IMG/VR virus record: IMGVR_UViG_3300017786_003484
Span: 62,001-126,000 of that record
Length of the DNA stretch: 64,000 nt
Direction: 5' to 3' (one strand)
Source of the DNA: a virus
The translations under genes and the position numbers were made by a program. This document shows, in pieces, positions 1 to 64,000 of the stretch. The notes under the pieces were generated by a model, which was not told where the DNA came from, made no database searches, and saw only the letters and a program-made list of their open reading frames with translations. Within the stretch, counting starts at the first letter, position 1. Every line of letters begins with the position of its first letter.

Positions 1-293
1 AATATAGGATTAAATTCTTCCTCGCATAAAACAGCATAACTTACATGCCTAAAATGTCGATTTCTTGTTGTGAATGTATAGATATGACTGATACCAATAG
101 TATCAGGAACTCCTGGATGTCCGAGTTCTTCGACTAGCTCTCTTTTAAGTCCTTCTAAGTCGCCTTCGTTGCCTATGAGTTTTCCTCCCCATAACCCCCA
201 ACACATACTATGACGCTCTTCTTCACTTCTTAATTGCATCATCGCTCTTTGTGTTTTCTGACATATAATTAATGCTCCTACTGCTCTTAACAT
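1..293 (-). CDS. Nudix hydrolase, 3' end cut by the window
   Basis: The reading frame starts at the ATG complementary to 291-293 and runs off the left edge, giving about 97 residues. A complete Nudix box is visible: G, five residues, E, seven residues, then RELVEELGH (the GX5EX7REUXEEXGU pattern, with His in the last position). Nudix proteins hydrolyse nucleoside diphosphates linked to another moiety; T4 NudE is a phage example. The substrate cannot be told. It is the last readable gene of a leftward block behind gp15, with only 7 bases between them. The family call is firm; the C-terminus is not seen. Confidence 0.85.
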   Translation of the reverse strand, partial: MLRAVGALIICQKTQRAMMQLRSEEERHSMCWGLWGGKLIGNEGDLEGLKRELVEELGHPGVPDTIGISHIYTFTTRNRHFRHVSYAVLCEEEFNPI

Positions 294-300
294 GATAAAA

Positions 301-1674
301 CTAGTTAACTATCCTCCAATAACCTTGTTCAAATATTCCTTCTATTGCTATTACCCAAGTTTCTCCGTCGTAATACAACTTCTCACCTGAGTTAGCATTA
401 GTAGTATACCCTATTGTGTTTACCGCCGTTGAGTCGAAACTGACTACCCAATCTGTACCATTATATTCAATAATATCGTCTTCTCCTGCTTCTAATAATC
501 CCCACGGACCTCCATCAAATGGGACAATATTATTAACTAGTAGATATCTCTGACCGGTTGCTTCTGCTGGTAAATTTCCAACTCCGGGTTGTGATTTCTG
601 TGGATTAATAATACCATTGATAGAAGTAATTGTATCATTTGGCAATGTATCTTGATTCAATGTAAAAGCAATTAGATTTTCGTTGCCACTTACAATAGCA
701 TCACATATTAATATAACTTCGTCGGCTTCGTCTGCAAAAGCTGAACTTGGACCTATTCTTAATCTAATTTCTGTAATACCCGGTTTGAATCCACCATGCA
801 AATTAAAATGGGTTGTCCAATTTAATAAATCTGTACCTTGTGTTCTATCAATATTAGTATTATCATTATTTAATAATTCAATATTATCTGAATTTACTTT
901 AATATGTCTATTTTCAAAAGTAAGCCATTGTCTTTGTGTATTTCCGTTAAAATTAATATTTAAACTTTCAATACTTACATTATCAATATCTTCATATGCA
1001 GATTGTAATATACTATGAATAAGAACTTGTCTTTTAATTTTTGCAGGTGGTGTTAAGTAGATTGGTAATTGATATATCAAACTTGAAACATCAATAATAT
1101 CATCTTGTCCATTTGGAATCTGTCTTGCTGTCCATGTGGTATTGATTAACTCAACAACTCCTAAACTTGTCCAATCAAATGGATTATCACTACTTTGTAA
1201 GTTAACACTTGGATTAAAGAGCAATAGTATTTGCTCTAGTAATTGTAACTTTTGTTCTGTATTACTAGTCCATATATCAACATTAAGAGTTAGGTCATAA
1301 GGAATAGGAGATATTCTTTCTAGTGTATAAGACTCGCCAAGTTCATCTAAAAACTCATTATTATTAGAATCAAACTTCTTTTCTAATACTTGAGCTCTAT
1401 CAATATGAGTTGGATTTAATCTTCTTTCCGGACTAGGAATTAATTCTGAGATATAAACAGATATAAACGGAACAGTATTGATTTTATTTTCTGAATTTTC
1501 TTTAATAATATGAGATGCCATTCTGCTAGTATCGCCATATCTAACCGGTACTAAATGAAAGTAATCTGCTCCATTGTCGTCTTTACCCATCTTAACAGAA
1601 AATCCGCCAAATACTCTCATAAATTGTACTAGCCATCTTCTTATTTGTTGATCATAAAAATATGTTTGTGCCAT
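301..1674 (-). CDS. 15: gp15-like tail sheath stabiliser / tail completion protein
   Basis: 457 residues against about 270 in T4 gp15. The N-terminal part carries the gp15 pattern: YFYDQQIRRW at residues 5-14, FGGFSVKMGKDD further on, VRYGDTSRM, then YDLTLNVDIWTSN followed by EQILLLFNPSVN. T4 gp15 forms the ring that caps the sheath and joins tail to neck. The extra C-terminal part of more than 150 residues ends in two short motifs of the type YNGTDW and YYDGETW, which also occur in the inserted modules of this phage's sheath protein (see findings). It follows gp14 and an 81-residue gene on the minus strand, probably one late transcript. Confidence 0.8.
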   Translation of the reverse strand: MAQTYFYDQQIRRWLVQFMRVFGGFSVKMGKDDNGADYFHLVPVRYGDTSRMASHIIKENSENKINTVPFISVYISELIPSPERRLNPTHIDRAQVLEKKFDSNNNEFLDELGESYTLERISPIPYDLTLNVDIWTSNTEQKLQLLEQILLLFNPSVNLQSSDNPFDWTSLGVVELINTTWTARQIPNGQDDIIDVSSLIYQLPIYLTPPAKIKRQVLIHSILQSAYEDIDNVSIESLNINFNGNTQRQWLTFENRHIKVNSDNIELLNNDNTNIDRTQGTDLLNWTTHFNLHGGFKPGITEIRLRIGPSSAFADEADEVILICDAIVSGNENLIAFTLNQDTLPNDTITSINGIINPQKSQPGVGNLPAEATGQRYLLVNNIVPFDGGPWGLLEAGEDDIIEYNGTDWVVSFDSTAVNTIGYTTNANSGEKLYYDGETWVIAIEGIFEQGYWRIVN

Positions 1675-1919
1675 TATTTTTTATCCTGTTTCAATATTTG
1701 TTTTTGCATTTCCTCAAGAGTTTCATTGTTTACACATTGTATATTTAACTCTGTTATGTTTGGAAAAGCCGATCTTAAACCTTTATCTAAACCGTCTGCA
1801 TATATTGTTTGGTATCCCTTGCAATCGTTAGCATTTTCAAATTTTAAAGACGTGTTTATTTTTAACTCAACCTCTTCAGATCCTGCAAACATTACTAAAG
1901 CCACTAGAAACCAAGTCAT
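1674..1919 (-). CDS. small exported protein, unknown
   Basis: 81 residues, MTWFLVALVMFAGSEEVE at the start: a short hydrophobic N-terminus that could be a signal peptide or anchor, then a charged region with two Cys (in NDCKGY and IQCVNN). It overlaps the gp15 start by one base and starts one base from the gp14 end, so it is translated inside the gp14-gp15 block. I do not recognise a family. Two cysteines after an export signal would suit a periplasmic disulfide protein; this is inference. Confidence 0.55.
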   Translation of the reverse strand: MTWFLVALVMFAGSEEVELKINTSLKFENANDCKGYQTIYADGLDKGLRSAFPNITELNIQCVNNETLEEMQKQILKQDKK

Positions 1920-3020
1920 CTAATCATCCGTCCTAGGTTTTTTAAATACTTTAGATAAAGTTTGCTTTTCGCTAGTAATACCTTTTTCGTCTGCTGGATT
2001 ACTAGATCTAGTTTTGTTATCATTATTAATAAATGCATTAGTTGGTGTTCTAGGTCGTAAGTCGCCTCCAAATCCTGCTTGTTCAACACTATCAAATATT
2101 CTAAGCCATTTTTTACCTATATACTGGAATAATCTATTAGGAACAAAATCACTTCTAATAAAATATTCTTGCTGGTCAGGATTGCTAGGAAAACTTAAAC
2201 CAGATGAAACTAAATTCTTATCTGGTAATCCACCTACTTTAATGTCTTTTACAGGTCCGCTATCCGGATCTGCTGTTGGCTCTTTTCCTTCTTTTTCTCC
2301 AAAGAAAGATGAATCGTCCCATAAGCCTGAGTCGGGTACAAGTACCTCTGACGAAGCAATAACTGCTTCAGAAATTTCAACTTCTTTTTGGTAGGTACTT
2401 AATGCATTCTTTAAACTATCTTCATCTTCTGGATCACCAAGTATTCCTCGATATTCCTGTGCATCCATCATTGGAGATGCTTTTATTCTCCATAAATGAG
2501 GCCACCATGTAGGACCAAAACCTTCTGCGGCCCTAGATGCATCATTAATAACATAAAATTTATTAATGCTCTTTGCACCAGCATCTAACAGTAAGTCATC
2601 ATTTAAGTGAGGTAATTCTATAACATCACCAGCCATAAGTTTTCTACCTAATATAGAAGCCATATCGTTTGTATGGAAAGTAATAAAAATAGTATCAGCA
2701 CTAAGGAATAAACCAAACTGGCTTAAATCAAAGTCAGTATCTGCAACATTATATGTTCCTCTTAATTCGTAAATTGTAGTATCATAAACACGATCTCTAT
2801 TTTCTAAAAATAGTAAATCTTGTATATCCAACTCAGATACATCACCTTTTGCTTGTAAATTTGGTTGTGCAGGATCATTTGTTTCTCCCTGCGACGCAGG
2901 TCCTAAATACTTGTGGATATAGATAGAGGTACCACCTGCATTAACAGCTTCTCGTATAATGCGGTCTTGGTAGTGATAATCCTTACCTTTATCGTTATTC
3001 CAGAGTTGAATTCTTGGCAT
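1920..3020 (-). CDS. 14: gp14-like neck protein
   Basis: 366 residues against 256 in T4 gp14. The N-terminus (MPRIQLWNNDKGKDYHYQDR), the REAVNAGGTSIYIHKY segment and GDVIELPHLNDDLL (T4 has GDLIYFPMDNSLFEI at the same place) match the neck-protein pattern. gp14 with gp13 builds the neck that joins the filled head to the tail. The C-terminal third is low-complexity and charged. It lies before gp15 as in many T4-like phages, but here on the strand opposite to gp13. A late-type box lies just upstream on the minus strand. Confidence 0.7.
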   Translation of the reverse strand: MPRIQLWNNDKGKDYHYQDRIIREAVNAGGTSIYIHKYLGPASQGETNDPAQPNLQAKGDVSELDIQDLLFLENRDRVYDTTIYELRGTYNVADTDFDLSQFGLFLSADTIFITFHTNDMASILGRKLMAGDVIELPHLNDDLLLDAGAKSINKFYVINDASRAAEGFGPTWWPHLWRIKASPMMDAQEYRGILGDPEDEDSLKNALSTYQKEVEISEAVIASSEVLVPDSGLWDDSSFFGEKEGKEPTADPDSGPVKDIKVGGLPDKNLVSSGLSFPSNPDQQEYFIRSDFVPNRLFQYIGKKWLRIFDSVEQAGFGGDLRPRTPTNAFINNDNKTRSSNPADEKGITSEKQTLSKVFKKPRTDD

Positions 3021-3044
3021 AAATGCTCCTTAATTACATATATT

Positions 3045-3053
3045 GTATTTACC
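3045..3053 (-). promoter_or_regulatory. late-type promoter box for gp14-gp15
   Basis: On the minus strand the sequence reads GGTAAATAC, ending about 24 bases before the gp14 ATG. It resembles the T4 late -10 box TATAAATA and the CTAAATAC form seen before the sheath gene in this window. There is no -35 element, as expected for gp55/gp33-dependent late promoters. Function is inferred from position and likeness. Confidence 0.4.
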
Positions 3054-3068
3054 GTTCTTAGATTTAGG

Positions 3069-3097
3069 TTGACACCAAGGTAAGAATACTATATACT
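3069..3097 (+). promoter_or_regulatory. sigma70-type promoter for the 404-residue gene
   Basis: TTGACA at 3069-3074, a 17-bp spacer and TATACT at 3092-3097. The predicted start is near 3104, leaving a leader of about 27 bases with an AGGAG ribosome site before the ATG at 3131. Confidence 0.75.
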
Positions 3098-3130
3098 TAC
3101 TAGTAGTTAGTTAGAAATAGGAGAACATCT

Positions 3131-4345
3131 ATGGCTTTGCCAAAAGTAACAAAACGTAAAAAACCTCGTGCCGCTAGGCGTGTTAGCACAGGAGAGCCTA
3201 AGTTTGAAGGAATTGAATCTCTAAACGGACAAGAGTATTGTAAAACATACAGGCAGATGTCCGAGTATTATCGTTTAGACTGTAAGAGCTCTGACTATAA
3301 AGGTTGGGTTGTTGCATATTGCAAAGAACATGAAGAATTTAAAAGTAAATCAACTATAGTTAATAAAGTTCCAGATAGCAGATTTGGTCCTAGTCTGGGT
3401 TGTAGTGCTAGGTTGTTATCAAGAGGATGGCCAGACTATCATCCTGCATATGCAGAATATTGGGAAAATCTAGCAGGTACAATGGGAGAGGTTGCTCCTT
3501 TAAGTACATGGCTTGATAAAAACATAAAAGAGATAATTGAAGTTGGCGAGACAATCGTTGAGGAAAAGAAAGCGATTGAGAAAAAGAGTGCAGTTCCTAA
3601 ACAAACAATACAAGATAGATTGAAAGAACAACTTGATGATCTGCTAGGTGAAATTGAAGGTGCAGTAGATGACTTTACTGAGCAAGGTAAAGCATTTGAT
3701 GCATATAAATTTTTACAGTCAAATAACTTAGCGGCAAACTCTGCTCCTCAAATTGCTGAATTTTACAAGCCATTAATTGCTGAAATTGAAGAATACTTAA
3801 AAGGTGATTGCGAACAGTTAAACGAAGCATATGCTCACTTAGGAAAACGTGATGCTAAGAATTTTATTAAATTTTTGCAGTCTATTGTTGACGGAGCGAA
3901 TGCATATAAGGCAATGAAAATTTCTACTAGGGCAAAACCTAAGAGAAAACCAATTCCAGCAGAACGTATTGTTAGGAAACTAAAATATCTAAAAACATAT
4001 ACACTAGGAGGACTTGAATTCAAGAGTGTTGATCCAAGAGATATATTGCAATGCTCTGAACTTTGGACTTATAATACAAAGACAAGAAAACTTGGTAGAT
4101 TTGTTGCCGCAAAGCACGGTGATGTTGTAGTATCTCACCTAACAGTTAAGAGTACTAGTATTACAGGACATGATACTGATAAGAGTATTAGCAAAACACT
4201 TCGTAGGCCAGAAGAACAACTTACAGAATGGAAAAAGGCTAGTCGTCCTGAGTTACGGAAATTTTTAGGTAAAATTAAAGGAACAGAAGTTAAACTTCGT
4301 CCTAGGATATCAGAAGAGACGTTATTACTAAAAATTATAAAGTAG
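3131..4345 (+). CDS. conserved-looking phage protein of unknown function, 404 aa
   Basis: A soluble protein with a very basic N-terminus (KVTKRKKPRAARR at residues 5-17) and aromatic-rich segments with Cys (EYCKTYRQMSEYYRL, VAYCKEHEEF). A coiled-coil-like acidic middle (KEQLDDLLGEIEGAVDDF) is followed by a Lys/Arg-rich C-terminus. The basic tails suggest nucleic-acid binding, which is inference. It has its own sigma70-type promoter and a good AGGAG ribosome site, unlike the late virion genes around it, so it is probably an early gene placed between two neck genes. No family recognised. Confidence 0.8.
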   Translation: MALPKVTKRKKPRAARRVSTGEPKFEGIESLNGQEYCKTYRQMSEYYRLDCKSSDYKGWVVAYCKEHEEFKSKSTIVNKVPDSRFGPSLGCSARLLSRGWPDYHPAYAEYWENLAGTMGEVAPLSTWLDKNIKEIIEVGETIVEEKKAIEKKSAVPKQTIQDRLKEQLDDLLGEIEGAVDDFTEQGKAFDAYKFLQSNNLAANSAPQIAEFYKPLIAEIEEYLKGDCEQLNEAYAHLGKRDAKNFIKFLQSIVDGANAYKAMKISTRAKPKRKPIPAERIVRKLKYLKTYTLGGLEFKSVDPRDILQCSELWTYNTKTRKLGRFVAAKHGDVVVSHLTVKSTSITGHDTDKSISKTLRRPEEQLTEWKKASRPELRKFLGKIKGTEVKLRPRISEETLLLKIIK

Positions 4346-4371
4346 CAACCTATATGTTCTAATATAATTGC

Positions 4372-4379
4372 CATAAATA
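4372..4379 (+). promoter_or_regulatory. 13: late-type promoter box before gp13
   Basis: CATAAATA, 17 bases before the gp13 ATG at 4397, with a CGGAGA ribosome site between. It differs from the T4 late box TATAAATA only in the first base. Confidence 0.55.
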
Positions 4380-4396
4380 ATACGGAGACAAAATTT

Positions 4397-5143
4397 ATGG
4401 CAATTACTACAGAACGCAACAAAGTTATCAAATATATCGAGCTATCTCTTGGTGAAGGAATGGTTGATGTAGAATTAGACAAAGAACACTATGATATGGC
4501 TATTGATAAAGCGGTTGCCAAATACAGGCAACGTAGTACTCGTGCCGTTGAAGAAAGTTTTATGGTCTTAAAACTTAGTCCACAAGAGAGCACCTATATA
4601 TTACCAAGCGAGGTAATGGAAGTTAAGCAAGTATACAGAAGAAATGCCGGTGGTATCTCTGCTAGTGCAACTGACTTTGAACCTTTTGAAGCAGGTTACT
4701 TGAATATGTATATGCTAAATGCAGGACGAGGTGGCGGACTTGCTACATTTGAATTATATATGGGTTATAGAGAGCAAATGGGCAAAATGTTTGGAGCTCA
4801 TCTAATATTTAATTGGAATGAAGTAACAAAGAAAATCCATCTACATAGAAAAATTAGAAGTGATGAGGAATGTATTCTTCATATCTATAACCATAGACCA
4901 GACGAAATGTTACTAAGTGATTCACATTCCAATCCATGGTTAAAAGACTATGCTTTAGCAGTAGCAAAAATGTCTTTAGGACAAGCTCGTAGCAAATTTG
5001 GAGCCTTAGCTGGACCACAAGGTGGAGTACAGTTAAACGGTAACGACCTTATTGCACAATCTCAAGCTGAAATTGAAAAACTAGAAGCCGAACTTATTAA
5101 TTACGTTGACGGCGGAACTCCTATTAGCTTTATATTTGGTTAA
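4397..5143 (+). CDS. 13: gp13-like neck protein
   Basis: 248 residues (T4 gp13: 309). The N-terminus reads like gp13: RNKVIKYIELSLGEGMVDVEL, then a helix with YDMAIDKAVAKYRQRS, and a YILPSEVMEVKQVYRR segment in the head-tail connector style. gp13 and gp14 complete filled heads so that tails can attach. It is preceded by a late-type box and a CGGAGA ribosome site. The call rests on pattern and on the presence of gp14 and gp15 next door. Confidence 0.75.
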   Translation: MAITTERNKVIKYIELSLGEGMVDVELDKEHYDMAIDKAVAKYRQRSTRAVEESFMVLKLSPQESTYILPSEVMEVKQVYRRNAGGISASATDFEPFEAGYLNMYMLNAGRGGGLATFELYMGYREQMGKMFGAHLIFNWNEVTKKIHLHRKIRSDEECILHIYNHRPDEMLLSDSHSNPWLKDYALAVAKMSLGQARSKFGALAGPQGGVQLNGNDLIAQSQAEIEKLEAELINYVDGGTPISFIFG

Positions 5144-5151
5144 ACAATGTT

Positions 5152-5180
5152 TTGACAATACAGTCAAATAATGCTATAAT
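5152..5180 (+). promoter_or_regulatory. sigma70-type promoter for the dNMP-kinase-like gene
   Basis: TTGACA at 5152-5157, 17-bp spacer, TATAAT at 5175-5180: both boxes are perfect consensus, the strongest promoter in the window by sequence. The predicted start is near 5187, giving a leader of about 21 bases. Confidence 0.85.
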
Positions 5181-5207
5181 AAATTATTATAGTTAGGATT
5201 TACCAAT

Positions 5208-5720
5208 ATGCAATTACCCAAATTACTAGTAGTAGGACACGGAAGACACGGCAAGGATACTGTATGTGAACTGCTGGCAAAATATGGTTATACTTTTCAA
5301 TCAAGTTCAAAGTTTTGCTCAGAACTGTTTATATTCAACGATACTAAAAACAAGTATGGATATAAGGACGAGGAAGAATGTTATGCTGACAGACATAACC
5401 ATAGAACTGAATGGTACGAAATGATACATGATTATTGTAAGGATGACTTGGCTAAACTTGGAAGAAATTTATTTGCAAAGCATGACATATACTGCGGTCT
5501 GAGAAACAAACGTGAATATTTTGCTATGCAAAACGAAATAATTTTTGATTATGCAATATGGGTAGATAGAGCAGATCACTTAGAATTAGAAGATCCAAGT
5601 AGTATGAGTATTGAACAATGGATGTGTGATTTTACTATTGATAATAATGGATCATTAGATAGATTAGTAAAAAATGTTGATATACTTGCACAACGACGCT
5701 TAAACTTAACGTTGTCCTAG
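5208..5720 (+). CDS. P-loop kinase, deoxynucleoside monophosphate kinase-like
   Basis: 170 residues. The Walker A loop is at residues 10-18 (GHGRHGKDT), the form seen in phage dNMP kinases such as T4 gp1 (SGVKRSGKDT). The C-terminal stretch (TIDNNGSLDRLVKNV) also resembles the end of T4 gp1 (ITNDGSLEELFSKI). Such enzymes phosphorylate dNMPs to dNDPs for phage DNA synthesis. It sits alone behind a consensus host-type promoter between late structural genes, so it is likely made early. The substrate is not provable here. Confidence 0.7.
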   Translation: MQLPKLLVVGHGRHGKDTVCELLAKYGYTFQSSSKFCSELFIFNDTKNKYGYKDEEECYADRHNHRTEWYEMIHDYCKDDLAKLGRNLFAKHDIYCGLRNKREYFAMQNEIIFDYAIWVDRADHLELEDPSSMSIEQWMCDFTIDNNGSLDRLVKNVDILAQRRLNLTLS

Positions 5721-5741
5721 AAATCTATAAATTAACTACCC

Positions 5742-5802
5742 TAATAAATAGCCGGTTTTACTGGTCCTTTAGCTAAATACATCTGAGAAGGGCAGACGCC
5801 CT
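5742..5802 (+). promoter_or_regulatory. late promoter boxes and leader hairpin of the sheath gene
   Basis: Two late-type boxes stand before the tail sheath gene: TAATAAATA at 5742-5750 and CTAAATAC at 5773-5780. Downstream of the second, AGGGC-agac-GCCCT (5789-5802) can form a small stable hairpin near the predicted 5' end of the message, followed by a CGGAGA ribosome site. A 5' hairpin could protect an abundant late mRNA; this is inference. Confidence 0.5.
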
Positions 5803-5828
5803 GTAAACTAAACTCGGAGAAAAAAATT

Positions 5829-8195
5829 ATGGCAACTTTAGTTTCCCCAGGTGTATCGGTTTCCGTCATTGACGAATCCGCTTATGCATCGGCCGGTAAT
5901 GGAACAGTTCCTGCGATTTTCATTGTAACGCGATCTAATAAATTAGCACCAGATGGAACTATTGCAGAATATACAAAATCCAAATATGCTGGTTTACCTC
6001 TAACTATCACTAGTCAGAGAGAATTAGTTCAGCTATATGGAGAACCAGAATTTACAATCGTAGATGGTACCCCAGTACACGGACATGAATTAAACGAATA
6101 CGGTCTTCTAGCCGCATACTATTATTTAGGTGTTGCAAACAGAGCAATCGTAACTCGTGCAGATTTAAACGTAGAAGAAATGGAACCGTTAGATGTAGCA
6201 CCAACAGGAGATCCAGTAAATGGAACTTATTGGTTTGATACAGCAAGTACTTCCTTTGGAATTTTTGAAGGTAACGGTACAGCATGGATTGCAAAAAGTG
6301 TAACACTTTTTGATGGAACACCAACAGGTGGTTCAGATGGTGATTATGCTCTTGACATTTCAGCAGATTTAAAAGAATTTTATAAAAACGAGTCAGGAGT
6401 ATGGAACAAACTTACAACCGCAGATATTGCAGGTACAGTTAACATTGCTCCTCACTATAACTTTCCAACACCAACATCAGGAGATGTATGGTTTAAAACA
6501 ACTTCACCAAATAGCGGATTTAGTCCAGTTATCAAAAAGTATAGCAGTTCAACTGGCTCATTTGCACAACAAATTATTGGTCCAAATTTACCAGATCAAC
6601 TTGTTGCTTATGTTGATGATACTGCCGCCGCAACGGCATTTGGTACATCATTAGATGGAAACGATCTTTATATTAAGATTGCTGATCCTAGTGAAGCAAA
6701 CTTTGAGGTTCGTAGATATGACGGATCTTCTTTTGCCGCTAATGTACAAGAAGTTAAAGCAACTGCTCCAGTAGGTGCTATTGTTGACGGAACACTATGG
6801 TATGACGCAGGAACCACAGCTGACGTTTACAGAAAAGCATCATCAGGATGGGAGCCAGTAGGTGCTGGTAACATTACAGTTGATACTATTGAGCCATCAG
6901 GTCCAACAACTGGAGATGTTTGGGTTGATACTAATGACCTTGTAAATTATCCTTTGCTTAAAGTATATGATGGCGCAGAATTTGTTGCTTTTGATAATGC
7001 AGATCAAACTACTCCAACCGGTGTATTGTTTGCTGACTTAACTGCTACTCCACAAGATTCAACAGGAGCAGGCGGTGTTGCTACTGCAATGGACAGCGAA
7101 GCACCAGATCCAGCTTTTTACCCTGAAGGAATGCTTCTTTTCAATACAGCAGTAAGTTCAGGTAACGTTAAAAAATGGAACGATACTGCAGGACATTTCC
7201 AAAGTGAATCAGGCAATAGAGACTCCGGTCCTAAAGCAGGATCCATGTATGCATTTGATAAAGCTCAACGTAGAGTTGTTGCTAAAAGATTGCAGGCAGT
7301 ACTAACAAGCGGAGAAGAATTAAGAGAAGAAACACTTAACTTTAACTTAATTGCAACTCCAGGATATCCTGAGTGTATTGATGAAATGTTAACACTAAAC
7401 ATTGATCGTAAGGAAACAGCATTTATTATTGCTGATACTCCAATGAAACTTGGAACTAATACAGCAGAAGTTAATGCTTGGGCACTTGGAACCAATGCTG
7501 GTACTAACGGAGAAGACGGATTGACAACAAGAAATGCGTCAATTGGACTTTATTATCCATCAGCACTATCAACTGATTTATCAGGTAATGATGTTGCAGT
7601 TCCAGGAAGTCATGCAGTACTAAGAGCTTATGCTTATAATGACGAAGTAGCTTATCCATGGTTTGCTCCAGCTGGTTTAACCAGAGGACAGGCAAGTGGT
7701 GTTAGTAACTTTGGTGTTGTTACAGCAGAAAATGAGTTCAAGAACGTTGCATTAAACAATGGTCAACGTGATGCACTTTATACGAAGAATATTAATCCAC
7801 TATGTAACTTTCCAGGAACTGGACTTTACCTTTGGGGACAAAAGACACTTCATCCATTTGCATCAGCACTTGATCGTGTAAACGTTGCACGTCTATTAGC
7901 GTTCTTACGTGAAAGATTTGACGTTGTTGCTCGTCCGTTCATTTTTGAGCCAAACGACAAGATTACAAGAGATCGTGTATTATTAGTATTCAATGCTTTC
8001 ATGGAAGACATGGTTGCTAAGAGAGCTGTTTATGATTTCTTAGTAGTATGTGACGAAACTAATAACACTAATGCAAGAATCGATCGAAACGAATTGTACA
8101 TTGATATAGCAATTGAGCCAGTTAAAGCGGCTGAATTTATCTATATTCCAATTCGTGTAGTTAACACTGGCGCGATAGCCGGTGCAAATGCATAA
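5829..8195 (+). CDS. 18: tail sheath protein gp18
   Basis: 788 residues (T4 gp18: 659). The N-terminus (TLVSPGVSVSVIDES) and the C-terminal part (RDALYTKNINPLCNFPGTGLYLWGQKTL, RLLAFLRERFDVVARPFIFEPND, and the terminal YIPIRVVNTG) are those of myovirus contractile sheaths. The sheath contracts to drive the tube through the cell envelope. Residues of about 125-460 are filled with degenerate modules, each with a G-x-x-W-x-D-T type strand followed by a short aromatic hairpin, a surface insertion not present in T4. It is followed by tube gp19 and preceded by two late boxes. Confidence 0.95.
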   Translation: MATLVSPGVSVSVIDESAYASAGNGTVPAIFIVTRSNKLAPDGTIAEYTKSKYAGLPLTITSQRELVQLYGEPEFTIVDGTPVHGHELNEYGLLAAYYYLGVANRAIVTRADLNVEEMEPLDVAPTGDPVNGTYWFDTASTSFGIFEGNGTAWIAKSVTLFDGTPTGGSDGDYALDISADLKEFYKNESGVWNKLTTADIAGTVNIAPHYNFPTPTSGDVWFKTTSPNSGFSPVIKKYSSSTGSFAQQIIGPNLPDQLVAYVDDTAAATAFGTSLDGNDLYIKIADPSEANFEVRRYDGSSFAANVQEVKATAPVGAIVDGTLWYDAGTTADVYRKASSGWEPVGAGNITVDTIEPSGPTTGDVWVDTNDLVNYPLLKVYDGAEFVAFDNADQTTPTGVLFADLTATPQDSTGAGGVATAMDSEAPDPAFYPEGMLLFNTAVSSGNVKKWNDTAGHFQSESGNRDSGPKAGSMYAFDKAQRRVVAKRLQAVLTSGEELREETLNFNLIATPGYPECIDEMLTLNIDRKETAFIIADTPMKLGTNTAEVNAWALGTNAGTNGEDGLTTRNASIGLYYPSALSTDLSGNDVAVPGSHAVLRAYAYNDEVAYPWFAPAGLTRGQASGVSNFGVVTAENEFKNVALNNGQRDALYTKNINPLCNFPGTGLYLWGQKTLHPFASALDRVNVARLLAFLRERFDVVARPFIFEPNDKITRDRVLLVFNAFMEDMVAKRAVYDFLVVCDETNNTNARIDRNELYIDIAIEPVKAAEFIYIPIRVVNTGAIAGANA

Positions 8196-8198
8196 ATA
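8191..8198 (+). promoter_or_regulatory. 19: late-type promoter box before gp19
   Basis: CATAAATA overlapping the stop codon of the sheath gene and 19 bases before the tube ATG. A TAAGGAGA ribosome site follows. It would allow separate high-level expression of tube protein. Confidence 0.55.
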
Positions 8199-8217
8199 AA
8201 CGTAAGGAGATAAGAAA

Positions 8218-8814
8218 ATGGCAGTTTCAGTAAGTAAATTTAATGTACCTGGTACAACAGATGCCGCACTTGTTAGCCCTAAGTTATCTTACAGATTTAG
8301 AGTTACTTTCACACAATTAGGTGAAGGAGACACAGTAAGTTTAACTAGTCAGGTTGTAAGTGTTAGTCGTCCTTCCGTTACACACGACGACATAACAATC
8401 GACGTTTATAACTCCAGGATTTATATGGCTGGTAAGCATACTTGGGATCCAATTACATTAACAGTTCGTGACGATGTCACAGGTGCTGTTGGTAATTCGT
8501 TAGCCCAACAGCTTCAAAAGCAAATGGATCACGGAGGACAAACTGGACAAACAGCAGGCGGCCAATACAAGTTCACTACAGTTATTGAGAACTTAGATGG
8601 TAGCGAAGGCGCTGAAGTACTTGATGCTTGGGAGTTAGCAGGTTGCTATATCCAAAACATTAACTATGGTGAAAACAATTATGCTACAAGTGATCCATTA
8701 CAAATTACTGTAATGATCAAGTTTGATAATGCTAATCATACTGTTGCAGGAACGGAAGTTCTAACAGGAGCGGTCGCAGGTAACTCAACTGACAACGCAA
8801 CGGCATCTAATTAA
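8218..8814 (+). CDS. 19: tail tube protein gp19
   Basis: 198 residues (T4 gp19: 163). The YRFRVTFTQLGEGD strand near residue 25, the SVSRPSVTHDDITIDVYNSRIYMAGKHTWDPITLTVRDD block and the LDAWELAGCYIQNINYG turn are the tail-tube fold of T4-like phages. Subunits stack into the rigid inner tube. A strong TAAGGAGA ribosome site precedes the ATG. It follows the sheath gene as in T4. Confidence 0.92.
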   Translation: MAVSVSKFNVPGTTDAALVSPKLSYRFRVTFTQLGEGDTVSLTSQVVSVSRPSVTHDDITIDVYNSRIYMAGKHTWDPITLTVRDDVTGAVGNSLAQQLQKQMDHGGQTGQTAGGQYKFTTVIENLDGSEGAEVLDAWELAGCYIQNINYGENNYATSDPLQITVMIKFDNANHTVAGTEVLTGAVAGNSTDNATASN

Positions 8815-8833
8815 ACTAGTGGTTAATTAAAAC

Positions 8834-8841
8834 GATAAATA
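8834..8841 (+). promoter_or_regulatory. late-type promoter box
   Basis: GATAAATA between gp19 and the second tube-like gene. The transcript would start near 8847 and run through the hairpin at 8881-8904 before reaching the ATG at 8927. Confidence 0.45.
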
Positions 8842-8880
8842 TAAGTGAGACGGAAACGTATTGCTTATATAAGAATAAAG

Positions 8881-8904
8881 CAAAAGGGCCGTTAGGCCCT
8901 TTTG
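8881..8904 (+). terminator. strong hairpin, terminator or leader structure
   Basis: CAAAAGGGCC-gtta-GGCCCTTTTG is a perfect 10-bp stem with a four-base loop. The 3' arm gives only four T before G, so termination may be partial. It lies downstream of gp19, where a terminator would be expected, but also downstream of the late box at 8834, where it would be the 5' leader of the next gene. Confidence 0.7.
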
Positions 8905-8926
8905 TTGCGACAACGGAGAATAATAC

Positions 8927-10123
8927 ATGCCTTTTAATTCATATGCTTTTAAGCAAATAGGAAATCTTGGTAACTCAGGAGACTTTGTTGCTGACAGATC
9001 TCCTTACCTTAAGTATCAATTTATTGCTGAGTTTTCTTTAGATGATGCTAATAGAGATGCACCTCCAGGCGAAGATACGTTTCAAGGTAATGATAGCTCC
9101 AGAGAAGATACATCACAACAATTTACTTTAAAAACATTTGAACTACCACGTTGGACAATAGATAGCCAGGTTATTAATCAGTACAATCATAAATCAGTTA
9201 TCCAAACTAAAATGAATTTTGAACCTATTACCATATCATTTTATGATCAACAAAATGATGCAGTAGAAACATTTATCAGTGATGTTGTAAAAGGACAGTT
9301 TGATGCAACTGACGGTTCTAAAAATTTATCTAATAGGCCAATGACAATAAAAGTTCATATGCAACAAACATCAGATGGAGCTCTAAGAAACGACTTAGAC
9401 GAAACTGAATTTACAGGAAAAACATATGAATTATATAATGCTTATATTGTTGATGCACAACACGATACATTAGACTATTCGGCAAGTGATGCGGTATTGT
9501 GGACACTTTCCATTAGATACGAATTTATGTCCTGGCACGAAGATGCAGGAAAGAACTTTAGTAACGTTGATATAGACAAAGACGGAAATTATATTAGACA
9601 ATTTCCAGCAAATAAAGCACCTGAAGCTATTCCAGATACAAAGAAAAAAGCAGATCCTCCTCCAAAGACAGTAGTAAAGTCAGTGGTAAAAGAAAGAGAA
9701 GTAGTGTTTAACAAGAAGTCACTAACTGGTAGCGAATCTCAAGAAATAATAGATGCTAGGAAAGATAAAATTAAGACCAGTCAAGCAGTTAATCAAAGAG
9801 ACTTAAAACCTAATGCTCCTGTTGAAGAAGTATTTCTAAAACGTCTTGATAACTCAAATGGAAAACAAATTCTTCAAGCAGTTAATAGAAAAACTAGAAG
9901 ATCTCTTTCACCATCGGAAGCCGCCGATGTTGCTAGAATTGTAAGACAGCAAGATGATAAATTAGGAGCAGGAGTACTTGAAGCTCAAAGAAATAAACTA
10001 AGCCCTGATGCTAGAAAAGCATTACAGCAAATTAACTCGTCACAAAATACTAAGGTAAGAGAAGATATCCAACGTAAGGATAACATACTTAGAACACAAC
10101 GAGATGCATCTAGGAGAGGTTAA
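8927..10123 (+). CDS. second tail-tube-like protein (tube initiator or tube-fold baseplate protein)
   Basis: 398 residues. The first 210 resemble the tube fold: YLKYQFIAEFSLDD, then FTLKTFELPRWTID, NFEPITISFYDQQND, ELYNAYIVDAQHDTLDYS and WTLSIRYEFMSWH, the same order of strands as in gp19 and in the T4 tube initiator gp54. The last 180 residues are a charged, low-complexity Lys/Asp/Gln tail (KTRRSLSPSEAADVARIVRQ). It could be the gp54 counterpart or a tube-capping protein; position directly after gp19 fits either. ATG overlap (TAATG) couples it to the next gene. Confidence 0.6.
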   Translation: MPFNSYAFKQIGNLGNSGDFVADRSPYLKYQFIAEFSLDDANRDAPPGEDTFQGNDSSREDTSQQFTLKTFELPRWTIDSQVINQYNHKSVIQTKMNFEPITISFYDQQNDAVETFISDVVKGQFDATDGSKNLSNRPMTIKVHMQQTSDGALRNDLDETEFTGKTYELYNAYIVDAQHDTLDYSASDAVLWTLSIRYEFMSWHEDAGKNFSNVDIDKDGNYIRQFPANKAPEAIPDTKKKADPPPKTVVKSVVKEREVVFNKKSLTGSESQEIIDARKDKIKTSQAVNQRDLKPNAPVEEVFLKRLDNSNGKQILQAVNRKTRRSLSPSEAADVARIVRQQDDKLGAGVLEAQRNKLSPDARKALQQINSSQNTKVREDIQRKDNILRTQRDASRRG

Positions 10124-10506
10124 TGAGTGATATTATACCACAAGTAAAATTTGATCAAGCAGTACAGAAAGTCTTAAACTTGGGCTTAGGAAGAACACCA
10201 GCAGAAAATGTTGTTCAGAATCTATGGAAAGCAAGTATTGACTTAGGACTTGAGTTTAATAACTTAATTACTCAAGCAACTAAGACTGGAAAGTTAGTGG
10301 TTACTCAAGATGTTTTAAATAATATTAATACCAATAATAATCCAGACGGTATCTCGTATAATGTAAAACAGCCTCTTAACATTCCACCGGTTGTATTAAG
10401 AGAGTTTCGTGTTAATAATTATGATTATGCTTATACAACACAACTTGGAGAATTAATTACTACACAAGATCCAAACGAGGCGTTATTAACTGAAGCCGGT
10501 ACATAA
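10123..10506 (+). CDS. unknown protein, 127 aa
   Basis: It starts in the TAATG overlap with the preceding tube-like gene, so translation is probably coupled. The N-terminal half is helical (FDQAVQKVLNLGLGRTPAENVVQNLWKASI in shortened form) and the rest is polar with Asn repeats. No family recognised. The tight packing between tube-like and head-completion genes suggests a virion or assembly role, which is inference. Confidence 0.65.
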   Translation: MSDIIPQVKFDQAVQKVLNLGLGRTPAENVVQNLWKASIDLGLEFNNLITQATKTGKLVVTQDVLNNINTNNNPDGISYNVKQPLNIPPVVLREFRVNNYDYAYTTQLGELITTQDPNEALLTEAGT

Positions 10507-10508
10507 AA

Positions 10509-10961
10509 ATGGCCAACAATTTTAAAAAAGGAACCTATTCGGTTCTCAACCCAAACAAGTACACAGGTAAAGGAGCTCCAACATATAGAAGTGGTTGGGA
10601 GTTAACCTTTATGAGATTCTGTGATAATAATCCTAATATTATATCTTGGGCAAGTGAAGCAGTTAGAATACCTTACAGAAATCCATTTACTGGAAAACAA
10701 ACAACTTATGTCCCAGACTTTTTAATAACTTATATGGGAAAAAATAATCAACGTAGAGCAGAACTAATCGAAGTTAAACCTAGAGCTCAAGTTACTTTAG
10801 AAGTAGCTCGTAGCCAGAAAGAAAAAGCGTCAGTAATACTTAATATGGCAAAGTGGGAAGCCGCTAGAGCCTGGTGCAAAGGAATGGGTTGTCAATTCCG
10901 TATTATAACAGAGGAAGATCTTTTTAATAAGGCTAGTCCTAACAGAACACGTCGTAAATAA
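10509..10961 (+). CDS. 4: gp4-like head completion protein
   Basis: 150 residues, the same length as T4 gp4. The N-terminus (KKGTYSVLNPNKYTGKGAP) and TYRSGWELTFMRFCDNNPNI, SWASEAVRIPYRNPFTGKQ, YVPDFLITYM and ELIEVKPRAQ follow the gp4 pattern of T4-like phages, as does the end AKWEAARAWCKGMGCQFRIITEE. The E31...PD(70)...E88-V-K90 arrangement is that of a PD-(D/E)XK nuclease-type fold. gp4 acts on packaged heads before tail joining. Next comes terminase. Confidence 0.82.
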   Translation: MANNFKKGTYSVLNPNKYTGKGAPTYRSGWELTFMRFCDNNPNIISWASEAVRIPYRNPFTGKQTTYVPDFLITYMGKNNQRRAELIEVKPRAQVTLEVARSQKEKASVILNMAKWEAARAWCKGMGCQFRIITEEDLFNKASPNRTRRK

Positions 10962-11017
10962 CCTAATTTTTGGTTCAAAGTGAACACCCGTATGGTATTA
11001 AGATCATAAGTATATAC

Positions 11018-11539
11018 ATGACTAAGAAATTAGAAGAGGTATTTGGATTTTCTCCCGAAAGTGATGATGAAAACGATAGTACCGACCTAAACAACACAAT
11101 TGACGCAGAAGTCAATATCGAGCCAGTAGTAGTGGATGAAATAAGATCTGCTCAGGCAGTAATAGATATGGCGAGTCGTATAGATACGGCTTTACCAACT
11201 GTTACAGATATGGCTAGTGCTGAAAGAGAATTAGATAACCTTGCACAAAAGGCAGAAGGTCAAAGCGATAGATTAATGGATTTAGGCTTTAATGTTGATG
11301 ACAGAAATGCCGGTAAAGTATTTGAAGTAGGAGCCACATTACTTAAAGTAGCAGTAGACGCCAAAGTATCTAAGTTAGAAAAGAAACTTAAAATGGTAGA
11401 ATTACAGCTAAGAAAAGCAAAACTTAACCAGTCAGACGATAAGGATGATACAAATGTCATAGACGCAGATTCAACTACCTTGGCTAGTAGGAATGACTTA
11501 GTGCAAGCAATACTAAATCGTGTGGGTCAGAATAAATAA
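11018..11539 (+). CDS. 16: small terminase subunit gp16-like
   Basis: 173 residues from the ATG at 11018 (MTKKLEEVFGFSP). An upstream in-frame start at 10970 would add 16 residues but shows no better ribosome site. The protein has an acidic N-terminus, a long helical centre (RELDNLAQKAEGQSDRLMDLG, FEVGATLLKVAVDAKVSKLEKKLKMVELQ) and a short C-terminal tail, like T4 gp16 and its cyanophage relatives. gp16 forms a ring that recognises DNA and stimulates gp17. The large subunit follows 2.6 kb later, separated by two unknown genes. Confidence 0.65.
   Translation: MTKKLEEVFGFSPESDDENDSTDLNNTIDAEVNIEPVVVDEIRSAQAVIDMASRIDTALPTVTDMASAERELDNLAQKAEGQSDRLMDLGFNVDDRNAGKVFEVGATLLKVAVDAKVSKLEKKLKMVELQLRKAKLNQSDDKDDTNVIDADSTTLASRNDLVQAILNRVGQNK
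11531..11538 (+). promoter_or_regulatory. late-type promoter box
   Basis: AATAAATA overlapping the stop of the small terminase gene and 21 bases before the ATG at 11560, with a TGAGGAGA ribosome site between. Confidence 0.4.
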
Positions 11540-11559
11540 GAGTATGAGGAGATATAATT

Positions 11560-12156
11560 ATGCCCACTTTATTAGAATATATTAACCAATTACAACGGGA
11601 ACACAAATACCGTGTAAAAATGGTTTTTTCGCCTAGCGAAAAACAGCTCGAGACTTTAGAAAGACATATGAAAAAATATGATGCTCTTGAAGTTGGAAGA
11701 CCTGAAAAACTTATGCTACAAGCAATCCCTGCAGACTTTCCTAACTATGGAGGTCACGAGGTTGTGGTAATGGACGTTACTACAAGATTGCCAATTCAGC
11801 CTGTTATGTTAGAGACAGAACTTAGAGAACTTTGTAGAGTACCAGAAGGAACTTTAAAAGTATTTGGTGCTGACGAGCCATTGGAAAAGCAAACTCAAAA
11901 ATCAATGGAAGAAACAGATGAAGAATACGAAGCAATTACAGGAACAGAATACCAAGACAAAGAAGCAAATGAAGTTTCTGCTAAAGATGTAGCAGGCGAC
12001 GAATATGTTTCTAAACTTGTAGACTCTGCATCAGAAGATGACAGCAGAAAAGTAGTATTATCTAAAGAATCAGATGCTACTACATCTGGACCAATCCTAA
12101 ACGACAAGACAGTTTCTGATAGTCCACTAACAAAAGCAAACAAAGGAGCAAACTAA
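11560..12156 (+). CDS. unknown protein, 198 aa
   Basis: It has a strong TGAGGAGA ribosome site. The first 110 residues look folded (LLEYINQLQREHKYRVKMVF, LEVGRPEKLMLQAIPADFPN, GGHEVVVMDVTTRLPI, LRELCRVPEGTLKVFG). The last 90 are acidic and low in complexity. The spacing to the next gene is one base. The first part resembles small structural proteins of cyanophage-type T4 relatives near the terminase, but I cannot name it. Confidence 0.65.
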   Translation: MPTLLEYINQLQREHKYRVKMVFSPSEKQLETLERHMKKYDALEVGRPEKLMLQAIPADFPNYGGHEVVVMDVTTRLPIQPVMLETELRELCRVPEGTLKVFGADEPLEKQTQKSMEETDEEYEAITGTEYQDKEANEVSAKDVAGDEYVSKLVDSASEDDSRKVVLSKESDATTSGPILNDKTVSDSPLTKANKGAN

Positions 12157-12157
12157 A

Positions 12158-14185
12158 ATGGCAAATAATAATGATGACATTAAAAATGTATTATTAGCAC
12201 TTAATCAATTTACTCCTGCTGATGCAGTATTAACTGTCGATAGTGAAACTAAGAATACTGATATTGTGCAGGAAGGAATTAGAGTTACCAAAGAAGGTAT
12301 TGAAGAAGCATGGGACACGTTAGAGTCTCCTAAGGCTAAAGAAGCTACTGCTGAAGCAGATACAGAGGTTACAGAGCATAACAGCGGTGAAGATGTTACT
12401 TTAACAGTTAACACTCCAACTGAAATCAAAGTACCAGCAGAGCAAGCAGATATGATTGCTAATATGCTTAAATTAGCAGGAGTTGAAGTTGGCGACAAAC
12501 CAGCTATGGACCAACCAGATATGGATATGGACAGCGGTGACGGAGAAGACTTACCTATGGTAATTCCAACTGATGACGAAGAAGCACCATTAATGGGTGC
12601 CTGTGCATCAGAAGGAAATGAATTCTCAGGTAAACGCCAAGATGCTATTGATGCTGGAGAAGACGAGTTTGAAGTTGACGGTAAAACTCATAAAGTTAAA
12701 GGCGACAAAAGCAAAACTGAATCAGAAGAAGTTCAAGAAGCCAAAGATAAGATGGTTTGTAAGCATTGTGGAGATGAAATTTATAAACCTAAATCAGATT
12801 GTGAATGTGATTGCAATGATCCAAAAGGTGATAATTGGGTCAAAGAAACATATGAAATGGCTGAAGTTGAAGAATCAATTGAAAAGGCATGGAACGAAAA
12901 TGTTACATCTGAAGCAGTTGGACAGTATGCAGATCCACTATACGATTTAATTGAAGAATTAGGAAGTCATCAGGTAGTAATGGATGAACTTATTCGTTAT
13001 TTAGATGCTGATCAAATTAAAGAGTTTGTTTCAGACTTCCGCAGACATCATGAAATGCCAGCAGATGGTCCTATTGATGATGACGATCCAAGGTACATGG
13101 ATGATGAAAATCTTCCAAAAGAAGGAGTTGAAATGAAAAAAGAATCAGACACAGCTTGGTCTACAGGAAATGCAATAATGTATAAAGGCAAAGAAATTGA
13201 TTTGCGTAAACTAGATTATGACATGCAAGACATAAGCGATGGCATATGGGAAATCAATGCTCCTGCGTATTACACAGACGGTACAGAAGTAGCAGATGGT
13301 GATTATGATGGTTTATATGATCTGCCAGAATTAAATGATTGGATATATCAAGATTATACGTCCGAGTCTATAGAAGGAGAACAACCAATGCAAGAAGCTT
13401 TTGACAAAGTAGATAGAATTACAGATATGGAAGAACTCAATCTTTACGATCCTGCAGAAATAGAAGCCGCTAAGTCAATGAGTGCAGAACAACTTAAAGA
13501 CGAGCTAATGGGCGACATCTATCATGTAATGGATAAAGCATCAGATGATTTTACTGACAATGATTATATTGTGGATGAAATGGGTGATAACTTTGCCTCT
13601 ATGCATTTAAACGCAGATGATGCAACATTGTCTTGTTATGCCGCAATGAGAGATTTAGTTGATGAAGATCCAGCAGACGTTTTACAAACAGGTCAAATGT
13701 GCCTTAAAATATTAGGTGCTCAACCATATGAAGCTAATGAGTCTAAAGATAATTTAGATCCTCAAGTAAATCGTATTGCTGAGTTATCAGGTATAACAAA
13801 CCCAGTAGCACAAGCAAACCCAGTAGCAGAAGCAGTTTCAACAACAGACCTTATTACAAAGTACCAAGGTGCAGAGGTTGATATTAACGATATGAATAGA
13901 TTGTTAAAACTATCTGGAATGGGCGAACTAGACGAGTCTAAACTAGCAAATGCACCAGCAGGAACTAGTATGGATGAGCCAACTGAATTTGACAAATTGC
14001 CAAGTGAAGTAGGTAAAGGTGCTGGTAACTCAGATTACATTAACCGTGCAGATGGCCAAGGAGAAAATCCAATGGGTATGCATAGTAGTGATGTTGAAGA
14101 GTCGTTTAATACAGCTTTAGGTGAATACCGCAAGTTTGTAGCAGAAGGCATTATGGGAAAAAAGACTAAAAAAGCTAAGAAGTAG
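12158..14185 (+). CDS. large acidic protein with a Cys cluster, unknown
   Basis: 675 residues, strongly acidic and probably poorly ordered over long stretches, with repeated Glu/Asp runs. At about residues 200-225 there is a Cys-rich knuckle (VCKHCGDEIYKP then DCECDCND) that could bind zinc. The C-terminus turns basic (GKKTKKAKK). A sticky acidic scaffold with a basic end suggests a head or DNA-associated structural role. It lies between the two terminase genes and is probably co-transcribed with them. Not recognised as a known family. Confidence 0.7.
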   Translation: MANNNDDIKNVLLALNQFTPADAVLTVDSETKNTDIVQEGIRVTKEGIEEAWDTLESPKAKEATAEADTEVTEHNSGEDVTLTVNTPTEIKVPAEQADMIANMLKLAGVEVGDKPAMDQPDMDMDSGDGEDLPMVIPTDDEEAPLMGACASEGNEFSGKRQDAIDAGEDEFEVDGKTHKVKGDKSKTESEEVQEAKDKMVCKHCGDEIYKPKSDCECDCNDPKGDNWVKETYEMAEVEESIEKAWNENVTSEAVGQYADPLYDLIEELGSHQVVMDELIRYLDADQIKEFVSDFRRHHEMPADGPIDDDDPRYMDDENLPKEGVEMKKESDTAWSTGNAIMYKGKEIDLRKLDYDMQDISDGIWEINAPAYYTDGTEVADGDYDGLYDLPELNDWIYQDYTSESIEGEQPMQEAFDKVDRITDMEELNLYDPAEIEAAKSMSAEQLKDELMGDIYHVMDKASDDFTDNDYIVDEMGDNFASMHLNADDATLSCYAAMRDLVDEDPADVLQTGQMCLKILGAQPYEANESKDNLDPQVNRIAELSGITNPVAQANPVAEAVSTTDLITKYQGAEVDINDMNRLLKLSGMGELDESKLANAPAGTSMDEPTEFDKLPSEVGKGAGNSDYINRADGQGENPMGMHSSDVEESFNTALGEYRKFVAEGIMGKKTKKAKK

Positions 14186-14194
14186 GAGTAGCTA

Positions 14195-15754
14195 ATGGCA
14201 AACAGACCTAATTTTAGTTTTGTTAAATCGCCTTATCAATTAGAGAGATTCACGGACGAACAAATCCGTGAACTCTCCCTTTGTGCAAACGATCCAATTT
14301 ATTTTATCGATACTCATTGTTGGGTACAACATGCAGTTCGAGGTAAAATACCTTTCAAACTTTATCGTTATCAACGTGATTTATTAAAATGCTATCATGA
14401 AAACAGATATAGTATTAATATGCTTGGAAGACAGATGGGCAAAACTGCCTGTGCGGCCGCATACCTAGTATGGAGAGCATTATTTGTTGCTGATAGTACA
14501 ATACTTATTGCGGCACATAAATTTGCTGGTGCTCAAGAAATTATGCAAAGGGTTCGTTATACATATGAAACACTTCCAGAATTTCTAAAAGCAGGCGCAA
14601 CTAGTTATAATAAAGGTAGTATAGATTTTGACAACGGAAGTCGTATCATGTCAGCAACAACCACAGACAATACCGGACGTGGTATGTCTATATCTTTATT
14701 ATATGCTGATGAGTTTGCCTTTGTTAAGCCTAGAATTGCAACTGAATTTTGGACATCAATTTCACCTACACTAGCAACAGGTGGTAAATGTATTATTACA
14801 AGTACTCCAAACCAAGATGACGACCAATTTGCTCGTATATGGAAAGAAGCGGAAAAGAAGATTGATGACTTTGGAAATCCTAATACTGACCCTACACTAG
14901 GACAAAACGGATTTGCAAATATACAATTTAAATGGGACAGACATCCAGAAAGAGATAAAGATTGGGCAATGGAAGAACGTTCTAAAATTGGAGAAGAAAG
15001 ATTTAGAAGAGAACACGAATGTGAATTTATTATTGCAGATGAAACATTAATTAATCCTTTAAAATTAGTAAACATGAAAAGCCAAGATGCAAAATTTAAT
15101 TTAGGACAAGTCCGTGTTTACGAACAGCCTAATGCTACAGCATTTGTAATAGGATGGGATCCTTCATTAGGAACAGGCGGAGATATGGCCGCAATCGAAA
15201 TATATCGTTTACCAGATGTTGTACAAGTAGCAGAATGGCAACATAATAAAACAGATATACAAGGCCAGTTAAGACAACTTGTTAGTATGTTACGTTGGCT
15301 AGAAACCGAATGCCCTGACGCAGAACTATATTGGTCAGTAGAGAATAATAGTATTGGTGAAGCATCGTTAGTTTCAATTAAAGAATTTGGAGAAGAAAAC
15401 ATTCCTGGTAACTTTGTACAAGAAGTAAGAAAGCCCGGACAAACAAAAGGAAGAAGAGGATTTAATACAACGCATAAAAGTAAAATTACTTCTTGTATGC
15501 GTTTGAAGAGCTATATTGAAGGCGACAAAATGACAGTAAGAAGTCATAACTTGTTAAGAGAAATGAAAAATTTTATTGCTAAAGGTTCTAGTTTTTCTGC
15601 TAAAGAAGGGGAAACTGATGATTTAGTAATGTCTACAATATTAGCATTAAGAATTATTGAGGTAGTAATGGCATGGGATATGCCAACATATGAATATCTC
15701 ATAAATAGTGATACAGAAGAAGCAATTAAGCCTATGCCTATTGGCTTCTTATAA
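14195..15754 (+). CDS. 17: large terminase subunit gp17
   Basis: 519 residues (T4 gp17: 610). The ATPase domain has Walker A LGRQMGKT at residues 77-84 and Walker B LLYADE at 168-173. The nuclease domain has GWDPSLGTGGDMAAIEIY and the late acidic ETDDLVMS motif. The enzyme translocates DNA into the prohead and cuts concatemers at headful ends. The ribosome site is TAGGAG, close to the ATG. This is one of the surest calls in the window. Confidence 0.97.
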   Translation: MANRPNFSFVKSPYQLERFTDEQIRELSLCANDPIYFIDTHCWVQHAVRGKIPFKLYRYQRDLLKCYHENRYSINMLGRQMGKTACAAAYLVWRALFVADSTILIAAHKFAGAQEIMQRVRYTYETLPEFLKAGATSYNKGSIDFDNGSRIMSATTTDNTGRGMSISLLYADEFAFVKPRIATEFWTSISPTLATGGKCIITSTPNQDDDQFARIWKEAEKKIDDFGNPNTDPTLGQNGFANIQFKWDRHPERDKDWAMEERSKIGEERFRREHECEFIIADETLINPLKLVNMKSQDAKFNLGQVRVYEQPNATAFVIGWDPSLGTGGDMAAIEIYRLPDVVQVAEWQHNKTDIQGQLRQLVSMLRWLETECPDAELYWSVENNSIGEASLVSIKEFGEENIPGNFVQEVRKPGQTKGRRGFNTTHKSKITSCMRLKSYIEGDKMTVRSHNLLREMKNFIAKGSSFSAKEGETDDLVMSTILALRIIEVVMAWDMPTYEYLINSDTEEAIKPMPIGFL

Positions 15755-15762
15755 GGTAAATA
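15755..15762 (+). promoter_or_regulatory. late-type box placing +1 on the next ATG
   Basis: GGTAAATA followed by exactly five bases and the ATG at 15768. In T4 late promoters the box covers -13 to -6, so the A of this ATG would be +1. No Shine-Dalgarno sequence is present. Confidence 0.4.
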
Positions 15763-15767
15763 ACAGT

Positions 15768-16679
15768 ATGGCAAATAAAGAAAATATATCATCTGACTTA
15801 GTTGGAACTTTAACAGGGCTTAGTCATAGTGTAGCACTTCGAGATGACGAAGGTAGAGCAACTGTTAATGCAGATGCTTCTATATACCTATACATTAAAG
15901 ATAAAGGTATTCTTGTATTAGTTAAGAATGATGTCAAAGAAGTTGAAATTTGGTACGATCCTGCTTCAGCAGATATGGAATTTGTTAAAAACGAAATTAA
16001 ACCACGGGTAACTACTACAGCTAGAAGATATCTTTATAGCACAACAACTAGAAGTTATGACGGAGAAATTAGACCTAAAGATTTTGTACACAGAACACAA
16101 ACAAATGAAAGTAGGAATACAAGTAAATCCAGTTATCATCCGTTGGGCGAAACAAGAATTATTATTCGACACAATAAAAAAGTAGACGAAGAAAAACGCG
16201 GAGCTCGTAGCCGTAATATACAGGATGTTTTTATTGAACATAAAGGCGAAAGATTTAGATATCCGCACAAACATTTACTTGGTGCTAGAGTCATGGCATT
16301 ACACGTTGATCAAGGTGGAAAGCCTTGGGATCAACTAGGCGAAAAAATTAACGAAATTAGCAGACGTAGAAAAGACATTATGGAATTATTGCGTTGGAGC
16401 AAGAAAATTGAACCGTCATCGCAACTTGAAGAAATTAAAAGTCGTGCAAAAAGTGAAGTATTATTGCTTCGTAGAATAATGGATAGTGCCGCTAGAACTG
16501 GTAAATTAGATCGTATTATTGAACATAAACTAGTAATTAGACAGCCAGTATCAGAATCAAATTTAAATATTATACGAAATACAAATGTTAAACTTAAATT
16601 AATCCCCGGGTTAGAAATTATTAGGCCAGAGGGGTTAGTTACTGAAGAACTTAATATACTAACTAATAAATTATTATGA
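15768..16679 (+). CDS. unknown protein, 303 aa
   Basis: Start chosen at the ATG at 15768 (MANKENISSDLVGTLTG); an upstream in-frame ATG lies inside gp17 and has no ribosome site. The N-terminal half is beta-rich (YLYIKDKGILVLVKNDVKEVEIWYD), the middle basic (KKVDEEKRGARSRNIQDVF) and the C-terminal half helical (MELLRWSKKIEPSS, KSEVLLLRRIMDSAA). The gene may be transcribed as a leaderless late message. It overlaps the next ATG by four bases (ATGA). Possibly structural; no family recognised. Confidence 0.65.
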   Translation: MANKENISSDLVGTLTGLSHSVALRDDEGRATVNADASIYLYIKDKGILVLVKNDVKEVEIWYDPASADMEFVKNEIKPRVTTTARRYLYSTTTRSYDGEIRPKDFVHRTQTNESRNTSKSSYHPLGETRIIIRHNKKVDEEKRGARSRNIQDVFIEHKGERFRYPHKHLLGARVMALHVDQGGKPWDQLGEKINEISRRRKDIMELLRWSKKIEPSSQLEEIKSRAKSEVLLLRRIMDSAARTGKLDRIIEHKLVIRQPVSESNLNIIRNTNVKLKLIPGLEIIRPEGLVTEELNILTNKLL

Positions 16680-17410
16680 TCAATTGGCAGAATGCCTATA
16701 ATACACCTGGATGGATGCTTTGGAGAGATTTAATACTTTTAGGCATCATTGCTAAACATACATCAGAAAATTCAAATTTTATAGAAATTGGTAGTTTTGT
16801 CGGACGTAGCACTATGGCTATTAAAGACAATTTACCAAAAAGCACTTGTTTAACAAGTATCGATCCATTATCAACGCAGATTTGGTCTGCGTATAAAATG
16901 GGTCCAGGTTGTTTAGGAGATCAAAAGAATAAAGAAGATTCTAAGATATACAACAACTGGAAAGAAATGGTAAAAATAGCACAAGAGCATGACAGCTGGA
17001 TTCCTAGTTTTAAGTATTGTACAAATTTTGTTGAAAGTGATAAATGGAAGCTAATAACAAAAAGAAGTGACGAATACGAAATCCCACATGATATGAATAT
17101 TGATGCAGTTTTTATAGATGGTGACCATTCCACCGAACAAGTTGAACGTGATATCTGTAAGTTTATAGATGCAGATCCAAATGATGAGATGTTAATGCTA
17201 GGGCATGACTTAAACCTAGATCACCATGACGACATATATCCAGCATTAGTTAGAACACAACGACACCCACATTATAGACATAGAAGGCGCATATTAGTAC
17301 AGATGCAATTATCTGAAATATGGTTTCTTTGGCCTACAAAAGGCAAGTGGGCAACCCTTTTACCACAAATTATAAACGAAGTCAACCACGAAAGTGAATA
17401 TTTCTCCTAA
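16676..17410 (+). CDS. class I SAM-dependent methyltransferase
   Basis: 244 residues. Motif I is FIEIGSFVGRST at 35-46, the glycine-rich SAM-binding loop. The acidic post-I strand is LTSIDPLS and a DAVFIDGDHSTEQV segment is at 143-156, as in the Methyltransf_24 group, where it is followed by GHD (LGHDLNLDHHDD). Members act on small molecules, sugars or peptides. The ATGA overlap with the preceding gene shows translational coupling. No target recognition domain for DNA is visible, so a DNA methylase is unlikely. Confidence 0.82.
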   Translation: MINWQNAYNTPGWMLWRDLILLGIIAKHTSENSNFIEIGSFVGRSTMAIKDNLPKSTCLTSIDPLSTQIWSAYKMGPGCLGDQKNKEDSKIYNNWKEMVKIAQEHDSWIPSFKYCTNFVESDKWKLITKRSDEYEIPHDMNIDAVFIDGDHSTEQVERDICKFIDADPNDEMLMLGHDLNLDHHDDIYPALVRTQRHPHYRHRRRILVQMQLSEIWFLWPTKGKWATLLPQIINEVNHESEYFS

Positions 17411-17438
17411 ATACCGTCTAAAACGGATAAATGGACAC

Positions 17439-17467
17439 TTGACTTTAACTAAGAAGATAAGTATAAT
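17439..17467 (+). promoter_or_regulatory. 32: sigma70-type promoter for gp32
   Basis: TTGACT at 17439-17444, 17-bp spacer, TATAAT at 17462-17467. The predicted start near 17474 leaves a leader of about 76 bases. A late-type box CCTAAATA (17406-17413) lies 30 bases upstream, so gp32 may be made early and late as in T4. Confidence 0.8.
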
Positions 17468-17499
17468 TACAATGTAGGCCGGGAAGGTTTACGTTGTTT

Positions 17500-17533
17500 G
17501 GCTCATAAGATATGAACAAATTAAGGCTCATAA
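17500..17533 (+). promoter_or_regulatory. 32: direct repeat in the gp32 leader
   Basis: GGCTCATAA occurs at 17500-17508 and again at 17525-17533, immediately before the AAGGAG ribosome site. T4 gp32 represses its own translation by binding an unstructured leader next to a pseudoknot. These repeats are in the right place for a similar autoregulatory element, but no binding can be shown from sequence. Confidence 0.35.
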
Positions 17534-17549
17534 TAAGGAGAAAATAATT

Positions 17550-18572
17550 ATGGCAACTTTAGCAGAAATACGAGCTCGTCTAACCGAGCAAGCCGCAAAA
17601 TCGGGCGGTTCAACTCAATCCGGTGATAACGGGCTTTTCGCCCATTGGAACATTCCAGAAGGAACATCCGCAGTAATTCGCTTTCTACCAGACGGCGACG
17701 AATCCAATACATTCTTTTGGAGAGAACGTTTAATGATGCGTTTTGAATTTCCAGGCATTAAAGGCCAGGATGAAAATCGCAAATGCATTGTTCAAGTACC
17801 TTGTGTAGATATGTGGGGAGAGTCATGTCCAATTCATGCTCAATTACGTCCTTGGTTTAATGATCCAAGCATGGAGCAATTGGCTAGGAAATATTGGAAG
17901 AAACGTAGTTACGTTTTTCAAGGACTTATCGTATCTAGTCCAATGGATGAAGAAAATGTTCCAGATAATCCAGTTCGTAGAATGATTATTAGCCCTCAGA
18001 TTTTTACAATCATTAAGAGTGCATTAATGGACGTTGAGATGGAAGAGATCCCAACTGATTACGAACGTGGTACAGACTTCCGTATCAATAAAACCCAAAA
18101 AGGTGGTTATGCTGATTATAGTACCTCATCTTGGGCTCGAAAGGAACGTAGTTTAAACGAGGAAGAACTAGAAGCAGTTTCTAAGCATGGACTGTTTAAC
18201 TTAGATCAGTTTATGCCTAAACGTCCTGGTAAGGAAGAAGTTGATATTCAACTAGAAATGTTTGAAGCGTCAGTAGACGGCAAATTGTATGATCCAGAAC
18301 GTTGGGGCAATTACTATCGCCCTAATGGAGCAACCTTTGCTACTTCTACTTCAGCAACTAATCCAGCTCCGGCTACTCCGGTAGCAACACCTGCACCAGT
18401 AGCAGAAACGGCACCAGCACCCGTTGCAACACCTGAAGAAATGGGAGCAACCCCTTCTCCGGTAGCAGAAGCGGCTCCAGCGGCAGAACCAGCCGAAGCA
18501 TCTGGTGAGAAGAAACCTAGTGTTGACGATATCTTAAGCATGATTCGTAACAGGGAAACTACAGGTCAGTAA
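17550..18572 (+). CDS. 32: single-stranded DNA-binding protein gp32
   Basis: 340 residues (T4: 301). The N-terminal cooperative segment (LAEIRARLTEQAAKSGG) precedes the core with HWNIPEGTSAVIRFLPDGD, TFFWRERLMMRFEFPGIKG and the Cys-containing CIVQVPCVDMWGESCPIHA, the region that holds zinc in T4 gp32. An Ala/Pro/Val-rich linker follows from about residue 265. The C-terminus KKPSVDDILSMIRN is short and amphipathic rather than strongly acidic. gp32 coats ssDNA and organises replication and recombination proteins. uvsX lies directly downstream. Confidence 0.95.
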   Translation: MATLAEIRARLTEQAAKSGGSTQSGDNGLFAHWNIPEGTSAVIRFLPDGDESNTFFWRERLMMRFEFPGIKGQDENRKCIVQVPCVDMWGESCPIHAQLRPWFNDPSMEQLARKYWKKRSYVFQGLIVSSPMDEENVPDNPVRRMIISPQIFTIIKSALMDVEMEEIPTDYERGTDFRINKTQKGGYADYSTSSWARKERSLNEEELEAVSKHGLFNLDQFMPKRPGKEEVDIQLEMFEASVDGKLYDPERWGNYYRPNGATFATSTSATNPAPATPVATPAPVAETAPAPVATPEEMGATPSPVAEAAPAAEPAEASGEKKPSVDDILSMIRNRETTGQ

Positions 18573-18573
18573 A

Positions 18574-18635
18574 GTAATATAGGAAGTTCCGGCAAAAACC
18601 TCCGTTACGGTAACCAGCGAGGTCTTCCTAATTAC
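18574..18635 (+). promoter_or_regulatory. structured RNA leader between gp32 and uvsX
   Basis: GTAATATAGGAAG (18574-18586) pairs with CTTCCTAATTAC (18624-18635): 12 base pairs with one bulged A. An inner stem ACCTC (18598-18602) with GAGGT (18619-18623) stacks directly on its 3' side. No T-run follows, so it is not a classical terminator. The uvsX ribosome site TAGGAGAAG lies just downstream, so the structure could tune uvsX translation or protect a processed 5' end. Confidence 0.55.
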
Positions 18636-18651
18636 ATATATAGGAGAAGAT

Positions 18652-19770
18652 ATGACAAATAAAGCATTTGACGTTTCTAAGTTTCGTAAAAACTTAACAA
18701 AAGCCGTGCCTGGTATGAGTACCGGTTTTAATGATCCAAGAGATTGGATTAGTACAGGCAATTATTGCTTAAATTACCTTATGTCAGGTGATTTTACAAG
18801 AGCAGTACCCCTTGGCAAAGTAACTATGTTTGCAGGAGAATCCGGAGCAGGTAAATCTTTTATTGCTTCTGGCAACCTTGTAAAAAATGCCCAAGAACAG
18901 GATATTTTACCAGTTATCCTAGATACTGAGAACGCATTAGACGAAGATTGGTTAAAAGCATTAGGCATTAACACAGACCCAGAAAAATTAATGAGGTTTG
19001 GAGTTTCAATGGTTGATGAAGTTGCTAAATTTATCTCAGAGTTTATGAAAGCATATAAGGATGAGTATGGAGATCTTCCGTATGAAGAGCAAAAGAAGAT
19101 TATGTTTGTTGTTGATAGTGTTGGTATGCTATTAACACCCACAGATATTAATCAGTTCGAAGGCGGAGATTTAAAAGGTGATATGGGTCGTAAAGCAAAA
19201 GCACTTACGGCATTGATTAAAAATACTGTAAACCGTATTGCTCCGCATCCTGTAGGTTTAGTAGTTACTAACCATACCTATGCAAGTCAAGATATGTTTG
19301 ATCCGGACGATAAAATTACTGGTGGTGCAGGATTTGTTTATGCAAGTTCTATGGTTGTAGCAATGAAGAAGCTAAAACTTAAGGTAGATGCAGACGGCAA
19401 CAAAACATCACAAGTACATGGTATTAGAGCCGCATGTAAAATTATGAAAACAAGATATTCTAAACCTTTTGAAAGTGTACAAGTAGAAATACCGTACACA
19501 ACTGGTATGAATCCATATAGTGGACTTGTTGAATTATTTGAAGCACGTGGTTTTCTTAAGAAGGAAGGTAACAAATTAGCATACACTATGTTAAATGGTG
19601 ATATTGTTAAGGAGTTCCGTAAGCAATATACCGGAGAAGTACTAGATAAAGTAATGCAAGACGTTATCGCTCGTGGACAAGAACTAGCATATAGTGGTAC
19701 CGAGGAAGATATTATTGATCCTGATACAGGTGAGGTACTAGAAGAAGCCAACGCAGTAGCAACAGAGTAG
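18652..19770 (+). CDS. uvsX: UvsX, RecA-like recombinase
   Basis: 372 residues (T4: 391). Walker A is AGESGAGKS at 61-69. The Walker B strand is IMFVVDSVGML, followed by the MGRKAKALTALIKN segment and VGLVVTNHTYASQD, matching UvsX loop L1 surroundings. UvsX forms filaments on ssDNA and performs strand exchange for recombination-dependent replication. uvsY lies about 0.7 kb downstream. It has a good TAGGAGAAG ribosome site. Confidence 0.96.
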   Translation: MTNKAFDVSKFRKNLTKAVPGMSTGFNDPRDWISTGNYCLNYLMSGDFTRAVPLGKVTMFAGESGAGKSFIASGNLVKNAQEQDILPVILDTENALDEDWLKALGINTDPEKLMRFGVSMVDEVAKFISEFMKAYKDEYGDLPYEEQKKIMFVVDSVGMLLTPTDINQFEGGDLKGDMGRKAKALTALIKNTVNRIAPHPVGLVVTNHTYASQDMFDPDDKITGGAGFVYASSMVVAMKKLKLKVDADGNKTSQVHGIRAACKIMKTRYSKPFESVQVEIPYTTGMNPYSGLVELFEARGFLKKEGNKLAYTMLNGDIVKEFRKQYTGEVLDKVMQDVIARGQELAYSGTEEDIIDPDTGEVLEEANAVATE

Positions 19771-19773
19771 AAA

Positions 19774-20202
19774 ATGAAGGATTTGATGAAAAGAATAGGT
19801 CGTTATAGACTTATTTTAGATAGAAATAGTAACGAACCTTACCTGGAAAGATACTATCTATTCTTAAAGGATCGTGTAAACTTTCCTTTTAACATCTTCC
19901 TTCATAAGTTTCTTAGAAGTGACCCGGATGATTTACACGATCATCCGTGGTCATACTTCACTCTTATTCTTAGAGGCGGATATTGGGAGCATACGTTAGA
20001 CGGAAAGTACTGGCGAGGACCAGGACACTTTAGAGTATGCAAGGCAAATAGCTATCATAGAATTGAAATAGATCCTAATGTTGATGTATGGACATTGTTT
20101 ATGCCATTTAAGCAAAAACGAGAATGGGGATTTTTAGAAAAAGGTAAGAAATGGGTGCATCACAAGACATACTTGGATAAACTTGCTAAAAAAATTAACT
20201 AA
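19774..20202 (+). CDS. cupin-like metal-binding protein
   Basis: 142 residues. LHDHPWSYFTLILRGGYWEH carries H55, H57 and E72-x-H74, and H95 follows in ANSYHRIEI: this is the arrangement of metal ligands in a single cupin barrel. Small cupins of this kind are frequent in T4-like phages, with no proven role. It starts three bases after uvsX and is surely in the same operon, so a link to recombination or nucleotide metabolism is possible but not shown. Confidence 0.7.
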   Translation: MKDLMKRIGRYRLILDRNSNEPYLERYYLFLKDRVNFPFNIFLHKFLRSDPDDLHDHPWSYFTLILRGGYWEHTLDGKYWRGPGHFRVCKANSYHRIEIDPNVDVWTLFMPFKQKREWGFLEKGKKWVHHKTYLDKLAKKIN

Positions 20203-20210
20203 GTATAGCG

Positions 20211-20224
20211 ACTTGGTACCAAGT
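20211..20224. repeat. 14-bp perfect palindrome
   Basis: ACTTGGTACCAAGT lies between the cupin gene and the small acidic gene. It is a possible operator. As RNA it has too little loop to be a stable hairpin. Confidence 0.35.
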
Positions 20225-20244
20225 TTATTATGGAGAAAAAAAAT

Positions 20245-20475
20245 ATGAGTGATAATTCAGGAGAAATGTTAGCAGAAATATGGGTAGCATTAAAACCTTA
20301 CCTTGATAAAAAAGATAGACCAGATGCCGCACAGGCATTTGTACGAGTTTCAGAAGAGTATATTAACCTAGAAATTCATAGAGAAGAACTAAACGAAGCA
20401 GGAACAGAAATTAATCATGCATTAAATGAATTACTAGGCGAAGATGATGAGGATTTTGAAGAAGAGGACTACTAA
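20245..20475 (+). CDS. small acidic protein, unknown, 76 aa
   Basis: Start taken at the ATG at 20245 (MSDNSGEMLAEIW), which has a TGGAGA ribosome site at good spacing; the in-frame ATG at 20230 lies before that site. The protein is helical and very acidic, ending EDDEDFEEEDY. It abuts uvsY (the stop is immediately followed by ATG), so it is translated with it. An acidic partner in the recombination operon could mimic DNA or bind UvsY, but this is inference. Confidence 0.7.
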   Translation: MSDNSGEMLAEIWVALKPYLDKKDRPDAAQAFVRVSEEYINLEIHREELNEAGTEINHALNELLGEDDEDFEEEDY

Positions 20476-20937
20476 ATGAGTACATGGTATAGAAAAGTTC
20501 AGTCAGATATCACACATTTACCAAATTGCATAGGGCATTTTGAGAATGAGATAGCTGAAGCCCGTAAAGAGCTAAAAATGAACGGAAGTCTCGAAAAAGC
20601 AAGTAGGGAAATGCCAGGACAGGTAGAATGGAGGTTTAATCAGCTACAAGAAATTGAAGCAATTCTCGAACATTTGAATATTGAGCTTAGGAAAGTACGA
20701 TCTGCTAAATTTAGGCAGTTTACAGAGCATTACAACCGTACATTAAGCAGTCGAGACGCAGAAAAGTACACAGATGGGGAGCCAGAAGTAGCACAGATGG
20801 AGAATCTCATCAATGAATTTGCATTGTTGAGGAATAAGTTCATAGGACTTACAAAAGCCTTAGATGCAAAGTCGTTTCAGATCAATAATATTACTAAATT
20901 ACGGGTTGCTGGACTAGAAGATGTGGAATTACGTTAA
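20476..20937 (+). CDS. uvsY: UvsY, recombination mediator
   Basis: 153 residues (T4: 137). The helical N-terminus is followed by LSSRDAEKYTDGEPEVAQME, the place where T4 UvsY has MDRYEKSEMK. The C-terminal FIGLTKALDAKSFQINNITKL then LRVAGLEDVEL matches the T4 end (CSGALDAIKSRGFAIKHIQDM then RAFEAGK). UvsY displaces gp32 from ssDNA and loads UvsX. Location in the gp32-uvsX operon supports the call. Confidence 0.85.
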   Translation: MSTWYRKVQSDITHLPNCIGHFENEIAEARKELKMNGSLEKASREMPGQVEWRFNQLQEIEAILEHLNIELRKVRSAKFRQFTEHYNRTLSSRDAEKYTDGEPEVAQMENLINEFALLRNKFIGLTKALDAKSFQINNITKLRVAGLEDVELR

Positions 20938-20993
20938 GTCATTGAATAATAACACAAATCTTTTTTTCAAAATCGTTTAAAATCAATGACTTA
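20935..20993 (+). repeat. 11-bp inverted repeat at the uvsY end
   Basis: TAAGTCATTGA (20935-20945, starting in the uvsY stop codon) pairs with TCAATGACTTA (20983-20993). The 37-base loop contains a run of seven T. It may close the uvsY message or insulate the promoters downstream. It lacks the compact form of an intrinsic terminator. Confidence 0.4.
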
Positions 20994-21009
20994 GTGGTCC
21001 ATAAAAAGG

Positions 21010-21038
21010 TTGACCTTATGGTCCTTTTGTCTTATACT
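21010..21038 (+). promoter_or_regulatory. upstream tandem sigma70-type promoter
   Basis: TTGACC at 21010-21015, 17-bp spacer, TATACT at 21033-21038. The block from AAGGTTGACC through CTTATACTGTA recurs almost identically 99 bases downstream. The -35 lies inside a near-palindrome: CCATAA with AGGT on the left, ACCT with TTATGG on the right. That could be an operator. Confidence 0.7.
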
Positions 21039-21108
21039 GTATAGACAATGAGGAAACAGATGGTACATACAGTAATAAAAAAAAGTTACAAAAAAGACAA
21101 AATAAAGG

Positions 21109-21137
21109 TTGACCTTTGGTCCGTTTTGTCTTATACT
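21109..21137 (+). promoter_or_regulatory. downstream tandem sigma70-type promoter
   Basis: TTGACC at 21109-21114, 17-bp spacer, TATACT at 21132-21137. It is a near copy of the promoter at 21010-21038, including the GGTCC and TTTTGTC spacer blocks. The start near 21144 gives a 38-base leader with an AAGGA ribosome site for the AAA ATPase gene. Confidence 0.75.
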
Positions 21138-21181
21138 GTAAGTACAATAAGAGTTCAACCACGCGAAACGAAGGAAAATTA

Positions 21182-22213
21182 ATGTCAGCTTTTATAAAAA
21201 TTACAAATGGTAAGTATCGCACTTTTACAGTACATAACAAGGTACTGCAATTGGTAGCAGATTACAACGAAAAAGGCGGTTATGTAACTGTCGTTGCAGA
21301 TGACTCCTTTGGTGAGTTTGCAGATAAACAAATCCGTGTTAAAGTTAAAAGCATGGAAGATATTACTCCTGCTAATGCTGGTGAAGCATTTAACAAGGAT
21401 GATACTCCTATTAAAGAAGTACATGATGCAGAATATGATGCAAAACGTTTAGAAGAAATTGCAGAACGTTTTGAGATTCTAGAAGATATGACTGATGCCG
21501 CTATTGAAGGTACAGTTCGTGCAATGATTGTTGTAGGACCTCCAGGTGTTGGTAAGTCTTTTGGTGTTGAACGTACTCTTGAAAAAGCGGCTATGTTTGA
21601 TAAAATTGCAAATATGGCTCCTCGTTTTGAGGTTGTTAAAGGTGCAATGAGTCCGATCGGTTTGTATTGTAAATTGTATCAGTATTCAGGTGCTGGTAAT
21701 GTGCTAGTATTTGATGACTGTGATAGTGTTTTAATGGACGATTTGTCCTTGAACATTCTTAAAGCGGCTTTGGATAGTTCTAAGAAACGTATTATTTGCT
21801 GGAATACAGATTCTGCAATGTTACGTCGTGAAGGTGTTCCAGATCGTTTTGAATTTAAAGGTAGTGCTATCTTTATTACTAACATTAAATTTGATAATGT
21901 ACGAAGTGCAAAACTTAAAGATCACCTTAGTGCTCTTGAGTCACGTTGTCACTATTTGGATCTTACACTTGATTCAGCATATGACAAGATGCTTCGTATC
22001 AAGCAAATAATGAGAGATGGTATGCTTAACTCATACAACTTCTCAGAAGAAGAAAACAAAATCATTTATGATTATGTTGAAACCAACCAGGACAGGCTCC
22101 GTGAGCTTTCACTTCGTACAGTGATTAAGGTTGCAGACCTTTGCAAGATGACTGGTATAGATGGTAAATGGAAAAGGCTTGCAGAAACCACAGTAATGAA
22201 ACGAAGCTTCTAA
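21182..22213 (+). CDS. AAA-family ATPase
   Basis: 343 residues from the ATG at 21182, which has an AAGGA ribosome site; an upstream in-frame start would overlap the promoter. Walker A is GPPGVGKS at 119-126, Walker B VLVFDDCDS at 174-182, and an Arg-rich sensor region follows (SKKRIICWNTDSAM, FITNIKFDN). The first 110 residues are a separate beta-rich domain. Such ATPases occur in marine T4-like phages without known function; a helper of replication or packaging is possible. The next gene starts 11 bases on with a perfect ribosome site. Confidence 0.8.
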   Translation: MSAFIKITNGKYRTFTVHNKVLQLVADYNEKGGYVTVVADDSFGEFADKQIRVKVKSMEDITPANAGEAFNKDDTPIKEVHDAEYDAKRLEEIAERFEILEDMTDAAIEGTVRAMIVVGPPGVGKSFGVERTLEKAAMFDKIANMAPRFEVVKGAMSPIGLYCKLYQYSGAGNVLVFDDCDSVLMDDLSLNILKAALDSSKKRIICWNTDSAMLRREGVPDRFEFKGSAIFITNIKFDNVRSAKLKDHLSALESRCHYLDLTLDSAYDKMLRIKQIMRDGMLNSYNFSEEENKIIYDYVETNQDRLRELSLRTVIKVADLCKMTGIDGKWKRLAETTVMKRSF

Positions 22214-22224
22214 AGGAGGTATAA

Positions 22225-22662
22225 ATGTTTAAGAAATCACTTTTAACTATTGCTACACTAGCCCTTGTAAGTACAGGTGCTAGTGCGGCTGAGAAAATGG
22301 AGGTAAAGTACAAGGATAAGGTTTGGAAAACTGTAGTCGCTACTGATTCGATGTCCGATTCTTCTTATTGTAAAGTTACCTCGGTTAAGCGAAAACATAT
22401 TACTGCAAATCCTAGTATGGTTTATGTTAACACAAAAACCAATGGAATTGTAAGTTATCAGATACGTTTAGATAGTAATCCGGCACTACCAAAGCAGACT
22501 TCTACGGTGCTAGAACGTGATACTGGATTTATTATGATCCCGTCTACCACTTATATTGGTAAGAGTAGAATGAGGATTGTAGGTACTTCGGTTAAAGGTA
22601 AGTCTATATTCGAAGATGTAGATTTGCAGTCATTGAATATGGCAACAAAGGCTTGCCTATAA
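22225..22662 (+). CDS. exported protein with Sec signal peptide, unknown
   Basis: 145 residues with a classical signal peptide (MFKKSLLTIATLALVSTGASA, cut before AEKMEV). The mature part is beta-rich with two Cys, in SYCKV and the terminal KACL, and should be periplasmic. The ribosome site AAAGGAGGT is the best in the window, so much protein is expected. It is the last gene before a perfect terminator. Roles such as superinfection exclusion or envelope stress control are possible; none is shown. Confidence 0.75.
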   Translation: MFKKSLLTIATLALVSTGASAAEKMEVKYKDKVWKTVVATDSMSDSSYCKVTSVKRKHITANPSMVYVNTKTNGIVSYQIRLDSNPALPKQTSTVLERDTGFIMIPSTTYIGKSRMRIVGTSVKGKSIFEDVDLQSLNMATKACL

Positions 22663-22701
22663 AGAATATAGGTGTTGACATTCGCGTGGTGGCACCTATT
22701 A

Positions 22702-22731
22702 GTACCCTCCTTCGGGAGGGTACCTTTTTAA
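22702..22731 (+). terminator. intrinsic terminator
   Basis: GTACCCTCC-ttcg-GGAGGGTAC followed by CTTTTT: a nine-pair GC-rich stem with a UUCG tetraloop and a T-run. It ends the AAA ATPase/exported protein unit. Confidence 0.92.
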
Positions 22732-22748
22732 TTCGGTAAACAAGAACA

Positions 22749-22777
22749 TTGACTTTTAAGTCGTTTGAAAGTATACT
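22749..22777 (+). promoter_or_regulatory. uvsW: sigma70-type promoter of uvsW, leaderless
   Basis: TTGACT at 22749-22754, 17-bp spacer, TATACT at 22772-22777. Exactly six bases separate the -10 from the uvsW ATG at 22784, so the A of ATG is the expected +1. Confidence 0.8.
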
Positions 22778-22783
22778 ATTAAT

Positions 22784-24238
22784 ATGTCAGGAATATGTAC
22801 ATTAGAAATAAGAGATGAGGTAAACGTTCGTTTTCACGAGCTATCGCCGAGTACTCGACGATCGTGTGAAGCAAAATTAAAATATATGTTGCCTTATGCA
22901 TATCATGTACCAGCCTACAGGCTAGGAAGATGGGATGGTAAGATTGGATTTTTTACAGCCGCTGGATCAACGTATTTGAATTTGCTTGATCGAGTTTTAC
23001 CTATATTAGATAACGAAGGCTGGAGTGTTGAGCTTGTTGATAACAGAATTAAACATAGTTTCGAGTTTGAGCAAGTTACCGAAGACACTTTTTCTGGCAT
23101 TACTTGGCCTAAAGGACATGTTGCAGAAGGACAATCTATTAAACTTAGAGATTACCAGATAGAATGTATTAATAGGTTCCTTGCTAACCCGCATGGTGTA
23201 CAAGAAATAGCAACAGGTGCAGGTAAGACATTAATGACAGCCGCATTGAGCTTAATGTGCGAGCCTTACGGTAGAACGTTGGTAATTGTACCTAACAAAG
23301 ATTTAGTTAAGCAGACTCAAGAAGATTATATTAATTTAGGTTTAGATGTTGGTGTATTTTTTGGTGATGAAAAGGATGCAAATCATAAACATGTTATTGC
23401 TACATGGCAAAGCATAAATTCTTTAATTAAAAGATATAAAGATGGTAAGAGTAATGTTAGTATTGATATCTTAACAGATGATTTAATTTGTGTTATGGTA
23501 GACGAAGTACACATGGCAAAAGCAGATGTACTTCGTACAATGCTAACAGGTCCTTTTGCAAATATTCCTATTAGGTGGGGTTTAACAGGTACAATACCTA
23601 AAGAAGAACACGAATATATTAGTTTAATTTGTAGCCTAGGTGGAGTATTACATAGGCTACAGGCAAGCGAACTTCAAGATAAAGGTGTTCTGTCAAATTG
23701 CAATGTTAAGATATTGCAATATCAAGATAGTGTTGAATATAATAACTATCAAGAAGAACTGTCGTTTCTTACTACTAACAAGGAACGTATGACAGAGATA
23801 GCAAAGAAGATGGATACGATTAGTGATACAGGAAATACGTTGATATTAGTAGATCGGATTAAAACAGGTCAGATGCTAGAAGAAATGCTACCTGATTGTG
23901 TATTTGTATCTGGATCAATGAAAAGTAAAGATCGTAAAGCAGAATATAATGAAGTGCAGACACTAGACAATAAGATTATTGTTGCAACATACGGAGTTGC
24001 AAGTGTAGGCATTAATATACCTCGTATTTTTAACCTAGTATTAGTAGAACCGGGTAAGAGCTTTGTAAGAACTATTCAAAGTATAGGTAGAGGTATAAGA
24101 AAAGCAGAAGACAAGGACTTTGTACAGATATGGGATATTACTAGCAATGCAAAGTTCTCAAAAAGGCATCTAGGAAAACGAAAGAAGTTTTACGACGAAG
24201 CAAATTACCCACACGAAACACAGAAGGTAAAATATTAA
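22784..24238 (+). CDS. uvsW: UvsW-type DNA helicase (superfamily 2)
   Basis: 484 residues (T4: 502). The N-terminal domain (LKYMLPYAYHVPAYRLGRWDG) is that of UvsW. The motor has the Q-motif region LRDYQIECINRFL, Walker A IATGAGKT at 142-149, DEVH at 240-243, GLTGT, and the C-terminal helicase block ATYGVASVGINIP and SIGRGIRKAEDK. UvsW unwinds branched DNA and R-loops and shifts replication from origin to recombination mode. The gene has no leader. Its stop overlaps the next ATG (TAATG). Confidence 0.95.
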   Translation: MSGICTLEIRDEVNVRFHELSPSTRRSCEAKLKYMLPYAYHVPAYRLGRWDGKIGFFTAAGSTYLNLLDRVLPILDNEGWSVELVDNRIKHSFEFEQVTEDTFSGITWPKGHVAEGQSIKLRDYQIECINRFLANPHGVQEIATGAGKTLMTAALSLMCEPYGRTLVIVPNKDLVKQTQEDYINLGLDVGVFFGDEKDANHKHVIATWQSINSLIKRYKDGKSNVSIDILTDDLICVMVDEVHMAKADVLRTMLTGPFANIPIRWGLTGTIPKEEHEYISLICSLGGVLHRLQASELQDKGVLSNCNVKILQYQDSVEYNNYQEELSFLTTNKERMTEIAKKMDTISDTGNTLILVDRIKTGQMLEEMLPDCVFVSGSMKSKDRKAEYNEVQTLDNKIIVATYGVASVGINIPRIFNLVLVEPGKSFVRTIQSIGRGIRKAEDKDFVQIWDITSNAKFSKRHLGKRKKFYDEANYPHETQKVKY

Positions 24239-24744
24239 TGAACATTTTAACAGTAGACAATGAAACATATGATTTAGATAGACTTCCAACTGAAGTAGAC
24301 GGAGATTTAAGGTATAGTGTATTAGATTATAGCAATGCCCAGGATGTAGACTATCTCTTTATACCTTTGGTATTCTTAGAAAGTTTTTCTTGCCCAGCCG
24401 CCGTGCTAAGGATTGGAGAAGCTGAAATTAAAATGCCATTAGACTGGAGTCTAATTATAGGAGAACCAGATCACGGAGAACCTGAGATTGTAAATATAAT
24501 GAGTTTGAATGACAGAGGCTTTAATGCATTTGAGTTTAATCCAGTAACTGGGTATAAGGCAAATTGGGTTCCGGTAGAAATTGTAAATGTATACCAAGAA
24601 GTAAAATGGTATGTTCCTAAATTAAAGTTTGGTCATATTTTGACTGTACCATTGAACTCTGGTAAAGGATCTCCTTGTACATTTTTTCTCAAAGAGTCAA
24701 CAAAGGTTCCTGAAGTACTTGACCTTAACAAGATTTGGTTTTAA
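24238..24744 (+). CDS. unknown protein, 168 aa
   Basis: Coupled to uvsW through a TAATG overlap. A soluble, acidic, beta-rich protein: DYLFIPLVFLESFSCPAAVLR, MPLDWSLIIGEPDHGEPEIVN, GFNAFEFNPVTGYKANWVPV. Similar unknown genes stand next to uvsW in cyanophage-type T4 relatives, as far as I recall. No catalytic motif is seen. Confidence 0.7.
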   Translation: MNILTVDNETYDLDRLPTEVDGDLRYSVLDYSNAQDVDYLFIPLVFLESFSCPAAVLRIGEAEIKMPLDWSLIIGEPDHGEPEIVNIMSLNDRGFNAFEFNPVTGYKANWVPVEIVNVYQEVKWYVPKLKFGHILTVPLNSGKGSPCTFFLKESTKVPEVLDLNKIWF

Positions 24745-24752
24745 ATAGTATT

Positions 24753-25238
24753 ATGCCAGCAAAGAAAAAAGCATCAGCAGTACATAAAGTTAATATACAT
24801 GAGATAATGAATGCAATTGATTATCGTAATGGCAATTATTATACTGACTTAGATGATGAAAGTAAGAAGTCTGTTAGTACATATATGGCACAACGTTGGG
24901 CGAGCCAGGTACAAGGATCGCAGGAAATACAGGAACATTACTTGCTAATGGTTAACGATTTAAGCAATATTGATTATATTGCAACTACTAGCGGACATGA
25001 AGAATTACGTTATAGAGTTTTAGCATTGATTGGATTGGGACAAAAATTAAGGCATGAATTTGTTCCGCCTAAAGGAGCAAAAAAAGATAAACTCAGAGAA
25101 TGGCTTTTAGAGTTATTGCCTCATTGTAATGATGACGAGGTAGAATTGTTTAGAGAAATTAACGACTCATCGGTTCTACAGGATATTGCAACGGCTAAAA
25201 ACACGCCAGATAAAAAGTTAAAGGATTTGTTTAAATAA
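24753..25238 (+). CDS. probable clamp-loader small subunit, gp62-like
   Basis: 161 residues from the ATG at 24753 (MPAKKKASAVHKVNIHEIMN); an in-frame ATG 18 bases earlier overlaps the preceding gene. The INxAIDYRNGNYY start, the QRWAS turn, LMVNDLSNIDYI and the C-terminal helical hairpin are in the order seen in short gp62 proteins of cyanophages, which work with gp44 to load the sliding clamp. Similarity is weak and gp44 and gp45 are not in this window, so the symbol is withheld. A TTTAAATA box five bases before the ATG may be a leaderless late promoter. Confidence 0.45.
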   Translation: MPAKKKASAVHKVNIHEIMNAIDYRNGNYYTDLDDESKKSVSTYMAQRWASQVQGSQEIQEHYLLMVNDLSNIDYIATTSGHEELRYRVLALIGLGQKLRHEFVPPKGAKKDKLREWLLELLPHCNDDEVELFREINDSSVLQDIATAKNTPDKKLKDLFK

Positions 25239-25240
25239 GC

Positions 25241-25912
25241 ATGGGAAACGAATATCAGTGTAAATACTGTATGAAGAAGTTTGCTAGGGAACGTACTCTA
25301 TCAAGCCATATGTGTGAAAAGAAAAGAAGGTGGATGTCAATAGATGAACCTTCATCTAGAATTGCTTTTCAAGTTTGGTACGACTTCATGAAGTATGTTG
25401 CTCCACAGACAAAGAAGGAAAGAAGCACAGACGATTTTATTCGTAGCCCAGATTATATAGGTTTTGTAAAGTTTGCTAATTACATTATAGAACTTAGACC
25501 CAATGAAACAAATAAATTTATTAAATGGTTGTTTAAGCATAGTGTTAAACTTAGTAACTGGAATAAGAGAGAAACGTATTCTCTTTATATACAAGAAAGT
25601 AGTAAGACTGAAACGGTTGAACGAGCAGTAGAACGCATGGTGTTGTTAATGAAGTCATGGAGCGAAGAAACCGGAAATTCTTGGGAACAATACTTCCAGG
25701 AGGTACCAACAGCAACAGCCGTGAATTCGATAGTCATGGGAAGAATTAGTCCTTGGATCATATATTCGTCTAAGTCTGCACAAGATTTATTAGATAGAAT
25801 GGAACCAGGACAATTAGAGACGATAACAGGGAGCATAGACACAGAATGGTGGACAAGAAAAATCCAAAAGAGCCAGACGGAAGTGACTTGGTGCAACAAA
25901 ATTTTGAATTAA
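25241..25912 (+). CDS. protein with N-terminal C2H2 zinc finger, unknown
   Basis: 223 residues. Residues 6-24 read YQCKYCMKKFARERTLSSHMC: Cys-x2-Cys, the hydrophobic positions of a C2H2 finger, then His and Cys. The rest is helical with many Trp (FIKWLFKHSVKLSNW, LLMKSWSEETGNSWEQYF). A DNA- or RNA-binding role is likely. It begins two bases after the gp62-like gene. Its last 67 bases are overlapped in another frame by the next gene. Confidence 0.72.
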   Translation: MGNEYQCKYCMKKFARERTLSSHMCEKKRRWMSIDEPSSRIAFQVWYDFMKYVAPQTKKERSTDDFIRSPDYIGFVKFANYIIELRPNETNKFIKWLFKHSVKLSNWNKRETYSLYIQESSKTETVERAVERMVLLMKSWSEETGNSWEQYFQEVPTATAVNSIVMGRISPWIIYSSKSAQDLLDRMEPGQLETITGSIDTEWWTRKIQKSQTEVTWCNKILN

Positions 25913-26055
25913 AACAACATGTTGATAATTTAGAAAAGCTAGAAACTAGAATTATGCTTTTTGACGAAAAACTTAGTTTATTAGCAAAAGAAATGATTGA
26001 TATGAAGAACAGACAAGAAGAGCTAATACAGATTATTAAGCAGGGATTAAGATGA
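25846..26055 (+). CDS. short coiled-coil protein, unknown
   Basis: 69 residues, nearly all heptad-patterned helix (LKQHVDNLEKLETRIMLFDEK then LLAKEMIDMKNRQEELIQII). It starts with ATG inside the zinc-finger gene, 67 bases before that gene ends, and itself ends in an ATGA overlap with the next gene. Such a small helical protein near replication genes could be a late-transcription co-activator of the gp33 type, but I see no gp33 signature. Confidence 0.5.
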   Translation: MVDKKNPKEPDGSDLVQQNFELKQHVDNLEKLETRIMLFDEKLSLLAKEMIDMKNRQEELIQIIKQGLR

Positions 26056-26636
26056 GTAGGCCAGACGTAGATATCGACTTTGGTAACCGAGAAGAATTAT
26101 TGCATATACTAGATGGAGTTCCTGCGATGATTTCTACTAACCAAGGTGCAACTAAACATAAGACTGGAGTATACTTTCATCCAGTTTCAGTTGATCCATT
26201 TACTGGTTGGTGCAACCTAGATCATAAAGAAGCAGAAGATGTAGGGTTCTTTAAGTTAGACTTGCTTAATGTAAGTTTTTATTCTAAAGTAAAAGATAAA
26301 GAACAGTTAGATAAATTAATTGCTAAGGAGCCTATTTGGGAGTTATTAACACATGATGATTTTTCTAGTCAGCTCTTGCATGTCAACGGACACGGAGATA
26401 TACTTCGTGCAACAACTCCAACTTCTATTGAACAATTAGCCGCAGTATTAGCAATGATACGTCCTGCAAAACGTTATCTTATAAACAAGAATTGGGATAC
26501 TATAATGAAAGAGGTTTGGGTAAAACCTAAAACCGATGAATATTTCTTTAAGAAATCTCATGCAACAGCCTATGCTATTATGATTGTAGCACAGATGAAT
26601 CTACTATGCGAAGAACTAACTAATCCATCTTCTTAA
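26052..26636 (+). CDS. miniature DnaE-like (C-family DNA polymerase) protein
   Basis: 194 residues. It carries in order the landmarks of bacterial Pol III alpha: RPDVDIDFGNREE at 3-15 (the PDxDxDF catalytic strand), GATKHKTGVYFHPVS (as GTHAGGVVI), GFFKLDLLNV at 65-74 (the KFDFLGL strand with the third Asp), TPTSIEQLAAVLAMIRPAK at 122-140 (as PTSFEDLIALVALYRPG) and FKKSHATAYAIMI at 166-178 (as NKSHAAAYAL). DnaE itself is about 1,100 residues; here PHP, most of fingers and tau-binding parts are absent. All three catalytic Asp appear kept. Whether it polymerises is unknown. Confidence 0.75.
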   Translation: MSRPDVDIDFGNREELLHILDGVPAMISTNQGATKHKTGVYFHPVSVDPFTGWCNLDHKEAEDVGFFKLDLLNVSFYSKVKDKEQLDKLIAKEPIWELLTHDDFSSQLLHVNGHGDILRATTPTSIEQLAAVLAMIRPAKRYLINKNWDTIMKEVWVKPKTDEYFFKKSHATAYAIMIVAQMNLLCEELTNPSS

Positions 26637-26994
26637 CAAGACTAATTTGACGTCTTTTAGTTCTTTTTACAATTACATTTTCTAAACTAGTTAAATGTCC
26701 AGCCAACATTTCAAAATCTTTGGTGGCATATGTTTGTAAGCAATATGAAAAGTTTTTCATTGTAGTTCTAAGAACAATATTAATTGGTAGTAACCGATTA
26801 CTTCCCCACCACCATTCTTCACCTGCTTCAATAAATGCTAATTTCTCTTCTGATGTTTTTAAAAGGTCATACCGGTATACTGTAACAACAGTATTATCGC
26901 TATTTTGTATGATTCCGACAATTTCCTTATCTGCATAGCGAACTAAACTCATAAAAGGGAATTCTTCTAAAAATTGCTGTATTTTTGTATCCAT
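26620..26994 (-). CDS. conserved T4-like phage protein of unknown function, 124 aa
   Basis: Start taken at the ATG complementary to 26992-26994 (MDTKIQQFLEEFPFMSLVRY), since the longer frame would run into the divergent gene at 27057. Features are LVRYADKEIVGIIQNSDNT, EAGEEWWWGSNRLLPINIVL and the basic end KRTKRRQISLVKK. Proteins with the same GEEWWWxSNR-PINI pattern are found in cyanophages, from memory, with no known role. It converges on and overlaps the end of the mini-DnaE gene by 17 bases. Confidence 0.7.
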   Translation of the reverse strand: MDTKIQQFLEEFPFMSLVRYADKEIVGIIQNSDNTVVTVYRYDLLKTSEEKLAFIEAGEEWWWGSNRLLPINIVLRTTMKNFSYCLQTYATKDFEMLAGHLTSLENVIVKRTKRRQISLVKKMD

Positions 26995-27043
26995 ATTACT
27001 ACTTCTATTTAGTAGGAGGACCAGCCGGTTGTTTGTCGTAACT

Positions 27044-27051
27044 GATAAATA
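27044..27051 (+). promoter_or_regulatory. late-type box placing +1 on the next ATG
   Basis: GATAAATA, then exactly five bases, then the ATG at 27057. By T4 late-promoter geometry the ATG is +1. Confidence 0.5.
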
Positions 27052-27056
27052 AACAT

Positions 27057-27863
27057 ATGGGAACATTAAACTCAACAGTCGCGAAAGCAAACTTAAACTA
27101 TGCAGGTGCTGGAACCGGTGCTTCGTTAACAAGACATCATGCTTCTTATACAGATAGAACTATTAGGTGGTTTCAAGGAGTTGATAATCTATTAGATTTA
27201 ACAATTTCTGGTAGTGATAGACGACCATTAAGTCTGCTACACAAAGAAGTCATGCTTATCCTATGGGATAACTACACCAGCACAACTATATTTAAAAGAC
27301 GTGCAATTCCAACAGTAGCAGAAAACGGAGAAGCAAGATTAACCATTTATGCAAGAGATTTAATGACCTCACCACCAGGACGTTATATGTTAAGTGCTAC
27401 AATAGTAGACGGTAGAGGTCTTGAAACAGCATTAACATGGGATCGTTCACAACGGGCTCATTGGGACGTTGAAATTATGGAGGCAGTAGTGCCAATAGGT
27501 AGATCTACCTTTGAAATTACAGAATGGCCTCAAGCAGTAACAGGAACAGATTCGTTTGCAAGTTCATCTACAAACGGTCCATCATATTATAGAAAAGATA
27601 CCAGTCTATTTTCATCAGCAATATATGCAAGTAACTTTACTGGAACAGTTATACTTCAAGGTACTTTAGATGATGTAATCACTGAAGATACTTTATGGGC
27701 AGATTTGGTTCCTCAAGATTCAAACACTCCGATAATTACATATACAGGATTCACAGGAATTGATCCATTCAATTATTATGCAGGCGTAAGATGGCTTCGT
27801 ACAATAATCACAACAGATGTCACTAATGCTGGTACATTAGATAAAATCCTAATTAGAGTATAA
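27057..27863 (+). CDS. probable virion protein, 268 aa
   Basis: Beta-rich throughout: TDRTIRWFQGVDNLLDLTISG, EVMLILWDNYTSTTIFKRRA, GRYMLSATIVDGRGLETALTW, and a C-terminal sandwich-like part with NFTGTVILQGTLDD and YYAGVRWLRTIITTD, which recalls carbohydrate-binding or head-decoration beta-sandwiches. A late-type box precedes it and no ribosome site is present, so the mRNA should be leaderless. Structural role inferred from late promoter and fold type. Confidence 0.65.
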   Translation: MGTLNSTVAKANLNYAGAGTGASLTRHHASYTDRTIRWFQGVDNLLDLTISGSDRRPLSLLHKEVMLILWDNYTSTTIFKRRAIPTVAENGEARLTIYARDLMTSPPGRYMLSATIVDGRGLETALTWDRSQRAHWDVEIMEAVVPIGRSTFEITEWPQAVTGTDSFASSSTNGPSYYRKDTSLFSSAIYASNFTGTVILQGTLDDVITEDTLWADLVPQDSNTPIITYTGFTGIDPFNYYAGVRWLRTIITTDVTNAGTLDKILIRV

Positions 27864-27864
27864 A

Positions 27865-28053
27865 ATGAAATTTAAAAAACGTGAATTAACAGACCTCGAG
27901 AACCGTCTGGTGGCTTTAGCTACGATACCTACATCTTTAGGAATATATTATCTATTTCTTTTGTATATAATACCTTGGTTGTATGAACAATGGCCTATAT
28001 TACAACATTACTTTTCAATGAAAATAGATCAAAACGGAATACATTTCTCTTGA
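27865..28053 (+). CDS. small membrane protein, unknown
   Basis: 62 residues with a central hydrophobic span (LATIPTSLGIYYLFLLYIIPW) after a charged N-terminus, so a single-pass inner-membrane protein. It starts one base after the previous gene. No ribosome site of note. Function unknown. Confidence 0.5.
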   Translation: MKFKKRELTDLENRLVALATIPTSLGIYYLFLLYIIPWLYEQWPILQHYFSMKIDQNGIHFS

Positions 28054-28078
28054 CATTCACCCAATAATATACTATAAT
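28050..28078 (+). promoter_or_regulatory. 61: sigma70-type promoter of the primase gene, leaderless
   Basis: TTGACA at 28050-28055, 17-bp spacer, TATAAT at 28073-28078: full consensus. Six bases separate it from the ATG at 28085, so +1 is the A of ATG. Confidence 0.85.
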
Positions 28079-28084
28079 AGTATT

Positions 28085-29044
28085 ATGAATGTTGTAGAGT
28101 CTACACTCCGAGGTAATCTTCCTCCTTTAAAAACAAATAGTAGCGGTTGGCTGACTATGAATTGTCCTATGTGCATTCACAACGGAGAAAGCCGTCCTGA
28201 TTCAAAAGGAAGAGGCGGTTGGCGTTTTGATAATGACAAAACAGCATACCATTGTTTTAACTGTGGGTATACAACTGGTTGGCGACCTGGAAGTAAGTTA
28301 GGTTTCAAGTTAATTAAGTTGATGCGAATATTAGGCATTGACGAAGCTGAAATACAACGACTTAAAATTTTGTTATGGGATCAAGTTATTGAGGAAGTAG
28401 CAGAAGAAGAACAAGAAGTGTTTAATAAGGAATGGCCAGAAATTCCATATCCTTTTGAACTAACAGATTTAAGAGACGAGGCTGTTGAGTACCTAACAGG
28501 TAGAGGTATATTTGAATTAGCAAAGTGGGAGCAAACAGATCAAATAGGAATGAAACAACGTATTATTTTACCTTATACAGATAATTCAAAAGTAGTTGGT
28601 TATATGGCACGTTGGATAGGCGATCCTCCTAAAGGAACTGCTAAGATGTTAAGAAAGTCTCCAGATGAATTTGTTTTTAATTTAGATAAGCAACCAAAGA
28701 AACGTAAATATACAATAGTATGCGAAGGTGAATATGATGCCTTAGCAATAGGCGGTGTTGCCATACTATCTAATAAAATTAGCAAATATCAAGCACAACT
28801 AATTGAGGATTTAGATACAGAACCGGTAATGTTAGCAGACAAAGATCCAGGTGGCAAGTCGTTAGTTGAAGATGCAATTAACTTAGGATGGAATGTTAGT
28901 TTTCCAGACTGGCCAGCAGGAATAAAAGATGCAAATGAGGCAATATTGCATTTTGGAAGAGTAGCAACCTTGCAAAGTATATTAATGGCGATTGAACACT
29001 CGCCTTTGAAGGTTAAATTATTAATGAGGAGATGGTGTGTATAG
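28085..29044 (+). CDS. 61: DNA primase gp61
   Basis: 319 residues (T4: 342). Zinc finger C27-x2-C30 and C57-x2-C60 (TMNCPMCIHN, YHCFNCGY), then the TOPRIM-type core with IVCEGEYDALAIGG near residue 215 and MLADKDPGGKSL. gp61 makes RNA primers in complex with helicase gp41, which follows 216 bases downstream. Transcribed as a leaderless message from a consensus promoter. It overlaps the next gene by eight bases. Confidence 0.93.
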   Translation: MNVVESTLRGNLPPLKTNSSGWLTMNCPMCIHNGESRPDSKGRGGWRFDNDKTAYHCFNCGYTTGWRPGSKLGFKLIKLMRILGIDEAEIQRLKILLWDQVIEEVAEEEQEVFNKEWPEIPYPFELTDLRDEAVEYLTGRGIFELAKWEQTDQIGMKQRIILPYTDNSKVVGYMARWIGDPPKGTAKMLRKSPDEFVFNLDKQPKKRKYTIVCEGEYDALAIGGVAILSNKISKYQAQLIEDLDTEPVMLADKDPGGKSLVEDAINLGWNVSFPDWPAGIKDANEAILHFGRVATLQSILMAIEHSPLKVKLLMRRWCV

Positions 29045-29270
29045 TTTAACGTTGATCTGGAAAGAAGGACAAAATGATAATGCCTTTTGGGAAGAGGTAA
29101 TCTTATGGATGACTACAGAATTTGGGTTACCCTCATATAAAGTAAGTAATTGGAAGGCTAGACCAATAACACGTTGGGCATATCAATCATCGCTAGACGA
29201 GATGAGATTTAAATTCCGTAATAAAGAAGACCAAATGTTAGCAAAACTTAGATGGGGCAATGATGGCTGA
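29037..29270 (+). CDS. unknown protein between primase and helicase, 77 aa
   Basis: A short protein rich in Trp (LIWKEGQNDNAFWEEVILWMT, NWKARPITRWAY), starting within the last codons of the primase gene and ending inside the first codons of the helicase gene. This double overlap makes co-translation with both likely, so it may assist the primosome. No family recognised. Confidence 0.65.
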   Translation: MYSLTLIWKEGQNDNAFWEEVILWMTTEFGLPSYKVSNWKARPITRWAYQSSLDEMRFKFRNKEDQMLAKLRWGNDG

Positions 29271-30657
29271 AGATGAAATTAAAGAATATAGTTACGAATT
29301 ACAGAAACTTTTTTTAGAGTTTCTTATTTCTAGCAGGGACTTGGCGGCTAGGTGTAATAATGTATTAGATCCAGAATACTTTGATCGTAGATTGCGACCA
29401 GCGGCAAAATTTATTAAAGAATACATTACAGAACATAGTAACGTACCTGATGCAAAACAACTTTCAGCAATTACTACTATAGAAATACAGGAAATTGGCG
29501 ATAAAGCAGAAGAACATAAAAATTGGTTCTTAGATGAGTTTGAAGGATTTTCTAGACATAAAGCACTAGAAGGTGCAATTTTAACTAGTGCTGATTTGCT
29601 TGAAAAAAGTAATTATGGAGAGGTTGAAAATTTAATTAAGTCCGCAGTACAGGTTGGCCTTCCAAAAACATTTGGCACAAATTACTTTGAAAATCCTAAG
29701 TCCAGATTAGAAGGGCTTAAAGATGCAAATGGACAGTTAACAACCGGTTGGGCAACTGTTGATAATAAGCTATATGGTGGATTTAATAGAGGAGAACTAA
29801 ACATTTTTGCAGGTGCATCTGGTGCTGGTAAGAGTTTGTTTCTGCAGAACTTAGGATTAAACTGGGCAAAAGCAGGATTGAATACTGTCTACTTTAGTTT
29901 GGAGTTAAGTGAGGGGTTGTGTTCTATGAGAATGGATGCAATGCTAACCGGAACATCTACTAGAGATGTTTACAAGAAAATTGATGATATTGATTTAAAA
30001 GTTCGCATGATTGGAAAGAAAGCAGGATGTTTACAGATTGTACAGTTACCAAATAGTGTTACTGCCAACGATCTATTAGCATGGATTAGAGAGTTTCAAA
30101 CACAAAGGAAAGTACAAGTTGATGCAATACTTGTAGATTACTTAGACTTAATGATGCCAGCAGGACAAAAAATTAGTGTTGCTGATTTATATATTAAAGA
30201 TAAGATTGTTAGTGAGGAATTGAGAAACTTAGCAGTTACTGAAAATCTATTATTTGCAACTGCATCGCAGTTAAACAGAAGTGCAGTAGAAAGTGTTGAA
30301 TTTGACCATAGTATGATTGCTGGTGGTTTAAGTAAGATACAAACAGCAGATAATGTGTTTGGTATCTATAGCACTCCTAGTATGCGAGAAAGAAATAGAG
30401 TACAACTACAGTTTATGAAGACAAGAAGCAGTAGTGCAGTAGGACAAAAACTTGAATTAGACTTTGATCCAACAACATTACTAATTTCTGATTTAGCAGA
30501 AGATGCTGAACCGGTTGCAAGTTCAGCAACTACGGTGTTTAATAAATTGCATAAAACATCTAGTACAATAGTTTCGCCAGCAGAGCAACCACAAGCAACA
30601 TCTTCTTCTGTTAATAGGGATAAACTTAGAGGATTAGGATTAACGAGAGATGTCTAA
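29260..30657 (+). CDS. 41: replicative helicase gp41 (DnaB-like)
   Basis: 465 residues (T4: 475). The N-terminal helical domain is followed by Walker A AGASGAGKS at 184-192, YFSLELSEGL, the Walker B strand AILVDYLDLMMP, and ATASQLNRSA (H3). gp41 is the hexameric 5'-3' helicase at the fork and partners gp61. Two ATGs in tandem open the gene; the first is used here. A poorly conserved Ser/Thr/Pro-rich tail follows the motor. Confidence 0.95.
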   Translation: MMAEDEIKEYSYELQKLFLEFLISSRDLAARCNNVLDPEYFDRRLRPAAKFIKEYITEHSNVPDAKQLSAITTIEIQEIGDKAEEHKNWFLDEFEGFSRHKALEGAILTSADLLEKSNYGEVENLIKSAVQVGLPKTFGTNYFENPKSRLEGLKDANGQLTTGWATVDNKLYGGFNRGELNIFAGASGAGKSLFLQNLGLNWAKAGLNTVYFSLELSEGLCSMRMDAMLTGTSTRDVYKKIDDIDLKVRMIGKKAGCLQIVQLPNSVTANDLLAWIREFQTQRKVQVDAILVDYLDLMMPAGQKISVADLYIKDKIVSEELRNLAVTENLLFATASQLNRSAVESVEFDHSMIAGGLSKIQTADNVFGIYSTPSMRERNRVQLQFMKTRSSSAVGQKLELDFDPTTLLISDLAEDAEPVASSATTVFNKLHKTSSTIVSPAEQPQATSSSVNRDKLRGLGLTRDV

Positions 30658-31140
30658 ATTTTCTTTTTCATCTCTTGGCGGAATAACATCTGGAGTTTCT
30701 TCAGCAGTCTCACCGTCATCAAATTCTACATTTGGATCGTCTTTAGCATCTGATGTTGCAGATAGGTTATAATTCTGAATGGTATTTCTTAATCTAATAG
30801 TTAATGCGGCATCATCAGCAATAATATCAGCCATTGCTATAAAAGCAACTGTAATTAATTTCATTTCGCTTGTTCCCATAGGAGCACCACTTCGCATTTT
30901 GTTTAGTGCTTGTACAAACCTAGATTGTAATTCATCACTAACTAAAGGTCTTAATGTAATTTTTAAGCGATTTAATTCAGTAGTAGTAATGTCATGGGAT
31001 ACATTGCCTGTTGTTTTTGATACTTTTTCCTTAGGAGGATTGTTACCAACTGATCCGTCAGCACCTGGTGTTGACGAAAAATCTTCGTTAATAACAGATA
31101 AACGATTAATAAATTCACGTATTTCTTGGGCAGATGTCAT
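30640..31140 (-). CDS. unknown protein, 166 aa, minus strand
   Basis: It converges on gp41 and overlaps its end by 18 bases. Helical middle (MKLITVAFIAMADIIADDAALTI) between a charged N-terminus (SAQEIREFINRLSVINED) and an acidic tail. The SAQEIREFINRLSVINE type of N-terminus resembles short tags at the start of several neighbouring virion-like genes in this phage. Function unknown. Confidence 0.6.
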   Translation of the reverse strand: MTSAQEIREFINRLSVINEDFSSTPGADGSVGNNPPKEKVSKTTGNVSHDITTTELNRLKITLRPLVSDELQSRFVQALNKMRSGAPMGTSEMKLITVAFIAMADIIADDAALTIRLRNTIQNYNLSATSDAKDDPNVEFDDGETAEETPDVIPPRDEKENLDISR

Positions 31141-31171
31141 GTTTTCAAATGTCTCCTATGAATGTATTTAC

Positions 31172-31179
31172 CATAAATA
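31172..31179 (+). promoter_or_regulatory. late-type promoter box
   Basis: CATAAATA, eight bases before the ATG at 31188. It probably drives the run of structural-type genes that follows. Confidence 0.5.
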
Positions 31180-31187
31180 GAGTTACT

Positions 31188-31442
31188 ATGCAAATAAAAA
31201 CTAAATCAATTCTAGAAGAAATTACAACGATTGTTCCTAAAAAGGACAAGCATTTAATGGTAGAAGGTCTTGCAGTACAAGCTCTTGCTAGAATATCAAA
31301 CTTGATGAGGGTCATTGAAACTTCATATCCGCCGGATCAAGCACAAGATTTAACTAGACGTTTGCAACTAGCTATTAAAAATGGAGATCCTAAGAAGTTC
31401 ACTCGAGGTGTTAGGATAATTAAAGAAAACGAAAATAAATAA
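31188..31442 (+). CDS. small unknown protein, 84 aa
   Basis: Start taken at the ATG at 31188 (MQIKTKSILEEITTIVPKK), just after a late-type box; an earlier in-frame ATG would lie upstream of that promoter. A basic, helical protein (VQALARISNLMRVIETS, DLTRRLQLAIKNGDPKK). It has almost no leader and no ribosome site. First of a set of co-directional unknown genes up to 36.8 kb. Confidence 0.6.
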   Translation: MQIKTKSILEEITTIVPKKDKHLMVEGLAVQALARISNLMRVIETSYPPDQAQDLTRRLQLAIKNGDPKKFTRGVRIIKENENK

Positions 31443-31447
31443 ACAAA

Positions 31448-32728
31448 ATGAAGATTAAAGACTTAAATGAAAATGATAACTTTCAGATTGACGAAGGCGT
31501 ATTTGGCGATTTAGCAAAACGAGTAGTTAACAAAACAAAAGATGTTGCTAACGGTGTTGGACTTGCTGTTCGCGGACAAGGAGCCAACGAGTTTGCTAAA
31601 CTTACTAACCTAATTGATCAAAAAGCAGTACAGATGTTTAATACTGCTAGACCAGGCGAAAAAGATGCAACTGGTAAAGACTTACCTTTAGGTGATATCG
31701 TAAAGATGGTTGGTAAAGCAATTATGCAGGCAACTAACAATGCAGTTGGTACAAAACAGTTATTAGTTTATATCAAAGAAAATAAAAGAGAAATTATTAA
31801 GAACGTTAATGTAGCAGATAGAGGCGCCGCTGGAGCAGATCAAATGATTCAGTTAATGTTACAAGGTGGTAGTGCTACAGCACCTGAAGGCTTTGGTGTT
31901 GAAGAATGTGTTAGATCAATTTCATTGATTTTTTCTGTTACATTTTTACATATGCAAATCGAAATGGGACAACCTGGACAAGATCAACAGGCAGGCGGAC
32001 CTACACAAACACCAAGTGAAGCTGAAAAGGCAATGGATGATAACCCAGAGTACCAAACAGAATTAAAAACATTCGAACAATTAACTACTAAACTTGCCGG
32101 AGAGTTATATACACCTGGTAATGCATTCTTAGCAAACATACAAGCAAATAATGAATTTCCTGCAAAGCAAGAAGCATTTATTGTTGGATATGCAACAGCC
32201 GTTAAAGCAAAATACTTTAATGCAGATTTAAAAGCATTGGAAACTGCCGCAAACTCAACTACACCAGAATCAGTTATTGACGACAACCAATGGAGAGCAT
32301 CTTTCTTTGGACATATTTCTCCGCAAGTAGCTCAGCAAGTACAACAAAATGCAGACGTTACATCAGCAATACAAACTTTTAAAAATGATTTAGATTCTAT
32401 TACTACTTCTTTTGCTAAATTAGCATTTATTGAAAAGACAGCAAACGAAGTAGCAAATGTTGACGCAACAATGAAAAAATTAATTGACTGGGTTGAAAAA
32501 GCAATTTCGCTTATTAAGACATTACAATTAGGTAAAGCAGGCGGAGGAGCAACAAGTGCTACAACACCACAAGCTGGTAAACCTGATGACGAAGAAGTTT
32601 CTAGTACTACTCAAGGTGGTCCAATGGACGATCCAAATCTACCTAACTGGGAAAAGGTTAAAATGGGATATGATGCATTAGATGCACAAGGGCAAGAAGC
32701 ATTAGTAAAGGCATTGTTTAACAAATGA
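31448..32728 (+). CDS. probable virion protein, 426 aa
   Basis: The N-terminus MKIKDLNENDNFQIDEGVF has the form of a short peptide with a NEN..DEG core, similar in style to the starts of the next two genes (MKIKNIN, MKINEVI). That likeness may mark a shared packaging or propeptide signal. The remainder is Ala-rich helical with an amphipathic domain around FGDLAKRVVNKTKDVANGV. An AATAAATA box lies six bases before the ATG. Probably a head-internal or neck protein; family unknown. Confidence 0.6.
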   Translation: MKIKDLNENDNFQIDEGVFGDLAKRVVNKTKDVANGVGLAVRGQGANEFAKLTNLIDQKAVQMFNTARPGEKDATGKDLPLGDIVKMVGKAIMQATNNAVGTKQLLVYIKENKREIIKNVNVADRGAAGADQMIQLMLQGGSATAPEGFGVEECVRSISLIFSVTFLHMQIEMGQPGQDQQAGGPTQTPSEAEKAMDDNPEYQTELKTFEQLTTKLAGELYTPGNAFLANIQANNEFPAKQEAFIVGYATAVKAKYFNADLKALETAANSTTPESVIDDNQWRASFFGHISPQVAQQVQQNADVTSAIQTFKNDLDSITTSFAKLAFIEKTANEVANVDATMKKLIDWVEKAISLIKTLQLGKAGGGATSATTPQAGKPDDEEVSSTTQGGPMDDPNLPNWEKVKMGYDALDAQGQEALVKALFNK

Positions 32729-34344
32729 AAATAAAAAATATAAACAAAAGAACAGCATTACTTGAAAGTGTATGTTATGATTTAGATAAAGAGCAACGAT
32801 ATATTGTTGAAGGAGTAGTATCAGCCTGGGACGATTTACTTGAGGTTGAGTTAAGACAAGATCAAATCAATAACTTATTTCCTTTAGTACAAAAGTTATC
32901 AGACGAAACAGGTAAAAATAGAACGGCAGTAGGATTAACAAAAGATAAAATTGTAGATACAACAAAAGCCGCCAATGAATATTTAAATAAAGTTGGAAAA
33001 TTATTACAAGATACAAAACCAGTAGAAAATTTTGATAATAAATTTGAAAAATTAAAAACAGATATTAAAACTAAACTAGGTGCAGATAGCAAAATTACTA
33101 CTGGGATAGAAAATTTAGGCAAATATGCTAAAATGAACCCTGGTAAAACAGCATTCGCTATTGGTGTTATGACTGCCTTAGTTGGTATTTCAACTGGTGG
33201 AAGTGCAATAGCTATTGGTGTTGCCGCTACACTCTTAAAAGGTTCTGTTGAAGTACTCAAAGGAGAGAAATTATCTACCGCTGTTGGAAAAGGATTAAAG
33301 ACAGGTGTTATTTCTGGACTTGCCGCAGGTGCATTTAATGCAGTTGGCGATTGGTTGTCAGGTTTACAGGCAGAGGTTGTACCATTTGAAGGATTAGATC
33401 AAATTACTTTTGATGTATCAGGTACAGATGTAATGCCAGGATTTGAATGGAAAGGCTCTATGAGTTTTGAGAATCTAACCGTTCTTCCTTCTGATGCAGA
33501 TTTAGCTGGACAGTTAGTAGCAGAGTTTGCTAAAGGAGATGCATCAGCATTTGATGCCTTAGCAGAATTGGCAAAGAAGTCGTTTACACCAGAGTATACA
33601 GAGCAAATGGCACAATTTGTATCAAATGCAAAAGACATTGCTTTACAAAATGATGCAACTTATCAAGCCATTGTACAAATTCAACAAGGAATAGCATCAG
33701 CCGCCGGCGGTGCAGTAGCAGGTAAGAGTGTAAGTGATGATAGAGGAGAAGATCAACAAGAGTTATTTCAATCGTATACTAATAATGGAATTTTATTAAC
33801 AGAAAGAAGAATTGAAAGATTGTTTGATACTGTAGGGTATTACAATACAAATCCAAATATTGAATTTTTAGGCGAAGGACCAGTTTGGGATACCATTAAG
33901 AAAGATGCTATTGCAAAAGCAAAAGAACTTGCTAAGCCAACTGTAGATAAAGCTAAAACAGTTAGCGGAAATACAATGAATGTTGTTACAGCAGATAAAC
34001 TTAAAAAAGCATGGAAGACAGCAGGAAGTCCAACTGACAGTGAAGTGCTTGCAAGGTTCTTAGAAAAAAATAAAGTATCTCCTGACGTTATTGCAAGTGC
34101 CTATAAAGATTTAAAACTTCCAGATCCAAATGACGATTCGTCACCAGAAGAAAAAGAAGAGAAGGAGTTAGCACTCCGTAAAACTCCACAGATGAAAGAC
34201 GGACAATATGAGTTAGATCTTGCTTCATTGCCACCAGCAGTAAGGCAAGCAACAAGCAATTTATGGGACGAGTTTAATAAACTTACTCCACAGGAACAAG
34301 AAAAGTTTAAAGCAGATCTAAAGAAATCGGAAAATATAACATGA
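32725..34344 (+). CDS. probable virion protein with hydrophobic hairpin, 539 aa
   Basis: Overlaps the previous gene by four bases (ATGA). It begins MKIKNINKRTALLESV. Around residues 137-175 there are Gly/Ala-rich hydrophobic segments (TAFAIGVMTALVGISTGGS, IAIGVAATLLKGSVEVL, then TGVISGLAAGAFNAVGD) able to insert into a membrane. The C-terminal part is charged and helical. Phage proteins of this build are sometimes ejected with DNA to form a channel, which is inference here. Confidence 0.6.
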   Translation: MKIKNINKRTALLESVCYDLDKEQRYIVEGVVSAWDDLLEVELRQDQINNLFPLVQKLSDETGKNRTAVGLTKDKIVDTTKAANEYLNKVGKLLQDTKPVENFDNKFEKLKTDIKTKLGADSKITTGIENLGKYAKMNPGKTAFAIGVMTALVGISTGGSAIAIGVAATLLKGSVEVLKGEKLSTAVGKGLKTGVISGLAAGAFNAVGDWLSGLQAEVVPFEGLDQITFDVSGTDVMPGFEWKGSMSFENLTVLPSDADLAGQLVAEFAKGDASAFDALAELAKKSFTPEYTEQMAQFVSNAKDIALQNDATYQAIVQIQQGIASAAGGAVAGKSVSDDRGEDQQELFQSYTNNGILLTERRIERLFDTVGYYNTNPNIEFLGEGPVWDTIKKDAIAKAKELAKPTVDKAKTVSGNTMNVVTADKLKKAWKTAGSPTDSEVLARFLEKNKVSPDVIASAYKDLKLPDPNDDSSPEEKEEKELALRKTPQMKDGQYELDLASLPPAVRQATSNLWDEFNKLTPQEQEKFKADLKKSENIT

Positions 34345-35513
34345 AGATAAATGAAGTTATAATACAACATAAAAAAGTAATAACAGAAGCAAAAGCAAGA
34401 ATTGATCATCCTGAAGATATTATCTTTGATGACAACGGAACACAAGGTGCAATGAGAGCTCTTGATGCGATGGTACATGCTTCGCAAAATCACGGAGAGA
34501 CAACTTCAATCAAATGGGACGGAAGCCCAGCAGTAATTTTTGGATGGATGGATAAAAATTCTTTTATTGTAACAGATAAAGCAGGCATGGGTGCAAAGAA
34601 ATATAACGGAAAGCCTACTAGTGCCGCAGATGTACAGTCTATGATTTTTAACAGAAGGCCAGACGAAGAAGGTAGGCAGTATTATGCAAATAAGTTTGCA
34701 AGCATATATGAACTGTTAAAGAAGGCAACTCCAAAGAGTCTAGTTGGCCAAATGATACAAGGTGATTTACTTTATATGAGTGCTGATGATATTGTTCATA
34801 CAGACGAAGATGTTACATTTGGTCCAGTTAAAGTTAGATATACAATTGACAAAGATAATCCAGTAGGTGCTAGAATTGCCAAAAGCCAATGTGGTATAGC
34901 AGTACATAGTGTTTATGATTCTGTTGAATCTGCTAGTGCCGCAGACGGAGAACCATCACCGGTAACTCCTAAATCTTTAGGATTGAAGGATAGTCCAAAA
35001 TTAGTAATATTTGGTCCAGAAACACAGATACCAACAGATACTGAAATTTCATTACCGATGTCAGAAGTAGAATCCTTAAGAAACTTAATTAAAAGCGGTC
35101 CAGCACAACTAATTGATGATATGTTAGATCCGTTTACTATGGGTAGTCTTAAAATAGCAAACTTACCAGAATTATTTAAAAAGTTTGTAAACTTTAAAGC
35201 CAGAGGCGGAGAAGATATTGGCTCTGCACCTGAATTAGCAAATGAATTTATCAAATGGATCGAAGGTCCAGCAGGATTAACAGACAATAAGAAGAAAAAT
35301 GTGTTATCGCACCTAGAACAATATAAAGCACCTTTTGAAATGGCTTGGCGTATTGTTTCTGCACTAAGTAATATAAAGCATACAATTAAGGATCAGTTAG
35401 ATACTCATGTAACTGGAATTAGAACAAACAAAGGCCACGAAGGTTTTGTATCTGCTACACCGCATGGTAAGATTAAATTTGTTAATCGACCAAACTTTAT
35501 GAAGAAGGACTAA
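34341..35513 (+). CDS. ligase-fold (nucleotidyltransferase)-like protein
   Basis: 390 residues, starting in an ATGA overlap. It carries motifs in the order of DNA/RNA ligases and capping enzymes: SIKWDGSPAVIFG at 56-68 (motif I, K58-x-D60-G), IQGDLLYM at 139-146 (motif III position), HEGFV at 366-370 (motif IV) and GKIKFVNR at 376-383 (motif V, K377-x-K379). Marine T4-like phages have unknown proteins of this type in structural clusters. A covalent nucleotidyl-Lys at K58 is the prediction. Substrate unknown. Confidence 0.6.
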   Translation: MKINEVIIQHKKVITEAKARIDHPEDIIFDDNGTQGAMRALDAMVHASQNHGETTSIKWDGSPAVIFGWMDKNSFIVTDKAGMGAKKYNGKPTSAADVQSMIFNRRPDEEGRQYYANKFASIYELLKKATPKSLVGQMIQGDLLYMSADDIVHTDEDVTFGPVKVRYTIDKDNPVGARIAKSQCGIAVHSVYDSVESASAADGEPSPVTPKSLGLKDSPKLVIFGPETQIPTDTEISLPMSEVESLRNLIKSGPAQLIDDMLDPFTMGSLKIANLPELFKKFVNFKARGGEDIGSAPELANEFIKWIEGPAGLTDNKKKNVLSHLEQYKAPFEMAWRIVSALSNIKHTIKDQLDTHVTGIRTNKGHEGFVSATPHGKIKFVNRPNFMKKD

Positions 35514-35517
35514 AGAC

Positions 35518-36351
35518 ATGGCTGAAAAGTATACAGCAACTGAATGGGCAACAATGGAAGGTGGGCATACCGTAGAACCTCTTACAGAAGATTCGTTTTC
35601 TTTTATCAAAGATAATTGTAACGAAAGTAAAATGTTTCGAAACACACATCTTAATTCTTTGACATTAAGAGATGCAGTTGATGCCGCCTTTTTAAATATG
35701 ACAACATTGTATATGTTATCATGTGAATTTGAAACTGCTCCGTTTGCTCAAGATTATGCTAGAAAAAGTATGATATTTGGAAACTTTAGTCAAAGTCGTG
35801 TTAGTTCAACTGATTTATACCAAGCATTACATATGTCAATATACAAAGACACTACACAGGGAGGAAAACTTAAAGCACCTGAGCAAAATGCCGCTTTAAG
35901 AGTTAGACTTCATATCAACGAAAAGATGGTTAAAGACTTTTTAAGAGGTATTGCATCCGGACGTTTAGATAAAACAACTGCAAAAAGACTTATGTATAGG
36001 CTTGAAAGCCAAATGAATATTACTATTAGTAACTATAAAAGTTTACGCAGGTTAATTACAGATTGGGAGCATCTTACTACCTTCCAAAAGCAAACCTGTG
36101 TAACTAGATTACTACAGTATTATAGAACAAGAGGCAGACGTAGTGATATATTTGCAACTCTTTCAACCTTTGCTAATCATAAGTCATGGGAATTAAAAGC
36201 AAAAGATAATGCAGAAGTTAAAGCAGTAGGACCGGCAAACGCAGTACACGGTACTAGTTCTTCTAAAAACTTTATATCAAGTATTGCAAAGGTAGGCGGT
36301 GCTGGAGTAGCAGGTTATGCCGCGGCGAGATTACTTGGCCGACTAAGGTAG
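35518..36351 (+). CDS. unknown protein with C-terminal Gly/Ala segment, 277 aa
   Basis: Helical protein (DAVDAAFLNMTTLYMLSCE, RVRLHINEKMVKDFLRGI, KRLMYRLESQMNIT) ending in a Gly/Ala-rich hydrophobic tail (AKVGGAGVAGYAAARLLGR) that could touch membrane. It has four bases of spacing to the ligase-like gene and is in the same transcript. No family recognised. Confidence 0.6.
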   Translation: MAEKYTATEWATMEGGHTVEPLTEDSFSFIKDNCNESKMFRNTHLNSLTLRDAVDAAFLNMTTLYMLSCEFETAPFAQDYARKSMIFGNFSQSRVSSTDLYQALHMSIYKDTTQGGKLKAPEQNAALRVRLHINEKMVKDFLRGIASGRLDKTTAKRLMYRLESQMNITISNYKSLRRLITDWEHLTTFQKQTCVTRLLQYYRTRGRRSDIFATLSTFANHKSWELKAKDNAEVKAVGPANAVHGTSSSKNFISSIAKVGGAGVAGYAAARLLGRLR

Positions 36352-36355
36352 TAAA

Positions 36356-36781
36356 ATGACAGCAGTTAGTAAAAGATCTTGGAGTATTCCTGGCTCTCAT
36401 TTTGGTGGAGACCCAGAATTCTATTCTTGTTGGACGTTATATGATATAAGCAATGACGAAGGACAATCATCAGAAAATTTAGAAAAACTTATGGGTATTG
36501 CAACAGTAAGATCTCAGCCTATTCTTGCTGGAGTAGAAATGATTATTGACCAAGATATCACAAACGGGCTATTTGGCAGTAAGTTTTCAGGAAAACATAA
36601 TGTATGGACTTACAAATGGATTGTCGACAAAGTAGGTATCATGACAGAAGACACACTTAACAAAGAAGCACATGGACTTACTATGCATGTAGGGTTACAA
36701 GAAACTGCTAAGTTAACTAAGCAGATATATACCAGGGGTGTTAATACAAACATGTTCTTTGTCCGGCATGATTCCTTATAA
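36356..36781 (+). CDS. unknown protein, 141 aa
   Basis: Beta-rich small protein (SWSIPGSHFGGDPEFYSCWTL, LMGIATVRSQPILAGVEMII, HNVWTYKWIVDKVGIM). Last gene of the 31.2-36.8 kb run. No motif of known function is visible. Confidence 0.6.
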   Translation: MTAVSKRSWSIPGSHFGGDPEFYSCWTLYDISNDEGQSSENLEKLMGIATVRSQPILAGVEMIIDQDITNGLFGSKFSGKHNVWTYKWIVDKVGIMTEDTLNKEAHGLTMHVGLQETAKLTKQIYTRGVNTNMFFVRHDSL

Positions 36782-36784
36782 AGT

Positions 36785-36792
36785 CATAAATA
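36785..36792 (+). promoter_or_regulatory. late-type promoter box with a 120-base leader
   Basis: CATAAATA just after the stop of the previous gene. The next ATG is at 36917. The leader contains no open frame or strong hairpin that I can see. Confidence 0.45.
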
Positions 36793-36916
36793 TCTAGTAA
36801 ACAAAAACATAGAATCAAACAACTCATACTGGCTCACATTGGCACTTTACGGACACTAAGCAGACTAACCTGCAAGAGCAACCCAGTCTATATTGCACTC
36901 AGTAAAGATAACAATA

Positions 36917-37213
36917 ATGAATAAAAAAATTAAAGTAGTATCCGGTGAGGCCGAGAATTTACAACTTCATGTTGAGCTATGTGCTGAACGTTATAATCGT
37001 ATGGAAGAGAAATTCACTGGTTTAGAAAACAGATTAGATTATCTCCAAAACGACTTCACAGAATTAAAAGAAAAAGCCGATTCAAATTTTAATGACCTAA
37101 AAGACTTAATCCACCAAACTGCTAATAAGAGATTTAACACCATGGTTACAACTACTGGTACTGTAATTGTTGCCTTAATAGGTATGCTAGGTTATATAAT
37201 TATTAATAACTAG
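36917..37213 (+). CDS. coiled-coil protein with C-terminal membrane anchor (XhlA-like)
   Basis: 98 residues from the ATG at 36917 (MNKKIKVVSGEAENLQ). A heptad region (RMEEKFTGLENRLDYLQND then FTELKEKADSNFNDLKDL) is followed by one C-terminal membrane span (TTTGTVIVALIGMLGYIII). This is the build of the XhlA family, which takes part in lysis in some phages. A spanin or holin partner is possible, but no endolysin lies nearby, so the lysis role is a guess. Confidence 0.55.
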   Translation: MNKKIKVVSGEAENLQLHVELCAERYNRMEEKFTGLENRLDYLQNDFTELKEKADSNFNDLKDLIHQTANKRFNTMVTTTGTVIVALIGMLGYIIINN

Positions 37214-37227
37214 TATTGGAGGCTTTA

Positions 37228-37548
37228 ATGGAGATTTTAGTAGAATCAAGAATAGTATGGGCAAGATCCGGTAACAAGGTAAAACGTAAAATACGTTGTA
37301 CTACCGGTAAACGTCGTGGCCGTATTGTCAGCACAGTCGGAGCCTGTAATAAAAGAATAGATATTAAAAAGAGGTATATCTTTAAACGTGCAAAGCAACG
37401 TTTTAAGTCTAGAATGTCTATTAAGCGTCAAAGAACAAAACGTTATAATCCAATTTCGAGAAGAGTCAGACGATTAAACAGGCAAAAAGGGCATCGTAAC
37501 CCTATTAGGCCAGGAATTGGACGTAAAACAACGATAAAAAGAAAATAG
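37228..37548 (+). CDS. very basic protein, probably nucleic-acid binding
   Basis: 106 residues from the ATG at 37228, which has a perfect GGAGG ribosome site; a TTG at 37216 lies before that site. About a third of the residues are Lys or Arg (KVKRKIRCTTGKRRGRIVS, KRAKQRFKSRMSIKRQRTK, RRVRRLNRQKGHR). Two Cys occur in IRCTTGK and GACNKR. It could condense DNA in the head, sit in the prohead core or bind RNA. Similar basic proteins occur in cyanophage-type relatives from memory. Confidence 0.65.
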   Translation: MEILVESRIVWARSGNKVKRKIRCTTGKRRGRIVSTVGACNKRIDIKKRYIFKRAKQRFKSRMSIKRQRTKRYNPISRRVRRLNRQKGHRNPIRPGIGRKTTIKRK

Positions 37549-37565
37549 TTATATAGTCTTATTTG

Positions 37566-37573
37566 GCTAAATA
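37566..37573 (+). promoter_or_regulatory. late-type promoter box
   Basis: GCTAAATA, 30 bases before the ATG at 37604, with a CAGGAGG ribosome site between. Confidence 0.45.
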
Positions 37574-37603
37574 AAACAATAAACAGATACCAGGAGGTTT
37601 AAT

Positions 37604-38254
37604 ATGAAGTTTAACGATATTTCCAATAATACAAGTCCAGCCCAAGCCGCTCGTGACGCATTATTGAAGCAAAGCATTGAGATCGATGAATCAGTTCAAG
37701 GATCCAAGCTAAGAGATCACTTAGGGGATCTACAAAAAGAACTTGATACATTATCAAGCAAAGGTGGAGAAGAATACACTCGTGCAGTTTTACATAAAGC
37801 AGTCTATGAAGATTTAGCAAATGTAGATGCGGAGCCTATTTTTGAAGCAGAGCTTGGTGACGAAGATATTGAGCAAGCAGAAATTATTATTGCCGCTAAC
37901 GGTCTTAGTAAAGAGTTCCAAGGCATGATTGAAGATTGTGCTGATATGCTCGGAAGTGACCTTATTACATTAGTTGATCAGATCAAATCTAAGTTTGGCG
38001 ATGGAGCTGGAGAACAATTTGGCACCTCAATTAGAGATTCATTGCAATCCGCAATGGACGTTCTTACTACAACTAAAGACGGCGTTGACTCTGCTATTAA
38101 TGGACTTAAAGATCCAATGTCTATACCAGCAACTGATGATGCAGGAATGGATGATATGGCAGACACAGGAATGGATGATGAGGCAGTTATGCCTGCTATG
38201 TCCGGACCAGAAGAAGAGCCAACCGGTAGGGAACTAAAGAGTGAACTTGAGTGA
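37604..38254 (+). CDS. unknown acidic protein, 216 aa
   Basis: Strong AGGAGG ribosome site. Helical with repeated acidic turns; the C-terminus contains a Met/Asp/Ala repeat (DDAGMDDMADTGMDDEA) and ends GRELKSELE. It overlaps the next gene by 14 bases. Probably structural, given the late-type box, but no family recognised. Confidence 0.62.
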   Translation: MKFNDISNNTSPAQAARDALLKQSIEIDESVQGSKLRDHLGDLQKELDTLSSKGGEEYTRAVLHKAVYEDLANVDAEPIFEAELGDEDIEQAEIIIAANGLSKEFQGMIEDCADMLGSDLITLVDQIKSKFGDGAGEQFGTSIRDSLQSAMDVLTTTKDGVDSAINGLKDPMSIPATDDAGMDDMADTGMDDEAVMPAMSGPEEEPTGRELKSELE

Positions 38255-38576
38255 GATAACATCAATTGATGGTGATTTTGCTAGTGCAATAAAAATGTTC
38301 TTGATAAGAGCATCATTAGATGGCAAAGATACCTTACCAATGGAAGAACTTGTTGGAATGTTAGCAAAACTTGGGTTTCAAGCCAATGGACAAGAAACTG
38401 GAATTAGGAATTACATTACTACATTAAAAGGCAAGAATCCTGATTTAGTTTCCGACGTTAATGATACAGATGTAATTTTAACAACAATGCCAAGCGATCC
38501 TGGTGACGCTGAAGACAATGAAGAAAAAGTTGATGACATGGCATTACAGAACGCAAAGGCAGACTTAGGAATATGA
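38241..38576 (+). CDS. unknown acidic protein, 111 aa, GTG start
   Basis: The only suitable start is GTG at 38241 inside the previous gene, giving MNLSEITSIDGDF. Helical first half (IKMFLIRASLDGKDTLPME), acidic second half. It overlaps the next gene by four bases (ATGA). Unknown function; linked by translation to both neighbours. Confidence 0.6.
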   Translation: MNLSEITSIDGDFASAIKMFLIRASLDGKDTLPMEELVGMLAKLGFQANGQETGIRNYITTLKGKNPDLVSDVNDTDVILTTMPSDPGDAEDNEEKVDDMALQNAKADLGI

Positions 38577-38920
38577 GTAGAATATTTTATACAGCAACAG
38601 AAGCAAGATCTCAGGCACTTCAAGACCTGGTAATCTTAAACGAAGTAAGAGATCTAGAGATTGCAGTAATAACAGCAACCGGAACTGGTGCTGTTGAAAC
38701 CGAGGTGGTCACCACAACCACCATGGCCGCTCTTTCCACCGATGCAAATTTTGTTACAGCATCAGAATATTATGATACTTTACAAGGTACAAGAGATGAT
38801 AGACAAAAATCTTTACAAATAACTAAAGTTATAAAGTACTTTGAAGACTTAGGATATACTATAGATCCAGTAACTAACCAATCCACCAGTACTACCTTTA
38901 AATGGAAGATTTCCTGGTAA
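38573..38920 (+). CDS. unknown protein, 115 aa
   Basis: Starts in the ATGA overlap. Thr-rich centre (ATGTGAVETEVVTTTTMAAL) and a C-terminal domain with IKYFEDLGYTIDPVTNQ and TFKWKISW, a beta-hairpin form typical of small phage structural proteins. No family recognised. Confidence 0.6.
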   Translation: MSRIFYTATEARSQALQDLVILNEVRDLEIAVITATGTGAVETEVVTTTTMAALSTDANFVTASEYYDTLQGTRDDRQKSLQITKVIKYFEDLGYTIDPVTNQSTSTTFKWKISW

Positions 38921-38928
38921 TTTTCTTC

Positions 38929-38957
38929 TTGACAATGTAGTAAAATCCTGTTATACT
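38929..38957 (+). promoter_or_regulatory. sigma70-type promoter of the nuclease gene, leaderless
   Basis: TTGACA at 38929-38934, 17-bp spacer, TATACT at 38952-38957. Exactly six bases to the ATG at 38964, so the ATG is the predicted +1. Third case of this geometry in the window. Confidence 0.82.
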
Positions 38958-38963
38958 TAACAG

Positions 38964-39632
38964 ATGATAAAACATAATCTAATATACGACTATAAAAAAT
39001 TAAATAGAATAGACGGTAAGCAACGTTTATACGAAACACCTGCTGGTGATAAAGTACCAAGTGTTACAACTATCTTATCAAAAACAGGCGACAATAGTGG
39101 TCTTATTGCTTGGCGTAAACGTGTCGGAAATGAAGAAGCAAATAGGATTTCAAAAGAATCAACTGGCTTAGGAACACTAGTACACACTCATGTTGAAAAC
39201 TATCTACTAGGAAAAGAACGTCCGGGTGGTAAGAATCTTGTACATGAAATGGCTACAAGAATGGCAGATAAGATTATTAACGAAGGTTTGCCAAGTGTAA
39301 CAGAAGTATGGGGAATGGAAGTTCAGTTATACTTTCCAGGTTTATATGCAGGAACAACAGATCTAGTTGGAATGTACGAAGGTGTTCCTGCAATTATGGA
39401 TCATAAGACGTCTAAAGCATTAAAAAAAGAAGAGTGGATGGAAGACTATTTTATTCAGACTTGTGCATATGCTTTAGCACATAATGAATTGTACGGAACA
39501 GATATCAAAAAAGGTGTACTTTTCATGACCACAAGAAATGATAATTATAAAACTTACATTATAGAAGGTAGTAAGTTTAAACAATATACAGAAAAATGGC
39601 TCGAAAGAGTGGAAACTTTTTATAGCAGATAA
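38964..39632 (+). CDS. PD-(D/E)XK nuclease (Cas4/RecB-like exonuclease family)
   Basis: 222 residues. The catalytic core reads YAGTTDLVG (D133) then PAIMDHKTSK (D146-x-K148), with the downstream Q165-x3-Y169 motif (IQTCAYALAHNELYG) that marks RecB/Cas4-type nucleases. H74 in LGTLVHTHVEN is the upstream conserved His. Related stand-alone nucleases are widespread in cyanophages and may process DNA ends in recombination or degrade host DNA. No Cys cluster for iron-sulfur is present, unlike true Cas4. Confidence 0.85.
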   Translation: MIKHNLIYDYKKLNRIDGKQRLYETPAGDKVPSVTTILSKTGDNSGLIAWRKRVGNEEANRISKESTGLGTLVHTHVENYLLGKERPGGKNLVHEMATRMADKIINEGLPSVTEVWGMEVQLYFPGLYAGTTDLVGMYEGVPAIMDHKTSKALKKEEWMEDYFIQTCAYALAHNELYGTDIKKGVLFMTTRNDNYKTYIIEGSKFKQYTEKWLERVETFYSR

Positions 39633-39649
39633 ATAAGAGACTGGCGGTA

Positions 39650-40090
39650 ATGTACGATCAAACTTTTTGGGAGACAGATAAGCATAACAGAATGCTACTC
39701 TGGAGGAAATGGAGGAGAACTTTAGAAGACCTTCCCCAATCCACTCTATATAATACTATTGCTATGTGGTGGAAGATGGTTCCTATGTCAAATAATACTA
39801 TTGATATATGGGATCAGGAATCATGGCCATCACCGTGGGAATTAATAGTGTTTCCTAGTTTTTGTTACCCCAGTAGAGGACTAGGAATTTACTATACACT
39901 TGCTTTGATAGGTATACAAAGCAACTTAGTACTTGCCCAAAAGGATAGTGAAACAACTCTTCTGGTGACATTAGAAGATAAAAAACTGTTAAATTACTAT
40001 GAAGGAGAAGTTCTTGACACTTCTCAATATTCATATGAAGAATTAAAAATTTTCGCTCCGGCTGATATGTACAAGCTGGTTAAAGTATAA
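39650..40090 (+). CDS. unknown protein, 146 aa
   Basis: Trp-rich N-terminal half (MLLWRKWRRTLEDLPQ, YNTIAMWWKMVPM, WDQESWPSPWELIVFPS), then beta-strands (LGIYYTLALIGIQSNLVLAQ). A late-type GATAAATA box is at 39628-39635, and a GGCGG ribosome site precedes the ATG. Position before ribonucleotide reductase. No family recognised. Confidence 0.6.
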   Translation: MYDQTFWETDKHNRMLLWRKWRRTLEDLPQSTLYNTIAMWWKMVPMSNNTIDIWDQESWPSPWELIVFPSFCYPSRGLGIYYTLALIGIQSNLVLAQKDSETTLLVTLEDKKLLNYYEGEVLDTSQYSYEELKIFAPADMYKLVKV

Positions 40091-40150
40091 CTGTATTGCA
40101 TGGTGTAATAGAAATAAGTACTCTACAAAGAAATATAAAAGGATAACAAA

Positions 40151-42460
40151 ATGAACGAAACGGTAAATGTAGTAAAAAGAAATGGATCAGTTGAACCATT
40201 AGATATCAACAAGATTCATGTAATGGTAGAAGAGGCATGTGAAGGACTAGCAGGAGTAAGTGTTTCCCAAGTAGAGATGAATGCAGATTTACAATTTACA
40301 GATAAGATTGCAACATCAGATATACAAGAAATTTTAGTAAGAAGTGCAAGTGACTTAATTAGTTTAGATCATCCAAACTATCAATATGTTGCGGCTAGAC
40401 TTTTATTATACGGTCTCCGCAAAGATGTATTTGGTAAGTTTGATTATGCTCCTCTTTATGACCTAGTAAAAGAAAATGTTAAACAAGGAGTATATGATGC
40501 TGAGTTATTAGAAATTTACTCAGAAGAAGATTGGAATCAACTTGATACATATATGAATCATACAAGAGACTTAGACTTTACATTCGCTGGAATGAGACAA
40601 GTAGCTGACAAATATCTAGTACAAGATAGAAGTTCAGGACATATATACGAAACACCACAATATATGTATATGTTAATTGCCGCAACTATTTTTGCAAGTT
40701 ATCCTGATAATAAAAGGTTATCATATATTCGCCGTTACTATGATGCTATTTCTACATTTAAAATTAATATTCCGACTCCAATTATGTCGGGTGTTCGCAC
40801 TCCAATAAGACAGTTTGCTTCTTGCGTTCTAGTTGACGTAGACGACACATTACCTTCGATCTTTAATAGTTCTTCTGCCGTTGGATATTACATTGCTCAA
40901 CGTGCTGGTATTGGACTTAATTTAGGTCGTGTTCGTAGTATTGGATCTAAGATTCGTGGTGGTGAAGTAGCACACACTGGAGTTATTCCTTTCCTAAAAG
41001 TTTTTGAATCAGTAGTGCGTTCATGTACACAAAATGGTGTTCGCGGTGGAAGTGCTACAGTACATTTTCCTATCTGGCATAAAGAGATTGAGGATATTAT
41101 TGTACTAAAGAATAATAAAGGAACGGAAGATAACAGAGTCCGTAAGCTCGACTATTCAATTCAGATCAGTAAGATCTTTTATGAAAGGCTAATTGAAAGT
41201 AAACCAATTAGTCTTTTTTCACCTCATGACTGCCCAGGATTATATGAGGCATTTGGTGATAATGATGCATTTGACGAATTATATTTAAAGTATGAAAAAG
41301 ACAAAAGTATTCCTAGGACTGAAATCCCAGCATATGAATTGTTTACAAGCATTTTAAAAGAACGTGCAGAGACAGGACGTATCTATATTATGAATATAGA
41401 TCATTGTAACCATCATAGTAGTTTTGATGCTAAAGTTAGAATGAGTAATCTATGTCAAGAAATTACTTTGCCAACAACACCTATTCAAGGTCTTGAGGAT
41501 GGTGCTGGAGAGATTGCATTATGTATCTTAAGTGCTATCAATGTTGGAACATTAAGAAACTATGATGATTTAGAAAATTTATGTGATTTAGCAGTTCGTG
41601 CTTTAGATCAGATAATTGATTACCAAAATTATCCGGTTAAAGCCGCAGAGCTATCCACTAAGGCAAGGCGTAGTTTAGGAATTGGATATATTGGACTAGC
41701 ACATTATCTAGCCAAAAGAGAATTACATTATAGTGATGACAAAGCCGCTCAAGAAGTTGGACGTTTAACAGAGGCTTTTCAGTATTATCTAATCTCGTCA
41801 AGTGTTGAATTAGCAAAAGAGAAAGGTGCTTGTTCTGCATATAATGAAACAAAATATAGTAGAGGTGTTTTACCTATTGATACATATAAAACTGACATTG
41901 ATGAGTTCTTAGGAACCAAGTTAGAGTTAGATTGGGAGGAGTTAAGAGCAAAAGTTAAAGAACATGGTATGAGACATAGTACATTATCAGCTCAGATGCC
42001 TTCAGAGAGTTCTTCTGTTGTTAGTAACGAAACAAATGGTATTGAACCACCAAGAGCATTTATGAATACTAAGAAAAGTAAGAAAGGTCCGTTAAAACAG
42101 ATCGTACCACAGTATAATAAACTTAAAAACAACTATAGTTTCTTGTGGGACGAAGGAGTCAATCAAGGCTATATTAAAATTGTTGCCGCAATGCAAAAGT
42201 TCTTTGATCAAGCAATTAGTGGCAACTGGAGTTATAACCCTAAGTTATATGAAAATAATGAAGTACCAATGAGTGTTATGTTTAATGACTTATTAACAAC
42301 TTACAAATATGGTTGGAAAACAAGTTACTATCAAAATACTTACGACTCAAAAGGAGAAGACGAAGAATTATTAGGTGAGGTTCCTGAGGAGTTTACCCAA
42401 CTTGCGGAGAACCCAAGTATTGTAATAGAAGAGGAAGAGTGTGAGGCATGCAACATTTAA
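40151..42460 (+). CDS. nrdA: ribonucleotide reductase alpha subunit, class Ia
   Basis: 769 residues. N-terminal ATP cone (NVVKRNGSVEPLDINKIH, ITSDIQEIL form). The catalytic domain has FASCVLVDVDD (first redox Cys), MSNLCQEITLP (thiyl-radical Cys with the Asn and Glu of NLCxE) and IALCILSAINVG (second redox Cys). The C-terminal pair for thioredoxin is in EECEACNI. The enzyme reduces NDPs to dNDPs for phage DNA synthesis. Its 3' end overlaps nrdB by 13 bases. Ribosome site AAAAGGA. Confidence 0.97.
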   Translation: MNETVNVVKRNGSVEPLDINKIHVMVEEACEGLAGVSVSQVEMNADLQFTDKIATSDIQEILVRSASDLISLDHPNYQYVAARLLLYGLRKDVFGKFDYAPLYDLVKENVKQGVYDAELLEIYSEEDWNQLDTYMNHTRDLDFTFAGMRQVADKYLVQDRSSGHIYETPQYMYMLIAATIFASYPDNKRLSYIRRYYDAISTFKINIPTPIMSGVRTPIRQFASCVLVDVDDTLPSIFNSSSAVGYYIAQRAGIGLNLGRVRSIGSKIRGGEVAHTGVIPFLKVFESVVRSCTQNGVRGGSATVHFPIWHKEIEDIIVLKNNKGTEDNRVRKLDYSIQISKIFYERLIESKPISLFSPHDCPGLYEAFGDNDAFDELYLKYEKDKSIPRTEIPAYELFTSILKERAETGRIYIMNIDHCNHHSSFDAKVRMSNLCQEITLPTTPIQGLEDGAGEIALCILSAINVGTLRNYDDLENLCDLAVRALDQIIDYQNYPVKAAELSTKARRSLGIGYIGLAHYLAKRELHYSDDKAAQEVGRLTEAFQYYLISSSVELAKEKGACSAYNETKYSRGVLPIDTYKTDIDEFLGTKLELDWEELRAKVKEHGMRHSTLSAQMPSESSSVVSNETNGIEPPRAFMNTKKSKKGPLKQIVPQYNKLKNNYSFLWDEGVNQGYIKIVAAMQKFFDQAISGNWSYNPKLYENNEVPMSVMFNDLLTTYKYGWKTSYYQNTYDSKGEDEELLGEVPEEFTQLAENPSIVIEEEECEACNI

Positions 42461-43557
42461 AGAAAACCGTATTTAATAAAAATAAAGTAGATTATACAAA
42501 ACAACCGATGTTTTTTGGTGAAGAATTAAACTCTCAACGTTTTGATGAGTTCCGTTATCCTGTGTTTGATAAGTTAACACAAACACAACTTGGATATTTC
42601 TGGAGACCAGAAGAAGTTAGTTTACAAAAAGATAGAAGTGATTATCTAAACTTTACTGATTCTCAGAAGTTTATTTTTACAAGTAACTTAAAGTATCAAA
42701 CGTTACTCGATAGTGTTCAAGGTAGAGGTCCGGCGATTGCATTTGTACCTTATTGTTCGTTACCCGAGCTAGAAGCATGTATGATTACTTGGGATTTCTT
42801 TGAAACTATTCATAGCCGCAGTTATACTCATATTATTAAAAACATATATCCTGATCCTAGCGAGGTTTTTGATACTATTCTTGACGATGAAAAAATTGTT
42901 GCTAGAGCAGAAAGTGTAACAAAAGCATATGATGATTATATCAATGATGCACAATATTACTCAGCCACAGGTAAAGGTGATTTACGAGAAATTAAGAAAA
43001 AATTATATCTAGCAATGGTTAATGTTAACGCATTAGAAGGTTTGCGTTTTTATGTATCTTTTGCATGTACCTTTGCATTTGGTGAATTAAAAACAATGGA
43101 AGGTTCTGCTAAGATTGTTAGTTTAATTGCTAGAGACGAAAGTCAGCATTTAGCAGTTAGTACACATATTATTAAGAATTGGATGAAAGGTGATGATCCA
43201 GAAATGGTTTCTATTGCTAAAGAATGTCAAGATGAAATTGGACTCATTTATGATAAAGTAGTAGAGGAAGAAAAGGAATGGGCAGATTATTTGTTTACAA
43301 ATGGTTCTATTGTTGGACTAAACGAAAAACTATTACATATGTTCATTGAGCATACTGCAAACAAAAGACTTAAGAGTTTAGGATTACCAATTCGTTATAA
43401 CCAGAGTCCAAACGATAATCCGTTACCTTGGACACAACATTGGCTTTCAAACAAAGGAGTACAAAATGCTCCGCAAGAAACAGAAATTGAAAGTTATGTT
43501 ATTGGTGGAATTAAACAAGACGTAGACAAAGACACATTTACAGGATTTAAATTATAA
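42448..43557 (+). CDS. nrdB: ribonucleotide reductase beta subunit, class Ia
   Basis: 369 residues. The radical Tyr is Y126 in HSRSYTHIIKN, the counterpart of E. coli Y122. The first iron ligands lie in TWDFFETIHS and the second set in LIARDESQHL. It supplies the tyrosyl radical to NrdA, whose gene it overlaps. The stop overlaps the next ATG (TAATG). No sign of an inactivated metal site. Confidence 0.97.
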   Translation: MQHLKKTVFNKNKVDYTKQPMFFGEELNSQRFDEFRYPVFDKLTQTQLGYFWRPEEVSLQKDRSDYLNFTDSQKFIFTSNLKYQTLLDSVQGRGPAIAFVPYCSLPELEACMITWDFFETIHSRSYTHIIKNIYPDPSEVFDTILDDEKIVARAESVTKAYDDYINDAQYYSATGKGDLREIKKKLYLAMVNVNALEGLRFYVSFACTFAFGELKTMEGSAKIVSLIARDESQHLAVSTHIIKNWMKGDDPEMVSIAKECQDEIGLIYDKVVEEEKEWADYLFTNGSIVGLNEKLLHMFIEHTANKRLKSLGLPIRYNQSPNDNPLPWTQHWLSNKGVQNAPQETEIESYVIGGIKQDVDKDTFTGFKL

Positions 43558-43883
43558 TGTTAGTATCAACTAAAACAAGAAAAAAAGGAGATGTGATCTC
43601 TATAAAACTATCAAATGGCGAAGAGCTTATTTCTAGTTTTGTCGAAGAACAGGATACACATCTCCTTATTGATAGGCCAGTAGTTTTACAATCTGGTCCC
43701 AAAGGAACTCCAGCTTTGATGCCGTTCTTTATGACAGCATCACCTGATGCTACAAGAGACATACAGTTAAGCAAAACTCATATTGTTATGATTGCTGATA
43801 CTGATGCTCCTTTAGCCAAGCAGTATACCTCAGCAATGTCAGGAATTATACAAACAGGAGCCATTCCAGGGTTGCAAGTTTAA
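43557..43883 (+). CDS. small beta-barrel-like protein, unknown, 108 aa
   Basis: Starts in the TAATG overlap with nrdB. The strand pattern GDVISIKLSNGEELISSFVEE then HLLIDRPVVLQ looks like an Sm/LSm-type small barrel. The second half has ALMPFFMTASPDA and IQLSKTHIVMIADTDA. Similar short genes precede PAAR genes in cyanophages, from memory. Function unknown. Confidence 0.65.
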   Translation: MLVSTKTRKKGDVISIKLSNGEELISSFVEEQDTHLLIDRPVVLQSGPKGTPALMPFFMTASPDATRDIQLSKTHIVMIADTDAPLAKQYTSAMSGIIQTGAIPGLQV

Positions 43884-43889
43884 TAAATA
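43882..43889 (+). promoter_or_regulatory. late-type box placing +1 on the PAAR gene ATG
   Basis: AATAAATA, then five bases, then ATG at 43895. It overlaps the stop codon of the previous gene. Same leaderless geometry as at 15768 and 27057. Confidence 0.5.
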
Positions 43890-43894
43890 CTTGT

Positions 43895-44179
43895 ATGACT
43901 GAAGTTCACAGAGATACAGATTCTAGAATATGCGGAGCACAAACCGTTGTTGCTGGTAACTCAACTGTCTTTGCAAATAATTTACTGGTAAGTGTTGATG
44001 CAGATCCTAATTCACACGGCTCCGGCAGTATTATTGCAAGTACAAAAAATGTTTATGCTCATAACAAACTAATTGTTGAGAACGGTGATGCCGCTAACCC
44101 GGATTCATTATGCCCAATACCACCTCATTGTGGCCCAGACACTAGTTCAGGGTCTCCTAATGTATTTGTAGGAAGTTAG
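43895..44179 (+). CDS. PAAR-repeat spike tip protein (gp5.4-like)
   Basis: 94 residues, matching T4 gp5.4 (97). Three PAAR-type turns are visible: RICGAQTVVAGNSTVFANNLLVS, HGSGSIIASTKNVYAHNKLIV and GSPNVFVGS, with His and Cys (CPIPPHCG) that would bind the metal at the cone tip. The tip sharpens the central spike that pierces the outer membrane. It is followed by one base and a large baseplate-type protein. Confidence 0.85.
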   Translation: MTEVHRDTDSRICGAQTVVAGNSTVFANNLLVSVDADPNSHGSGSIIASTKNVYAHNKLIVENGDAANPDSLCPIPPHCGPDTSSGSPNVFVGS

Positions 44180-44180
44180 C

Positions 44181-46043
44181 ATGGTTAATATTCCAGTAAT
44201 CCCAGGAGTCAATGTTCAAACACAAGGAATACTCAATAAGTCTATTAAAGACATAATTTGTGCGATACTCTTTGGCGGTATTGGAAACCTTTTAAAAGGA
44301 AATATCATATGTATTGAAGCAAATATAAACGAGATGCTTGAAGATGCTGGATATGCTAACTTATATGATATAAAAGACGAATTAAGATTACTACAAGATG
44401 AAGTTAAAGCATTTAACGACCATTTAGGTATAAATGATATAACGCAAAGGATTAATGATGCGTTAGCAGAAGTAAGATATCTACTAAGTCTAGGAGGATT
44501 ATGTCCTGTTCCAATTAAGATACCAAATATTAACGGAGATATATTAGATCAAGTCACTGATAATGTTTTTAATAACTTACAAGGTGTATTAAGTGCATTT
44601 GGTCCATTGCTAAAACCTAAAATTTGTATTGATGCACAAGGAAGAATAAACACAGGATCTTTTGATCCAGGTAGTATACTTGATAATATCAGGAAAGCAT
44701 CACAAAATGCGTTAAATGCTGGAAGTGTAATACCATCAAGTATTACATCAGGCTTTAATAACCAAATAAGCGGTGTTACAAGCAGTATTAAACAGGCAAG
44801 GGCAATAGAACTATTTCCAGACTTTAGACACAAGCATAACTTATTAACAGGAGCACCTGTTGTTGCTGGACAACCAGCGATAACTATTGCCGCTAGACCA
44901 TCAGATGCTGATATTGCCGCAGTAGCTGGACTTTCGACTACAAGTGGCCCAGCATTTGAGGCCGCAGGAGCCTCTTATCCTCCTCAAGGAAATCCTAATT
45001 TAACAGATGCAACTAAGCAAGCACAACAGTTGGTTGCCAATGTTGCAAATAGTGCAAACTATCCTATTAATGCTGATAAAAATCTATGGGCAAGAGCATT
45101 GGGACCTGAAGTATATGCATTAGCATTAGATGCTTTAAACGGAGATGACCCATTTGTAGGTCAATCTCAAGATGTCTATGATTATTGTGGAAGAGTAGTT
45201 TCGCAAGAAACACAAACTATTACCGGAGATCCATTAGGTGCAGGATTGTCAGATACTACAGATGCAAATCTAACACCAACACCAATAAACTATAGTTTAC
45301 TATGGATTGATGCACCAGCACAAAGTAGGGTTGGTTGGGCAGTTAGTGGAATTACAGAAGAAGCATTAGTACCAGATGACTATGGTTGCGAAGTACTAAC
45401 ACCAGCACTAGCATTAAACCCTGAAATTGAGTTATTTCAAGGCAAATCTCATATACTAAGTCTGCCACCAAGTAACCCAAATGTTAATTCTTTGGAAATA
45501 AGCAATTTTGGCTATAAAGATAACGGTTTAAGTGCCGTACGGACCCAAATTTCCTACGAAATGCCAGTTGGACAGGAATTTTACATATACGAAGCCAAAT
45601 TAGACGGTTCAGGTAATAGAGTACCCGATATAACGAAGAGATGGACAAATGGACTGGTTCGTTTTGAATTTTCTGAATACTTAGATGAAGCAAATGGCAG
45701 AAACGAAGATCAAATTACTTGGGCTCAATCATTTATTCCGGATTTAATTCCAGATCCAAATGATACCAATAAGCAATTTGATTCTCAAGGACGATTGTTA
45801 AAGAGTACTTTGATTCAGGCACCGCTACCTCCTGAACCTGGAGAAGTTTGGACTGATAATGGATCAGTAGTATACGATAGTCCTACAGGTGGCAATCCAA
45901 TCTTAGTAAAAACTTGGAAACGAGCAGTAGCAAATCTTGTACTTGGCGAGAATATGCTTATTGAAGTAGACAGTACCTTCCCTGATTACCTAACCTACAG
46001 TAATGAGGCTGGTACCGTATTTGGGCTACTAAAAATAACGTAG
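44181..46043 (+). CDS. probable baseplate or tail structural protein, 620 aa
   Basis: N-terminus VNIPVIPGVNVQTQGILNK, then helical coiled segments (DELRLLQDEVKAFNDHL, ITQRINDALAEVRYLLS). The middle contains Ile/Pro turns (PNINGDILDQVTDN), and the C-terminal third is beta-rich (EFYIYEAKLDGSGNRVPD, LLKSTLIQAPLPPEPGEVWTD). It is placed directly behind the PAAR tip, as are virion structural genes in cyanophages. A role in baseplate hub or spike is inferred from position. Confidence 0.7.
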   Translation: MVNIPVIPGVNVQTQGILNKSIKDIICAILFGGIGNLLKGNIICIEANINEMLEDAGYANLYDIKDELRLLQDEVKAFNDHLGINDITQRINDALAEVRYLLSLGGLCPVPIKIPNINGDILDQVTDNVFNNLQGVLSAFGPLLKPKICIDAQGRINTGSFDPGSILDNIRKASQNALNAGSVIPSSITSGFNNQISGVTSSIKQARAIELFPDFRHKHNLLTGAPVVAGQPAITIAARPSDADIAAVAGLSTTSGPAFEAAGASYPPQGNPNLTDATKQAQQLVANVANSANYPINADKNLWARALGPEVYALALDALNGDDPFVGQSQDVYDYCGRVVSQETQTITGDPLGAGLSDTTDANLTPTPINYSLLWIDAPAQSRVGWAVSGITEEALVPDDYGCEVLTPALALNPEIELFQGKSHILSLPPSNPNVNSLEISNFGYKDNGLSAVRTQISYEMPVGQEFYIYEAKLDGSGNRVPDITKRWTNGLVRFEFSEYLDEANGRNEDQITWAQSFIPDLIPDPNDTNKQFDSQGRLLKSTLIQAPLPPEPGEVWTDNGSVVYDSPTGGNPILVKTWKRAVANLVLGENMLIEVDSTFPDYLTYSNEAGTVFGLLKIT

Positions 46044-46044
46044 G

Positions 46045-46224
46045 ATGGAGATATTTTTGATATGTTTGGTATTGTTCTTGCTCATTGTAGCAATTATGAG
46101 TATAGGCCTCCTAAAAGGCCGTTCTGTAAGAGGAACATGTGGTGGTGCAGGTTACGTTTGCTCCATGTGTGGAGAGGTAAGTGTACTCCCTCAGAAGAAA
46201 AAGGTTGACATTACGGACCTTTAG
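46045..46224 (+). CDS. NqrM-like small membrane protein
   Basis: A 59-residue frame starting at the ATG at 46045, one base after the previous stop. Residues 2-22 are a membrane span (IFLICLVLFLLIVAIM then SIGLL), followed by KGRSVRGTCGGAGYVCSMCGE. This matches the NqrM (DUF539) pattern: one N-terminal span, a GxxxxRKxIxGSCGG-type loop and further cysteines. NqrM brings iron to the NqrD/NqrE site of the Na+-pumping NADH dehydrogenase. Cysteines seen: 7, 32, 39, 42. It has only weak ribosome-site sequence. The promoter of the next gene lies inside its 3' end. Confidence 0.65.
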   Translation: MEIFLICLVLFLLIVAIMSIGLLKGRSVRGTCGGAGYVCSMCGEVSVLPQKKKVDITDL

Positions 46225-46233
46225 TGCTATGTT
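46205..46233 (+). promoter_or_regulatory. sigma70-type promoter inside the NqrM-like gene
   Basis: TTGACA at 46205-46210, 17-bp spacer, TATGTT at 46228-46233. The start near 46240 gives a 30-base leader with AAGGA before the gene at 46270. Confidence 0.65.
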
Positions 46234-46269
46234 ATACATAATAGTGTAATATATGAAAGGATTTAAGTG

Positions 46270-46650
46270 ATGCATGTTAGTAAATTGTCTATTGTTGCGG
46301 CGTTGTCGCTCATAATGATGTTAATAACATTTAACATAGCAACGGCTCACGAATATTCATACAAGCATTATCATAATTCTCATGATAGTTGGGACGTTGA
46401 CAGGTATGATGATTATAGTTACTATCACAGTGATTATTATAAACGTTATAAAAGAAATGATCGCGAAAGAGAACATTGGGATTGGTATTATGACGATAAG
46501 AGTGGCCCAGAAAGAGAGGACACATATTACATGCCAACACCTTCTCCAATAATCGTGCAACCTGTTCCTCCTATAGGTTATGAAAGAGTTATTGCATATG
46601 ATAACTTATGTCATTGCAATATATACGTTCTTGTACCTATCAGACAATAA
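46270..46650 (+). CDS. exported His/Tyr/Asp-rich protein, possible metal binder
   Basis: 126 residues from the ATG at 46270 (a GTG three bases earlier is also possible). A signal peptide (LSIVAALSLIMMLITFN then IATAHEYS) precedes a region packed with His, Tyr, Asp and Arg (YKHYHNSHDSWDVDRYDDY, SYYHSDYYKRYKRN). The C-terminus has CHC and a proline stretch. The composition fits metal or surface binding in the periplasm. It has its own host-type promoter and resembles no family I know. Confidence 0.65.
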   Translation: MHVSKLSIVAALSLIMMLITFNIATAHEYSYKHYHNSHDSWDVDRYDDYSYYHSDYYKRYKRNDREREHWDWYYDDKSGPEREDTYYMPTPSPIIVQPVPPIGYERVIAYDNLCHCNIYVLVPIRQ

Positions 46651-46694
46651 TCTTAAAACCCTACCTATTAGGTAAATATTGGTAATATTGCTTT

Positions 46695-46717
46695 TATAAA
46701 TCTGATCGATACAGATT
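46695..46717 (+). promoter_or_regulatory. late-like box and small hairpin before the DctP-like gene
   Basis: TATAAATC (46695-46702; seven of eight with TATAAATA) overlaps the hairpin AATCTG-atcgata-CAGATT (46699-46717). A GGAAAGGAG ribosome site stands before the ATG at 46759. A second partial box, GGTAAATA, lies about 25 bases upstream. Confidence 0.4.
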
Positions 46718-46758
46718 TTAGAATATTATTGACCTAGAAGGAAAGGAGAATTATACAA

Positions 46759-47838
46759 ATGGAGCCAATTAAATTAAAGTGGCTAATAGCTCACGAGCCA
46801 CAATACCTATTTGTCCGCACGGCAAAAGCATTCCAAGAAGAATTAGAAAAAAGATGTCCAGGAGAGTTTGATATTGAAATCCTAGACATGAAAACTTACA
46901 TTCAAAAGTACGATGAAGTACCAGAATTACATCTTAAACCAGCATCTATAAAAAACTTAGAGAAAGACTGGGAAAATAGCAATAATATGGGCGGCGGAAT
47001 TTTTAAATCTGTGGCACAATCAGAGATAGGCAAGAAATGGAAAGCATATTTTTCTGCAATTAAGGATGGACGTATTGACATTAGTCAAACACAAATTACA
47101 GTTATAGGATCTTTCTTATATAAGCCTTTTCACTCTTTAGACCTTCCATTCCTATTCAAGGATCATGACCATGTAACCAGAGCATTAGACGGATGGATTG
47201 GTAAAAAACTTCGCGGCGAGCTGGAAGATAGAACTGGAGTTAAATCTTTAGGTTTTACTTACTCAGGCGGATTTAGAATTATCGGTTCTAACCATGATAT
47301 TGAAGGAGTATCTGACTTAAAAGATACAACTGTACAGACTGTTCCGACTACTACTGCAATGTTTAATAGTCCAGAAATTGGCAGTACTGCTATTCCTAGA
47401 AGGTCAATGGATATTCAAGAAGCTAAAGATTTTGCTAAAGATAGTAACTCGGCTGTTGAAACAACTTACCTAAGATTTAAAGGAACAAATATTTTAAAGA
47501 CAAACCATTCTATGTTCTTAACTAGTATTTTAGCAGGATCAAAATTATTTGACAAGCTAACACCAGAACAACAAGAAGCTTTCAAAGAATCTGCTTATGC
47601 AGTATCAAAGATTGAAAGAAAATGGTCACTTGAAGACTGTGAAAAGTATGAAAGAGAAGCAGAAGAGAAAGGAATTCAGATAAGAGATATTACTCAAGAA
47701 GAATCTGATTTTCTTGCTTCTAATGCTCGTGTTTCGTACGAAGATTATTTTTCAACTGATCATCAAAACGGTGGTAAAGTGCCAGACGAGCTTTATCATA
47801 AACGTAAACGTATTGTTGACGATATTAAAGCAATATAA
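46759..47838 (+). CDS. DctP-like TRAP solute-binding protein without signal peptide
   Basis: 359 residues. It starts directly with the first strand of the binding fold (IKLKWLIAHEPQYLFVRTAKA). LDLPFLFKDHDHVTRALDG, GVKSLGFTYSGGFRIIG and MFLTSILAGSKLFDKL are TRAP solute-binding landmarks. There is no hydrophobic leader, so the protein should stay in the cytoplasm or join the virion. It is paralogous to the protein at 51503. An extra loop at about residues 50-85 distinguishes it. Ligand unknown. Confidence 0.8.
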   Translation: MEPIKLKWLIAHEPQYLFVRTAKAFQEELEKRCPGEFDIEILDMKTYIQKYDEVPELHLKPASIKNLEKDWENSNNMGGGIFKSVAQSEIGKKWKAYFSAIKDGRIDISQTQITVIGSFLYKPFHSLDLPFLFKDHDHVTRALDGWIGKKLRGELEDRTGVKSLGFTYSGGFRIIGSNHDIEGVSDLKDTTVQTVPTTTAMFNSPEIGSTAIPRRSMDIQEAKDFAKDSNSAVETTYLRFKGTNILKTNHSMFLTSILAGSKLFDKLTPEQQEAFKESAYAVSKIERKWSLEDCEKYEREAEEKGIQIRDITQEESDFLASNARVSYEDYFSTDHQNGGKVPDELYHKRKRIVDDIKAI

Positions 47839-47845
47839 GTAACAA

Positions 47846-47892
47846 AATAGACTAGATAGGTAATTCAATTTTAAAACCCTATCTAGTCTATT
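47846..47892 (+). terminator. 15-bp hairpin after the first DctP-like gene
   Basis: AATAGACTAGATAGG (47846-47860) pairs perfectly with CCTATCTAGTCTATT (47878-47892) over a 17-base loop, followed by CTTTT. Likely a terminator, or a 3'-end protecting structure, since the T-run is short. Confidence 0.65.
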
Positions 47893-47897
47893 CTTTT

Positions 47898-47931
47898 GAT
47901 AAATAAAGTTAACATGTGTATAGCACATGTT
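47898..47931 (+). promoter_or_regulatory. late-type box and leader hairpin of the cold-shock gene
   Basis: GATAAATA (47898-47905) is followed by the perfect hairpin AACATGTG-tatag-CACATGTT (47911-47931) exactly where the message would begin. AAAAAGG stands before the ATG. Cold-shock mRNAs are often controlled by leader structure; a link here is inference. Confidence 0.5.
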
Positions 47932-47957
47932 ATTAATTAAAAAGGTACAAATAAAAT

Positions 47958-48176
47958 ATGGCAATAGAACTAACAGGCAAAGTAAAATGGTTTCAAGACG
48001 CAAAAGGATGGGGTTTTATTAAACCTGACGATGGTTCCGATGATGTTTTTGCACACTATTCAGCAATTAATTCGGATGGCTTTAAATCATTAAAAGAAGG
48101 TCAAGCAGTAACATTTGAAGTAATTCAAGGTGCTAAAGGACGTCAAGCCGCCAATATCAATTTAATTGAATCTTAA
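47958..48176 (+). CDS. cold-shock protein, CspA-like
   Basis: 72 residues, one cold-shock domain: [20 protein letters not shown] contains RNP1 (KGWGFI, with Trp in place of the usual Phe) and [10 protein letters not shown] contains RNP2. Such proteins bind ssRNA and ssDNA and melt secondary structure. Found between TRAP genes, so it may be only a cargo neighbour; it could aid translation of phage mRNA in cold water. Confidence 0.93.
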
Positions 48177-48216
48177 GACTAACTCTCCATAAATTATAAC
48201 AATAGTAATCTTAAAG

Positions 48217-48224
48217 ACTAAATA
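48217..48224 (+). promoter_or_regulatory. late-type promoter box before the TRAP operon
   Basis: ACTAAATA, about 85 bases before the dctQ-like ATG at 48310. No host-type promoter is visible in this gap, so the transporter would be expressed late. Weak evidence, from likeness only. Confidence 0.35.
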
Positions 48225-48309
48225 GATTATGGTAGTACATGTATAGGAACATAGAGTAACTATGCATATAACATCTGTTTACAGAAAATAGATAAGGCAT
48301 TAGAGATTC

Positions 48310-48807
48310 ATGAGTTTAACTGACTTCATCGACAGAAGTATAAGTCGATTTGCAAAATATTATTCTTGGTTTGCATTACTAATGGTATTGTTCGTTGTGA
48401 TCAATGTCTTGGGAAGATATTTCTTTGACATTCGCAATGATTATGCAGTTGATTCAACATGGCAATTATACGGTATGCTTATTATGTTTGGTTGCAGTTA
48501 TTCATTAGGAAAAGAAGCACATATTAGAACAGATCTGTTCTGGAACAATTATAAAGATCGTACAAAAGCAATTATTGACTTTGTAAGTTATCTCTTACTA
48601 TTCTTTCCTTCATTTGCACTTATCACATACATCAGTTTCAATGATACATCAGCCGCTATTGAGATGAACGAACGTAGTTCTGAAACAATGGCCCAGCTTA
48701 TTATATGGCCTATGAAGATTGGTATCACACTTGGTTTAGTACTTTTGATGGTACAAGCATTGAGTCAAATGATCAAATGTTATAGAAGGATTTTTATCAA
48801 TGAGTAA
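48310..48807 (+). CDS. dctQ: TRAP transporter small membrane subunit, DctQ-like
   Basis: 165 residues with four membrane spans: about 18-38 (YSWFALLMVLFVVINVLG), 51-66, 92-112 (VSYLLLFFPSFALITYI) and 132-155 (MKIGITLGLVLLMVQAL). RYFFDI after span 1 and EAHIRTDLFW after span 2 (the usual form is E-HIRVD) are the DctQ family marks. DctQ holds the large subunit and helps docking of the binding protein. It overlaps the next gene by eight bases. Confidence 0.88.
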   Translation: MSLTDFIDRSISRFAKYYSWFALLMVLFVVINVLGRYFFDIRNDYAVDSTWQLYGMLIMFGCSYSLGKEAHIRTDLFWNNYKDRTKAIIDFVSYLLLFFPSFALITYISFNDTSAAIEMNERSSETMAQLIIWPMKIGITLGLVLLMVQALSQMIKCYRRIFINE

Positions 48808-50194
48808 TGAATGGTTAGCAATGACAATGTTATTTACAATGATTGCTGGCATATTTGTTGGAGTTCCAGTTAGTTTTACACTAACATTCTTAGCATTAAT
48901 TTTTGGATTAATGGGATTAGGATTAAGTGTGTTTGATCTCACATATCTCAACCTATTAGGAGGACTTTCAGATGAAGTGCTGATGAGTATTCCTATGTTT
49001 ATCCTTATGGGTTATGTTGCTGAACGAGCCGGACTGGTAGAGAATTTATTTGAGAGCTTAAAAAAGGTACTTGCAGGAGTTCCAGGCAACTTATACATTG
49101 TTGTTATCTGTATTGCAGTATTAATTAGTTTAGCAACAGGAGTAGTCGGAGCATCAGTAACACTATTGGGCATTATGGCCGCTCCAAGTATGATTAAGCA
49201 AGGATACGATCCTAAACTATCAGCAGGAGTAATAGCAGGAGGCGGATCTCTTATCATGATCCCTCCATCCATTCCCCTTATTGTAATGGCGCCTACAATG
49301 AATCTTAATATCATTGACGTATATGCGGCCGCAATAGGACCAGGATTAGCGATTGCATTTATGTATCTAGTATACGTTATATTCCTTATAAAAACAAAGC
49401 CAGAGGTAGCACCTATGATACCTGTGGAAGAAAGAGTAAAAGTAGATTTCAAGTTAATTCTGTTAACGTTATGGCATATTGTGCCATTAGCATCATTGAT
49501 TCTTATTACATTAGGATCAATGTTATTTGGACTAGCAACTAGCACAGAAGCTGGTGCCTTTGGTGCCTTTGGTGCTTTATGTTTAGCCGCTATTAACAGA
49601 AGATTAACTTTAACAAATATTCAAGAAGCATTATTAAAAACTACCAATACGTCGGCAGTGGTAATGTTATTAGCAATTACGTCAACAATATTTGGTGCCG
49701 TATTTGCTTCCTTGGGTGGTGACAAAATCATTGTATCAGTACTAACTTCAATGCCTATACCCGGATGGGCAATAGTTGGAGCGATATTAGTGTTATGTCA
49801 TATTTTAGGCTGGCCCTTTGAGTGGCCAGTGGTAGTGCTAGTGTTCTTACCAATTTTCTTACCAGTATTAATTGATACTGGTGTTGACTTAATTTGGTTT
49901 GCGGCCGCTTTGGGTGTTATTTTACAAACAGCATATTTAACACCTCCTGTAGCCTTAACCGGATACTACCTAAAACAGGTGGTGCCTTCGTGGGATCTTA
50001 AATTAATATTCAAAGCAATGATGCCCTTTATGTATATTCAGGTTGTTTGTGTTGTAATATTGTTTATTACACCTGGCCTTGCAACATGGTTACCTAATTA
50101 CCTAGCAGAGCAAAGAAAAAATATAGTACAAGAAGTACTAGATGAGGATGTCAAAGGACAGGAAGTCGACTTCCTAGGTGTCCTTGGACAATAA
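48800..50194 (+). CDS. dctM: TRAP transporter large membrane subunit, DctM-like
   Basis: 464 residues with some 12 hydrophobic spans. The family pattern is clear: IFVGVPVSFTL at the start, LLGIMAAPSMIKQGYDPKLSA, GGGSLIMIPPSIPLIVMAP, and the second-half repeat with TPPVALTGYYLKQV. It catalyses sodium-driven uptake of organic acids delivered by DctP. It has the full length for a functional transporter and no frameshift. The next gene starts 19 bases after the stop with its own GGAGA site. Confidence 0.93.
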   Translation: MSNEWLAMTMLFTMIAGIFVGVPVSFTLTFLALIFGLMGLGLSVFDLTYLNLLGGLSDEVLMSIPMFILMGYVAERAGLVENLFESLKKVLAGVPGNLYIVVICIAVLISLATGVVGASVTLLGIMAAPSMIKQGYDPKLSAGVIAGGGSLIMIPPSIPLIVMAPTMNLNIIDVYAAAIGPGLAIAFMYLVYVIFLIKTKPEVAPMIPVEERVKVDFKLILLTLWHIVPLASLILITLGSMLFGLATSTEAGAFGAFGALCLAAINRRLTLTNIQEALLKTTNTSAVVMLLAITSTIFGAVFASLGGDKIIVSVLTSMPIPGWAIVGAILVLCHILGWPFEWPVVVLVFLPIFLPVLIDTGVDLIWFAAALGVILQTAYLTPPVALTGYYLKQVVPSWDLKLIFKAMMPFMYIQVVCVVILFITPGLATWLPNYLAEQRKNIVQEVLDEDVKGQEVDFLGVLGQ

Positions 50195-50213
50195 TATTTT
50201 GGAGAATAAAAAT

Positions 50214-51308
50214 ATGAAACGTTTCATCGGAGCGATATCAGCTATCGCAATGTCATTTGGCGTAGTGGCTTCAGTAGCAACTGCAAATGCCAAAGAACTA
50301 CAGATTGCATCTAGTTTTGGAGCAATCTCAACTTTTAACGAGCAAGCAAACTTTCTTGCCGAAAGAGTTAAAGTATTAACTGACGGAAAAATTGATATGA
50401 AAATCAGACCTTCCGGCGCATTAGTTCCTTCTTTTAAGGTTCTAGATGCTACGGCGTCAGGTGCAGTAGATGGTGCATGGACTCAGTCTTATTACTGGGT
50501 AGGAAAGTCAAAGACTCTTGCATTGTTTAATAGTCCGTTGGGAGGACCTTACGGTATGGACGGGATTGATTTCCTAGGTTGGATGTTCCACGGTGGTGGA
50601 CTTGAATTGTATAACGATTTTTATCAGAATGAGTTAAAAATGGATGTACAGGCACTTCCAGCAATGCCTACTCAGAATCAGCCATTAGGTTGGTTTCATA
50701 GACCAATTAAAGATCTAGCAGATCTTAAAAACTTTAAATGTCGTCAAACTGGCGCCAACGTAGAACTTTATGCTCGTATGGGTATGCAGACTATTGGTAT
50801 GCCAGGTGGTGAGATTATGGCCGCGGCCCAAAAGGGTGTTATTAATTGTGCTGAATTCGTTGGTGGTTTAGAAGACGAACGTCTTGGATTTCCAACTGTA
50901 TGGAAATACTACTACTTGAATTCATTGCATGAGCATTCAAATACTGGTGATCTATTGATTAACGGTAAAGTGTGGCGTTCAATGACTAAGCAACAGCAGA
51001 CCGCTGTTCGTTCTGCCGCTTATGAGTCATATCTATGGTGGTTAACTGATATTCAAGCAAAAAATGGTCAAGCACTTGCTAGAATGATCAAAGAGCATGG
51101 CGTTAGAGTTATGAAGACTCCAGCAGATATTTTGGTTGCTGAGTTAGAAACTATTGACGAAATGTTAGCAGAAAATGCCGCAAAGGATCCTTATTTTGCA
51201 AAAGTACTTGCTTCTCAGAAAGCATGGGCAAAGAAAGTAGTTCCATTTAAGAACGTAGCATTTACGCCTTATAACTATGCCGCAGATTACTACTGGAAGA
51301 AAAAGTAG
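50214..51308 (+). CDS. dctP: periplasmic TRAP solute-binding protein, DctP/TakP-like
   Basis: 364 residues from the ATG at 50214 (TTTTGGAGA site before it; a longer in-frame start overlaps dctM). Sec signal peptide MKRFIGAISAIAMSFG then VVASVATANA, cut before KELQI. GMPGGEIMAAAQKGVINCAEF, VGGLEDERLGFPTVWKYYY is the pattern of the 2-oxo-acid/lactate group (TakP type: [21 protein letters not shown]). The binding Arg is probably in FKCRQTG. It likely serves the DctQM pair upstream. A strong terminator follows. Confidence 0.9.
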   Translation: MKRFIGAISAIAMSFGVVASVATANAKELQIASSFGAISTFNEQANFLAERVKVLTDGKIDMKIRPSGALVPSFKVLDATASGAVDGAWTQSYYWVGKSKTLALFNSPLGGPYGMDGIDFLGWMFHGGGLELYNDFYQNELKMDVQALPAMPTQNQPLGWFHRPIKDLADLKNFKCRQTGANVELYARMGMQTIGMPGGEIMAAAQKGVINCAEFVGGLEDERLGFPTVWKYYYLNSLHEHSNTGDLLINGKVWRSMTKQQQTAVRSAAYESYLWWLTDIQAKNGQALARMIKEHGVRVMKTPADILVAELETIDEMLAENAAKDPYFAKVLASQKAWAKKVVPFKNVAFTPYNYAADYYWKKK

Positions 51309-51332
51309 TTTTAAAAGCATATAACGTTAAAA

Positions 51333-51361
51333 ATAGGGTGCTTTATGCATCCTATTTTTTT
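51333..51361 (+). terminator. intrinsic terminator of the TRAP operon
   Basis: ATAGGGTGC-tttat-GCATCCTAT (one G-U pair) followed by seven T. Preceded by AAAA, so it may act in both directions. It separates dctQMP from the DctP-like gene at 51503. Confidence 0.88.
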
Positions 51362-51390
51362 GGCTATAACTTCTATATTTGTTATAAATG

Positions 51391-51398
51391 TATAAATA
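51391..51398 (+). promoter_or_regulatory. perfect T4-type late promoter
   Basis: TATAAATA, identical to the T4 late box, upstream of the second DctP-like gene. The leader is about 100 bases, with AAAAAAGGAG before the ATG. Confidence 0.65.
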
Positions 51399-51502
51399 CA
51401 CTTGGATAGATACGGTTTAATACCTTATCGGAAAAAGCCAGTTTTCTATCTCAATGTTACTTGAAGTAATATTGTTTTCTTAAGAAAAAAAAGGAGTCAA
51501 TT

Positions 51503-52441
51503 ATGACACAGAAAATTAGATGGGTTCTAGCACATGAGCCAATTGAATTATTTCTAAGAGCGGCAAAAGTTTTCGCATCAGAAGTTAATGCAAAAGCAGA
51601 AGGCGCACTAGATATTGAAGTTATGACAATGAATGAGTATTCTGCAAAGTATAATAACGGTGTTGTTGTTACTAAGCACGAACTTGTTGATATGATTAAC
51701 AGAGGCGACATTGAAATGTCCCAAACATACACAGTAGACATTGGCGAATATGATCACGAATTCCGTGCATTAGATATGCCATTCCTATTTGAGTCACACG
51801 ACCACGCAACTAAAGTGTTCGAAGGCCCAATTGGTCAGTCACTACTAGACGGATTAACAGAATCAGCTGGTGTTAAAGGTTTAGCCTTTACATACTCCGG
51901 TGGATATAGAATTATTCCTGGACAAGAAGGAATTGATACTATTGAAGATATTAGAGATCTTAAACTTCGTACTTCTTTCTCACCTGTTGCTATTGAAACA
52001 TTCAAAGCAGTTGGTGCAAACGTAGTTCCAATGGAACTAGAAGAAATGACAGATGCAATCCAAGATGCAGACATTCAAGTTGGTGAGTCTACTTACCCAC
52101 GTATCTATGCATTAGGACAAGACAGAGTTTCTAAGGTTATTAACCACACAGAACACTCATTGTTCTTAACAAGCATCTTAATCAACCAAGACTTCTTTGC
52201 AACTCTTGGTGAAGAACTACAAGGTATTGTTGTAGACGCCGCTAAAACAGCCGCTAATTACGAACGTGTAATCAGCATTGAAGACGTTGCACTTACACAA
52301 GCTAAAGCTGAAAGCGATGGCATTGAAGTTCGTAGAATGTCAACAGAAGAAAAAGCTCGTTTCAAAGCCGCTACTGCTCATGTTTATGACATGTTCCCAG
52401 AGTTAGCTGGAACAGTTAAGAAGATCCAAGATACAAAATAA
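51503..52441 (+). CDS. second DctP-like solute-binding protein without signal peptide
   Basis: 312 residues. KIRWVLAHEPIELFLRAAKVF, LDMPFLFESHDHATKVFEG, GVKGLAFTYSGGYRIIPG, SLFLTSILINQDFF: clear paralogue of the protein at 46759 and a TRAP solute-binding fold. It begins with the first strand and has no export signal. It has its own perfect late box and terminator, so it is a monocistronic late gene, unusual for a transporter part. It could be a cytoplasmic ligand sink, a sensor or a virion component. Confidence 0.82.
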   Translation: MTQKIRWVLAHEPIELFLRAAKVFASEVNAKAEGALDIEVMTMNEYSAKYNNGVVVTKHELVDMINRGDIEMSQTYTVDIGEYDHEFRALDMPFLFESHDHATKVFEGPIGQSLLDGLTESAGVKGLAFTYSGGYRIIPGQEGIDTIEDIRDLKLRTSFSPVAIETFKAVGANVVPMELEEMTDAIQDADIQVGESTYPRIYALGQDRVSKVINHTEHSLFLTSILINQDFFATLGEELQGIVVDAAKTAANYERVISIEDVALTQAKAESDGIEVRRMSTEEKARFKAATAHVYDMFPELAGTVKKIQDTK

Positions 52442-52462
52442 GATATCTTAGAACTACTATGG

Positions 52463-52490
52463 AAAAGGCGCTAATGGCGCCTTTTCTTTT
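52463..52490 (+). terminator. intrinsic terminator
   Basis: AAAAGGCGC-taatg-GCGCCTTTT followed by CTTTT. Nine-pair stem with A-tract and T-tract, probably bidirectional. Confidence 0.9.
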
Positions 52491-52546
52491 GGGTAAATTA
52501 TCAACCAAAAAGGATTATAAGTAGAAGTAACAAAGAAGGAAATATT

Positions 52547-52771
52547 ATGGATAAAGTTTTTGTTTTAGTAATTTCAATGTGGGGACACAATGGAACAGCA
52601 TGGGAATATATTGGAAACCAATCAGTTTTAAATCAAGACATGACATTACAACAATGTCAAGTTTTGTCAGACGAAGAAAAAACTTGGACTAAGCACGATA
52701 CAAACGAGTTTTATCGTATTCAAATGCAATGCTATCCTAAGAGATGCGCCGGTCAAAAAACCTGTAAATAA
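52547..52771 (+). CDS. small Cys-containing protein, unknown
   Basis: 74 residues. The N-terminus (MDKVFVLVISMWGHNGTAWEY) is mildly hydrophobic but not a clear signal peptide. Four Cys lie in the second half (QQCQVLS, MQCYPKRCAGQKTC). GAAGGA precedes the ATG. It stands alone after a terminator. No family recognised. Confidence 0.55.
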   Translation: MDKVFVLVISMWGHNGTAWEYIGNQSVLNQDMTLQQCQVLSDEEKTWTKHDTNEFYRIQMQCYPKRCAGQKTCK

Positions 52772-52803
52772 CAACTAACGGATGTAAGTTCTTTAACACG
52801 TTA

Positions 52804-52811
52804 ACTAAATA
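52804..52811 (+). promoter_or_regulatory. late-type promoter box
   Basis: ACTAAATA, 23 bases before the ATG at 52835, with a TAGGAGAA ribosome site. Confidence 0.45.
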
Positions 52812-52834
52812 TTAGCAATGGATAGGAGAACATT

Positions 52835-53920
52835 ATGCCGGCAAGAAATCATAGAAATTGGTTAAAGAAACCATTAGTAGAATATGTTAGTAGCGAAATA
52901 TATTCAAGTCAAGAAATATTTGAAGAAGAAATCGAAAGTATCTTTTCAAAGGTGTGGGTACCAGTATGCCACATCAGTGAAATGTATAACAAATTAGACT
53001 ATCGAACATCACAAATTGCTGGACATAATATTATTGTGTACAATACCGGAGATGGTGTACGAGCATATCGTAATTATGGCAGTTGGGCACCTACTGGAAC
53101 ATTGCAAGCACCTATTGTAACAGTTGAACCACAACTACATAGCGAAGTAAAGCACGGAGGTATGGTATGGGTAACACTTGATCCTAATCCTACACAGAGT
53201 GTTGAAGAGTGGACAGCAGGTGCATTTGATTGCATTGCTGATGCTATTGACACAGAAGAACTAGAAATTTTTCATTATCATAAAGCAATTATTCCTACCA
53301 ACTACAAACTATGGCATGATACTAACAGTGAATTCTATCATGACTTCATGCATTACTTTAATCGTGTAACTGGTTTCAACGATGAGTATTTTGCTAGAAA
53401 GAATATTCCCTTTGATAACGGGCATGTGAACGTTAGTAGTTTTACTGTAAATTATACAGAGTTTGATAAAGAAGGCGATAGAGGTGAACTAAGTTTTCCT
53501 AACTTACCTCCAAACCAATGGTATATGGTAGATTTGTTTCCTGGCTTTAACTTTAATTTACGTGGTAGTGCATATCGTTCAGATAGTGTTACGCCACTTG
53601 GACCAAATAGTGTACTAATAGAGTTTAGAGGATACGGTTTAAAGAAAGATACTCCAGAAGAAAGACAAACTCGTATTAAACATCATAATACTATCTGGGG
53701 ACCGTTTGGCAGAAACTTACATGAAGATCTTTTAGGTGTAACCGGGCAAGGAGCATCAATGTCTCCAGGCACAGAGAAAAGAAATATTTTACATGGAAGA
53801 CATGAAAATAGTACTATACATGATGAAGTTGGTATGCGTCACTACTATGCAGAATGGGGAAAATATATGGAGTTAGATCCTAGTAATCCAATAAAAGAGG
53901 TTGACAAAAAGGCCGCATAG
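52835..53920 (+). CDS. ring-hydroxylating oxygenase alpha-subunit homologue lacking the Rieske site
   Basis: 361 residues. The framework of Rieske oxygenase alpha subunits is present: IFSKVWVPVCHISEM, DYRTSQIAGHNIIVYNTGDG, VRAYRN at 75-80. At that point the family has the two Cys-x-His / Cys-x2-His cluster motifs over 30 or so residues; here the chain goes directly to YGSWAPTGTLQAPIV. The mononuclear iron region remains (NYKLWHDTNSEFYHDFMH, H169 and H173, with acidic residues near HEDLLGVTGQG). Without the cluster it cannot take electrons the usual way. A tmRNA promoter lies in its last codons. Confidence 0.75.
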   Translation: MPARNHRNWLKKPLVEYVSSEIYSSQEIFEEEIESIFSKVWVPVCHISEMYNKLDYRTSQIAGHNIIVYNTGDGVRAYRNYGSWAPTGTLQAPIVTVEPQLHSEVKHGGMVWVTLDPNPTQSVEEWTAGAFDCIADAIDTEELEIFHYHKAIIPTNYKLWHDTNSEFYHDFMHYFNRVTGFNDEYFARKNIPFDNGHVNVSSFTVNYTEFDKEGDRGELSFPNLPPNQWYMVDLFPGFNFNLRGSAYRSDSVTPLGPNSVLIEFRGYGLKKDTPEERQTRIKHHNTIWGPFGRNLHEDLLGVTGQGASMSPGTEKRNILHGRHENSTIHDEVGMRHYYAEWGKYMELDPSNPIKEVDKKAA

Positions 53921-53931
53921 TGTTATAAATA
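53901..53931 (+). promoter_or_regulatory. ssrA: tmRNA promoter, combined host-type and late-type
   Basis: TTGACA at 53901-53906, 17-bp spacer, TATAAA at 53924-53929. The -10 is at the same time the start of a perfect T4 late box TATAAATA (53924-53931). It lies across the stop codon of the oxygenase-like gene. Start expected near 53936. This would keep the RNA made through the whole infection. Confidence 0.7.
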
Positions 53932-53935
53932 TAAT

Positions 53936-53997
53936 ACAATGGTGAAGCATAACAAACGTTGTACAGGACTCGGGGGCAGTACCCGACGCCTCCACCA
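53936..53997 (+). ncRNA. ssrA: tmRNA acceptor piece (3' part) of a permuted two-piece tmRNA
   Basis: The 3' domain comes first in the gene. T-arm: TCGGG (53970-53974), loop GGCAGTA (53975-53981), CCCGA (53982-53986). Acceptor 3' strand CGCCTCC (53987-53993), discriminator A and encoded CCA (53995-53997). It pairs with GGGGGCG at 54197-54203 over seven pairs, with a G-U at the third position, the alanine identity element of AlaRS. The order acceptor piece, spacer, coding piece is that of alphaproteobacterial tmRNAs. The 5' limit is set from the promoter. Confidence 0.88.
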
Positions 53998-54196
53998 TAA
54001 ACACACGAACGAGGAATGGAACTATAAACAGTTTTAAAGATAAGTGTAGAATATTTTATATCGTTAAAGGTCATCTTAACGTATCTACACAAACAATAGA
54101 AGATTGTTACGATTATTATTTTAGAAGAATGTGGAATAATAACGAGTGTTACATATACGAAGAAGGTTTTGAAGAATCGTATCGTGTTTTTATGAT
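53998..54196 (+). other. intervening segment of the permuted tmRNA precursor
   Basis: 199 bases between the encoded CCA and the 5' end of the coding piece, expected to be cut out during maturation. It is not empty: from about 54013 to the TAG at 54208-54210 one frame is open for over 60 codons with protein-like content (CRIFYIVKGHLNVSTQTIED for example), but no ATG, GTG or TTG starts it near its 5' end. The segment may be a remnant gene or just AT-rich spacer. Confidence 0.5.
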
Positions 54197-54376
54197 GGGG
54201 GCGAAATAGGATCGACTGGCAAGTAGTAGGAATGTGGAGTTGTCCGGATGTAAGCTCGGTTAACGCGAACAAAACGATAATTGCAAACGATAATTTTGCA
54301 TCTGAGGATTTTGCCCTAGCGGCTTAGTTACTCTGGGCGGGTACTGCCTGGAAACAGAAGTGCCACTTAAAGTGAA
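54197..54376 (+). ncRNA. ssrA: tmRNA coding piece (5' part) with tag ANDNFASEDFALAA
   Basis: It begins GGGGGCGAAATAGGATCGAC, the tmRNA 5' signature (acceptor strand and D-region). Pseudoknot-type complementarity follows (GTCCGG and CTCGG near 54240-54260). The tag frame starts at GCA 54283 and reads ANDNFASEDFALAA, stop TAG at 54325-54327. The tag ends ALAA, the ClpXP signal. An identical ACGATAATT stands before and within the tag start, so the resume codon is the likeliest but not the only choice. The 3' end is uncertain by about 15 bases. Function: rescue of stalled ribosomes, with host SmpB. Confidence 0.9.
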
Positions 54377-54381
54377 TAACA

Positions 54382-55107
54382 ATGATTGAAAATTTCTATA
54401 CAAGTGACTTTTTAAAGATTCGGTATATGTCTTCTCCGCAAGAACGATCCTCAAATAGAGTACTAATATGGTTTTCTGGAATAGCTGGAGCACTTGGCTC
54501 AAAAGCAAGACCAAGTGGATTTTTTAAAAGTTTAAACATTGATTCAATTATTTGGGTAGATGAGAAAGCACCTTTCTCTTGGGGCAATAGTATAGATATT
54601 GAAGAACTTTGTAAAACACTTCTGCCTCTAACAAAAAATAAAGAATTACTATTTTTTGGAAATTCAATGGGAGGTTTTCTAGCAATATTACTTTCTAAGT
54701 ATCTTAAACCTATAAAGGTTATTACAATGAATCCTCAATATAGTGTTCATCCTGATATAATATTAGAAAAGAGATGGCCTGAGTTTATCAATGTAATTAC
54801 ACAGTTTAAACACAAAGATCTGACTAACAGTTTTATTCCTGATACTGATTATGCAATAATGTTTGGCGTTGATGATCAGGACGAATTGCATTTTAGGTTA
54901 TTCAATACCCACCGTAATCTTCCAAATGTACAGATTATTAAATTTTTAGATTACAAAACTAACTTAGATAATGCCGCACATCAGGCAGGGGTATATCTTA
55001 ATAGACTTGGCATCTTCCGTGATGTTATTGCAAACTTTTATAATAGTAAATCACTGAAAGAAATTTTTATAAAAAACTCCGTTAGATATACAGGGCTGAA
55101 ACATTAA
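54382..55107 (+). CDS. alpha/beta hydrolase
   Basis: 241 residues. RVLIWFSGIAGALGS holds the oxyanion region, GNSMGG at 93-98 the nucleophile elbow (S95), VDDQDE near 163-168 the acid and NAAHQAG the His (H200): a full triad in the canonical order. No signal peptide, so cytoplasmic. It could be an esterase, thioesterase or peptidase. It follows the tmRNA with only a few bases between and may be read through from the same promoter. Confidence 0.78.
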   Translation: MIENFYTSDFLKIRYMSSPQERSSNRVLIWFSGIAGALGSKARPSGFFKSLNIDSIIWVDEKAPFSWGNSIDIEELCKTLLPLTKNKELLFFGNSMGGFLAILLSKYLKPIKVITMNPQYSVHPDIILEKRWPEFINVITQFKHKDLTNSFIPDTDYAIMFGVDDQDELHFRLFNTHRNLPNVQIIKFLDYKTNLDNAAHQAGVYLNRLGIFRDVIANFYNSKSLKEIFIKNSVRYTGLKH

Positions 55108-55156
55108 TACTAACTAGTATAAAGAAAACTTTTTGAAAAAATAGGAGAAGTAAGAT

Positions 55157-55924
55157 ATGAAAAAGACCATTGATGTGTATGACGGGCTTATTAGTAAAGA
55201 ACTACAACACGAAATACACGAATATGCACTTAATCATACATGGTATAGTGCATTACGTCATAACTGTGATTATGATGCTACAGTAGATCCACTAAACAAT
55301 GAATTAGGCGAAGGCGAACGAGGAATTATCCGACATCCGTATGGTAATAGTACTGATATGGTAAAAACTAGGCATCCGTTAATCTATAAACTGTTTCAAG
55401 AAATAAATGATAAAGTACTAGGAGGCAAAGCAGATATTGATGGTATAAAAGAAGATATTGGCGGACTTCGAAGTGGCAAGAACGTTTATAGTGACGGACA
55501 AAACTTCTTCCAAAAATACGATTATGACAATACTATTAAAGGTTGGACATGTTATATGAATGCAAAATGTCAGGCTCCAAAGAAATCATTGAAACCAGGA
55601 ATAGGATACATTCACAGAGATAGCGGCCCTGATTACGTTGATAAGACTAACTATGCAACTGTACTATTTGTTACTAATCCAAAATGGTTGCCAAGTTGGG
55701 GCGGAGAATATAACTTTTTTGGAGATGATTTAGATGGTGCTGAAATACATTCTAAGTACGGCTATCCCATAGGATTTCCAACAAACATTGTTGGTCATAA
55801 ACCAGGTAGAATAATTGTATATAGACACGATCAAAATCATATAAGTCTTCGTATAGCACCAGATGCTGAAGGAATGCCTGTTAGGGTGGCATTTAGGGTA
55901 AACTTGAATGATGATAATGAATAA
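55157..55924 (+). CDS. 2-oxoglutarate/Fe(II)-dependent oxygenase
   Basis: 255 residues with a jelly-roll core. Iron ligands H153-x-D155 in GYIHRDSG and H228 in RHDQNHISLRIAP; R243 in PVRVAFRVNL would bind 2-oxoglutarate. WGGEYNFFGDD is the strand before the second part of the barrel, as in prolyl-hydroxylase-like phage enzymes. Such proteins are common in marine T4-like phages; targets are unknown (protein, lipid or nucleotide). Ribosome site TAGGAGAAG. Confidence 0.82.
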   Translation: MKKTIDVYDGLISKELQHEIHEYALNHTWYSALRHNCDYDATVDPLNNELGEGERGIIRHPYGNSTDMVKTRHPLIYKLFQEINDKVLGGKADIDGIKEDIGGLRSGKNVYSDGQNFFQKYDYDNTIKGWTCYMNAKCQAPKKSLKPGIGYIHRDSGPDYVDKTNYATVLFVTNPKWLPSWGGEYNFFGDDLDGAEIHSKYGYPIGFPTNIVGHKPGRIIVYRHDQNHISLRIAPDAEGMPVRVAFRVNLNDDNE

Positions 55925-55973
55925 TTAGAAAGTAACATTAGTTACATACACACACAGAAAAGGAGACATAACA

Positions 55974-56255
55974 ATGTCTGATACAATCAAAAACTATAAT
56001 GATGCTATGAGTGCATCATTCCCTAAGGTAACATTCAATAAGAATGGATACGAAATCCGCACACAAGTTCTTGAAATGGCAAAAGAACAAGAATGGAATG
56101 ACTTTCATGCTAAACTTCAAGCATGGGAACAAACAGTGGTGCGTGATCCAGACACATCAGAGGTAGTATCAACAACTTTATTACCTTCAGTCCCAGGCGT
56201 ATCCGCAATTCTTGAGACCGCTGAAGAGTTTTATAACTTCATTAATAAGAAATAA
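55974..56255 (+). CDS. small conserved-type phage protein, 93 aa
   Basis: AAAAGGAGA before the ATG. Contains FNKNGYEIRTQVLEMAKEQ, a pattern I have seen in short T4-like phage proteins of unknown role, and ends in a helix (LETAEEFYNFINKK). It is rather abundant-looking (strong ribosome site) and ends before a terminator. Confidence 0.65.
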   Translation: MSDTIKNYNDAMSASFPKVTFNKNGYEIRTQVLEMAKEQEWNDFHAKLQAWEQTVVRDPDTSEVVSTTLLPSVPGVSAILETAEEFYNFINKK

Positions 56256-56372
56256 AACTTTTAAAACAACTCTGCCATCTTTAGTAGATTAGCAGTAGAA
56301 ACTGACGGTAGCTAGAAATCCGATTACAAAAAAAGTAGCATTATAAAAGGGGTGGTTACCAAATAAACCCGA

Positions 56373-56401
56373 GGAGCCCAACGGTTAGGCTCCACTTTTC
56401 T
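56373..56401 (+). terminator. intrinsic terminator
   Basis: GGAGCC (56373-56378), nine-base loop, GGCTCC (56388-56393), then ACTTTTCTT. The 165 bases between the stop at 56255 and the ATG at 56420 otherwise hold only short hairpins, for example CAGT-agaa-ACTG, and no gene. Confidence 0.75.
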
Positions 56402-56419
56402 TAACAGCTATATATTAAC

Positions 56420-57058
56420 ATGCTATCAACATATGCAAATAAACAAAATACTCATCTTGTAATAGATACAACAACTAATGGAATATTAATTGCAGTACAT
56501 AGCAACGTTGTTGCGAATGCAATATGTTTTAAAATATTGAATACAGAAGCAATGTCTATTAGGCTAGTAGATTTCAACGAGGAAATAAATCCATTGCTTA
56601 AACCACAGTTTAATGAGTCTAGTAATTTTATATTAACTAAAGTTGGACACAACTTAACACCTCAATCAACAGCAAATGTTGGACAACTTGTAAAAAGTAC
56701 AGATGGCAATGGCCGTTTTGGTGTAGCTAAAATGTCTGAAGTAACAGATGAGTGGATAGCATTAAGAAAGAAAGCACATAATATCAAAGAAGTTATAGCA
56801 AGTAGCGATCTTCGAGTTCTTAGATCAGCAACACCGAGCAAAAAGTTCTTTGGAGACACTATTACCTTTCCTTTTATTAAAAAAGAACTTGATAAATGTA
56901 ATCCACAGGAAGATCAATACACAGATGCTATTCGAGAATGGGCAAATATAGTAAATGTTCCTGTAAAAAAAGGATTTGAAATGCTATCAGCAGAAAGCAA
57001 TAATATTACTCATTTGGTTAATAATTCAAGAATATTTTGGAGTAAAAAATGTCTTTAA
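56420..57058 (+). CDS. unknown protein A of the PP-loop module
   Basis: 212 residues. The C-terminal domain (FPFIKKELDKCNPQEDQYTDAI, REWANIVNVPVKKGFEML) is paralogous to the protein at 58079 (IPYMSNELSKCKPDEDQYTN, VIEWAIASGLDVKQAYHEL), and the N-termini correspond (MLSTYANKQN and MLDTFSNRKN). No catalytic motif known to me. It overlaps the PP-loop ATPase gene by ten bases. The LxKCxPxEDQYT motif is the best handle for finding relatives. Confidence 0.7.
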   Translation: MLSTYANKQNTHLVIDTTTNGILIAVHSNVVANAICFKILNTEAMSIRLVDFNEEINPLLKPQFNESSNFILTKVGHNLTPQSTANVGQLVKSTDGNGRFGVAKMSEVTDEWIALRKKAHNIKEVIASSDLRVLRSATPSKKFFGDTITFPFIKKELDKCNPQEDQYTDAIREWANIVNVPVKKGFEMLSAESNNITHLVNNSRIFWSKKCL

Positions 57059-58086
57059 ATTATGCTTTTAGTACTAAATTAAAACATGGTAGTGAATATG
57101 CTAAGAAAGACATTGCTGTTTTTCGTTCTCTTTATCATATGGATCCAGATCCATTTTTAGTTGATAGAACTGACTCTGTGGTCTTTCCTTTCTCAGAAAA
57201 CAATTATTTTCCAATGATACAACCGTTATCTAATGTTATGAGTTGGGAAGAATGTACAAAAGAGAGAGTTGAAGAACTAATATCCTTTGACAAAGAACTT
57301 TATGTTATGTGGAGCGGAGGAATAGATAGTACATTAATGCTTTTATCTTTTATGAAATATAGTAATATGAATAATGTTACAATAGTTTTAAACATGGACT
57401 CAATTAAAGAATATCCTTATTTTTATAAAAGGTTTATAGCTCAATGTAATTATAAATTACTGTCAACTGAACAATTAATGAATAATGCATTGCTAAATGA
57501 CATCAATGGATTAATAGTATCAGCCGAACATGCTGATCAGTTAGTTGGATCTCCTTTGGCTCAGTTACTTGCAACAACATCAGGTAGAACAATGCTTGGT
57601 CTTCCATTTGATGAAGAAAATTTCAGCAAATTTTTAACAAACTTAAATGTTCCAGTACATCATATTGATACAATAATGGAACTCTATAACATTAGTATTA
57701 AAAACAGTCCTCGTCCAATTAAGAATATGTGGGATCTCTGTTGGTGGCATGGATTTAACTTTAAATGGCAAACCATCTACATGAAACTGGCTATTAGAAT
57801 AAAAAATCCTTTGAATCTTTTAACTTTCTACTCTTCGGTAAACTTTCAAAATACCAGTATACACCAAGAAGGTAATACACTTGATCTAAAGAAAGTTTTT
57901 AAAGATATAATCGTTAATTATACCGAAGATACTGAATACCTAAGAAAAGAAAAATTTGCATCTTCAACATTATATTATGGACTAACCTCTTCGACAGGAT
58001 TAGACAAAAATTGGAATAAAATTAATGTTGATATGATTGAATACTATAATAAAGATAACACTATAAAGGAAATAATGAATGCTTGA
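57049..58086 (+). CDS. PP-loop (N-type ATP pyrophosphatase) protein, asparagine-synthase-like
   Basis: 345 residues. LYVMWSGGIDSTLMLLSF contains SGGIDS at 89-94, the pyrophosphate-binding loop of asparagine synthetase, GMP synthetase, QueC and ThiI. It follows a 75-residue N-terminal part with no glutaminase Cys. GLIVSAEHADQLVG resembles the second conserved block (SGEGADE in asparagine synthetases) in altered form. It activates a carboxylate or base by adenylation, by family rule. It lies between two paralogous genes with ten- and eight-base overlaps. Confidence 0.8.
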   Translation: MSLNYAFSTKLKHGSEYAKKDIAVFRSLYHMDPDPFLVDRTDSVVFPFSENNYFPMIQPLSNVMSWEECTKERVEELISFDKELYVMWSGGIDSTLMLLSFMKYSNMNNVTIVLNMDSIKEYPYFYKRFIAQCNYKLLSTEQLMNNALLNDINGLIVSAEHADQLVGSPLAQLLATTSGRTMLGLPFDEENFSKFLTNLNVPVHHIDTIMELYNISIKNSPRPIKNMWDLCWWHGFNFKWQTIYMKLAIRIKNPLNLLTFYSSVNFQNTSIHQEGNTLDLKKVFKDIIVNYTEDTEYLRKEKFASSTLYYGLTSSTGLDKNWNKINVDMIEYYNKDNTIKEIMNA

Positions 58087-58798
58087 TACTTTTAGCAATA
58101 GAAAAAATGTTACAATGATGCTTATAGACCAAGAAGATTTCAGTATATTAACTGTTACATCAAGTGTCTCGGTACTTAATGCATTGTCAGAAGGTTTTGA
58201 TAACTCTGTACCTGTACTTGGAAGAATAACAAATCCTGATGCGTTAAAAGCACTAAGAACTTATAATCAATCAGCTTCTCAAGCTCTGTTAGCAAATGTT
58301 GGACTTGATGATCTAACTCAAGAAATTGAAACCAAAGCAAATTGGGACACGATTGGACTAACACCAATTAGCTTTGGCTTAAAGCCAATGAACGAAAAAA
58401 CAGAAGGGTTTGTATTAAAAAGAAAGATTGCAAATAGAAGACAAAATGTACTGTCTCAAATTGAATCTAAATTAGAACGTTATGCTAGTCGAGTTATTAA
58501 TTCTTCTCTTGATGATATTTTTATTCCTTATATGTCAAACGAACTTAGTAAATGTAAACCAGATGAAGACCAATATACCAATCCTGTAATTGAATGGGCA
58601 ATAGCATCAGGTTTAGATGTAAAACAAGCATATCATGAGTTAAGCATGGTAACAAGTTCTGCTAATTTAACTACTATGCGTCTTCATGCTCATTGGAGGT
58701 TCTTTGTAAATCAAGTTAATAAGCTCGACTTTCAAGTTGACGGAATACTAGAAAAAGTTATTGCTGATGCTGAACTAAAACTTAGGTCTGGGCTATAA
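58079..58798 (+). CDS. unknown protein B of the PP-loop module
   Basis: 239 residues, overlapping the PP-loop gene by eight bases. Paralogue of the 56420 protein, with an added central helical part (RRQNVLSQIESKLERYASRV). Shares the KCKPDEDQYT motif and the TTMRLHAHWRFFVNQV end (the relative has THLVNNSRIFWSKK). It is probably a binding partner or substrate carrier of the PP-loop enzyme. Nothing in it points to a known fold. Confidence 0.7.
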   Translation: MLDTFSNRKNVTMMLIDQEDFSILTVTSSVSVLNALSEGFDNSVPVLGRITNPDALKALRTYNQSASQALLANVGLDDLTQEIETKANWDTIGLTPISFGLKPMNEKTEGFVLKRKIANRRQNVLSQIESKLERYASRVINSSLDDIFIPYMSNELSKCKPDEDQYTNPVIEWAIASGLDVKQAYHELSMVTSSANLTTMRLHAHWRFFVNQVNKLDFQVDGILEKVIADAELKLRSGL

Positions 58799-58823
58799 AC
58801 GGATAAAAATCACAAAAAAAAGG

Positions 58824-58852
58824 TTGACTATTGGATACAGTTATGTTATATT
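58824..58852 (+). promoter_or_regulatory. sigma70-type promoter of the small DNA-binding protein
   Basis: TTGACT at 58824-58829, 17-bp spacer, TATATT at 58847-58852. Immediately behind, TAGTTAGA-aagac-TCTAACTA (58860-58880) forms an eight-pair hairpin at the 5' end of the message, followed by CTTTT and an AAAGGAAA ribosome site. Confidence 0.78.
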
Positions 58853-58901
58853 AGTAACATAGTTAGAAAGACTCTAACTACTTTTGATAAAAGGAAATTA
58901 A

Positions 58902-59198
58902 ATGTCAAAATCTACAACGTCAATCAGATCATTCGATCTAGAAACGAAGCAAGGCAAACTTTTTAACGCATTGGTTATTGAAAAGCAGGCCCTAACAAAG
59001 TCAGCAATTAAGAATAGATTCGGTATTGCTAATCCAACAGCGACTGTTTCTAACATTCGTCAAAGAGGATATGCTATCTATGCAAACCAACGTAAAGCCG
59101 GTAATGGCGTACATGTAACTGAGTATTCACACGGTGCTCCGTCACGTCGTATGGTTGCTTTGGCCTATAAGGCTCAGGGAATGGGTATTACTGTTTAA
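58902..59198 (+). CDS. small winged-helix/HTH DNA-binding protein
   Basis: 98 residues. QGKLFNALVIEKQALTKSAIKNRFGI, ANPTATVSNIRQRGYAIYAN has the form of a helix-turn-helix (SAIKNRFGIANPTATVSNIRQ) followed by a wing. The C-terminus is short and basic. With its own promoter and terminator it is a monocistronic early gene, and a transcription regulator of phage or host genes is likely. Confidence 0.75.
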   Translation: MSKSTTSIRSFDLETKQGKLFNALVIEKQALTKSAIKNRFGIANPTATVSNIRQRGYAIYANQRKAGNGVHVTEYSHGAPSRRMVALAYKAQGMGITV

Positions 59199-59221
59199 TC
59201 AGTAGTTTCTAAAACTGACTA

Positions 59222-59250
59222 AAAATAGGGGGAGAAATCCCCCTATTTTC
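59222..59250 (+). terminator. intrinsic terminator
   Basis: AAAATAGGGGGA-gaaa-TCCCCCTATTTT, a perfect 12-bp stem with a GAAA tetraloop. The A- and T-tracts suit both directions. Confidence 0.92.
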
Positions 59251-59254
59251 TTGA

Positions 59255-59262
59255 CATAAATA
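59255..59262 (+). promoter_or_regulatory. late-type promoter box
   Basis: CATAAATA, right after the terminator and 33 bases before the ATG at 59296. A TTGACA overlaps it but has no -10 at 17 bp. Confidence 0.45.
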
Positions 59263-59295
59263 TCAGGCATTGAATGCAAGAAAGAGAGTATACAC

Positions 59296-60156
59296 ATGTC
59301 AAAACGTATCCTAATTATGGGATTACCAGGATCTGGAAAAACAACTTTAGCTGAGAAGTTAAAAACTTATATAGAGGCAGAAGCCGGTATAAGTTCAGCA
59401 CCATTAGATAAACAAATTAGAGTAATTGAATCTCCTAAACTAGACGAATATAAATGTACAGTAGATTGGTTCAACGCAGACGAAATCCGTAAGAAGTTTG
59501 ACGACTGGGATTTTAGTCATACTGGACGCATTAGACAAAGTATTCGTATGTTTGATTTATCTCAAGAATCAGATGCTGATTTTGTTATTTGCGACTTTGT
59601 TGCACCGTTAGTAGAAATGAGAAACAATTTTAAAGCAGATTGGACAATTTGGATTGATACAATTAAAGAAGGTAGATATGAAGATACCAATAAAGCATTT
59701 ATTGAACCTGAGGTATATGACTTCCGTGTACCAGAACAAGATTGTGAAAAATGGGCTAGATATATTTGCGACAGAATTGTAAAAGATGAAAGAAGACCTA
59801 TGTTTGACTGGAGGAAAGAAACAGTACAGATGCTAGGCCGTTGGCAACCATGGCATGATGGACATCGTGCATTATTTGAAAGACTAATTCAACGTACAGG
59901 ACAGGTTGTAATACAAATTAGAGATGTACAAGGATGGGAAGGTTCTAATCCTTTTGAAATTGATCAAGTTAAACGTTTTATTAAAGCAGACTTAGATCCA
60001 TTGTACCAAGGACAATATGAAATTCAGATTGTTCCTAATATTGTACATATTGGCTGGGGTAGAGGTGTAGGTTATACGTCAGGAGAAGAAACCTTTGACG
60101 AATCAGTAACAGAAATTTCTGCAACTAATATTAGAAAAGGAATGGGACTAAAGTAG
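59296..60156 (+). CDS. kinase-adenylyltransferase fusion (APS-kinase-like P-loop plus NMNAT-like domain)
   Basis: 286 residues. N-terminal domain: GLPGSGKT at 9-16, then DWFNADEIRKKFDDWDFSHTGR, as in APS kinases and related small-molecule kinases. C-terminal domain from about 172: LGRWQPWHDGHRALFERL (GRWQPWHDGH, residues 181-190, the GRxQPxHxGH nucleotidyltransferase motif) and ISATNIRKGM near the end (ISxTxIR motif). NadR has the reverse order of similar parts. It may serve NAD salvage, sulfate activation or sugar nucleotide making. Possibly a late gene. Confidence 0.82.
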   Translation: MSKRILIMGLPGSGKTTLAEKLKTYIEAEAGISSAPLDKQIRVIESPKLDEYKCTVDWFNADEIRKKFDDWDFSHTGRIRQSIRMFDLSQESDADFVICDFVAPLVEMRNNFKADWTIWIDTIKEGRYEDTNKAFIEPEVYDFRVPEQDCEKWARYICDRIVKDERRPMFDWRKETVQMLGRWQPWHDGHRALFERLIQRTGQVVIQIRDVQGWEGSNPFEIDQVKRFIKADLDPLYQGQYEIQIVPNIVHIGWGRGVGYTSGEETFDESVTEISATNIRKGMGLK

Positions 60157-60157
60157 A

Positions 60158-60439
60158 CTAACGTCTTTTCTTTTTATTAGAAACTAAGGCGTGTTGTTCT
60201 AGTGCCTCACGTCTTAGTTTTTCTATATCATCTTCTTTTGAAAATTTAGGCTTTTCTCTCATGCTTAATTGAGCATGAAATTTCTTTTTAACTGGTTCAG
60301 GGTCCTCTACGTTTCTTATAAGCATGGTTATGGCTTTGTAGCCGTCGCCCATAAAGATTAATTTATTATCTTTGTATAATAATGTTTTAGAAGAGGTTTC
60401 TTGGTTTATCATAAAATTTTCATGTACGAATATTGTCAT
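60158..60439 (-). CDS. unknown protein, 93 aa, minus strand
   Basis: Start chosen at the ATG complementary to 60437-60439 (MTIFVHENFMINQE); an in-frame start ten codons earlier would lie deeper within the Cys-rich gene. The N-terminal half is beta-like (KTLLYKDNKLIFMGDGYKAIT) and the C-terminus charged (SKEDDIEKLRREALEQ). It overlaps the metallothionein-like frame by 20 bases. Last gene of a five-gene leftward cluster; unknown function. Confidence 0.6.
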   Translation of the reverse strand: MTIFVHENFMINQETSSKTLLYKDNKLIFMGDGYKAITMLIRNVEDPEPVKKKFHAQLSMREKPKFSKEDDIEKLRREALEQHALVSNKKKRR

Positions 60440-60551
60440 CTTTACACTCGCATTTTTGGCATACATCATTAGGACAAGTTTGACATTCTGGTGAATAGCA
60501 ATGACACCTGCATTTACATTTACTACAATATCTTTCTGGACTACCTGTCAT
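60420..60551 (-). CDS. metallothionein-like micro-protein, 43 aa
   Basis: A short frame with ten Cys: MTGSPERYCSKCKCRCHCYS, then PECQTCPNDVCQKCECKDDN. The CxCxCxC and CxxC arrangement with one His fits a metal-thiolate cluster protein (bacterial metallothioneins bind Zn or Cd this way). The ATG, complementary to 60549-60551, has a GGAGA ribosome site at good spacing, and it starts eight bases after the preceding gene in the cluster. Too short for ordinary gene calling. It could store or buffer zinc or iron, or be a small zinc knuckle. Confidence 0.65.
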   Translation of the reverse strand: MTGSPERYCSKCKCRCHCYSPECQTCPNDVCQKCECKDDNIRT

Positions 60552-60559
60552 GTACTCTC

Positions 60560-60889
60560 CTACTTTTTGCCTATTGAATTTAAACTATCCATAACATTAT
60601 CGATATTTGGCTCCTTGCTATTTGGATTATACACACATTTATATTGCTTTGGACAATTCTGATCAAACATTAATTCGTAAGTTTTGTTACCGCCTTTGTA
60701 TATACATGCTTGTTGTCCACTTCTTGACTGGATAATCTTTGCTAGTCGGCAGGTTGTCATACTAGGCGGTATTATATCTCCTCTTTGAATCTTTTGTTGA
60801 CGAGTATAATCTTTTTTACTACCATATGTTTTTGCTCCTGCGATTGCAATACTTGGAATCAACAATAACATTACTATATATTTAATCAT
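60560..60889 (-). CDS. exported small protein, unknown, 109 aa
   Basis: Signal peptide MIKYIVMLLLIPSIAIAGA, then a basic mature part with four Cys (MTTCRLAKI, QQACIYKG, DQNCPKQYKCVYN), likely two disulfides in the periplasm. Overlaps the preceding gene of the cluster by eight bases. No family recognised. Confidence 0.62.
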   Translation of the reverse strand: MIKYIVMLLLIPSIAIAGAKTYGSKKDYTRQQKIQRGDIIPPSMTTCRLAKIIQSRSGQQACIYKGGNKTYELMFDQNCPKQYKCVYNPNSKEPNIDNVMDSLNSIGKK

Positions 60890-61106
60890 ATAATTTTACT
60901 CTCTTTGGGTCAATTAAAGAAGGTTCGCATACAGCAGTATATGATCTTCTTTTTGGTACATCTTCACCAGCAGTTCTATTAGGAACTGCTGGTTGTTGAT
61001 TCAATCTACTTGCAAAATATTTGCAATCGTCTATGTTGCGAAAGTACATATCATTGCTAACTATTTGAGTACCTAAGTAAACAGTTAACAAGAATGCATG
61101 AATCAT
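60882..61106 (-). CDS. small exported protein, unknown, 74 aa
   Basis: N-terminus MIHAFLLTVYLGTQIVSND is a short hydrophobic leader; the rest has two Cys (DDCKYFAS, AVCEPS). Similar in build to the 81-residue protein at 1674-1919 (short leader, NDCK/DDCKY motif), suggesting a small paralogous set. Overlaps its upstream neighbour by one base. Confidence 0.55.
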   Translation of the reverse strand: MIHAFLLTVYLGTQIVSNDMYFRNIDDCKYFASRLNQQPAVPNRTAGEDVPKRRSYTAVCEPSLIDPKRVKLYD

Positions 61107-61573
61107 TATAAGTTTATCACCGCAACAACAAGTATGCCAATGACAACCATAGCAGATAATATAACAAATCCAATTAACTTTAGATTTTCAAGTAGCTCTG
61201 CACTTTCTTTTGCCTTCTTTTTACGTCTAACTAATTCTGCTTCTTTTGCGGCCTGTATTCTATTTGCTCGTTCCTGAATGATACCTGCCCATGTTCCAGG
61301 ACCAAATCTTAAATTAATCATATTTGCTACCTCTTGCATCTGCTCTTGTGCAATTTTAGCATCTATTGTTTCTCTTGCTATATTACTTGTACTAAATTGG
61401 TCTGCTATAGAGATGTTTCCACTTCTTTTGGAATTCATCTGACTATTTCCTTCGAACATTTTGTCAATGGCATCAGCTATATCGCCTATGTCTTTACATG
61501 TTTCTATTTGGTCCTTAATGAATGATACACTCTGTTTGACCAAAGCGATGCCTGCTAGTGTTTCCGCTATCAT
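61106..61573 (-). CDS. membrane-anchored helical protein, unknown, 155 aa
   Basis: Helical (IVKQSVSFIKDQIETCKDIGDI form), with a Lys/Arg-rich helix (AKEAELVRRKKKAKESAELL) and one C-terminal membrane span (LIGFVILSAMVVIGILVVAVI). First gene of the leftward cluster. A GTTAAATA late-like box on the minus strand (complement of 61631-61638) lies about 58 bases upstream of its start, and AGGAGAG is the ribosome site. Similar tail-anchored proteins occur in pelagiphage-type genomes from memory. Confidence 0.62.
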   Translation of the reverse strand: MIAETLAGIALVKQSVSFIKDQIETCKDIGDIADAIDKMFEGNSQMNSKRSGNISIADQFSTSNIARETIDAKIAQEQMQEVANMINLRFGPGTWAGIIQERANRIQAAKEAELVRRKKKAKESAELLENLKLIGFVILSAMVVIGILVVAVINL

Positions 61574-61780
61574 TACAACTCTCCTTTCTATTGAGAAGAG
61601 ACATTTTACAAACTGTCTGGATATTACATGTATTTAACAAAACAGGCCCAATTTTTATACTTTAGGTACGACAATACCTGTTATAAACTTATAAGTATAT
61701 GGTTGGTTAAGCAAACTGGCGAGCAGTTTTGTATTTTAACTAATACTCAAATCCTATAATAGGAAATAAAGGAAAAATCA
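61574..61780. other. divergent intergenic region
   Basis: 207 bases between the leftward cluster and the porin gene. It holds short hairpins (AGGTA-cgacaa-TACCT near 61664 and AAACTG-gcgag-CAGTTT near 61710) and a palindrome ACTTATAAGT near 61688. A TATAAT box before the porin has no good -35. No gene is seen. Confidence 0.5.
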
Positions 61781-62683
61781 ATGAAGATATTACCCTTAGC
61801 CACGATCGCAGTATTCGTGGGCATCTTTACGGCGAATGCTGGTGAAAAACTAGCACTTCCGTCTACAGAAGGTGTAGACATTACAACATATGGTGAAGTC
61901 CGAGCATATGTTGAAACTTCGACTGTTAATGATGTTGATACAGCAATTAAAACATCAGACAGTAAAATAGGACTAAAATTTAAGACTAAAGAACCAGTAT
62001 ATGTCTTTGGAGAAATGTCAGCTAATGTTGATCTATCCTCAGACGGAGCAGACGATGTAACAACTCGGTTTGGTTATATTGGCGTAGGTACCAATGCATT
62101 GGGAGAAATTTCACTTGGACGTACAATGAGCATTATGGATTCATTTGTTGATAAAGCAGATGTGTTTATGGGTGCAGGAAATCAAGGAGTTCAGAAGACT
62201 CCTTTTACTATGAATAACAGTTTGAAGTATACTGGTAGTTTTAGCGGAGTCGATGTTGGCTTTCAAACACAAATGACTGATGATGCACAAGACCATGACT
62301 TGGATTTATATCAAATTGGTTTAGGCTACAAAGGCATTGGTGTTGCATATGCAAGAGATGAAATTAATTCATCTGACTACTATGGCTTGGGTGTTTCTCA
62401 AAAGTTTGGAAAAATTGGAGCATATGCTAGTGTATCGGTATTAGATGATGATACACAAGCAAATGATGCAGTTGGATATGAACTTGCTGGTTCATATGAT
62501 TTAAACGAAAAACTAACACTACAAGGCGGTTGGCAAGATACTGATGTTACATCAGATGACGGTAACTTGACAATTGAATCACAGTATGAGATTGCAACTC
62601 AATCAGTATTTTTTACTAATATTGATTATGACTTAACAACAGAAGATGCAACTCTTCGAACAGGTCTTAGCTTTACATTCTAA
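61781..62683 (+). CDS. outer-membrane porin-like beta-barrel
   Basis: 300 residues. Signal peptide MKILPLATIAVFVGIFTANA, cut before GEK. The mature part shows alternating strands ending in aromatic residues (VDITTYGEVRAYVETS, RFGYIGVGTNALGEISLGR, GVAYARDEINSSDYYGLGVSQ) and the C-terminal Phe (LRTGLSFTF) needed for barrel assembly. Acidic loops suggest cation selectivity. This is a general porin of the Gram-negative type carried by a phage. Uses: nutrient entry with the TRAP genes, or receptor change. Ribosome site AAAGGAAAA. Confidence 0.85.
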   Translation: MKILPLATIAVFVGIFTANAGEKLALPSTEGVDITTYGEVRAYVETSTVNDVDTAIKTSDSKIGLKFKTKEPVYVFGEMSANVDLSSDGADDVTTRFGYIGVGTNALGEISLGRTMSIMDSFVDKADVFMGAGNQGVQKTPFTMNNSLKYTGSFSGVDVGFQTQMTDDAQDHDLDLYQIGLGYKGIGVAYARDEINSSDYYGLGVSQKFGKIGAYASVSVLDDDTQANDAVGYELAGSYDLNEKLTLQGGWQDTDVTSDDGNLTIESQYEIATQSVFFTNIDYDLTTEDATLRTGLSFTF

Positions 62684-62700
62684 GCTAGTTTTGAATACTT

Positions 62701-62743
62701 ACCCTCCTCTAGTAATGATATATAATATTATATAGAGGAGGGT
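62701..62743 (+). promoter_or_regulatory. hairpin that hides a ribosome binding site
   Basis: ACCCTCCTCTA (62701-62711) pairs perfectly with TAGAGGAGGGT (62733-62743), loop 21 bases. The 3' arm contains the GAGGAGGG ribosome site of the gene that starts at 62749, so the folded RNA would block its translation. No T-run follows. The loop includes TATAAT. Confidence 0.7.
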
Positions 62744-62748
62744 AAAGT

Positions 62749-63471
62749 TTGCCACTAATAGAGCAATATCCTAATTATAAATTCTTAGAAACCGTGTTTA
62801 GACTCGGACATCTAGATAAACTCAAAAAAGCATTTTATGACAGCAAGCCAGTATGGAACCAAAGAGCAACAAAAACATTCTTTGCTGATTGCGGCTGGTA
62901 TAAGTATCCTTATTGTTGTTTCGTTCCTGGTTATGAAGAATTAAATGCTCCAAACGTTATTGGTTTACTGCAATCTGAGATATACAATGCAACAGTTAAC
63001 ATTGTTAAAGAACTGTGGGTAGCACTATATAAAGAAACTGACGAAGAATGGATGCCTTTCGGAGCAGAACTTAACTTAGTAAATCCTGGCAGGAAAATTC
63101 AACCTCACACAGATAATCATTTCTATAGCAATTATGCAACTAGATGTCATGTTGTATTAGAAACTAATAGTAATGTAGAATTTACATTTGGAAACAACGA
63201 ATCACCAACATTTAATGTAGGACATTCTTTTATTTTCAACAATAAAAGAAGGCACGAAATATGCAATTTTGGAAGCACAAACAGAGTTCATTTAGTAGTA
63301 GATTTTTTACCCAAGAACATATTTCCTTATACAGAAAGAACTCTTGCTCCGTTTGGTACTGACAACTCGTGTCATATCATTAATACTATACGTTCAAGAG
63401 ATCATCCTTTGCATAATAAATATGTAGACTATGTTGATAATATACCTATACCTAAAAGAAAAACTATATGA
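62749..63471 (+). CDS. aspartyl/asparaginyl beta-hydroxylase-like oxygenase, TTG start
   Basis: 240 residues beginning at TTG 62749, seven bases behind a GGAGGG ribosome site; no ATG gives the same frame near it. IQPHTDNHF supplies H120-x-D122, RRHEICNFG H169, and NRVHLVVDF R179 and H181. The RCHVVLETN strand and FIFNNKRRHE are the Asp/Asn beta-hydroxylase pattern (also in LpxO-like enzymes). Its target is unknown. It ends in an ATGA overlap with another oxygenase-like gene. Confidence 0.82.
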   Translation: MPLIEQYPNYKFLETVFRLGHLDKLKKAFYDSKPVWNQRATKTFFADCGWYKYPYCCFVPGYEELNAPNVIGLLQSEIYNATVNIVKELWVALYKETDEEWMPFGAELNLVNPGRKIQPHTDNHFYSNYATRCHVVLETNSNVEFTFGNNESPTFNVGHSFIFNNKRRHEICNFGSTNRVHLVVDFLPKNIFPYTERTLAPFGTDNSCHIINTIRSRDHPLHNKYVDYVDNIPIPKRKTI

Positions 63472-64000
63472 TTTCAGACAATGTTAATCAACCTGTTCAG
63501 GCACATCCTGAATATTTTATCCCTCTAAATTTAACACTACCTCAAGTAGATATCGAAGCACTTAAAGGCGGCATTATTGCTGATTTAAGCGTCAAGCACA
63601 AGGATAGCGATAGATTATGGTTTAATACTGCTATCGCATCTGGTAATCCATTAGAAGAAACGCAGAGAGTAGCAAATGATTTCTTAGAACAATATAATCT
63701 TGAGGCAAGTACTATGGGAATATTTGTTGTTAATGCTAATACATACGATTGGAATATACATAGCGATTCTCAACTTTTAGAAACTAGATTAAATTTTTAT
63801 GAGCTAACAACGGCACCTGGAATAGTAAGATGGTTTCCGGATACAAATGATGGGTATGAAGAGATACATAAAAATATAGAAGGCAATGAATTTGTTGACT
63901 ATGTATGGCCCTGGGTAATAGAATTCAAGCAACAACATAGAGATTGGAGCAAAGTACCACCGGCTATTTGGTCAACTTCTACATCTTGCACTAGTGCATT
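63468..64000 (+). CDS. second jelly-roll oxygenase-like protein, cut by the window end
   Basis: 177 residues seen. It starts in the ATGA overlap with the preceding gene. DWNIHSDSQLLETRLNFYEL contains H98-x-D100, the first two iron ligands of a 2-oxoglutarate oxygenase or related jelly roll, followed by the usual strand. The third ligand would be beyond the edge or in the C-terminal part. It is probably co-translated with the hydroxylase, perhaps with a related substrate. Confidence 0.6.
   Translation, partial: MISDNVNQPVQAHPEYFIPLNLTLPQVDIEALKGGIIADLSVKHKDSDRLWFNTAIASGNPLEETQRVANDFLEQYNLEASTMGIFVVNANTYDWNIHSDSQLLETRLNFYELTTAPGIVRWFPDTNDGYEEIHKNIEGNEFVDYVWPWVIEFKQQHRDWSKVPPAIWSTSTSCTSA

Follow-up and report, generated by a model that had tools for sequence, protein, structure and literature searches.

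Phages carry transport-related AMGs, such as pstS in cyanophages, and to our knowledge most of the phage uptake genes described so far encode lone binding proteins or pores. In the open-access literature that we searched, the coverage of which was incomplete, we found no description of a complete TRAP system from a phage. In the TRAP binding protein TakP, R177 and Y100 bind pyruvate, and the cation is liganded by the side chains of Q156, E214, and E240 together with the residue 215 carbonyl (PMC1839085). The carboxylate-binding arginine, R147 in SiaP, is conserved in 96.8% of the family (PMC4646407), and in the HiSiaQM transporter the carbonyl of G337 coordinates Na1 (PMC10942642).

The DNA analyzed here, referred to as the window, is a stretch of 64,000 nucleotides (positions 62,001 to 126,000) of the 244,432-bp IMG/VR virus record IMGVR_UViG_3300017786_003484. 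The source record is that of a T4-like phage and encodes a phage sheath protein, terminase, UvsX, and a class I ribonucleotide reductase. Phage_integrase had no match anywhere in the 244-kb record, which is consistent with, and does not prove, the lytic lifestyle given in a preliminary description of this DNA.

The genes dctQ, dctM, and dctP are intact and adjacent, all on the + strand, with full-length open frames. They encode the small permease subunit DctQ of 165 aa (48310-48807; PF04290, 2.5e-20, 73 bits), the large permease subunit DctM of 464 aa (48800-50194; PF06808, 1.7e-60, 205 bits), and the TakP-like substrate-binding protein DctP of 364 aa, predicted to be exported (50214-51308; PF03480, 2.2e-32, 113 bits). 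All three Pfam matches lie above the family cut-offs, in agreement with the preliminary description, which had considered the three genes intact. The interval 46759-52441 is bounded at both ends by leaderless proteins of the DctP family, SBPx (359 aa, 46759-47838, + strand; PF03480, 1.5e-26) and SBPi (312 aa, 51503-52441, + strand; PF03480, 3.1e-50). A terminator-like 15-bp inverted repeat (47846-47892, + strand; RNA fold -19.8 kcal/mol, z = -6.1) separates SBPx from dctQMP. Between SBPx and DctQ lies the gene of a 72-aa cold-shock-domain protein (47958-48176, + strand; PF00313, 8.4e-30), which was found in window-type relatives wherever the contig covers that place. Matches in a sigma-70 and terminator consensus scan were no more frequent than in shuffles, and hairpins were assessed by RNA folding (z-score) in its place. 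A T4 late promoter match, TATAAATA, located 112 bp upstream of SBPi, was judged to be a chance occurrence because only two + strand copies are present in the whole window.

The start of DctP is better placed at ATG 50214, which is preceded by a GGAG ribosome site, than at the less likely GTG 50178 of the longest frame. From this start the protein has a positively charged beginning, a hydrophobic core, and an A-N-A cleavage site (MKRFIGAISAIAMSFGVVASVATANA/KELQ, the slash marking predicted cleavage), so that the signal peptide would be encoded at approximately 50214-50291. As read from its sequence, DctP is an exported protein. A hairpin of 13 pairs followed by a T-run (51329-51359, + strand; -16.2 kcal/mol, z = -5.7) is the probable terminator of dctQMP; both the leader and the terminator had been recognized previously.

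Among solved structures, DctP is closest to a ketoacid-binding protein (7ug8) and to TakP (2hzk); an AlphaFold model of DctP made from the phage rows alone (pLDDT 47) was too poor for use. The TakP residues Y100, Q156, R177, E214, and E240 are identical in 15 of 15 phage DctP sequences, the conserved ligand arginine (R177 in DctP) being among them. These TakP-like ligand residues suggest 2-oxo acids as the DctP substrate; from the motifs, 2-oxo acids, lactate, or the like had been proposed. It is possible, but in our judgment rather doubtful, that the transporter works with some other small carboxylate, such as a hydroxy acid of the lactate type, in place of a 2-oxo acid. The best-match family includes TTHA0766, named as a lactate-binding protein, as well as SBPs of unstated ligand, and the conserved arginine and cation ligands would suit any 2-oxo or 2-hydroxy monocarboxylate. 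However, phage DctP keeps the full TakP pyruvate and cation set including E240, whereas Q156 and E240 vary in lineages L094-L100 and in putative SAR11 genomes.

The DctQ subunit is 54-60% identical to DctQ of other phage lineages and 36% identical to the S. fredii homologue. Phage DctM is one residue shorter at the Na1 site, where it lacks the glycine that corresponds to HiSiaM G337; 12 of 12 phage rows show this deletion, and all 36 cellular rows, as well as HiSiaM and PpSiaM, have the glycine. The Na2 site is kept except for G558A, a replacement common to most of the sampled cellular relatives, and the equivalents of S295, P342, G517, and T561 are retained. Since the Na1 glycine loop is one residue shorter than in all sampled cellular homologues, ion coupling may differ. 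A deletion confined to the phage rows and placed at a Na1-coordinating residue, together with the long stem branch of the phage DctM clade (2.15 changes per column), might even mean that DctM has been altered, with another ion or stoichiometry or with more leakage, for export or exchange of acids in the course of infection and not for scavenging. We regard this as improbable, because the four retained equivalents listed above speak against it and the maintenance of an exported, fully TakP-like binding protein fits import.

All phage sequences fall into one clade, with 100/100 support, in both the DctP tree (50 rows) and the DctM tree (48 rows). The gene order is Q-M-P in 12 of 12 phage loci; the preliminary description had proposed a search of ocean viral contigs for this order. 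The cellular order is P-Q-M in 36 of 37 distinct loci (de-duplicated from 47+1 rows), the remaining one having P apart from M-Q. Judged from the sequences, the Q-M-P order, the Na1 glycine deletion, and the full TakP residue set define a phage transporter lineage. The cellular sample comprised 385 Alphaproteobacteria and 399 Pseudomonadota genomes drawn evenly, plus pattern-based GTDB matches, which were obtained with patterns from a mixed alignment, phage-only patterns having matched nothing. The nearest sampled cells are non-SAR11 alphaproteobacteria of 3-8 Mb, at approximately 45-50% identity, and two further large Pseudomonadota genomes. A SAR11 source, one of those suggested previously, was not borne out: the relatives in two small putative SAR11 genomes are only 32-34% (DctP) and 44% (DctM) identical and branch outside the nearest cellular neighbors of the phage clade. 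As cellular sampling was limited, a closer donor may exist.

Relatives of DctM were found at 24 distinct loci in the IMG/VR scans, which were repeated with other patterns, and relatives of DctP likewise at 24; the cassette recurs at 24 loci besides that of the window. Window-type relatives from independent assemblies have the same flanks and identical or near-identical cassettes. Elsewhere the cassette adjoins terminase (L017) or the neck/terminase module (L014-L016 and L024), and the flanks are unrelated in L011, L012, L013, L018, L019, and L021. The cassette is present in several other phage lineages, and the window and L017 have terminases (TerL) that are 32% identical and DctP proteins that are 76% identical. 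In L006, SBPx is absent and dctQMP is retained. Values of dN/dS for DctQ, DctM, and DctP are 0.07-0.11, indicating purifying selection, and the TRAP uptake system, complete as the preliminary description had claimed, is selectively maintained in this T4-like phage; its activity we infer. That host DNA was mis-assembled into a phage contig, or that the genes are a decaying passenger, is extremely improbable, and nothing was seen in favor of it: the recurrence of the cassette and the clade structure, along with the low dN/dS, refute such a reading, and the earlier view that the locus is not an assembly error stands. When the window is compared with L007, dS values are 0.28-0.36 in DctM, DctP, and SBPi and 0.79-1.13 in the neighboring DctQ, SBPx, and a 620-aa gene; the lower values fit recent cassette exchange between phages. 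The isolate phage collection contained only matches of 21-26%, most of which lie in short records devoid of annotation and in two long ones that are annotated as Salmonella and resemble host DNA.

A permuted alphaproteobacterial tmRNA is present nearby, at 53897-54367 (RF01849, 101 bits; RF04321, 106 bits), and the same tmRNA occurs in L006, L007, L010, L026, and L011. Its tag is ANDNFASEDFALAA, or ANDNFASEEFALAA in L011. The tmRNA suggests an alphaproteobacterial host. As two-piece tmRNAs are known in marine SAR11 and OM43 phages (PMC9004378), it supports such a host and does not prove it. The preliminary description also linked the transporter to a porin of the window. Of 10 phage records with DctQMP, 3 had Porin_4 matches, and these 3 are closely related to the window; the 228-kb and 154-kb records had none. 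The link holds only among close kin, and the porin was rejected as a general functional partner of dctQMP.

Neither SBPi nor SBPx has any sequence ahead of the mature fold's first strand; both have ribosome sites and are preceded by an in-frame stop 33 nt (SBPi) or 21 nt (SBPx) upstream. A profile scan found 373 IMG/VR stretches encoding their relatives. Of 103 distinct homologues whose N-terminus is complete, none has a convincing signal peptide; 91 have room for at most 14 extra N-terminal residues, and the possible N-terminal extensions of the other 12 were not signal-like on inspection. DctM (PF06808) was absent from all eight SBPi records, which include records of 345 kb and 207 kb and some fragments. 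The window phage is an exception in having SBPi and DctQ/DctM in the same genome. The closest cellular relatives that a set of 385 alphaproteobacterial genomes contained were two proteins of genome G192, both with signal peptides.

The AF2 model of SBPi (pLDDT 95) has a complete TRAP SBP fold, with a TM of 0.88 to the isethionate-binding protein IseP (8t9t). All 96 aligned rows of the SBPi/SBPx family have W7, H11, P13, S132-G134, R200, and H218, and these residues form a pocket-like signature. The ligand arginine is present in 83 of the 96 rows; it is retained as R156 in the window SBPi and mostly kept across the SBPi type, and the SBPx type is without it, the window SBPx having Q at this position. 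Values of dN/dS are 0.05-0.18 for the leaderless proteins and 0.05-0.17 for SBPi.

These properties would be explained if phages took an exported SBP, lost its signal, and retained its pocket. With the signal lost and the pocket kept, SBPi and SBPx work most likely in the cytoplasm, a role in the virion being the main alternative; they are probably cytoplasmic and not parts of the importer. The more specific proposal, in which they bind a ligand in the cytosol (acting, for instance, as a sponge for some host metabolite or signal) or are SBP folds repurposed as enzymes, has in our estimation slightly less than an even chance. The consistent lack of a leader, the SBPi records without DctM, the complete fold, the invariant pocket-like residues, and the low dN/dS of SBPi all favor it. 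On the other hand, a leader would likewise be lacking in a released or injected virion protein, and several phages have the SBPi-family gene within a tail/head module. A broader suggestion, which is tentative, is that the leaderless TRAP binding proteins constitute a large unrecognized phage family of cytosolic ligand binders (for instance SBP-derived enzymes, or sponges that take up an organic-acid metabolite or a signal of the host) and, in addition, that the Na1-loop-deleted DctM has been re-tuned for infected cells.

We consider it likely that the phage carries a working TRAP importer of 2-oxo or 2-hydroxy acids, on a cassette that was derived once from a cell, rearranged, and spread by phages, with SBPi and SBPx separate from it. 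DctP would be exported to the periplasm, bind there a small 2-oxo (or 2-hydroxy) monocarboxylate together with a cation, and pass the acid to the DctQ-DctM membrane complex, which would import it on an ion gradient. Transport, substrate, ion coupling, and benefit to the phage are all inferred here, and in this scheme the cassette would supplement the supply of carbon or energy to an alphaproteobacterial host while it is infected. Its origin would be a single capture from a cellular TakP-like system and rearrangement from P-Q-M to Q-M-P, followed by later spread between distantly related T4-like phages. The proteins SBPi and SBPx would be separate phage proteins, cytoplasmic or in the virion, outside the importer. 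With a complete transporter that is under strong purifying selection and shared by phages whose terminases have diverged so far, infected cells could gain a new route of organic-acid import. The clade-wide deletion in the Na1 loop lends itself to direct tests, and so does the family of leaderless binding proteins.

Among known systems, TakP from Rhodobacter sphaeroides (PDB 2hzk/2hzl) has in common with the phage protein the DctP fold, a signal peptide, and the Y100/Q156/R177/E214/E240 set. The phage system differs in being phage-borne, in its Q-M-P order, and in the deleted Na1 glycine of DctM, and phage DctP has F in place of W215, which is a backbone ligand only. The TRAP operon of Sinorhizobium fredii pSfreNXT3c (L088) belongs to the same KCRQTG DctP subfamily (41-42% identity; DctM 44-48%), but it has the P-Q-M order, N in place of E240, the Na1 glycine, and adjoining catabolic genes. 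For the leaderless proteins, the BFVD matches to DctP/TeaA are entries of approximately 160 aa with 35-53% identity to SBPi, and the RP12 protein, which came up in a fold comparison, shares only 8% identity. A phage protein resembling TRAP SBPs has been reported, with no mention of a TRAP permease beside it. Phage transport AMGs (pstS etc.) are likewise phage-carried nutrient-uptake genes, but they provide a lone binding protein or porin, whereas the window phage carries an entire tripartite secondary transporter. The phage dctQMP represents a known kind of transporter in a form specific to phages, found beside a widespread phage protein family.

A permuted alphaproteobacterial tmRNA, encoded on the plus strand at window positions 53897–54367, suggests that the window phage infects an alphaproteobacterium. 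The same permuted tmRNA is present in L006, L007, L010, L011 and L026 (IMG/VR loci of relatives carrying DctQMP and/or SBPi, the leaderless DctP-fold protein), and it has a conserved tag, ANDNFASEDFALAA. The window copy was not called by ARAGORN.

A ring-hydroxylating-oxygenase-like protein with N-terminal similarity to Rieske domains is encoded at 52835–53920 (plus strand); L006 also has this gene and L007 lacks it. Because neither a CxH nor a CxxH motif was found across the whole protein, its Rieske cluster has probably been lost, judging from the sequence. The Porin_4 protein at 61781–62683 (plus strand) is likely to carry a signal peptide; of the DctQMP records screened for it, just those of the window phage's close kin have such a protein.

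A PP-loop protein with the motif SGGIDS is encoded at 57049–58086 on the plus strand, and together with its neighbours this region is possibly a biosynthesis module. Several DctQMP and SBPi phages carry multiple relatives of this protein next to one another.

Leaderless DctP-fold genes are themselves duplicated in tandem within single phages (L069/L070, 8001–9920; L072, 7026–8939), and directly 3′ of SBPi in L026 lies a match to the freshwater-2 candidate cis-regulatory RNA (RF02980; 2754–2832, plus strand, 67 bits). In large phages, islands adjoin SBPi (L055, L057, L060, L062, L064, L065, L071 and L072) and contain several paralogous PP-loop (SGGxDS) proteins. Further products, present in various members, are an ATP-grasp protein, a fatty-acid desaturase and a TctC-like binding protein that is exported; some islands additionally encode an SDR-like protein and an enzyme that probably cleaves beta-keto acids (names assigned by eye from sequence).

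Follow-up and report, generated by a model that had tools for sequence, protein, structure and literature searches.

A probable small protein gene nested in the spacer of a phage-encoded permuted tmRNA

What does the spacer of a permuted tmRNA gene hold when it is 199 nt long and open to translation from one end to the other? The question is raised by a locus within a window of 64,000 nucleotides, the whole stretch of DNA analyzed here, which corresponds to positions 62001-126000 of a virus record of 244,432 bases (IMGVR_UViG_3300017786_003484). A preliminary description of this DNA had recognized a permuted two-piece tmRNA but left the 199-nt intervening sequence (IVS) and its reading frame unmentioned. 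The record is that of a T4-like phage, and the window encodes a complete TRAP transporter at 46759-52441, composed of DctP (46759-47838), DctQ (48310-48807), DctM (48800-50194) and two further DctP proteins (50178-51308 and 51503-52441). A gene for the alpha subunit of a ring-hydroxylating oxygenase (PF00848) occupies 52835-53920, ending at the promoter-like site of the tmRNA gene; a 458-base stretch of it is 71.6% identical in DNA to the methanesulfonate monooxygenase gene carried by the SAR116 phage HMO-2011. At 61781-62683 there is a phage-encoded Gram-negative porin (PF13609). Seven tRNA genes are present in the rest of the record (L139, L142 and L144) and none in the window.

The existence of a phage-borne permuted tmRNA is borne out by an Infernal scan (cmscan) against Rfam 15. 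Plus-strand positions 53935-54327 match RF04321 (tmRNA_permuted) with 105.9 bits (E 1.3e-19) and positions 53897-54367 match RF01849, the alphaproteobacterial model (alpha_tmRNA), with 101.3 bits (E 1.7e-26), both scores far exceeding the Rfam cut-offs of 47 and 50 bits, respectively. A second RF01849 match in the record scored 17.9 bits, below the cut-off, and was taken as noise. The 3' (acceptor) piece, at 53937-53997 on the plus strand in the two Rfam alignments, with its 5' end estimated from the position of the promoter, comprises the T arm, the 3' strand of the acceptor stem (53987-53993) and an encoded CCA (53995-53997), the last two being contained in CGCCUCCACCA at 53987-53997. The 5' (coding) piece follows at 54197-54367 on the same strand, its 3' end placed approximately by Rfam, and begins with the acceptor 5' strand GGGGGCG (54197-54203). 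The order is therefore permuted, and the acceptor stem has seven pairs, the third of which is G-U (G3-U). The tag reading frame, at 54283-54327 (+), encodes ANDNFASEDFALAA (54283-54324) and closes with TAG (54325-54327); it is open and ends with LAA and a stop, as it does in all related loci despite their differing tag sequences. The CCA, the GGGGGCG end, the G3-U pair and the tag thus all lie where the preliminary description had placed them. Judged by its sequence, this phage locus encodes an intact, permuted two-piece tmRNA of the alphaproteobacterial type. No intron or riboswitch was found within the window by the Rfam scan; in particular, no group I intron family was matched, and the alignment runs through the T loop without interruption. 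A search for SmpB, a check that the preliminary description had proposed, gave no match across the 244,432-base record, which may be incomplete, and the partner of the phage tmRNA is assumed to be the SmpB of the host. The further suggestion that this tmRNA is in the service of leaderless or broken mRNAs, or carries a specially adapted tag, finds no support, the tag being of a common phage type, with ANDNFASEDFALAA recurring in other viral loci. A 29-residue tag, ANDNALSNVTFVDFSAPVTAVNEDFALAA, is encoded by the phage tmRNA of eight viral loci, including L031, L034, L041 and L045. Rhodobacter phage RcSimone-Hastad (MW677525.1; L003, 2356-2643) has a permuted tmRNA (RF04321, 108.7 bits) without an entry in its feature table.

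The IVS, at 53998-54196 (+), would be absent from a mature two-piece tmRNA. An open frame spans the whole of it, enters the tmRNA and ends at a TAG (54207-54209) within GGGGGCGAAATAG, inside the 5' piece. The nested protein gene that we recognize in this frame, from its homologs and from dN/dS, has 61 codons (54024-54209, +; INSFKDKCRIFYIVKGHLNVSTQTIEDCYDYYFRRMWNNNECYIYEEGFEESYRVFMMGAK) and belongs to what we call the KGH family, after its VKGHLN motif. Its translation matches 11 viral loci, in nine of which (L004-L012) the ORF is likewise nested in an Rfam-confirmed permuted tmRNA and has a C-terminus of MMGAK or MMGTK at the same TAG, so that in all ten nested loci the stop occupies positions +11 to +13 of the tmRNA. 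The window and these nine loci represent six distinct sequences (haplotypes). Of the 15 comparisons between them, 14 give a dN/dS of 0.10-0.27 for the nested ORF and one gives 0.62, values obtained from short sequences that partly overlap RNA structure, with divergence near the IVS ends lowered additionally by constraint on the RNA helix. The pattern indicates that the nested gene is under purifying selection. A profile search recovered at least 560 KGH relatives in viral contigs, and the best 80 of these are, with few exceptions, free-standing and about 60 codons long. The nested copy is the only one in the record, where no second, free-standing KGH gene was detected; no convincing KGH homolog was found in the isolate-phage collection, nor does the protein have a Pfam family or a convincing PHROG family. 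An AlphaFold2 model (pLDDT 78.7) has three helices and no significant fold match in the PDB or among viral models. The cargo of this spacer is a predicted three-helix protein, most of whose relatives are encoded by phage genes that are ordinary and free-standing. We consider it highly probable, leaving aside any question of feedback, that the spacer contains a nested and translated small protein gene.

Translation of the nested gene would begin at a non-AUG codon; AUG, GTG and TTG are absent from the first half of the frame in the window. The candidate start codon is ATA in the window and in L007 and ATT in L008, in each case 9 nt after a Shine-Dalgarno sequence, which in the window is GAGG at 54011-54014 (+); the anti-Shine-Dalgarno duplex is worth -5.9 to -6.6 kcal/mol in all six haplotypes. 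In L009-L012 an in-frame stop directly after the CCA leaves five codons before the ATA; GAGG stands 5 nt ahead of the ATA, and there is no other near-cognate start in that interval. In the family alignment the ATA/ATT column also holds the start codons of two free-standing homologs, ATG in L173 and TTG in L177. AUU and AUA are weak natural start codons, AUU being used for example in infC. Because the codon is conserved and homologous to the starts of free-standing relatives, we infer that initiation occurs at AUA or AUU behind the Shine-Dalgarno sequence. Upstream, a promoter-like site, TTGACA-N17-TATAAATA (53901-53931, +), which also resembles a T4 late promoter, recurs in all six nested haplotypes at 66-69 nt upstream of the CCA end, and transcription probably begins from it.

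The ends of the spacer are paired. Its first nucleotides (53998-54008, +) and its last (54182-54196, +) form a helix, identified by duplex energies, that extends the acceptor stem, with the UGAU adjoining the tmRNA 5' end paired to the A-CCA side. Folding of all six haplotypes gave the same succession of acceptor stem, CCA:UGAU pairing and spacer-end helix, with the ORF in the loop, and the acceptor stem together with the IVS-end duplex amounts to -29.5 kcal/mol in the window and -31 to -35 in its relatives. In 23 long spacers the mean energy was -11.4 kcal/mol for a spacer's own ends, a value reached by none of 10,000 permutations, versus -4.8 for swapped ends. By inspection, the same hairpin, closed by a small loop, is also formed by short spacers (28-32 nt). 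A tail of the form R[VL]FM[MR]GAK is common to the otherwise unrelated spacer proteins of the window, L035 and L051, because it is encoded by the spacer-end helix and the end of the tmRNA.

Long spacers are not peculiar to this phage. An exact 23-base tmRNA 5' motif was found in at least 120 viral contigs; apart from the isolates, all viral loci considered here are metagenomic contigs. Among the matches listed, 116 had a recognizable acceptor and spacers of 7-499 nt, with 59 of the 116 spacers at least 90 nt long, although this figure of 51%, from a sample selected by one motif and confined to the matches listed, is not unbiased. The same motif in 36 bacterial contigs, used as a control, gave spacers of 20-97 nt. 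In Alphaproteobacteria, 266 of 289 genomes have a match; the matches listed, roughly 150, span 293-439 nt, versus 471 nt in the window, and in about 35 of them that were measured, the one of longest span among them, the spacer is 10-104 nt. The 59 long viral spacers fall into 27 clusters, for which ORF coverage is 0.72 compared with 0.48 in dinucleotide shuffles that keep the end (combined Fisher P 3e-9). Six of the 27 clusters have no noteworthy ORF and several others are not significant singly, so a long IVS does not by itself signify a gene. About ten families of small spacer ORFs can be distinguished, without clear mutual similarity. Among those with variants, a bias toward synonymous change is clearest in F2, F4, F5, F7 and F9, with F3 and F8 showing it less strongly. 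None of the spacer-encoded proteins is recognizable as an endonuclease. Small cargo genes of unrelated families thus recur in the same spacer loop among marine phages.

Four of these families, KGH, F7, F4 and F9, occur both within the IVS and elsewhere. Of 50 F7 loci, 14 have the gene in the spacer and 18 have it upstream of the tmRNA; F4 lies in the spacer at 6 of 49 loci; and KGH lies upstream of a tmRNA at three loci and also at L051 and L022. In the isolate phage Melnitz the F7 homolog (QZI94817.1) ends 3 nt ahead of the annotated SsrA, and the 142-nt spacer of that tmRNA holds an ORF, MFKWLSKTRLVV..KIPKYLSG, which is missing from the annotation table. The Melnitz spacer ORF is related to that of L019, which in turn is related to the ORFs of L107 and L111. 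Homologs of F9 are free-standing in the Pelagibacter phages Mosig and HTVC025P and in a related environmental phage, and no hidden tmRNA was found at the F9 homolog of HTVC025P, which lies in an unannotated gap. The presence of the same families inside and outside the spacer indicates that small genes have probably entered it repeatedly. Directly 3' of the phage tmRNAs there is a glutamine riboswitch in L120 (2172-2220) and L298 (3607-3655), and likewise in Melnitz, as published.

The most likely reading of the locus is that the pre-tmRNA doubles as a small mRNA. A single transcript would start from the TTGACA/TATAAATA site just upstream, and the precursor would fold with the acceptor stem lengthened by the spacer-end helix and the protein ORF looped out. 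Ribosomes would start the nested ORF at the AUA behind the Shine-Dalgarno sequence. RNase P, which we infer to be the excising enzyme, would together with 3' processing remove the spacer and leave the two pieces of the tmRNA; acting with host SmpB, these would append ANDNFASEDFALAA to proteins on stalled ribosomes. Two-piece processing and SmpB-dependent tagging are established biology of the permuted tmRNA family. The sole stop of the nested ORF lies 11-13 nt inside the tmRNA, so a cut by RNase P would convert the spacer into a nonstop mRNA. The intact small protein would then come only from the uncut precursor, and the tmRNA would clear translation of the cut spacer. By analogy with known systems, maturation of the tmRNA might act as a switch in which the same cut creates the tmRNA and deletes the nested stop, with trans-translation feeding back on the small protein, which would be made intact only as long as maturation lags. 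We put this feedback forward tentatively and think it rather doubtful. In several other spacer families the ORF stops short of the RNase P site, at -1 (in the UGAU) or at -12 (its own stop), which excludes the nonstop mechanism as a general one; speculatively, it would apply to those ORFs that stop inside the tmRNA, namely KGH, L035/L056/L071 and L051.

We lean toward a plainer account in which the spacer ORF is real and translated but its location plays no part in regulation. The loop would be a safe, cotranscribed site in a compact genome, and the boundary stops those that the conserved UGAU and GAAAUAG elements happen to provide. This account keeps the nested gene and departs from our best explanation only in denying feedback. 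Occupation of the loop by several unrelated families fits it well, as do stops at -1 (UGAU), -12 (own) and +13 (the UAG of the tmRNA), as if the nearest stop were used, and the ordinary starts and stops of the copies that four of the families have elsewhere. Against it, the family in the window no longer has the AUG or TTG with which its free-standing relatives start, and its stop is invariably the one within the tmRNA; both features hint that a conflict between translation and maturation has been tuned. It is very improbable that the IVS is noncoding, either an element of the pre-tmRNA that is conserved as RNA or the decaying fossil of a captured gene. Such an origin would suit the retention of the IVS ends as an RNA helix and the lack of AUG, GTG and TTG in the first half of the ORF, but it is at odds with third-position bias and a dN/dS well under 1 among the six haplotypes, with a 3-nt indel between haplotypes that is in frame, with invariant residues common to the nested ORF and its free-standing homologs, and with the finding that in none of the ten loci does a stop interrupt the frame downstream of the ATA/ATT codon. 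That the tmRNA itself is defective, a decoy titrating host SmpB or the passenger of a past gene capture, we regard as equally improbable: the coding piece shows deletions relative to the alphaproteobacterial model in the Rfam alignment, SmpB was not found in the record, and the tmRNA of phage DS6A, with a tRNA-like domain only, is reported to be of an inhibitor type (PMC11915505, PMC4131195), but the acceptor stem with G3-U, the encoded CCA and the tag frame ending in LAA and a stop are all intact here and kept in related loci.

The translated gene nested in a pre-tmRNA, the reading that we prefer, can be set beside known systems. Of the 133 unique tmRNA structures from phages in a 2021 database, 53 were two-piece, 50 of these coming from marine or aquatic phages (PMC9004378), and a phage-borne permuted tmRNA is therefore not new; the unusual part is the protein gene nested in the discarded spacer. 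With those of Alphaproteobacteria (RF01849), Melnitz and Mosig (PMC9004378) the tmRNA gene of the window shares the order 3' piece, spacer, 5' piece, the G3-U pair, the encoded CCA, a tag beginning ANDN and paired spacer ends. Unlike the alphaproteobacterial genes, whose spacers are about 10-104 nt, it has a spacer of 199 nt, and the conserved protein gene in this spacer extends into the 5' piece of the tmRNA; Melnitz has an ORF-bearing spacer of its own, of 142 nt. A 2025 survey of 97,179 tmRNA sequences mentions spacers that contain a tRNA-Ala gene or a repeat, as well as group I introns that carry homing-endonuclease genes; in its main text, as searched here, protein genes in permuted spacers are not mentioned (PMC11915505). 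Our literature search, which covered few subscription journals, likewise retrieved no report of such genes. As in the group I intron tmRNA genes with homing endonucleases (PMC11915505), a protein gene resides in a part removed from the mature RNA, but there a self-splicing intron interrupts the T loop, whereas the window has no intron and its spacer would be excised from a permuted gene by RNases. The permuted tmRNAs whose IVS contains a repetitive element or a gene for tRNA-Ala (PMC11915505) are similar in having extra material in the spacer; those are isolated cases, whereas here protein ORFs of many families are found in many phages. In Escherichia coli the arfA mRNA becomes nonstop after cleavage by RNase III and arfA is repressed by trans-translation (PMC10107115). 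The nested gene would resemble arfA in that an RNase cut removes the stop codon and the product could come under tmRNA control. In contrast to arfA, a rescue factor whose message is cut by RNase III, the cut in the window would be made by RNase P at the tmRNA itself, and no family match of the nested protein points to ArfA.

Genes of this kind are easily overlooked. ARAGORN made no call for the tmRNA of the window; it detected 16 of 17 phage genes with spacers below 90 nt and only 9 of 23 other long-IVS genes (1 of 17 missed versus 14 of 23). Because it finds few long-spacer tmRNAs, published counts based on ARAGORN are probably too low, and the frequency of such tmRNAs in phages has probably been underestimated.

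The spacers of split tmRNAs have hitherto been treated as waste. Among the marine-phage matches listed, about half are long, and many contain conserved protein genes. With spacer genes of unrelated families, a single RNA seems to act as precursor of the tmRNA and as a small mRNA. The spacer ORFs would bring to light small phage proteins that have escaped annotation, and the gene-in-gene arrangement would become testable, the window providing a simple case for control of a nested gene by processing and trans-translation.
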